Shown: positions 1-20,559 of the stretch, piece by piece
Layout of the letters: each line of letters opens with the position of its first letter
Position numbering within the stretch: position 1 is the first letter of the stretch
Origin: a virus
Reading direction: 5' to 3' (one strand)
IMG/VR virus record: IMGVR_UViG_3300037635_006220
Span: 1 to 20,559 of that record
Length of the DNA stretch: 20,559 nucleotides
Notes under the pieces: generated by a model
What the model was told of the DNA's origin: nothing
The model's input: the letters and a program-made list of their open reading frames with translations, nothing else
Databases searched by the model: none
Program-made: the position numbers and the translations under genes

Positions 1-145
1 AAGTTGTCTCGTGCGTGTTATCCATCACCCTTAACTCTGCTATTTCTGATTTCAAATCTGCTATTTCAGCCTGTGCATCTTCATATCTAACCCAACCCCC
101 GTTATTAGCAATATGCTTAGTGGTTGTTAAGCAGTATCTATCCAT
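1..145 (-). CDS. Partial small phage protein with coiled-coil (left edge)
   Basis: An open frame runs off the left edge; 48 codons are visible. The visible protein begins MDRYCLTTTKHIANNGGWVR and continues with YEDAQAEIADLKSEIAELRV, whose heptad-like A/I/L spacing suggests a short coiled coil. Small phage early proteins often have this pattern (a W-V-R/K-Y-E-D box followed by an E/L-rich helix), but no function is established. The start ATG at 145 overlaps the end of the upstream gene by 8 bases, and a GGAG/AAAGGTG purine tract lies just before it, so the two are probably co-translated. The C-terminus lies outside the window. Confidence 0.6.
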   Translation of the reverse strand, partial: MDRYCLTTTKHIANNGGWVRYEDAQAEIADLKSEIAELRVMDNTHETT

Positions 146-398
146 CACCTTTCTCCAGACTTAGAGCCTCTAAAAGCGCGGTTTTGGTTGATTTAAGCAC
201 TTCAGCGCACTCAGACCACCCTTTTGCGTCAGAATCCTTTAAAAACTGCTCTGGTATCGCCTTAAACGCGCTTTCAAGCGTACCGAAGTACATATGCCCT
301 ACCCAAAAAACTTCGTTTTTGACCACTTTCCTTTTTTGGAGGATGTACTGCCTTTTGTCTGACACAATACGATAGCTCTCATTTATCTTGATTTCCAT
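138..398 (-). CDS. Small phage protein, possibly DUF5405-like
   Basis: This encodes an 86-residue soluble protein with no signal peptide or membrane segment. It opens with a strand-rich part (MEIKINESYRIVSDKRQYIL), then a basic stretch, then a helical half (TLESAFKAIPEQFL and the E/L-rich C-terminus). The layout resembles the phage family DUF5405 (I-N-x-x-Y-x-I-x-S-D start, then G-T-x-x-x-A), but I recall this from memory and have not searched. An AGAGGTG ribosome-binding site lies about 6 bases before the ATG. It sits 12 bases after the membrane-protein gene and overlaps the next gene, so it is the middle of a three-gene leftward run. Function unknown. Confidence 0.65.
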   Translation of the reverse strand: MEIKINESYRIVSDKRQYILQKRKVVKNEVFWVGHMYFGTLESAFKAIPEQFLKDSDAKGWSECAEVLKSTKTALLEALSLEKGDG

Positions 399-410
399 TG
401 TGACACCTCT

Positions 411-614
411 TTAATCCAAATAAATATAAATTGTTAACAACGACACCAATGTTATCACGTTGACAAAAAACAAAATATCTCTCGGTTGCGATAAATTTAT
501 TTTTAACCAACTTCTTCTTGGGCGAAGGATTTCAAGCGTTGCTAAAAAAACCAATGTTGCCCACCAAAACACCCATAACCAGAATGGCTCTGGTATATGC
601 TCTATAAAGCTCAT
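411..614 (-). CDS. Small membrane protein, two transmembrane segments
   Basis: The 67-residue protein has two hydrophobic stretches, at about residues 11-29 (FWLWVFWWATLVFLATLEI) and 46-66 (ILFFVNVITLVSLLTIYIYL). They are joined by a basic loop (RPRRSWLK), which by the positive-inside rule would face the cytoplasm. A strong ribosome-binding site (AGGAG followed by AAGGA) precedes the ATG. Its position among early-type small genes, far from the lysis cassette, argues against a holin; a host-interaction or superinfection role is possible but purely inferred. It is the first recognisable gene of the left cluster, and no convincing promoter was found for it. Confidence 0.65.
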   Translation of the reverse strand: MSFIEHIPEPFWLWVFWWATLVFLATLEILRPRRSWLKINLSQPRDILFFVNVITLVSLLTIYIYLD

Positions 615-685
615 TTCCTTTTCTCCTAATTATTTTTGTAAATATTTTCTGTACTCGGACGTTAACATAGGTGTTGAGAAAAGTA

Positions 686-837
686 TAGTTTTTTCTGGAT
701 GCGTTGTGGGAGTAAGGGTGCAGAAAGAACTGTAGTTTTTTCTAATAGGGTTCGTATTGTGATTGGGTAGGGTGGACTGAATCTGTTTTCGCCACGTTTT
801 TTCGCAAGTCATTGATTTTATTGAAGTTTTTCTAATA
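686..837. repeat. Three copies of a TAGTTTTTTCTAATA-like motif
   Basis: Related T-tract motifs occur at 686-696 (TAGTTTTTTCT), 733-747 (TAGTTTTTTCTAATA) and 825-837 (AGTTTTTCTAATA), all in the same orientation. They lie upstream of the leftward small membrane-protein gene. On the minus strand they read TATTAGAAAAAACTA. They may be binding sites or just A/T-rich bias; spacing is irregular (about 47 and 90 bp). Confidence 0.35.
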
Positions 838-850
838 AATAATTATTTTT

Positions 851-900
851 CTTTATATAAAACAATACTTTATATAAAGACAATACTTTATATAAAAATA
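851..900. repeat. Tandem TTTATATAAA palindromic repeats
   Basis: Three copies of CTTTATATAAA start at 851, 868 and 886. The first two repeat units are ctttatataaa(g)acaata, 17 and 18 bp long. The core TTTATATAAA is its own reverse complement, so each unit is a symmetric, easily melted site. Such iterated AT-rich sites occur at phage origins and in repressor arrays; nothing here decides between them. Confidence 0.6.
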
Positions 901-1162
901 TATCCTATTTAACATAATACTTATTATACGCAATAGTTATATATTACAGATCCACCATACAATAGCATCAATACATGCCTTTAAGTCATCCTAGAGTGGT
1001 CGCTGAAAGCCATACAAACATACACCTATACCGCCCTATTAGTATTTTTTATTGTCCAGTATGGGCGATTACAGGCAGTCCAGTGGCGTGTGGTGTGTTT
1101 ACTATAATGTAAATTTATTAAGATTTTATTATATTATCTATATTATCCAGATTATTTGGGTA

Positions 1163-1193
1163 TTTATACAGTGCTATGTTAGTGACCACTAAC
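1163..1193 (-). promoter_or_regulatory. Operator-like palindrome overlapping a possible leftward promoter
   Basis: Positions 1178-1193 read GTTAGTGACCACTAAC: perfect 7-bp inverted arms around a 2-bp centre. On the minus strand TTAGTG (1187-1192) could serve as a -35 box, with TATAAA (1163-1168) as the -10 box, 18 bp apart. A near-identical palindrome lies at 1432-1447, which supports a shared regulator. The promoter is a weak match, but the palindrome itself is clear. Confidence 0.4.
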
Positions 1194-1431
1194 CTGCAAA
1201 CGTATATAGGTAAAGGATTTTATTTTTAAATATATCTAATATATATATACATTATCTATATATATATTTATTATAATCTGTTTTTTATTTTACACTTTTG
1301 TTTATTTATTATTAATATATCAAACAAGATTTTTACTTTCTTTTTGTGTATGGGTAATGGGGTAATGGGGTAACGAACCTTATATTTCACCCTATTTTTT
1401 CACAAAACCCGCGCCACCATTAACTATAAAT

Positions 1432-1476
1432 GATAGTGATCACTAACATTATACAGATTACAGATTTTCTTTAAAA
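1432..1476 (-). promoter_or_regulatory. Second operator-like palindrome next to a TATAAT box
   Basis: Positions 1432-1447 read GATAGTGATCACTAAC, 14 of 16 bases identical to the palindrome at 1178-1193, with a perfect 12-bp core TAGTGATCACTA. On the minus strand a perfect TATAAT (1448-1453) ends directly against it, and a poor -35 match (TTTTAA, 1471-1476) lies 17 bp upstream. A protein bound at the palindrome would cover the transcription start, the usual layout of a repressor site. The Cro-like proteins encoded nearby are candidate ligands by inference only. Confidence 0.4.
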
Positions 1477-1498
1477 AATAACGTACTTTAAAAGCCCT

Positions 1499-1556
1499 GT
1501 AAGCCCGCCTAAGAGCCAAAAGCTCCTGGGCTACACTAGTGTATAGGGTATACCCT
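1499..1556. promoter_or_regulatory. Hairpin followed by two 12-bp palindromes
   Basis: A nested hairpin is formed by GTAAGCCC (1499-1506) with GGGCTAC (1528-1534), and inside it GAGC (1513-1516) with GCTC (1522-1525) around a CAAAA loop. Two perfect 12-bp palindromes follow: TACACTAGTGTA (1532-1543) and AGGGTATACCCT (1545-1556). The decamer TAGTGTATAG at this junction recurs inside the spacer of the promoter at 4416-4444. Role unknown: tandem operators or a structured RNA. Confidence 0.45.
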
Positions 1557-1594
1557 CAAATCACCGTAGGCGAGCTTACATGTATTCTATAAGC

Positions 1595-1621
1595 AAAAAA
1601 AACCCGCTATAAAAGCGGGTT
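1595..1621 (-). terminator. Intrinsic terminator after the first Cro-like gene
   Basis: AACCCGCT and AGCGGGTT pair around ATAAA (1601-1621). On the minus strand the stem is followed by an eight-T run, 22 bases after the stop of the leftward Cro-like gene. A T-rich run also follows on the plus strand, so it may work in both directions. Confidence 0.85.
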
Positions 1622-1643
1622 GTTTATTTTTTTATTAGCTGGA

Positions 1644-1829
1644 TTAATAGGTAAAATCAGCAACCTTTTTAACCAATGAGTAATTATTATAAAAATCGGA
1701 CTGGATGTAATAGTCACCGGATTTTATAAAACGGCTTAATTGGCTCGGGCTGGTATTAATTAATTTAGCCATATGCCTTTTTTTCATGTCGCGATTTGCA
1801 ATAAACATTGATAATTTTTCGCTTTTCAT
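1644..1829 (-). CDS. Cro-like DNA-binding regulator (first copy)
   Basis: This 61-residue protein has the Cro layout: a short N-terminal helix, a helix-turn-helix at about residues 16-36 (KKRHMAKLINTSPSQLSRFI), then a strand-rich tail ending SLVKKVADF. The length and the order helix-turn-helix, then Y/F-rich strands, then VKK-x-x-x-F match lambda Cro (66 residues). It is clearly related to the protein at 5413-5622 (shared KLS, KK, A, S-x-SQ-x-S, I and VKK-x-x-x-F positions). It is the last gene of its operon; its ATG overlaps the stop of the upstream gene as ATGA, and an AAAGGTGA site lies within that gene's last codons. A terminator follows directly. It probably represses phage promoters; its sites may be the nearby palindromes (inference). 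Confidence 0.75.
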   Translation of the reverse strand: MKSEKLSMFIANRDMKKRHMAKLINTSPSQLSRFIKSGDYYIQSDFYNNYSLVKKVADFTY

Positions 1830-2188
1830 AGTCGATCACCTTTTGTGATAATGATCTTTTGATTAGGTAAATAATCAATAACGTATGTTTTACAATTTGA
1901 TAATAATTGATCAACCGATTTATTGTTGAGATCAATAATTGGTATATCTCGATTATTGCGCGATCTGCCAGCGATCTTAATTGGGTTATTAGCGCTTATG
2001 CAATCAATCTCATTGCCATCTATTGGCTTTTTGCTGATGACTATACCAGTGCTATTATAACTAACATAGGCGCAATCATAGCGCTTGAAACCATACTTAG
2101 CTAATAACATAGATTCAATCCATACTCTGGCAAGCCCGCGATTTTTACAGACTTTTAATTGCTTGGTTAACAATGATAATTTATTCAT
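1826..2188 (-). CDS. Unknown protein with RVWIE...GF box, coupled to Cro-like gene
   Basis: This encodes a 120-residue, basic, strand-rich protein. Residues about 17-50 carry R-x-x-x-RVWIE-x-x-x-L-x-x-x-GF followed by a Y-V-x-Y and GIVIS strand. The second half has IKIAGRSRNNRDIPIIDLNN and ends in alternating strands. From memory, the box R-[IV]-W-[IL]-E-x-x-x-L-x-x-x-GF occurs in small phage proteins and in N-terminal extensions of some phage cytosine methyltransferases, and it resembles the SymE/AbrB-type swapped-hairpin fold. No methyltransferase domain is present here. A good AGAGGTA site precedes the ATG. Its stop overlaps the start of the Cro-like gene, so both are made together and may act in one regulatory function. 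Function not established. Confidence 0.65.
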   Translation of the reverse strand: MNKLSLLTKQLKVCKNRGLARVWIESMLLAKYGFKRYDCAYVSYNSTGIVISKKPIDGNEIDCISANNPIKIAGRSRNNRDIPIIDLNNKSVDQLLSNCKTYVIDYLPNQKIIITKGDRL

Positions 2189-2208
2189 AATTTTAGTACC
2201 TCTATTGA

Positions 2209-2535
2209 TTAATATTCATATATAAAAAAAGTTTTACCGCTAACTGAAAATGTTAAACGGTTACCATGCTTTGATCTTTTGTGTGCTATTACTTTATTGT
2301 TAGAACGTGTCAATTGCCATTGGTTGATATACAACCCGTTATCGGTTGCCAGTGTATGCAAGCAATCATAAAATCGTTTAACAGGCTTTACATCAAATAA
2401 TGATCTATGGATATAAATCCATTGATCCGTATTTTTGTCATAGTGTGCAAATTGATCGCACATATCAGAATAATAAGAATAATAAGCTAATTTAAGATCA
2501 TTATTAGAATATTCTGCGGGTTGCAAGGTTGCCAT
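2209..2535 (-). CDS. Hypothetical protein, tyrosine-rich
   Basis: I do not recognise this 108-residue soluble protein. Its N-terminal half is unusually rich in aromatic residues (LKLAYYSYYSDM, then QFAHY and QWIYIHRSLF), and it ends in a strand pair (NRLTFSVSGKTFFIYEY). There is no membrane segment or cysteine cluster. An AAGGA ribosome-binding site lies 7 bases before the ATG, and the preceding stop codon is 9 bases upstream, so it belongs to the same leftward operon as its neighbours. It is probably an accessory early protein; this rests on position alone. Confidence 0.6.
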   Translation of the reverse strand: MATLQPAEYSNNDLKLAYYSYYSDMCDQFAHYDKNTDQWIYIHRSLFDVKPVKRFYDCLHTLATDNGLYINQWQLTRSNNKVIAHKRSKHGNRLTFSVSGKTFFIYEY

Positions 2536-2544
2536 TATTGATCC

Positions 2545-2727
2545 TTATAGGTTGATAGTAAGGCCAGATATCTGGCTGTTGATTAAATTAAAATGTTGCT
2601 GTTTTTTGATTTTAGCAACTTCATTTTTAGCCCATATAACATCATGTTTATTTGTGGAATAGTCCATAATGTAATTAAGCATGATCAAGTACTCATTAGG
2701 CGTTGGGGTAAAGTCTATATTTTTCAT
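2545..2727 (-). CDS. Hypothetical 60-residue protein
   Basis: The gene encodes a small, mostly helical protein (EYLIMLNYIMDY, then a lysine-rich AKNEVAKIKKQQHFNLINSQ). The frame stays open up to 2943, but that would overlap the GP88-like gene by almost 200 bases. The ATG at 2727 has an AAGGA site 11 bases before it, lies 22 bases after the GP88-like stop, and gives a compact operon, so it was chosen. No family recognised. Confidence 0.6.
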   Translation of the reverse strand: MKNIDFTPTPNEYLIMLNYIMDYSTNKHDVIWAKNEVAKIKKQQHFNLINSQISGLTINL

Positions 2728-2749
2728 AATATTTTTAATCCTTGTTTGA

Positions 2750-3439
2750 TTAATGCTTATGGTATGAAATATTAGCAACGTTTTTGTTGTAGCACGCTGT
2801 GCAATCAAGGCATTTATTACCTTGTTTTTGTGAAGGGCATTCAAAGCCGATAACAGCGCGCCTATGGTGTACAGTACTTGTATTAATGCCATCGCGCGTA
2901 TTAGGTGGTAAACCGTCCACCATCGCACCGGACAAGCGCACACAAAGGTTTTTCGGCAATGATTTACGGTATCGATTAATAATAGCCTTTTCCTTGGTTG
3001 ATAACCAAAAATTAATTTCCGGTAATAACTCAGCTATTTTAATGATCGCAATATAATGCGCGTATGATTGCAGATCGCCCGCATCCATCCAACGGTGATA
3101 TCCAACCTTACAACGTTTATTAATCAAAAAAACCATAGCAACGATCCAATTGCTCAGGTTGTCCAGTTTGGTTTGCTTGTGGATTGCAAGGGTATTGTTG
3201 CAACGTCCCTGTTTAACCGATGGATAGATACCCGTCCCGCGCTTTGCATAGCATCTATAACATACGCTATCTTTAACTTTAGATAGTGCCGCGCCCGTTT
3301 TACAATAATCAGGCGATAAACCAAAGGTTGATCCAAGCATTTTACTATTACTGTTAGATATATCACCACTGGTTATGGTTCTGGCAAGCTTGATTGTAAG
3401 CTTGTCATTAAGTGTAAATTTTTTGTTTAATGTTGGCAT
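2750..3439 (-). CDS. GP88-family cysteine-rich protein (gene product 88 domain)
   Basis: This 229-residue protein matches the pattern I know for the actinophage-named GP88 domain family. It has C-K-x-G-x-x-L near residue 46, then S-x-CYRCYAKRG near 58-68, a central RWMDAGDLQSYAHY block near 116-128, FWLSTKEK near 144-151, LPKNLCVRLSGAM near 161-173, and a C-terminal cluster C-x(7)-C-x2-C-x2-C ending in Y-H-K-H. The many conserved cysteines and the W-x-D-x-GD block suggest a metal- or Fe-S-binding enzyme, but no activity is established to my knowledge. The AAGGA site 10 bases before the ATG overlaps the end of the upstream 46-residue gene. It is the only gene in this operon with a recognisable family. 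Confidence 0.75.
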   Translation of the reverse strand: MPTLNKKFTLNDKLTIKLARTITSGDISNSNSKMLGSTFGLSPDYCKTGAALSKVKDSVCYRCYAKRGTGIYPSVKQGRCNNTLAIHKQTKLDNLSNWIVAMVFLINKRCKVGYHRWMDAGDLQSYAHYIAIIKIAELLPEINFWLSTKEKAIINRYRKSLPKNLCVRLSGAMVDGLPPNTRDGINTSTVHHRRAVIGFECPSQKQGNKCLDCTACYNKNVANISYHKH

Positions 3440-3445
3440 TGTTTT

Positions 3446-3586
3446 TTATCCTTTTATCAATTGTTGATTTGTTGCGACAAACTGCAAGACGGCAATAATG
3501 GCATCATATCGATTTGAACTAATCGCAGTATGGTTTTTGAAAGTACAGATATAGCAACGGGTTTTTTTATTAAATATGATTTTCAT
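3446..3586 (-). CDS. Small basic protein (46 residues) with CxxC
   Basis: This short frame encodes MKIIFNKKTRCYICTFKNHT followed by an alanine/isoleucine-rich helix ending QQLIKG. Its ATG overlaps the stop of the upstream 177-residue gene as ATGA, and its last codons supply the AAGGA ribosome-binding site of the GP88-like gene. This tight fit on both sides argues that it is translated. One C-x-x-C pair (residues 11 and 14) could bind metal, possibly as a dimer. No family recognised. Confidence 0.55.
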   Translation of the reverse strand: MKIIFNKKTRCYICTFKNHTAISSNRYDAIIAVLQFVATNQQLIKG

Positions 3587-4116
3587 TGTCCTATACCCCT
3601 ATAACCTTCCATCAGTAAAGCATCGATTCCCATTTCGCCCCCCTCGAAAGCCTCCCCTTTTGTCAGGGAAAACGAGGCAACAAACTGACCTTCTCTGTGA
3701 ACGTGGAACTGGACGTGAGTCCAGTCTTCGTACGTCTCATAGCTGCTGATATAGCAGCCTTGAGGGTTAGCTGATAACTGTGGAACATTAGCAGCAATCA
3801 CTGGCATTATGAATAGTGTTTTTTCAGTCTCAATATTTCTATAATGTTCTGGCACATTATCTATAATCTGATTAATAGTCACATTATAACCTTCCCTTAT
3901 TCTTGGCAAATCAAGCGCATCGTATTGGTTGCACCATAAAGTATTAATTGTATTTTTCAATTCTTTTTTTGTCCCTGTCCAATGGCTTAACTCTTTAATG
4001 GTGTTTTCGTTTTTGCAATTGCCAATTTCCCATAATGGCAAGGCGCACCATATAGGTTCGTGTGCTATGTTTGTTGTTCTGGTTATTTCAAAGCTTTTGT
4101 ATGTTTCGATATTCAT
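3583..4116 (-). CDS. Hypothetical 177-residue protein
   Basis: I do not recognise this soluble protein. It has an N-terminal strand pair (ETYKSFEITRTTNIAHEPIWCALPLWEIG), a helical middle (SHWTGTKKELKNTINTLWC), a further strand-helix region, and a C-terminal part with HVQFHVHREGQFVASFSLTK and an acidic/glycine loop (GEAFEGGEMGID). The ribosome-binding region (AAAAGGAAAATATAAAATG) is identical over 19 bases to that of the gene before it. Its stop overlaps the next start. It is the second gene of the operon. Confidence 0.6.
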   Translation of the reverse strand: MNIETYKSFEITRTTNIAHEPIWCALPLWEIGNCKNENTIKELSHWTGTKKELKNTINTLWCNQYDALDLPRIREGYNVTINQIIDNVPEHYRNIETEKTLFIMPVIAANVPQLSANPQGCYISSYETYEDWTHVQFHVHREGQFVASFSLTKGEAFEGGEMGIDALLMEGYRGIGQ

Positions 4117-4146
4117 TTTATATTTTCCTTTTTTAGTTAAAATTAA

Positions 4147-4365
4147 TTATGACCAGCAATCACTTGCATTATGACAGGCTGAAAAATTATGGTTATCACA
4201 ATATTTATCCCACACATCTTCCTGTATTGCCTTTTCTCTCAATAATTCATATCTATCATGTAATTCATAAGCCCGCTGATGGTTAATTATATAATTGCCA
4301 CGGCATATATGATTATTAATTGACTTTAAAGTTTTATCTAATTTTTGTATTGTTGATAATGCCAT
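4147..4365 (-). CDS. Hypothetical 72-residue protein, first gene of the operon
   Basis: This is a small helical protein (MALSTIQKLDKTLKSINNHI, then a YELHDRYELLREKAIQEDVW helix) ending in a cysteine/histidine-bearing tail (KYCDNHNFSACHNASDCWS) that could bind a metal ion. The ATG follows an AAGGA site and lies about 45 bases downstream of the expected start of transcription of the promoter at 4416-4444. No family recognised. As first gene of the leftward operon it would be the most strongly expressed. Confidence 0.6.
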   Translation of the reverse strand: MALSTIQKLDKTLKSINNHICRGNYIINHQRAYELHDRYELLREKAIQEDVWDKYCDNHNFSACHNASDCWS

Positions 4366-4415
4366 TTTATATTTTCCTTTTGTATTTGACGTTATTGTCG
4401 CGAATTTTCAACTAA

Positions 4416-4444
4416 ATTTTAGGTATATAGTGTATAGCAGTCAA
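4416..4444 (-). promoter_or_regulatory. Sigma-70-type promoter for the 4365-1644 operon
   Basis: On the minus strand TTGACT (4439-4444) and TAAAAT (4416-4421) are 17 bp apart, a near-consensus arrangement. The spacer reads GCTATACACTATATACC; its CTATACACTA is found again, as TAGTGTATAG on the plus strand, at the palindromes at 1532-1556. That suggests an operator within the promoter, perhaps for a Cro-like protein (inference). Confidence 0.7.
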
Positions 4445-5332
4445 TAAAATTATACAAAAATGTCGATTAATTTAAGAATGTGTTAAAAAACAGACGCTTA
4501 TGTAGATAAATTATTTTCGTTATTGCGCACTGCAACATGGTTTTCTGGCATAGTACTTGCTAGTAAAACATGTTTAGCAAACAATGTAGTTTGGTTGATT
4601 TTTTGACAGTAAAAGCAATTATTTCACCCGATAGTTTAATTTGATAAAAATCAAGCTATTGTTGGCTATAATCCAATTTATGAAAAATATCATTTTTCCA
4701 ATTATCGACCTTATTTTGACTATTAAAGGATTTTATCCCAAAAATCCTGCCAAATCACCTGAAAACCGCGCTATATAAGGCTTTCAGCCCGATTGCTCAT
4801 TTTTTGAACAGCAAAAATTCTGAAAAAGCCAAAAAACCACCTTTTTAGCTCATTTTTATAAAAGGGTGTTTTGCCCAGAAAAATTTTTGAGATCGAAACT
4901 GCCTGACAGATTTTTGATCTGCTTTGCTATTGGATTAAACTGAAACCAAAGACTCCCTGGTTGTTTATGAGTAGTGACAACATAATAAAAAACCACCACA
5001 CAAAAATAGAAAGCTCTTTTTAAAATTACTATGCTGTTTTCATGCAGTGCCTTGTGGGCGGCAATCCACCAACAATCTGGAGCAACCCGTCAAAAGCCAT
5101 ATAAGCCCGTTAGCAGCAATTCTCTGTTTAATCTGGATACATTGCCCTAGTTAACTTCAAAGAATTGTCATAGAGTCGCGTATAAGCAATCAGATACCCT
5201 TTCAAACAGTATTAAACAGTGGTTTTGCAGCAATTCCCTGAGTGACCAGAAATAATCTGCTGACAATAATCAGGAAATTATCAGGAAATTGCCACCAATA
5301 TTATTTGGACTATTCTGGAAATGTTCAGGCAT
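4445..5332. other. Long non-coding region between the two small-gene operons
   Basis: Almost 0.9 kb holds no frame with a credible start on either strand. It contains a bulged inverted repeat around AAACATGTTT (4557-4580), one copy of the dispersed repeat (4834-4891), two copies of gcagcaattc (near 5114 and 5228), and a tandem 11-bp repeat ATCAGGAAATT (5269-5279 and 5280-5290). Such a gap is unusual in compact phage DNA. An untranslated RNA, an origin or a decayed gene are all possible. Confidence 0.5.
4834..4891. repeat. Dispersed intergenic repeat R1, copy 1
   Basis: Positions 4834-4875 are identical over 42 bases to 8231-8272, and similarity continues to 4891 and 8289 through an A-tract/T-tract and GAG. 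Within the repeat, AAACCACCTTTT and AAAAGGGTGTTT form an imperfect stem with single-base bulges around a TAGCTCATTTTTAT loop. Both copies lie in the same orientation, upstream of a leftward transcription unit. Confidence 0.85.
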
Positions 5333-5356
5333 AAAAAAAGCAGCATTTCTGCTGCT
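5333..5356 (-). terminator. Intrinsic terminator after the second Cro-like gene
   Basis: AGCAGCA (5339-5345) pairs with TGCTGCT (5350-5356) around TTTC, followed on the minus strand by a seven-T run. It lies about 55 bases after the stop of the leftward Cro-like gene at 5413. Confidence 0.8.
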
Positions 5357-5378
5357 CTTTCTGGCGAGTGCTAATATT

Positions 5379-5431
5379 GAAAAAAGTAATCGGGGTATTT
5401 CAAATTGAAAATTTAGCTTTTGGTTTTCAAA
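5379..5431. repeat. Dispersed repeat R2, copy 1
   Basis: These 53 bases match 8775-8827 at 44 of 53 positions without gaps. On the minus strand each copy holds two sub-repeats: TTTGAAAACC and TTTGAAATACCCC here, TTTCAAAACC and TTTCAAATACCCC in the other copy. The same G/C difference appears in both sub-repeats. Copy 1 overlaps the last codons of the Cro-like gene. Confidence 0.7.
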
Positions 5432-5622
5432 TTATAGGTATTAAACTCATAGCCTTTTTTTACCATTGTACAGTTACCAGATTGATCAACCATTACATAC
5501 ATCTGCTGTCTAATCCAATAGGATACCTGAGATTGTGAACACCCCAGAAAAGCAGCAAGCGCCTTTTTGGGGATGTCGTTATCAGCTAGATGGACTGATA
5601 ATTTGGTTAGTCTATAGCTCAT
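5413..5622 (-). CDS. Cro-like DNA-binding regulator (second copy)
   Basis: This 69-residue protein reads like lambda Cro: an N-terminal helix (KLSVHLADNDI), a helix-turn-helix at about residues 18-38 (PKKALAAFLGCSQSQVSYWI), then the strand pair YVMVDQSGNCTMVKKGYEF and a short basic tail. In lambda Cro the matching stretch is A-K-D-L-G-V-Y-Q-S-A-I-N-K-A-I followed by I-N-A-D-G-S-V-Y. It is related to the 61-residue protein at 1644-1829, and like it is the last gene of an operon, overlaps the upstream stop as ATGA, and precedes a terminator. A perfect GGAGGTGA site sits 5 bases before the ATG inside the upstream gene's last codons, so it should be well translated. It probably acts as a dimeric repressor. 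Confidence 0.8.
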   Translation of the reverse strand: MSYRLTKLSVHLADNDIPKKALAAFLGCSQSQVSYWIRQQMYVMVDQSGNCTMVKKGYEFNTYNLKTKS

Positions 5623-5957
5623 AAATCACCTCCATTCATTTCTTTAGCCCAAATCAAAACGGGCATTATTTCAATCAAATTTTCGCAACTTAAAACAGTA
5701 TCTGGACTATCACCGTCAAGATCCCGTTTAACCAGATAAAATCTATTTTCTGCTGCATCTTCTCTGTTACATGGTGCTATCGCATCAATAAACAAAACAT
5801 ACTCATGGTCACCGCTGCGATTAATCACATAAGATGGGCATACATCATTTTTACTGGTATGATTTTCAAAACCATCTAATATTTCAGAGTCAATATCAGC
5901 AGTGTATACATTGGCGTTGAATAAATCGTTTATCATTTCTTGGTAAGAATATTTCAT
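5619..5957 (-). CDS. Hypothetical acidic protein upstream of Cro-like gene
   Basis: This is a 112-residue strongly acidic soluble protein (MKYSYQEMINDLFNANVYTA, then DIDSEILDGFENH; later LVKRDLDGDSPDT). A central strand (EYVLFIDAIAPCN) and a hydrophobic C-terminal helix (LIEIMPVLIWAKEM) suggest a small alpha/beta fold. No family recognised. Its start shares one base with the upstream stop (TAATG), and its stop overlaps the Cro-like start, so the three genes are translationally coupled. Small acidic phage proteins are often DNA mimics or inhibitors of host proteins, but nothing specific supports that here. Confidence 0.6.
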   Translation of the reverse strand: MKYSYQEMINDLFNANVYTADIDSEILDGFENHTSKNDVCPSYVINRSGDHEYVLFIDAIAPCNREDAAENRFYLVKRDLDGDSPDTVLSCENLIEIMPVLIWAKEMNGGDL

Positions 5958-6265
5958 TATCTGCCACCTTTTAGCTCATCATTTATTTCATCAGCCATAA
6001 TAAATAGGTAGTTTGAAATTGAGTCAATTGCATAATTCATCAGCACCTTGTTTTCAGCGGATTTTAAGGCGCAGCCCGTCAAACCCCTGCCATATATTTT
6101 TGCCCAATTAATGACCTCGCCATAACTATCCTCAATAGTGATAGTTTTTAGTGTGTGCGGTGCTACCGGCCTTGAAATGCTGTACTCGACAAGCATATTT
6201 TTGCTATCTGCCGTCACCTCTACCCATCCAGACAGGTATTTAAAAGTGTAATTTAATTTTTCCAT
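5957..6265 (-). CDS. Hypothetical 102-residue protein
   Basis: This is a soluble alpha/beta protein of unknown family. The first half is strand-rich (LNYTFKYLSGWVEVTADSKN and MLVEYSISRPV), the second helical with one cysteine (GLTGCALKSAENKVLMNYAI, then LFIMADEINDEL). An AAGGGG site precedes the ATG. It lies 12 bases after the 26-residue membrane peptide gene and directly upstream of the acidic protein gene. A terminator-like hairpin lies just upstream of it, so its expression may depend on read-through. Confidence 0.6.
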   Translation of the reverse strand: MEKLNYTFKYLSGWVEVTADSKNMLVEYSISRPVAPHTLKTITIEDSYGEVINWAKIYGRGLTGCALKSAENKVLMNYAIDSISNYLFIMADEINDELKGGR

Positions 6266-6277
6266 TATAACGCCCCT

Positions 6278-6358
6278 TTAGCCAAAATAATAAAAAGCTA
6301 ATCGGTCGATAAGCTGACCGATTAGCCATGTTAGTGTTAACAATATAATAATAGTCAT
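6278..6358 (-). CDS. 26-residue membrane peptide
   Basis: A very short frame encodes MTIIILLTLTWLIGQLIDRL followed by AFYYFG: one hydrophobic span (residues 2-17), a charged pair (D18, R19) and an aromatic end. An excellent GAGGTGG ribosome-binding site, formed by the stop of the upstream gene and the bases after it, sits 6 bases before the ATG. The stop is 12 bases before the next start. This packing is typical of a real gene. Single-span phage peptides of this size often modulate a host membrane protein; the target is unknown. A perfect 11-bp inverted repeat lies within the coding sequence. Confidence 0.6.
   Translation of the reverse strand: MTIIILLTLTWLIGQLIDRLAFYYFG
6284..6326 (-). terminator. 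Terminator-like hairpin inside an operon (possible attenuator)
   Basis: GCTAATCGGTC (6297-6307) and GACCGATTAGC (6316-6326) form a perfect 11-bp stem around an 8-base loop. On the minus strand TTTTTATTATTTT follows. It lies inside the 26-residue peptide gene, between the first gene of the operon and its last three genes. Translation of the peptide would disrupt the stem, so it could couple translation to read-through. Confidence 0.5.
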
Positions 6359-6367
6359 TATACCACC

Positions 6368-6679
6368 TCAAATATATGGCAGTCCGACAACATCCAGCTT
6401 TCTGGATAACGACTTACAAGCTCTGACGGAATGCTCATTTCTGGCATCGTAATATTCAATATCACCGTAAGATTCCATCACGCTAAACATAGCCCGCCAA
6501 AAACCCTGCTGTAATGTTCTATGTTTATTGGTGATTTTCTGTAAAAACAAATCGGCTATTTCCTGATCTGAACTTCTGTTCAGGTGATGAAAAATAACGT
6601 CCATTGCATTGTCTATTTCTTTTTCCCGTTGGTTATCCTGTTTTATCAGGTTAATCTGGTGCTTGGTTAATGTACTCAT
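6368..6679 (-). CDS. Hypothetical helical protein, first gene of second small-gene operon
   Basis: This is a 103-residue all-helical charged protein (HQINLIKQDNQREKEIDNAM, then EIADLFLQKI, FWRAMFSVMES and a basic C-terminal helix ACKSLSRKLDVVG). No family recognised. The AAGGAAATTATATT leader before its ATG resembles that of the DUF932 gene. It follows the DUF932 terminator by about 45 bases; no good promoter is visible between them, so it may depend partly on read-through. Confidence 0.6.
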   Translation of the reverse strand: MSTLTKHQINLIKQDNQREKEIDNAMDVIFHHLNRSSDQEIADLFLQKITNKHRTLQQGFWRAMFSVMESYGDIEYYDARNEHSVRACKSLSRKLDVVGLPYI

Positions 6680-6724
6680 AATATAATTTCCTTTTTAAAA
6701 AATGTTAACGGGTTGTTTCACAGC

Positions 6725-6771
6725 AAAAAAGCACTGTTGGATAGACACCTTAATGCCTATCTCAACAATGC
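6725..6771 (-). terminator. Intrinsic terminator after DUF932 gene
   Basis: On the minus strand GCATTGTTGAGATAG pairs with CTATCCAACAGTGC (one G-T/mismatch and one bulge) and is followed by six T. It starts 3 bases after the DUF932 stop codon. Confidence 0.8.
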
Positions 6772-6774
6772 TCT

Positions 6775-7875
6775 CTATGCGGCTTCAGCTTGCGCTATAC
6801 GCGACCATTGACGGTCAGACATAGTAAGTATCTTGCTACCGATGCTTTCAAGCTCAGTCGCTCTATCGTAGCCTATGGAGTCATCATTTGCCTGTTCTGT
6901 AACAGCATTGAGCATACCCCATTTGGAATAATTCTGATCTTTAATTAGGGATTCCAAAACACCATCTGTTTCTGACTGTCTGATGCCCACTTCTTTGGCT
7001 AATAACTCAACAGCGGGCACTGGGTTAACAACTTTTTCAGACTCATTGGCGAGGCGCAATTTGTCACCCATCTGTCGGCTGAAATCCTGAGAAGCAATTG
7101 CCTTCAGCATATCAGTGGTTTGACCGATTAAAGCCCGATCTTCTAATACTCTGGTTTCATCAGAAATAATTGAGAAGTCTACACCCTCGATTAATTTGCC
7201 ACCTAAATGAGAACGCTTGAAGTTGAAAGCATCAATGCCACCGAAATGACAACCGTTATCGCAAAAAGAGCGCCAGAAAAATGCCTGTAACGCAAGTGAC
7301 CCGTGACCAGTCTCACTATTGGATAACATAAATCCTGGACGAATTATATCGGGTGTACCTTTGGCAGTGATTCCAATTTGCTGTGCCAGACTGTCATCTG
7401 GGAAAAGTACCTTCAGATACATTTTTGAATCAGTAATATTTGATGACAGCAATTTGGTTTCAATATCACCATTGATGATACTGGGCAGGGTATGCTCCAA
7501 TACTGGGGCATGATCAAGGCGCTTATAGCTATTAGATAGAAATGCTCTTAATTCGCCATTCAGTGTACGCAGCATACGGGTGTTTGGCTCTTTTTTGAAC
7601 ATGTCGTTGACCAGACCGTATAAATGCTCCGGATAATCAGCCAGTATACGGAAATAGTGCTTGGTTGGAATTTGAAGACGGGCAGCAATTTGTTTATGGG
7701 CATTATCAGTGATCCCGAATTGCATAGTTTGATCAGGATTAGCGATTTGGATTTTCAAACCAGATTCAGTTTCAATAAATTCAGCTTTTTGTGTATCGGC
7801 TACAAAATCTTGTTTGGTTTTATTTTGGTCAATTACTGTAGTAAGTAGAGACTCTAAGTTCATTGCAGTTTGCAT
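6775..7875 (-). CDS. DUF932 family protein (phage/plasmid-like)
   Basis: The 366-residue protein fits the phage/plasmid DUF932 family. It has an N-terminal strand-rich part (GLKIQIANPDQTMQFGITD), then AHKQIAARLQIPTKHYFRIL, MLRTLNGELRAFLSNSYKRLDH, and the typical LMLSNSETGHGSL-like stretch (here FMLSNSETGHGSLALQAFFW) with CDNGCHF just after. The family is widespread on phages and plasmids and often abundantly expressed; its biochemical role is not settled, though a part in DNA metabolism is often suspected. The start at 7875 was chosen for its AAAGGAAATTATT leader; an upstream ATG at 7914 would add 13 residues. It is a single-gene transcription unit with its own promoter (7999-8027) and terminator. 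Confidence 0.85.
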   Translation of the reverse strand: MQTAMNLESLLTTVIDQNKTKQDFVADTQKAEFIETESGLKIQIANPDQTMQFGITDNAHKQIAARLQIPTKHYFRILADYPEHLYGLVNDMFKKEPNTRMLRTLNGELRAFLSNSYKRLDHAPVLEHTLPSIINGDIETKLLSSNITDSKMYLKVLFPDDSLAQQIGITAKGTPDIIRPGFMLSNSETGHGSLALQAFFWRSFCDNGCHFGGIDAFNFKRSHLGGKLIEGVDFSIISDETRVLEDRALIGQTTDMLKAIASQDFSRQMGDKLRLANESEKVVNPVPAVELLAKEVGIRQSETDGVLESLIKDQNYSKWGMLNAVTEQANDDSIGYDRATELESIGSKILTMSDRQWSRIAQAEAA

Positions 7876-7998
7876 AATAATTTCCTTTCCTTTTTTAGTT
7901 TTGGTTTGGGGCATTGCTGCCCCGTTATTAATTTAGTTATTTTACTGAGTAGGCATTTCTGCTTGCATAACTTTTAAGTTATTAATGTTTCAATTTCC

Positions 7999-8027
7999 TT
8001 TATACGCCTATACAAGCAATAAAGCAA
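7999..8027 (-). promoter_or_regulatory. Sigma-70-type promoter for the DUF932 gene
   Basis: On the minus strand TTGCTT (8022-8027) and TATAAA (7999-8004) are 17 bp apart. The spacer TATTGCTTGTATAGGCG carries a TGTATAG stretch, like that of the operon promoter at 4416-4444 (CTATACA on the other strand). It leaves a leader of about 115 bases before the ATG. Confidence 0.6.
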
Positions 8028-8157
8028 CACATAAATGTAAATTAATTAAACATAGTTGTTATTACTTAAACAGAATCATTATTTTATCAGGCTTTTTATT
8101 TACTAATGATATTATGATTTCTGAGCAGAAAATCTGATTAAATCAATATTTCTGTTT

Positions 8158-8183
8158 ATATAAATAATTCAATTTATTTATAT
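8158..8183. repeat. Perfect AT-only inverted repeat
   Basis: ATATAAATAA (8158-8167) and TTATTTATAT (8174-8183) are exact inverted arms around TTCAAT. It lies in the non-coding stretch 7915-8303, upstream of the DUF932 promoter. It is not followed by a T-run, so it is more likely a binding or melting site than a terminator. Apart from this element, the DUF932 promoter and repeat R1, nothing else was recognised in that stretch. Confidence 0.5.
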
Positions 8184-8230
8184 CTTTCGCTTTATTTATT
8201 AAATCCAATTAATTCCAGGATTTCATCGAG

Positions 8231-8289
8231 AAACCACCTTTTTAGCTCATTTTTATAAAAGGGTGTTTTGCCTAGCAAAATTTTTTGAG
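8231..8289. repeat. Dispersed intergenic repeat R1, copy 2
   Basis: Positions 8231-8272 are identical to 4834-4875. Like copy 1 it is followed by A- and T-tracts ending in GAG, and it carries the same bulged stem. It lies between the DUF932 promoter and the terminator of the 8362-8727 gene. Confidence 0.85.
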
Positions 8290-8303
8290 TCAAAGTCGAG
8301 CCG

Positions 8304-8329
8304 AAAAAAAGCGAGAACTTGTCTCGCTT
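8304..8329 (-). terminator. Intrinsic terminator after the 121-residue protein gene
   Basis: AAGCGAGA (8309-8316) pairs with TCTCGCTT (8322-8329) around ACTTG, followed on the minus strand by a T-run. It lies about 30 bases after the stop of the leftward gene. Confidence 0.8.
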
Positions 8330-8361
8330 GGTTTGGTTTGGAAATTAAATATTGATTTAGA

Positions 8362-8727
8362 TCAATGTTTATTATTGCGCTTTTTCCGTTCCTTTTGGTG
8401 TTCTGAATCATCAATCAAGGCATTGTCTCTGACGTACTCATCCACTGCCGCAGCAATTTCTTCATCGGTCAATGCGTATCGATTAGCATGGGATTCTGGA
8501 TAGCAGCTAGGGCAGTCTGGATCGCCACACTTAAGCATTTCCTGAAGTTCGTCAGGTAAGTTAGCCAGAATGCTCTGCCAACTATTGGGATCATCAAAAG
8601 CGCTCTCCTCAACCTCTTCCCGAAACATTACTGACAAATCGTTGTAAAGGATCTGCGCCTGTGAGTAGGTTAGCTCGATAAGTTTTGGTTCGGTTTCTCC
8701 AACATTTATCACTATGGTTTTTATCAT
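8362..8727 (-). CDS. Hypothetical acidic protein with a CxxxxCxxC knuckle
   Basis: This is a 121-residue soluble protein. A strand pair (IKTIVINVGETEPKLIELTY) is followed by acidic helices (MFREEVEESAFDD), a cysteine group CGDPDCPSC at about residues 67-75 that could hold a metal ion, an acidic helix (TDEEIAAAVDEYV), and a basic end (KERKKRNNKH). No family recognised. A TGGAG site precedes the ATG. It forms its own unit, with a terminator after it and repeat R2 just upstream. Confidence 0.6.
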   Translation of the reverse strand: MIKTIVINVGETEPKLIELTYSQAQILYNDLSVMFREEVEESAFDDPNSWQSILANLPDELQEMLKCGDPDCPSCYPESHANRYALTDEEIAAAVDEYVRDNALIDDSEHQKERKKRNNKH

Positions 8728-8774
8728 TTTTTGCTCCAGTTAATAAAGGTCGCTCCCGTGCAAGGGGGCAACTC

Positions 8775-8827
8775 GAAAAAAGAAAACGGGGTATTTGAAA
8801 TCGAAATTTTGAATTTTGGTTTTGAAA
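8775..8827. repeat. Dispersed repeat R2, copy 2
   Basis: This copy matches 5379-5431 at 44 of 53 positions, ungapped. It starts 544 bases after the start of R1 copy 2; R2 copy 1 starts 545 bases after R1 copy 1. Here it lies between the primase-gene terminator and the start of the 121-residue protein gene, where a promoter for that gene would be expected. Confidence 0.7.
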
Positions 8828-8852
8828 AAAAGCCCCGTAAAGGAAACGGGGC
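8825..8852 (-). terminator. Intrinsic terminator after the primase/helicase gene
   Basis: GCCCCGT (8832-8838) pairs with ACGGGGC (8846-8852) around AAAGGAA, followed on the minus strand by seven T. It ends the leftward primase operon, about 70 bases after its stop codon. Confidence 0.9.
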
Positions 8853-8920
8853 AAATATATATAATGAAAACCAATATTAAAATAAGATACAACAATATGA
8901 AAAAGGAATTAAACATATTG

Positions 8921-11359
8921 TCATACCTTAAGCGCATAGTACCGCACCTCGCCTTTCTTTTCAAGCCCTGTCATATTAACGCCTATCGCGCCTTGGTCTT
9001 GCAAGTCGTTTAACACCTCATTACGATTTTTTATCGCCATACCTTTAAACGGAAAAATTTTATTCATATCAGTACGGCTCATACCGTTGTGCAGCGTTTC
9101 TCTAATCGCCTCAAGGCAGTCATTGCGTTGCTTGTGTTTCGGGTCTTGCGTTGAATACCTGTCTATCAATGCCGCCAATTTCTTGCCGTGATATTGCACG
9201 AACGATATGCACCACTGCGCCAGTTCGGTTGTAATAACTGGCTTATACGGATCTTCAAATGCCGCTAAACCCACGCAAAGTCTTCGGGCGTTTTCCAACC
9301 AACGACATGATACGTTCCTCATGAACTCGTTGTGTTGGTATTCGTCATCAAGATAGTCATCGAAATCAAAGAATAGATTACTTACTTCGGTGGAGATGTT
9401 AATTATTTTTGGGTCGGCTTTATTGGAATATGACCGACTCATATCCTCAAGATTACCCATGTTCCCGTATTTAAGCTCATCGCCCCTATCAACTACCGCC
9501 TCACAGTGCTTGATAATCCAGTCCGGTATTCCCAACTCGATCTTTCTGCGCTTGGTTATTCTGTCGTTTCTGGCATCCATCACGATAAGCCTATTAAGGA
9601 AGCCGCCCTCAACATGGCTCGATGTCAATGCATCCACGAACTGTTGTGGCGTGGACATACCAAGCATGGTTAAGCAAGGGTTATGGATAGGCTCAGCCCG
9701 TAAATCCTTCTTGGTGTTCTGACCATCAGGCATCGCGTAACTACGCCCTCCCCACACACCCCTGCTATCTGAATACACTTCCTTCATTGCTTCAAACGCC
9801 TCAGAGTCCCGACCATTGCCTTTTAAGCCTCTGGCTAATTTATCGCCAAACTCATCGATGACAGAGATCCTAACGGGGCTTTGTATCAGGTGCGCTCGTA
9901 GCGCAGCCTCTGATGTAAAGCTGCTGCCCCCAAACACATCTTTCAAGCTTTTCTGATTAGACTCAAGAAGCACTTTATGAATGCATTTTTTAATAAAATC
10001 TTTACCAGTACCAGTGCCTGCAATGAGGCAACCCATGATAGGCGAGAAGTTTCCTCGCTCATTCTCCATAAACACTCTTGATGCTGCGCCACAAGCAAGA
10101 GTGATTGCCCCTAGTAATGCCACCTGTCTCGATGACTTTGGCGCTGTGCTTTCCATCCACTCAGCCACTGACTGTACGTTCGTGCAAGGTATGGTTTTTA
10201 ACAACTCAGGCGTGGTGGATAACAAGTCCTTGCCATCCCATATGCGTAACTCGGCACGTTCTGGCACTTGGAAGCCCGCTTTAACGAATCTATCTAGCAC
10301 TGCTTTTGCTCTCTTACCTTCGCCTTCATCTTCAGCACACCAGATATCATTGAAGTCCATACCAACCAGTTCAGGCATTGCTATAAAGGTATCGGGGAAT
10401 TTGTCCCTACATTTTTCCGCTGCCTTAACGCCAGTTTCTGATGCGTCATTATCAGCACCAATAAACACGGTCTTGCCATCAACCAATTTTCTGGTGCTGT
10501 ACATCACTGGCAGCAAGTTGCCTGAGTCAAAACAAACCACTACCGCACAGTTCAGCGCCAGAGATATTGATGCGCCTGTGGCAAATCCCTCGCAGTATAC
10601 TATCGATGGACTCGACTCGACATCACCGATGATATGGAAGTTACCTTTCTTTACTGCGTGTTTCTTGAATAATTTAGTGCCACTAGAATTAATGCGTTGC
10701 CAGTTAACAGTCTCGCCTTTAACATTATAGATAGGCAGAACCATGTCAGCAGCATTCTCATCAAGTACACCTGCCACCCCCATCTTAAATACCTCGACCT
10801 GTGCAATAATGGCTGATATCTTTTTATCAGCAAAGTACTTATGCTTGGTTAACCTTGGCAACGCACTGATTTTAGATTGAACATATTTTGTGGCAGCGGC
10901 AGCAAGAATCTCTCGCTCTTTCTTCACCGCCTCTGCGTGTTCCTTCATACGAGCATTAATTTCTGCTATCTCGCTTTGTGATGGCTTGCCGCTTAAGAAA
11001 CCCGCCCAATTAGTGTGACCGCCTAGTCGCCAATCACCATATGAACCGAAGGCAGCATCACCGCTTCTCTTGAAGTAATACCATCCTGGTTTTGTACTAG
11101 GTTTGCACCCATCTACATCACAGCGCATAGGCTCGGTGTCTGTTTCGACTAACCCATCGGGCAGTTGAAATCCGGCATCGATTAATATACTGGTAAATTC
11201 ATTAATTAAATCACCAGTGGTCTTAACATGTGTGCTTGGCTCATCAAACACATGAAAGTATTCGGGTAGTTCTGTTGTTGGTTTTTTTACTTCTTCTTTC
11301 TGCTCTGTTATTGGTTTGTCATCATCGAGACTGACTTTTGCTTCTGCAAGCCAATTCAT
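8921..11359 (-). CDS. Toprim primase / superfamily helicase fusion
   Basis: An 812-residue replication protein. Residues about 75-115 form the N-terminal region common in such phage and plasmid primases (CDVDGCKPSTKPGWYYFKR, then YGDWRLGG). A coiled, charged linker (130-160) follows. The Toprim domain carries its glutamate in YCEGFATG (E257) and its acidic pair in IGADNDASETG (D302/D304 region). The C-terminal ATPase of DUF3987 type has Walker A GTGTGKD (about 448-454) and Walker B ISVIDEFGD (about 498-506). The last 60 residues look like a winged helix (SRTDMNKIFPFKGMAIKNRN). It should make primers and unwind DNA at the phage fork. An AAGGAG site lies 6 bases before the ATG. It is the second gene after the YdaS-like regulator, from the promoter at 11663-11691, and ends at a strong terminator. 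Confidence 0.9.
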   Translation of the reverse strand: MNWLAEAKVSLDDDKPITEQKEEVKKPTTELPEYFHVFDEPSTHVKTTGDLINEFTSILIDAGFQLPDGLVETDTEPMRCDVDGCKPSTKPGWYYFKRSGDAAFGSYGDWRLGGHTNWAGFLSGKPSQSEIAEINARMKEHAEAVKKEREILAAAATKYVQSKISALPRLTKHKYFADKKISAIIAQVEVFKMGVAGVLDENAADMVLPIYNVKGETVNWQRINSSGTKLFKKHAVKKGNFHIIGDVESSPSIVYCEGFATGASISLALNCAVVVCFDSGNLLPVMYSTRKLVDGKTVFIGADNDASETGVKAAEKCRDKFPDTFIAMPELVGMDFNDIWCAEDEGEGKRAKAVLDRFVKAGFQVPERAELRIWDGKDLLSTTPELLKTIPCTNVQSVAEWMESTAPKSSRQVALLGAITLACGAASRVFMENERGNFSPIMGCLIAGTGTGKDFIKKCIHKVLLESNQKSLKDVFGGSSFTSEAALRAHLIQSPVRISVIDEFGDKLARGLKGNGRDSEAFEAMKEVYSDSRGVWGGRSYAMPDGQNTKKDLRAEPIHNPCLTMLGMSTPQQFVDALTSSHVEGGFLNRLIVMDARNDRITKRRKIELGIPDWIIKHCEAVVDRGDELKYGNMGNLEDMSRSYSNKADPKIINISTEVSNLFFDFDDYLDDEYQHNEFMRNVSCRWLENARRLCVGLAAFEDPYKPVITTELAQWCISFVQYHGKKLAALIDRYSTQDPKHKQRNDCLEAIRETLHNGMSRTDMNKIFPFKGMAIKNRNEVLNDLQDQGAIGVNMTGLEKKGEVRYYALKV

Positions 11360-11395
11360 AAGCTACTCCTTATTATTGTTGGTTATAGCTTATGA

Positions 11396-11620
11396 TTATT
11401 TACGTTCTTGTCGCTCATTCTCCAGTAATACGTCCCTCGCTTTGATTTTGCCACCAGATACTCGTTCGATCTGCAAGGCGTTGCTTGCGGGGATTGTGCC
11501 TTTTTGTGACCAATTATATACGTTTTGTGAGGAGGTGTTCATTGCCTTAGCAAGCTCTGCTTTGCCCCCAAAGTGGGTAATTGCGTTATTAATACAGCCT
11601 TGATTATCAGTTTGCGTCAT
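11396..11620 (-). CDS. YdaS/Cro-like helix-turn-helix protein
   Basis: A 74-residue protein with a helix-turn-helix at about residues 18-40 (GGKAELAKAMNTSSQNVYNW) and the hallmark tail of YdaS-like Cro proteins, IPASNALQIERVSGGKIKARDVL. These small proteins replace lambda Cro in many lambdoid elements and bind operators at the lysis-lysogeny switch; some are described as antitoxins of YdaT. No YdaT or CI gene is adjacent: the divergent neighbour is a replication-arm gene. An AAGGAAAG site lies just before the ATG. It is the first gene of the leftward primase operon and probably regulates the divergent promoters next to it. Confidence 0.85.
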   Translation of the reverse strand: MTQTDNQGCINNAITHFGGKAELAKAMNTSSQNVYNWSQKGTIPASNALQIERVSGGKIKARDVLLENERQERK

Positions 11621-11662
11621 TTTTCTTTCCTTATTAAATAAAAAATGTAGTTCGAGTGATGG

Positions 11663-11691
11663 ATACTAAACGCATTTTGATAAAATTACAA
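11663..11691 (-). promoter_or_regulatory. Leftward early promoter (YdaS-like gene and primase)
   Basis: On the minus strand TTGTAA (11686-11691) and TAGTAT (11663-11668) are exactly 17 bp apart. It lies 43 bases before the start codon of the YdaS-like gene. Its -35 box is 18 bp from the -35 box of the rightward promoter, so one bound repressor could control both. Confidence 0.65.
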
Positions 11692-11709
11692 TATAAACTA
11701 AATATTTTC

Positions 11710-11738
11710 TTTACAAGACATAAAATTAGGCGTACTAT
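11710..11738 (+). promoter_or_regulatory. Rightward early promoter (recombination/replication operon)
   Basis: TTTACA (11710-11715) and TACTAT (11733-11738) are 17 bp apart. A small TCCC-TTCG-GGGA hairpin follows in the 5' leader (around 11745-11757), just before the first gene's AAGGAAA ribosome-binding site. The -10 box lies about 45 bases before the ATG. Confidence 0.65.
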
Positions 11739-11782
11739 CAAATCTCCCTTCGGGGACTACAATTTAATCAAAAGGAAACGCT

Positions 11783-12175
11783 ATGAATATTGAACTATTA
11801 CAGCGTATCTCAGAACTTGAAGCAATCAAGTTAGAGATATCAGCGCTAAACTCACAAAAACTCGAAACAGAAAACCTCATCCTCGCCCTTGTTGATAACG
11901 ACAAGCTAGAAGGCGGCAAAACCCTTAAAGATGAAAACGTCAGCGTCACTGTAACCAATGCGGTTACTCGTACCTGTGACTTTGAGAAACTTCATATGCT
12001 TGGTAAAGAATTGCCGCCAGACCTTCAACTTATCTGCATGAAGCAATCGCTTGACCTAAAGAATCTGCGAGTAGTTGAAAAGACTGCCGGAGAACGATTC
12101 AAGGCAGCATTGGGCGAAGCAATCACTGTTAAGCCTCGTAAGTCATCTGTTACTTTCAAGCGATTGCAGTCGTGA
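11783..12175 (+). CDS. Phage protein of recombination operon, probably DUF7173-like
   Basis: This 130-residue protein starts with a long helix (residues 1-38, ELEAIKLEISALNSQKLETE), then a strand part (NVSVTVTNAVTRTCDFEKLH), LPPDLQLICMKQSLDLKNLR, and a C-terminal VKPRKSSVTFKRL. The order helix, then the T-R-T-x-D strand, then L-P-x-x-L, then L-D-L-K-x-L-R, then K-P-x-K-x-x-V matches a small phage family I know as DUF7173, of unknown function, often placed upstream of ssDNA-annealing genes. An AAGGAAA site precedes the ATG. First gene of the rightward operon; its stop overlaps the next start (TGATG). Confidence 0.75.
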   Translation: MNIELLQRISELEAIKLEISALNSQKLETENLILALVDNDKLEGGKTLKDENVSVTVTNAVTRTCDFEKLHMLGKELPPDLQLICMKQSLDLKNLRVVEKTAGERFKAALGEAITVKPRKSSVTFKRLQS

Positions 12176-12429
12176 TGGACTACGACAATCTGATACTTAG
12201 AAGCATAAAAGTATCAGAAGTTGATGAATGGTGCGACTTGAATCCGTCAAGAAATTATGACGAAAGCAATCGTGATGAAGGTGAACGTGAGTTATTTTAT
12301 AAAATGATAAGTGATGCTCTCGTTCGCAAAACAGAGACAGTAGACAATCTAACGGAAGTTGTACTGCATCTATCACATCGCATCAAATATCTTGAAGCAC
12401 ACGTTGAACAAATAACTGGACAAGCATAG
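12175..12429 (+). CDS. Hypothetical acidic coiled-coil protein
   Basis: This encodes an 84-residue acidic protein. The N-terminal part (SIKVSEVDEWCDLNPSRNYD) is followed by a charged loop and a C-terminal coiled coil (TVDNLTEVVLHLSHRIKYLE). The ATG at 12175 overlaps the upstream stop by one base; a GTG three bases earlier is also possible. It lies 10 bases before the Sak4-like ATPase gene. It may be an accessory partner of the recombination proteins, inferred from position only. Confidence 0.65.
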   Translation: MDYDNLILRSIKVSEVDEWCDLNPSRNYDESNRDEGERELFYKMISDALVRKTETVDNLTEVVLHLSHRIKYLEAHVEQITGQA

Positions 12430-12439
12430 GAGAAAACCA

Positions 12440-13222
12440 ATGGCATTTGATTTAAAGTCCATCCAAAGGACTAAACACAAAACACCGCCAAGAATATTAA
12501 TTCATGGTGGCGAAGGTGCAGGTAAAAGCACTTTCCTCTCAGAGTGTCCTGACTCGATATTTATCCAGACTGAAGATGGTTTGAATGGTATTGACTCTCA
12601 GGCATTTCCACTCGCTAACGTATTCACTGATGTAATTGAGCAGCTTAACGTACTGGTTACTCAGAAGCATGAGTTTAAAGCAGTGTGGATAGACTCAGCC
12701 GATTGGTTGGAACGTCTTATCCATGCAAAGATATGCTCCGACCAAAATGTAACCATCATCGACAAAGCCTCTGGCGGATTCGGTAAAGGCTACACTGAAG
12801 CGCTGGGGCTATGGCGGCAGATCCTTTCGGGGCTTGATATACTGAATAAAGAGAAAGGTATGTACGTTGGATTAACGTGCCACTCTCGCATACAGCATAT
12901 TAATGATCCGGAATTTGAAGAAGGGTTTGACTGCTATCGGCTCAAACTGCATTCACCCAAATCAGGCAATGGTTCTCTTGAGCTACTGTCGGAATGGGCA
13001 GATATAATCGGGTTCTGCAAAATCGCTTACCGCATTGGTGAGTCTGAAGTTGCAAAAGCTGACGTAAAGAAGTTAAAGAATGTTGCACAGGATAGATTTT
13101 TATGTCTGAATCCAACAGCAGCGTACTTGGCTAAAAATAGATATTCTCTTAAAGAGGATGTCAAATTAGAACAGGGTAAAGGATGGAAATCTTTTATCTC
13201 ACATTTAACAAAAAACCAATAG
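12440..13222 (+). CDS. Sak4-like RecA-fold ATPase (AAA_24), recombination
   Basis: This 260-residue ATPase has a compact RecA core: Walker A GGEGAGKST (residues 23-31) after a short N-terminal segment ending PPRILIHG, and Walker B AVWIDSAD (about 81-88) in the usual AAA_24 form V-x-I-D-S. ITLxCH-like GLTCHSRIQHI lies further on. The family includes phage Sak4 proteins, which anneal single strands and act with an SSB partner, here most likely the DUF669 protein encoded 12 bases downstream. It has a GGAG site before the ATG. With the nuclease and helicase downstream it should drive recombination-linked replication. An alternative role as RecA-like strand-exchange protein cannot be excluded. Confidence 0.85.
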   Translation: MAFDLKSIQRTKHKTPPRILIHGGEGAGKSTFLSECPDSIFIQTEDGLNGIDSQAFPLANVFTDVIEQLNVLVTQKHEFKAVWIDSADWLERLIHAKICSDQNVTIIDKASGGFGKGYTEALGLWRQILSGLDILNKEKGMYVGLTCHSRIQHINDPEFEEGFDCYRLKLHSPKSGNGSLELLSEWADIIGFCKIAYRIGESEVAKADVKKLKNVAQDRFLCLNPTAAYLAKNRYSLKEDVKLEQGKGWKSFISHLTKNQ

Positions 13223-13234
13223 GAAATTATAATT

Positions 13235-13723
13235 ATGGGTAACTTAGATTATCAAGCCACTGATGATGTGGTCAGCGACTTCTCCCCGCTGCCAACAGGG
13301 AAATATCTTGCTTCGATTGTTGAGGCTGAATTAAAGCAAACTAAAGCGGGAACTGGTTCTTATGTCCAGTTGAAGTTTGAAGTCATGGATGGGGCTTATA
13401 AAGGTCGTTGGGTATCTTTCATCAACATCACTTTTACCAATCCAAACTCAACTGCTCAAGAGATTGGTCGTAAGCAACTCAATACGTTGCTCAAGGCAAT
13501 TAACTTACAGGGCATTCAGGATACTTCTGAGCTTACTGGTCACGCTGTAGTGATTGATGTGAACATTAAGCAGCAAGAAGGTTACTCGCCTCAGAACGAA
13601 GTGAAGAACTACTTCCCTGTCGATGGTACACCAGCAGCACCCACAGTACCCTCTCAAGCAGCACCAGAACCTACTGCTCAACCTACACCTACCAGTGATG
13701 CACAGCCATCATGGGCACAGTAA
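13235..13723 (+). CDS. DUF669 single-stranded DNA-binding protein
   Basis: A 162-residue protein with the DUF669 layout: N-terminal DYQATDDVVSDFSPLPTGKY, strands of an OB-like fold (YVQLKFEVMDGAYKGRWVSF), the helix IGRKQLNTLLKAINL, and Q-x-x-E-V-K-N-Y. It ends in a flexible P/A/T/Q-rich tail (from about residue 130). SSB proteins also end in such tails, though theirs are acidic and this one ends PSWAQ. DUF669 proteins sit beside annealing proteins and nucleases in many phages and are regarded as the phage SSB. It has an AGGAAA site before the ATG and follows the Sak4-like gene directly. Confidence 0.85.
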   Translation: MGNLDYQATDDVVSDFSPLPTGKYLASIVEAELKQTKAGTGSYVQLKFEVMDGAYKGRWVSFINITFTNPNSTAQEIGRKQLNTLLKAINLQGIQDTSELTGHAVVIDVNIKQQEGYSPQNEVKNYFPVDGTPAAPTVPSQAAPEPTAQPTPTSDAQPSWAQ

Positions 13724-13881
13724 GGAAAATCATAAGGCACGAACAAGTGCCGCCAAATAAAGGGGGCAGACCTAAAAAATCTGCCCCACCCCAACGTTAC
13801 TACGGTAACAACCCAATCAGCGAAGAGCAGTACCAAATCAATAAAAAATATATCGCTGAATTAAAAAGGAGCTTTTTATGA
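13711..13881 (+). CDS. Small basic protein with AT-hook-like GRPKK
   Basis: A 56-residue frame begins MGTVRKIIRHEQVPPNKGGR, continues PKKSAPPQRYYGNNP, and ends in the helix EEQYQINKKYIAELKRSFL. It overlaps the DUF669 gene by 13 bases and the next gene by 4 (ATGA), and fills an otherwise empty 150-base gap. KGGRPKKS is like the AT-hook core, which binds the minor groove of A/T-rich DNA. The ATG lacks a clear ribosome-binding site, so it may rely on coupling; a GTG inside (codon 13) with an AAGG upstream is the alternative. Likely a real accessory DNA-binding peptide, but unproven. Confidence 0.5.
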   Translation: MGTVRKIIRHEQVPPNKGGRPKKSAPPQRYYGNNPISEEQYQINKKYIAELKRSFL

Positions 13882-14066
13882 AAGCAGCAATATTTATCAT
13901 GGCATTCGCCACGTTCCTAATGACGATAACCATATACATTGAATTAAAAACCATCAACGACACCAAGCCAACCTGTGAGAACTCAGGATTGGGCGTACAA
14001 AAAGCCATTATCGTTGATCACGCAACAGCAAATATCACTATCGTTTGTGAAAAGGACGGTGAGTGA
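13878..14066 (+). CDS. Small membrane-anchored or exported protein
   Basis: This 62-residue protein has a hydrophobic segment at residues 3-20 (AAIFIMAFATFLMTITIYI), followed by a hydrophilic part with two cysteines (about residues 33 and 57) that could form a disulfide in the periplasm. There is no lipobox or obvious signal-peptidase site, so it is probably anchored. A strong AAAAAGGAG site lies 7 bases before the ATG. It sits among recombination genes, with overlaps at both ends; a membrane role there is unexpected. No family recognised. Confidence 0.6.
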   Translation: MKAAIFIMAFATFLMTITIYIELKTINDTKPTCENSGLGVQKAIIVDHATANITIVCEKDGE

Positions 14067-15097
14067 TGGGCAACTTGGAAACCGAAAACCTAACAAGAAA
14101 ACTTATCTTCAAAGCATGGGAAGATAATGCTGATAACGAATTTAGACCGCACTTAGGCGCATCAATCATTGGGCGTAAATGTGAGCGGCAACTGTATTAT
14201 TCATTCAGATGGGCTAAGACACCATCCTTTCCAGGAAGGGTGTTGAAGCTATTCAACAGGGGGCATACTGAAGAGGAGCGCTTTGTAGCCGATTTAAACT
14301 CCATTGGGTGTAACGTCATGGAATTTGATGCCGATGGCAACCAGTGGCGTTTTGAGGACTGTAAAGGGCATTTCGGTGGTTCTGCCGATGGTATAATAGC
14401 ATCGGGTGTTCCCGAAGCACCGAAATCGCCCCATATCGTTGAAATGAAAACCCATAGCGAGAAGTCGTTTAATGACTTGGTGTCAAAGGGTGTTAAAGAG
14501 TCAAAGCATGAGCATTTCATCCAGATGAATACCTATATGGGGTTGTCTGGGCGTAAATGGGGTGCTAAGTTCCATATCAAACGCGCTTTATATATGGCAG
14601 TCAACAAAAACAATGATGACTTGTATTGTGAGCGCATTCGTTTTGATCCTGATATATTTGAAGAAACAATGGAAAAAGCAGAGCATATTATCTTCTCTGA
14701 TATATGCCCTCCACCAATGCCACAGGCATCAGCCCAATGGTACGAATGCAAATTCTGCGATTATTATGGCGTGTGCCATCAGAAGAAATTCCCTGAAGCA
14801 AATTGCCGTACCTGTGTATTCAGTACGCCAGTTAAAGATGGTAAGTGGGAATGCTCATGTAAGTGGCACGATGAGGACAACAAGACTATAGCTTTATCAG
14901 ACACTGACCAAAAAAGTGGATGTGGTAACCACCTATATTTGCCAAGTCTTATCGACACATGGGCAACCCCAATCGATGGTACAAATGAGTCGATAGTTTT
15001 TGAGGTGAAAGGCACTGACGAGCAGTTCGTTAATGGCTTTGGTGACGGTTATATTTGCAGCAAGAGATTGCATAGGGATGGTTATGAAACTCCGTAA
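14066..15097 (+). CDS. PD-(D/E)XK nuclease with Cas4/AddB-type Fe-S cluster
   Basis: A 343-residue exonuclease. The catalytic core shows GGSADGII (D108), IVEMKTH (E126, K128) and FIQMNTYM (Q153). One cysteine lies before the core (GRKC, C39) and three after it in a C-x2-C-x5-C group (C228, C231, C237). Together they form the 4Fe-4S pattern of Cas4, AddB and related nucleases. A C-terminal extension bears a second Cys/His group (C247, C250, C263, C265, C285, H288), likely zinc-binding. In phages such enzymes resect ends for annealing proteins; the Sak4-like protein and the helicase next door fit. The start overlaps the upstream stop (TGATG), and AAGGACGG precedes it. The upstream GTG is an alternative. 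Confidence 0.88.
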   Translation: MGNLETENLTRKLIFKAWEDNADNEFRPHLGASIIGRKCERQLYYSFRWAKTPSFPGRVLKLFNRGHTEEERFVADLNSIGCNVMEFDADGNQWRFEDCKGHFGGSADGIIASGVPEAPKSPHIVEMKTHSEKSFNDLVSKGVKESKHEHFIQMNTYMGLSGRKWGAKFHIKRALYMAVNKNNDDLYCERIRFDPDIFEETMEKAEHIIFSDICPPPMPQASAQWYECKFCDYYGVCHQKKFPEANCRTCVFSTPVKDGKWECSCKWHDEDNKTIALSDTDQKSGCGNHLYLPSLIDTWATPIDGTNESIVFEVKGTDEQFVNGFGDGYICSKRLHRDGYETP

Positions 15098-16691
15098 CTA
15101 CCAACGCAGAGCCATCGACTCGCTCGATGGTTACTGGCGTGAAAAAAAAGGCAGTCACCCTATTATAGTTGCCGGAACTGGCTCTGGTAAGTCAGTTATT
15201 CAAGCATTTTTTATCAAGGAAACCATCAAAGCATATCCCACTGCAAGAATACTCTGTGTCACCCATGTAAAGGAGTTGATAGAGCAGAACCATGAGCGGT
15301 TTCATGGCATTTGGCATGACGCCCCTTCTGGTGTGTACAGTGCCGGATTAAAGAGGCGTGACGATGCTCAGATAATGTTTGCGGGCATTCAATCTATCTA
15401 CAAGAAAGCATTCGACTTTGATAAGTTTGATTTGCTGATGGTGGATGAGGCACATCTGATCCCGAAGAAGGGAACGGGTATGTACAAGACGTTTATTGAT
15501 AATCTACTGATGGTTAATCCAAAGATGAAAATCATTGGGCTTACTGCATCACCATTCAGGTTGGATGGCGGTTCGTTAATAGCAGGTGACGGTGCGTTGT
15601 TCGATGGGTTATCATGTCACATCACTATCAAAGAATTGATAGAGCAGCACTTCCTTACTCCACTCACTGCTAAAGAAGGAATCGCACACATTGAAACCAG
15701 TAAACTCACCACACAGAACGGGGAATATCGGACGGCAGATGTTGAAAAGGCGTTTGCGGAAAACTCGACCACCGATTTGGCGCTCTCGGAAGTCATCGAA
15801 CTTGGAAAAGAACGTAAGTCATGGATGGTGTTCTGCGCCTCAGTAAAGCATTGCAATGAGGTTGCTGAGAAGTTAAACGAACGAGGTATACCAACCATAG
15901 CAGTGCATGGTGAGCTACCCCCGAACGAAAGAGAAAAAGCAATCGGGGGTTTCAAAAACTATGAATACCGATGCATTGTATCAGTGAATATCCTAACCAC
16001 TGGATTTGATGTTGAGCAGGTAGATATGATTGCCTTGATGCGCTCTACTCAATCGGCATCCCTGTACCTACAGATTTGTGGTAGAGGTATGCGTTTATGC
16101 GAAGGTAAGAGCGATTGCTTGGTACTTGATTTCGGTGAGAACATTTTAAATCACGGAGCAGTGGACGAGATAGTTGAGAGACAGTTGGAGATGGGTGGTA
16201 GGCGCAAAGGAAAGAAGGGTGAGCCAGTGTTAAAGCGATGCCCCTCCTGTGAGTTCATGTGTTTTGCTGCGACTCGTATATGCCCCAATTGTGGTGACAA
16301 GTTTGATATCAGCACGTTACCTAAAATCCAACAGGAGGCAGCACGACTTGCTATCCTGTCAAGCGAACGTGAGAAGCGCGAAGAGTGGTTTGATGTCACT
16401 GGCGTTACTTATGACATACATAACAAACCAGGAAAGCCATCGAGTATGAAGGTGAGTTACTTCTCAGGTAATTTGCAGTCGTTCTCTGAGTGGATCTGCT
16501 TAGACCATCAGGGCTTTGCCAGAAAGAAAGCAGTTCAGTGGATAAAGGAAAGAGCAGACGTTAACGACTCATTGTTATCGACTGAAGAAATGGTGCGCTT
16601 TGGCAAGAAAGGAAAAATAAGAGAACCCGACCAGATTAAGGTGCTAACGGGGAGAAAATACCCTGAAATAGTCGGATTCTCTTTTGTTTAG
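15084..16691 (+). CDS. DEAH-box superfamily 2 helicase with zinc ribbon
   Basis: This 535-residue helicase has the SF2 motifs in order: LRNYQ (3-7), Walker A GTGSGKS (31-37), VTHVKEL (Ia), DEAH (121-124), TASP (154-157), TTGFD (305-309) and QICGRGMR (330-337). A four-cysteine zinc ribbon, CPSC (386-389) and CPNC (400-403), follows, then an uncharacterised C-terminal part. It resembles the phage/plasmid group related to RadD (YejH) and the restriction-type ResIII helicases. It probably unwinds branched DNA with the upstream nuclease. The ATG at 15084 was chosen because AGGGATGG lies 5 bases before it; the frame is open further upstream. It overlaps the nuclease gene by 14 bases and is the last gene of the rightward operon. 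Confidence 0.9.
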   Translation: MKLRNYQRRAIDSLDGYWREKKGSHPIIVAGTGSGKSVIQAFFIKETIKAYPTARILCVTHVKELIEQNHERFHGIWHDAPSGVYSAGLKRRDDAQIMFAGIQSIYKKAFDFDKFDLLMVDEAHLIPKKGTGMYKTFIDNLLMVNPKMKIIGLTASPFRLDGGSLIAGDGALFDGLSCHITIKELIEQHFLTPLTAKEGIAHIETSKLTTQNGEYRTADVEKAFAENSTTDLALSEVIELGKERKSWMVFCASVKHCNEVAEKLNERGIPTIAVHGELPPNEREKAIGGFKNYEYRCIVSVNILTTGFDVEQVDMIALMRSTQSASLYLQICGRGMRLCEGKSDCLVLDFGENILNHGAVDEIVERQLEMGGRRKGKKGEPVLKRCPSCEFMCFAATRICPNCGDKFDISTLPKIQQEAARLAILSSEREKREEWFDVTGVTYDIHNKPGKPSSMKVSYFSGNLQSFSEWICLDHQGFARKKAVQWIKERADVNDSLLSTEEMVRFGKKGKIREPDQIKVLTGRKYPEIVGFSFV

Positions 16692-16710
16692 TGGTTATCA
16701 GGTATTGCCA

Positions 16711-17154
16711 TCACTCAAGTGAATTGTCATGCAATTCAGCCATTGCTTTATTGTAGGCGTTACCCCATATTTCTTTTTTGCAACCATACCATTTTTTATA
16801 ACTCCGCCTGTCAACATGAACGAATGACGCATACATTCCATAGGTTGTCCACCCAGAACTAGCGAGGATGATTAGGAAATCTGCTCTATCCATGCCGCTT
16901 GGTATCGGCAGATCAAATGCTATTTTTAAATGCTGACTTTTTAATTTGCCGCCTACTGACGAATTGTGAGATCTACACCTGTGCGCTGATGTCGGTGACA
17001 GTGGTCTGCCCAATAAGTTTCTGGTTTTCTGTAACAGATCTAATGAGTAGGGGTCGTGCCAATATTCACCGCAGCATTTACAGGATAATTCCTTTGGAGT
17101 AAAATTCTCCCAATGCCATTCGCTTTTATAATCACTGTAATGCTTAAACATCAT
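16711..17154 (-). CDS. M15-family peptidase endolysin
   Basis: A 147-residue enzyme of the peptidase M15 (D-Ala-D-Ala carboxypeptidase/L-Ala-D-Glu endopeptidase-like) type. It starts with a phage-typical W-E-N-F-T-P-K-E-L-S-C-K-C-C-G box, then SAHRCRSHNSSVGGKLKSQH at about 56-75, and HVD at 113-115 for the second metal histidine. The first metal motif reads SQHLKIAFD (73-81): usually H-x2-G-x-A-x-D, here one residue shorter and lacking the glycine. It should cut peptidoglycan stem peptides at lysis. No signal peptide is present, so release needs the holin. The ATG overlaps the o-spanin stop. It is the last gene of the late leftward operon. Confidence 0.85.
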   Translation of the reverse strand: MMFKHYSDYKSEWHWENFTPKELSCKCCGEYWHDPYSLDLLQKTRNLLGRPLSPTSAHRCRSHNSSVGGKLKSQHLKIAFDLPIPSGMDRADFLIILASSGWTTYGMYASFVHVDRRSYKKWYGCKKEIWGNAYNKAMAELHDNSLE

Positions 17155-17402
17155 TTGTGCAGTTCGTTGTGTGATTCGACAAGATCGCGATTTGATTTGT
17201 GCCTGATAAAGCAGCCTTTATAATTTCTCCCCAGTTTGCGTTTAGTGCTTTCCGACATCAAACTTTTTTCATCTTCAGTCAATTTCTCGAATATGCACTG
17301 GCCACCTAATTCTAGAGGCTCGTGTATAACGCGATACCTGTCAACGCACCCGTTAGATGTAATTGTCGTAATCAGAGCCGTCATTATCGCTAATACCCTC
17401 AT
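17151..17402 (-). CDS. Outer-membrane spanin (Rz1-like lipoprotein)
   Basis: An 83-residue protein with an N-terminal signal (MRVLAIMTALITTITSNGC) ending in a lipobox-like S-N-G-C at C19, then a soluble part with two more cysteines. The start lies inside the upstream coiled-coil gene, out of frame, by 50 bases: the overlap typical of Rz/Rz1 spanin pairs. A strong GAGGAGG site precedes the ATG. The mature protein would be tethered to the outer membrane and bind the inner-membrane spanin to fuse the membranes at lysis. The asparagine at -2 of the lipobox is atypical, so the lipid anchor is likely but not certain. It has no proline-rich stretch. Confidence 0.7.
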   Translation of the reverse strand: MRVLAIMTALITTITSNGCVDRYRVIHEPLELGGQCIFEKLTEDEKSLMSESTKRKLGRNYKGCFIRHKSNRDLVESHNELHK

Positions 17403-17589
17403 CTCGCGCCTCCTCTATCTTTTTTTTATCAGCAGAAATGTCTTCCCTTATTTCCTCGCGCTTTTCATGTCCCTTGTTTTCCTCCCTTAACTTCTTGTTT
17501 TGAAAAGTCAGAATTTTCAGCATTATTAATGCGCCAGAAATTAACACGCCAATAGCAGCGTATATATACATTTTAATAGTATTAAACAT
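17353..17589 (-). CDS. Inner-membrane spanin (Rz-like)
   Basis: This 78-residue protein has one N-terminal membrane span (about residues 7-27, YIYAAIGVLISGALIMLKIL) followed by a charged coiled coil (NKKLREENKGHEKREEIRED, then KKKIEEARDEG) and an acidic end. This is the layout of an i-spanin; the o-spanin gene starts inside its 3' end. The ATG at 17589 overlaps the holin stop by 8 bases; an in-frame ATG at 17613 would add eight residues. It is shorter than lambda Rz (153 residues), but small spanins are common. Confidence 0.72.
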   Translation of the reverse strand: MFNTIKMYIYAAIGVLISGALIMLKILTFQNKKLREENKGHEKREEIREDISADKKKIEEARDEGISDNDGSDYDNYI

Positions 17590-17791
17590 TGGCTTTTGTA
17601 TGTGACCTGCCATAATATGTGGCAGCGGTTGCGCCCAATATTAACGACATACCAGAAAAGTCAGCAACACCAAAAACAATCCCACCGTAAATAATTCCAC
17701 TTGTTGCCATCTTAAAAAGAACCACCGCAAGCGTTGCCATGTACGCTGTTTTTGCGCCACAAACCTTTCCGTCAGCATCTTTTATCATCAT
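17582..17791 (-). CDS. Probable holin, two transmembrane segments
   Basis: This small protein of about 69 residues has two hydrophobic segments, at about 15-36 (AYMATLAVVLFKMATSGIIY) and 38-59 (IVFGVADFSGMSLILGATAA), with a short charged N-terminus (MIKDADGK) and a polar end (YYGRSHTKANV). Two spans, small size and place directly before the spanins and endolysin make a holin the best reading. Three consecutive in-frame starts (GTG, ATG, ATG at 17794, 17791 and 17788) occur; a dual start as in lambda S would need a charged residue between them, and there is none. The start overlaps the upstream stop (TGATG). Confidence 0.7.
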   Translation of the reverse strand: MMIKDADGKVCGAKTAYMATLAVVLFKMATSGIIYGGIVFGVADFSGMSLILGATAATYYGRSHTKANV

Positions 17792-18006
17792 CACCAGTTA
17801 CCTCGTTGAATTAATTTATCCCAGAGCCTTTTTCTACTGCGAGCCTCTGATACATAACCTCCTTTATCTACCCATTCCGCTAACACCCTATCACTGGATT
17901 GAATTGAAATTGATCCATTTATCGTGGTTCGACTAGCCTCACCCATAAATCGAGCAATGTAATTATTCCATGATGAGTAGTTTGCAAAGTGTTGTATTCT
18001 TTCCAT
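17791..18006 (-). CDS. Hypothetical 71-residue late protein
   Basis: A small basic, tryptophan-bearing soluble protein (ANYSSWNNYIARFMGEASRT, later RVLAEWVDKGGYVSEARSRK). No membrane span, no recognised family. An AAAGGA site lies 6 bases before the ATG, which overlaps the upstream stop (TAATG), and its stop overlaps the holin start. The position just before the holin suggests a lysis or late-stage role, unproven. Confidence 0.6.
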   Translation of the reverse strand: MERIQHFANYSSWNNYIARFMGEASRTTINGSISIQSSDRVLAEWVDKGGYVSEARSRKRLWDKLIQRGNW

Positions 18007-18359
18007 TAGCTGTCCTTTCTCGGCATATTTCGGATTATTTCCAAAAGCAACTCCGCGTTTTTATCAATTTTCTCGTCTATTTTATTAGTCTGTTCCTGAA
18101 GTTGCTCAACGTCAGCTTTAACCGCCTGTATCTGAATGTCTTTATTTTCAAACATTTGCTCTACAGTTGTTTTGTGGATTCTGTCTCGCGTTGAATCGGC
18201 TACCTCCCCCTGCAATTTCTCAACATCTGCTCGAAGATTTGTGTAACCAGTAACGCCTGATATGAACGCCAATGTTAATGCAATGAGAGTGCTGACCGTA
18301 ACCTCCTTTGACAAATGCCAATGTCGCTCCCTTCGATCGCTTCCACTGTAATTAGTCAT
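18006..18359 (-). CDS. Single-span membrane protein with coiled coil
   Basis: A 117-residue protein with a short basic N-terminus (SGSDRRERHWHLSKEVTVST), one membrane span at about 20-40 (LIALTLAFISGVTGYTNL), and a long coiled coil to the end (RADVEKLQGEVADST, then QAVKADVEQLQEQTNKIDEK). Similar proteins are frequent just before phage lysis genes; their role is not defined (some are called holin-like or spanin-like). AAGGA precedes the ATG; the start shares one base with the upstream stop (TAATG). Confidence 0.65.
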   Translation of the reverse strand: MTNYSGSDRRERHWHLSKEVTVSTLIALTLAFISGVTGYTNLRADVEKLQGEVADSTRDRIHKTTVEQMFENKDIQIQAVKADVEQLQEQTNKIDEKIDKNAELLLEIIRNMPRKDS

Positions 18360-18745
18360 TATTTTTTATCCTTATTTCTGCCACAATGGCTGCAATCATG
18401 AGGCTCTATAAAGATTTCACAAATTTTATCCGCTATCTTATAGCGCAACATGTCTGGCGTTATTTTTGTATCGCACCTGATTATCTGTCTCAACCTGTGA
18501 GAAAGCGTCACATCGTGCAGCCTCATACCCCGTTTTATGTCAGGCAACTGCCAAAAAATTAGCGTTGCCCAAAAAACATTCCATATCACATCGAGCAGCC
18601 AACCAATTATGCCGATGGGTAAAAATAAATAAACAAAAGGTTTGGGATAACCTTTTACTCTCATAATTATAATAAATAGTACCCACGTTAGCAAAAATAT
18701 ACACACACCCGATGTTATGTATAGCATTATATAATTATCTATCAT
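18359..18745 (-). CDS. Late membrane protein with C-terminal CxxC
   Basis: This 128-residue protein has two membrane spans, at about 6-27 (MLYITSGVCIFLLTWVLFIIIM) and 36-63 (FVYLFLPIGIIGWLLDVIWN and VFWATLIFW). A cytoplasmic-looking tail follows (TLSHRLRQIIRCDTKITPDM) and the protein ends DCSHCGRNKDKK. Phage membrane proteins with a T-x-S-x-R box after the last span are common near the lysis genes, function unknown. The frame is open upstream, but the ATG at 18745 overlaps the tail-protein stop as ATGA, which decides the start. Confidence 0.65.
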   Translation of the reverse strand: MIDNYIMLYITSGVCIFLLTWVLFIIIMRVKGYPKPFVYLFLPIGIIGWLLDVIWNVFWATLIFWQLPDIKRGMRLHDVTLSHRLRQIIRCDTKITPDMLRYKIADKICEIFIEPHDCSHCGRNKDKK

Positions 18746-20559
18746 GCAATCTCGTCCCCACGCACATCGCCCAATGATGTTGTTGCTACCCAACTATGCC
18801 CGTCCCTGTCAATTGCGTCACCACCATTACCGCCTGATGTTGATAGACTAAATTCAGAAAAACCATCGTTTCCATCATTACCCAATCCACCGCCTGCTCC
18901 GCCTCTTGCAATATCATCCCACCAAGATGTTGTTCGCACTCCACCGCCACCACCTCCCGATGTTTTTGTGCCGTCCTCAGAATCTGAAAGCAACGTTCCG
19001 CTTATAGCCGCCCAAGTGATGTTTTTTAATCCTGCTGAATTTCCTGCTCCACCGCCACCGCCTGCCCATCCACTCAATGACGTAGTTATGCCACCACCAC
19101 CGCCACCGCCACCACCACCGATAACACCGCTATTGGTTAATAAAACGTCATGCGCCAATTTTAACGCAAGACCGCCATCACCACCTGCCACAGCGCTAGA
19201 TCCACCATCACCACCCTTGCCGACAATGAAAGCGCCCGATTGAATGATGATAGTCACTGTTACGCCCGTTTTATCTGTCCATGTGCCTGTATCACAAGCC
19301 GCTGATAATGAGGTTGAGCCTATTACAACATTTGGTTCGACAATAAATTTTGCCTTATCGTTATCAGCTAATGTATATGTTTCATCCCAAAGTGTCCGTA
19401 GGTTTAAATTTTGGCAACTAACGGATATGCGTTTAGGCTTGTATCCCTCTGCCTCACTTGCCTCGTCATCTGTTAATTCTCCTCCGTAGGTGTACTCCAG
19501 CGCAGTATATTTATAGGTATCCCTATGCTCCTTGGCGCTGATGATTTGATACACTACATCCAATGGCATACCGGAGAAATCAACTACATCGCGATGGTTT
19601 ATGGACTTGCTTTGACCAACCCACACGCCCTCGCTACCCCCGTCCTTTGCGTCAAGTGAAAAGTCGATGACACGGGGTTGGTTAGAGAATCGTCTTCCCA
19701 ATGTTGTGGCGATCTGGAGAGCGCCAACTTTTGACGTATTAGACAACCAACGAGAATTGATGACTCTGATTTGATTTGATCCATATTTGGCAATTGAATC
19801 CGCATCAACACGCGCAACTGACTGACGGTAGTTGCCCACATCGTCCAATTTTAACGTGGGATTATACTGCCCAAAATTAACAAAAACTGTGGATACTCTC
19901 ATTTGTGGGTTGTCTTTAATTGAAACCGAACCCTTGATTAAATGCTCGTCCATGTTTAGCGTATTTGCTGAGTCAGGCGGTGGTCGTAATGCTGTCAATT
20001 GTATTTTTGCAGTTACCTCGTCCCACCAAAGGTAATGTGCCTTATTTTCGGATAATTCAATTAGCAGTTTTTTTACATCGTAGGGTTTTACAATTATCCC
20101 AGATAAGTTTCCTGTTAAGAAATTTTCGATCTCAGATGCCCACGAAGCAACAGAAATAAATGTTGGATCTATATTTGTATAATTTACCAATAAATCATAA
20201 ACGATCTTATCAACTGTTTCCCGTTCATAAACAAGACACTCGTGTACCGTCACACCTGATGAATGAGCCGCCTGCGTAGTGTTGTATGCTCCTCGTTCTA
20301 TTATGTCGAATGTATCATTGGTTCTCTCATATTTTATGACCTCAGAATCAAGCAAAACCCATCCATCTGCTCCGTATTCTGCGCCCTCGCCACTACCAAC
20401 ATCAAAGCTGCTGTTAGCGCCTGATGTGATTGAGCCGTCGGTCAATCCCTTGCGAACAGATGGCGCTTGCGCTTTTTTGCTACCCACCAATTTCAACGGA
20501 TCTTTACCGACAACAGACGCGCTGCCTTTTGACACATCTATTCTATCAATTACATAATG
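18742..20559 (-). CDS. Tail-tip / receptor-binding protein, C-terminal part (right edge)
   Basis: An open frame of 606 codons enters from the right edge; the N-terminus is outside (a GTG at 20535 is probably internal). Window residues below are counted from that codon. Residues 50-350 resemble siphophage tail-tip (hub) proteins: GWVLLDSEVIKYERTNDTFD, then IERGAYNTTQAAHSSGVTVH and further hub-like strands. From about 436 to 575 the protein is a glycine-rich domain with runs of up to ten glycines (VIGGGGGGGGGGITT, GWAGGGGGAGNS, TSGGGGGGVRTTSW). Such domains form polyglycine-II bundles in T-even gp38 adhesins and end many gpJ-like proteins; they contact the host receptor. The short end HSWVATTSLGDVRGDEIA follows. 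Its stop overlaps the next gene. Confidence 0.8.
   Translation of the reverse strand, partial: HYVIDRIDVSKGSASVVGKDPLKLVGSKKAQAPSVRKGLTDGSITSGANSSFDVGSGEGAEYGADGWVLLDSEVIKYERTNDTFDIIERGAYNTTQAAHSSGVTVHECLVYERETVDKIVYDLLVNYTNIDPTFISVASWASEIENFLTGNLSGIIVKPYDVKKLLIELSENKAHYLWWDEVTAKIQLTALRPPPDSANTLNMDEHLIKGSVSIKDNPQMRVSTVFVNFGQYNPTLKLDDVGNYRQSVARVDADSIAKYGSNQIRVINSRWLSNTSKVGALQIATTLGRRFSNQPRVIDFSLDAKDGGSEGVWVGQSKSINHRDVVDFSGMPLDVVYQIISAKEHRDTYKYTALEYTYGGELTDDEASEAEGYKPKRISVSCQNLNLRTLWDETYTLADNDKAKFIVEPNVVIGSTSLSAACDTGTWTDKTGVTVTIIIQSGAFIVGKGGDGGSSAVAGGDGGLALKLAHDVLLTNSGVIGGGGGGGGGGITTSLSGWAGGGGGAGNSAGLKNITWAAISGTLLSDSEDGTKTSGGGGGGVRTTSWWDDIARGGAGGGLGNDGNDGFSEFSLSTSGGNGGDAIDRDGHSWVATTSLGDVRGDEIA

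Follow-up and report, generated by a model that had tools for sequence, protein, structure and literature searches.

A 42-bp intergenic repeat present twice, 3.4 kb apart, among the leftward genes of a phage: a candidate duplicated protein-binding site

The window (the whole stretch of virus DNA that was analysed, an entire virus record of 20559 bases) contains two identical 42-bp copies of a non-coding element, R1, in the same orientation and 3397 bases apart. The repeat is real and, as far as the collections show, apparently private to this uncultured phage. It is tentatively read as a DNA site for a binding protein, duplicated so that one copy marks the upstream edge of each of two leftward units, which would start at the DUF932-like gene (7875) and at the gene beginning at 4365.

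Identity and extent of the repeat

The two cores (Table 1) are identical at 42/42 positions, as the earlier note had reported, and by blastn the match extends to 4888/8285 with 53/55 bases identical (E ~1e-19). This extension takes in the A/T tract that had been described beside the element, and it is present in both flanks. Beyond 4888/8285 a one-base shift is followed by a few letters in common (GAG.TC.AA, by eye), which bears out the looser similarity noted as far as 4891 and 8289. The ends of R1 are abrupt and its flanks are unrelated to each other; the surroundings, which had been called diverged, are not diverged copies of one another, since the 490 bases rightward of copy 1 and of copy 2 align no better than shuffles. 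Dinucleotide shuffling of the window, done 200 times, gave no exact repeat longer than 18 bases, versus 42 for R1, which is the strongest repeat of the window and is followed by a second family, D4.

A second record of the same phage (L006, 18626 bases) is identical to the window over 15932 bases and holds both R1 copies, so an artefact of one assembly is unlikely. It stops at window position 4628 and runs 2694 bases past the right end of the window, where a glycine-rich tail protein gene (18742-20559) is cut; the latter is a 954-aa ORF in L006. A third record (L009), 99.5% identical to the window over 5810 bases, stops short of R1.

Table 1. Coordinates of R1, D4 and neighbouring features in the window
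Feature	Position	Strand	Basis or remark
72-aa gene, first leftward of R1 copy 1	4147..4365	-	ORF list and family searches
Strong sigma-70-like promoter TTGACT-17-TAAAAT for the 4365 gene	4416..4444	-	390 bp downstream of R1 copy 1
R1 copy 1 core, 42 bp	4834..4875	-	oriented with the leftward genes
Inverted repeat in R1 copy 1, CACCTTTTTA ... TAAAAGGGTG	4838..4868	.	+ strand fold; arm spacing read from sequence
R1 copy 1 flank, A/T tract AAAAATTTTT	4876..4888	-	11/13 identical to copy 2
Predicted intrinsic terminator after the HTH gene	5339..5353	-	450 bp before R1 copy 1 going leftward
D4 copy 1	5379..5431	.	44/53 identical to 8775-8827; overlaps 3' end of the HTH gene
Small helix-turn-helix (HTH) gene, last of the leftward block between the R1 copies	5413..5622	-	weak HTH hits, below curated cut-off
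DUF932-like gene (PHROG 1362), first leftward of R1 copy 2	6775..7875	-	PHROG E 6e-40
R1 copy 2 core, 42 bp	8231..8272	-	identical to copy 1
Identical inverted repeat in R1 copy 2	8235..8265	.	+ strand fold
R1 copy 2 flank with A/T tract	8273..8285	-	sequence comparison with copy 1
Predicted intrinsic terminator of the 8362-8727 gene, just before R1 copy 2 going leftward	8309..8329	-	
121-aa gene, family unknown, between D4 copy 2 and R1 copy 2	8362..8727	-	ORF list and family searches
D4 copy 2	8775..8827	.	between primase terminator and gene 8362-8727

Gene context

In the ORF list, every gene accepted as real between 138 and 11620 is leftward. Copy 1 lies inside a 1047-base non-coding gap (4366-5412) and copy 2 inside the non-coding gap 7876-8361; each gap has leftward genes on both sides, and both are among the five longest non-coding gaps of the window. 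The placement given in the earlier note, non-coding, in one orientation and ahead of leftward genes, is thus upheld by the ORF list and the gap positions. The distance to the next gene start is 468 bases for copy 1 (start at 4365) and 355 bases for copy 2, for which the likely start at 7875 was picked by its Shine-Dalgarno as read from the sequence. The DUF932-like gene that begins there also matches Pfam DUF932, just below the cut-off.

Three loci, 5413-5622, 1644-1829 and 11396-11620, encode small proteins predicted to be HTH/Cro-like, the first two called on weak hits; a comparison of these two, to see whether they might be paralogues, gave no alignment. The window also encodes a Sak4-like annealing protein and a Cas4-like exonuclease.

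Further repeats were observed in the non-coding DNA. The 1047-base gap contains several short repeats, among them AGCAGCAATTCTCTG at 5112 with a near copy at 5226, and no Rfam family was found there at gathering score. The gap 615-1643, AT-rich, non-coding and about 1 kb long, holds palindromes (1238-1268) and repeats at 862 and 880. Positions 4114-4132 are identical to 4363-4381 and carry a Shine-Dalgarno and start codon, AAAAGGAAAATATAAAATG (- strand), ahead of two leftward genes, in the manner of the start-associated sequences (SAS) of other phages; looser versions of this stretch occur at 6678 and 7877.

Inverted repeat, RNA folding and transcription signals

R1 contains an inverted repeat whose arms can be read as CACCYTTTTA, about 21 bp apart, which is about two helix turns and would place them on one helix face. 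Folded as RNA, the + strand forms a stem of 10 pairs closed by a loop of 11 bases (-9.9 kcal/mol, z -2.25), whereas the - strand, which the leftward genes would transcribe, contains an internal mismatch and its fold is no more stable than those of shuffled sequences (-5.7, z -0.01). Of the bulged stem proposed in the earlier note, the stem is therefore present on the + strand without the bulge, and the mismatch belongs to the - strand; with a z of -0.01 on that strand, R1 is unconvincing as an RNA element in leftward transcripts. No Rfam family matches R1 at gathering score, and sub-threshold Rfam sRNA hits between 5251 and 5435 (E 0.16-0.56) were set aside since they overlap an ordinary terminator.

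A terminator was sought as a stable hairpin that contains G+C and leads into a run with at least 5 T in 8, and none was predicted at R1, where the + strand stem is followed by TTTTGCC. It is very unlikely that R1 acts as a weak hairpin terminator, on rightward (antisense) transcripts or in both directions. The 10-pair + strand stem leading into TTTTG speaks for such a role, as do two viral contigs with a similar arm-loop arrangement (L016, L030) that resemble ordinary A-tract/T-tract terminators, these contigs having been pre-selected by the arm pattern. Against it are the run of only four T, the loop of 11, the leftward strand's mismatch and shuffle-like fold, and the position of R1 with no rightward gene near it. 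An identical loop, moreover, would not be needed by a terminator.

Sigma-70 promoters were scored with an approximate frequency matrix and sought as -35 and -10 hexamers spaced 16-18 bp in both copies. Only TATAAA is common to the copies; the -35 hexamers differ and lie outside the core, the spacings are 16 and 15, and the best scores are modest (98.5th and 99.5th percentile of the - strand). Given the weak score and a -35 part not common to the copies, a sigma-70 promoter was rejected. We consider it unlikely, too, that R1 is a leftward phage-specific promoter outside the sigma-70 consensus, giving long 5' leaders, as the intergenic repeats of halovirus HF2 might suggest. Such a promoter would account for the common orientation ahead of leftward units and for the shared TATAAA with its upstream A/T tract on the - strand, and the 58-bp and 29-bp repeats of HF2 have been shown to act as promoters (PMC8707807); yet, besides the modest scores and the differing -35 part, a much stronger predicted promoter lies downstream of copy 1 (Table 1).

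R1 was also considered as a coding 3' end, the leftward ORFs 4856-4999 and 8253-8414 both ending in it with similar last residues (...KNF..QNTLL). This was rejected on three grounds: one ORF crosses a terminator, each of the two substitutions alters the encoded residue, and the identity continues for 22 bases past the stop.

Searches for further copies

No third R1 copy was found in the 20559-base window or, within 3 mismatches, in the 18626-base same-phage record; the next best matches in the window are to the other strand of R1 itself (27 and 26/42), followed by 25/42. In the viral contigs the exact R1 32-mer occurs only in the record of the same phage, which carries both copies. One half of R1, CCACCTTTTTAGCTCATT, gave 2 stretches in the viral contigs, one from the same phage and one, an 18-mer match in viral contig L039, in otherwise unrelated DNA; the other half, TATAAAAGGGTGTTTTGC, was found only in the same phage. 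The arm pattern occurs in 19 stretches of the viral contigs, with two separate sites only in the same phage. Neither a 26-mer nor a 22-mer of R1 was found in the genome contigs, and a blastn search of 71 bases against phages and plasmids returned nothing beyond short, weak matches (best E 0.01 and 0.5).

Relatives recognised by protein (primase, DUF932-like, Cas4-like and tail proteins) share about 22-51% identity among the matches listed, and infect Alteromonas, Pseudoalteromonas and Idiomarinaceae among others (marine bacteria). Eight distant named phages contain neither R1 nor a long intergenic repeat, their self-matches being two record ends (L032) and repeats inside genes (L036, L038), and the helicase relatives L011 and L012 (34%) have neither R1 nor a self-repeat; the only close record is that of the same phage. 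The search suggested in the earlier note, here covering these relatives, the window and the 18626-base record, thus yielded no copy of the 42 bp beyond the two, and since no relative carries R1, selection and recent copying, the two causes offered there for its identity, are indistinguishable.

A mobile miniature element, another of the proposed readings, is unsupported because no further copy was found in the phage or in any collection scanned. MITE-like elements occur in multiple copies; R1 has two in the phage and none elsewhere in the scanned collections, and no terminal inverted repeats or target duplication were seen by eye. Loss of the intervening block by recombination between the copies is physically possible, as a Sak4-like annealing protein and a Cas4-like exonuclease are encoded, and would delete 3397 bases that carry the DUF932-like gene, the HTH gene and three further small genes without an assigned function. 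No single-repeat form with joined flanks was found in the viral contigs.

A second repeat family at the same spacing

D4, the second-best repeat of the window (44/53 identical, E ~9e-9), is offset by 3396 bases, equal to the 3397 of R1 within one base, and the distance from D4 to R1, start to start, is 545 and 544 bp. On the + strand the D4 copies contain TTTCAAATTGAAA, a near-palindrome, and TTTGAAATCGAAA; a sequence similar to the latter, TTTGAGATCGAAA, also follows R1 copy 1 at 4886. A pattern search for D4 found only the same phage. The probability that D4 falls within one base of 3397 by chance was 0.0007 for random non-coding placement and 0.0024 within the same gaps, both calculated post hoc; D4 copy 1, moreover, reaches into the 3' end of the HTH gene.

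This fixed spacing is the oddest feature of the locus. When the approximately 490 bases between D4 and R1 at the two places were compared, the global alignment was matched by 173/300 shuffles and the local alignment by 89/300. A tandem duplication of the whole 3.4-kb unit was rejected on this ground; an old one fits badly because traces between the repeats would be expected. That the spacing itself is functional is only a guess. D4, about 490 bp and R1 could form a two-part cis module present twice, with protein-bound sites at a fixed distance and any cargo between them, for instance as a looping or replication device, although we think this quite unlikely. Should relatives show equal R1-D4 spacing as well, the pair would be an uncommon example of two sites whose distance is conserved without conserved intervening sequence.

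D4 bears as well on whether R1 has any function. A recent, functionless short duplication of about 55-65 bp, produced by template switching or gene conversion, or the leftover boundary of a gene-block exchange, would explain the abrupt ends and unrelated flanks, the presence of two copies only, and the absence of R1 from any relative or collection beyond the same phage. Such an origin, with the phage-specific promoter one of the two main rivals to the binding site, is nevertheless judged unlikely: both copies are intergenic and in one orientation (yet selection also purges insertions in genes), and one short copying event would not yield the same offset in the older-looking D4.

Interpretation of R1 as a possible protein-binding site

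Among the three readings of the earlier note, a regulatory site fits best, the copies being intergenic, in the same orientation and past the leftward terminators 8329-8309 and 5353-5339; the mobile and recombination readings fit less well. A regulatory site is supported by the inverted-repeat arms about two helix turns apart, and a protein site is preferred over an RNA stem because the identity spans the loop of the inverted repeat, which is needless for an RNA stem alone. The small HTH/Cro-like proteins encoded in the window lend it further support. The repeat, its non-coding place, its orientation, the arms and the apparent restriction to one phage are observed in the sequence, whereas binding, the binder and any effect on transcription are inferred.

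A protein bound to R1 would contact both CACCYTTTTA arms from a single helix face and, together with the A/T tract, would coordinate or insulate the two leftward units; the binder would more likely be a small phage regulator than a host protein. Against an operator of the classical kind, the distances of 355 and 468 bp to the start codons and, for copy 1, 390 bp to the best predicted promoter are far, and against a binding site in general is the lack of a third copy; the cro-like divergent region 11621-11782 has none either. As a control site, R1 would mark leftward transcription units in a lineage for which the collections searched contain no close relative, and any of the three small predicted DNA-binding proteins in the window might bind it.

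Comparison with known systems

In phage P4, two cis sites, ori and crr, lie a few kilobases apart beside the primase-helicase gene, each being an array of short iterons. The R1 pair, likewise a few kilobases apart beside a primase-helicase gene, may be analogous, and R1 could then be a pair of cis replication sites for that enzyme. One gene separates copy 2 from the primase gene (8921-11359), the DNA on the left side of copy 2 is rich in AT (27% GC, 7751-8250) and copy 1 lies in a 1-kb non-coding gap. Neither R1 gap, however, contains an iteron array of the P4 type, R1 has no known binding motif, and GC skew tracks gene direction; this role seems scarcely probable.

The stoperators of Cluster A mycobacteriophages are repressor-bound sites spread across the phage DNA (PMC9283540), 13 bp in length (PMC3203893). 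They are short and numerous, unlike R1, which is long and has two copies in the 20559-base window and the 18626-base record. The start-associated sequences of Cluster K mycobacteriophages, about half of which are accompanied by inverted repeats (ESAS, 17-bp), are closer in form: like R1 they are repeated and intergenic, almost all of them share an orientation, and some include an inverted repeat (PMC3203893). SAS lie directly at the start codons of many genes, whereas the two R1 copies are 355-468 bp away.

Halovirus HF2 has nine intergenic repeats, of a 58-bp class I and a 29-bp class II, with measured promoter activity (PMC8707807). As there, two AT-rich repeat classes (here R1, 55 bp, and D4, 53 bp) are found in one virus group, intergenic and ahead of gene blocks. 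HF2 differs in its archaeal host, its nine repeats and its measured promoters, whereas the present classes have two copies each and are known from sequence alone. R1 thus departs from each named family in every defining property for which a result was obtained, and in kind it joins intergenic repeats already known to be restricted to a single virus group.
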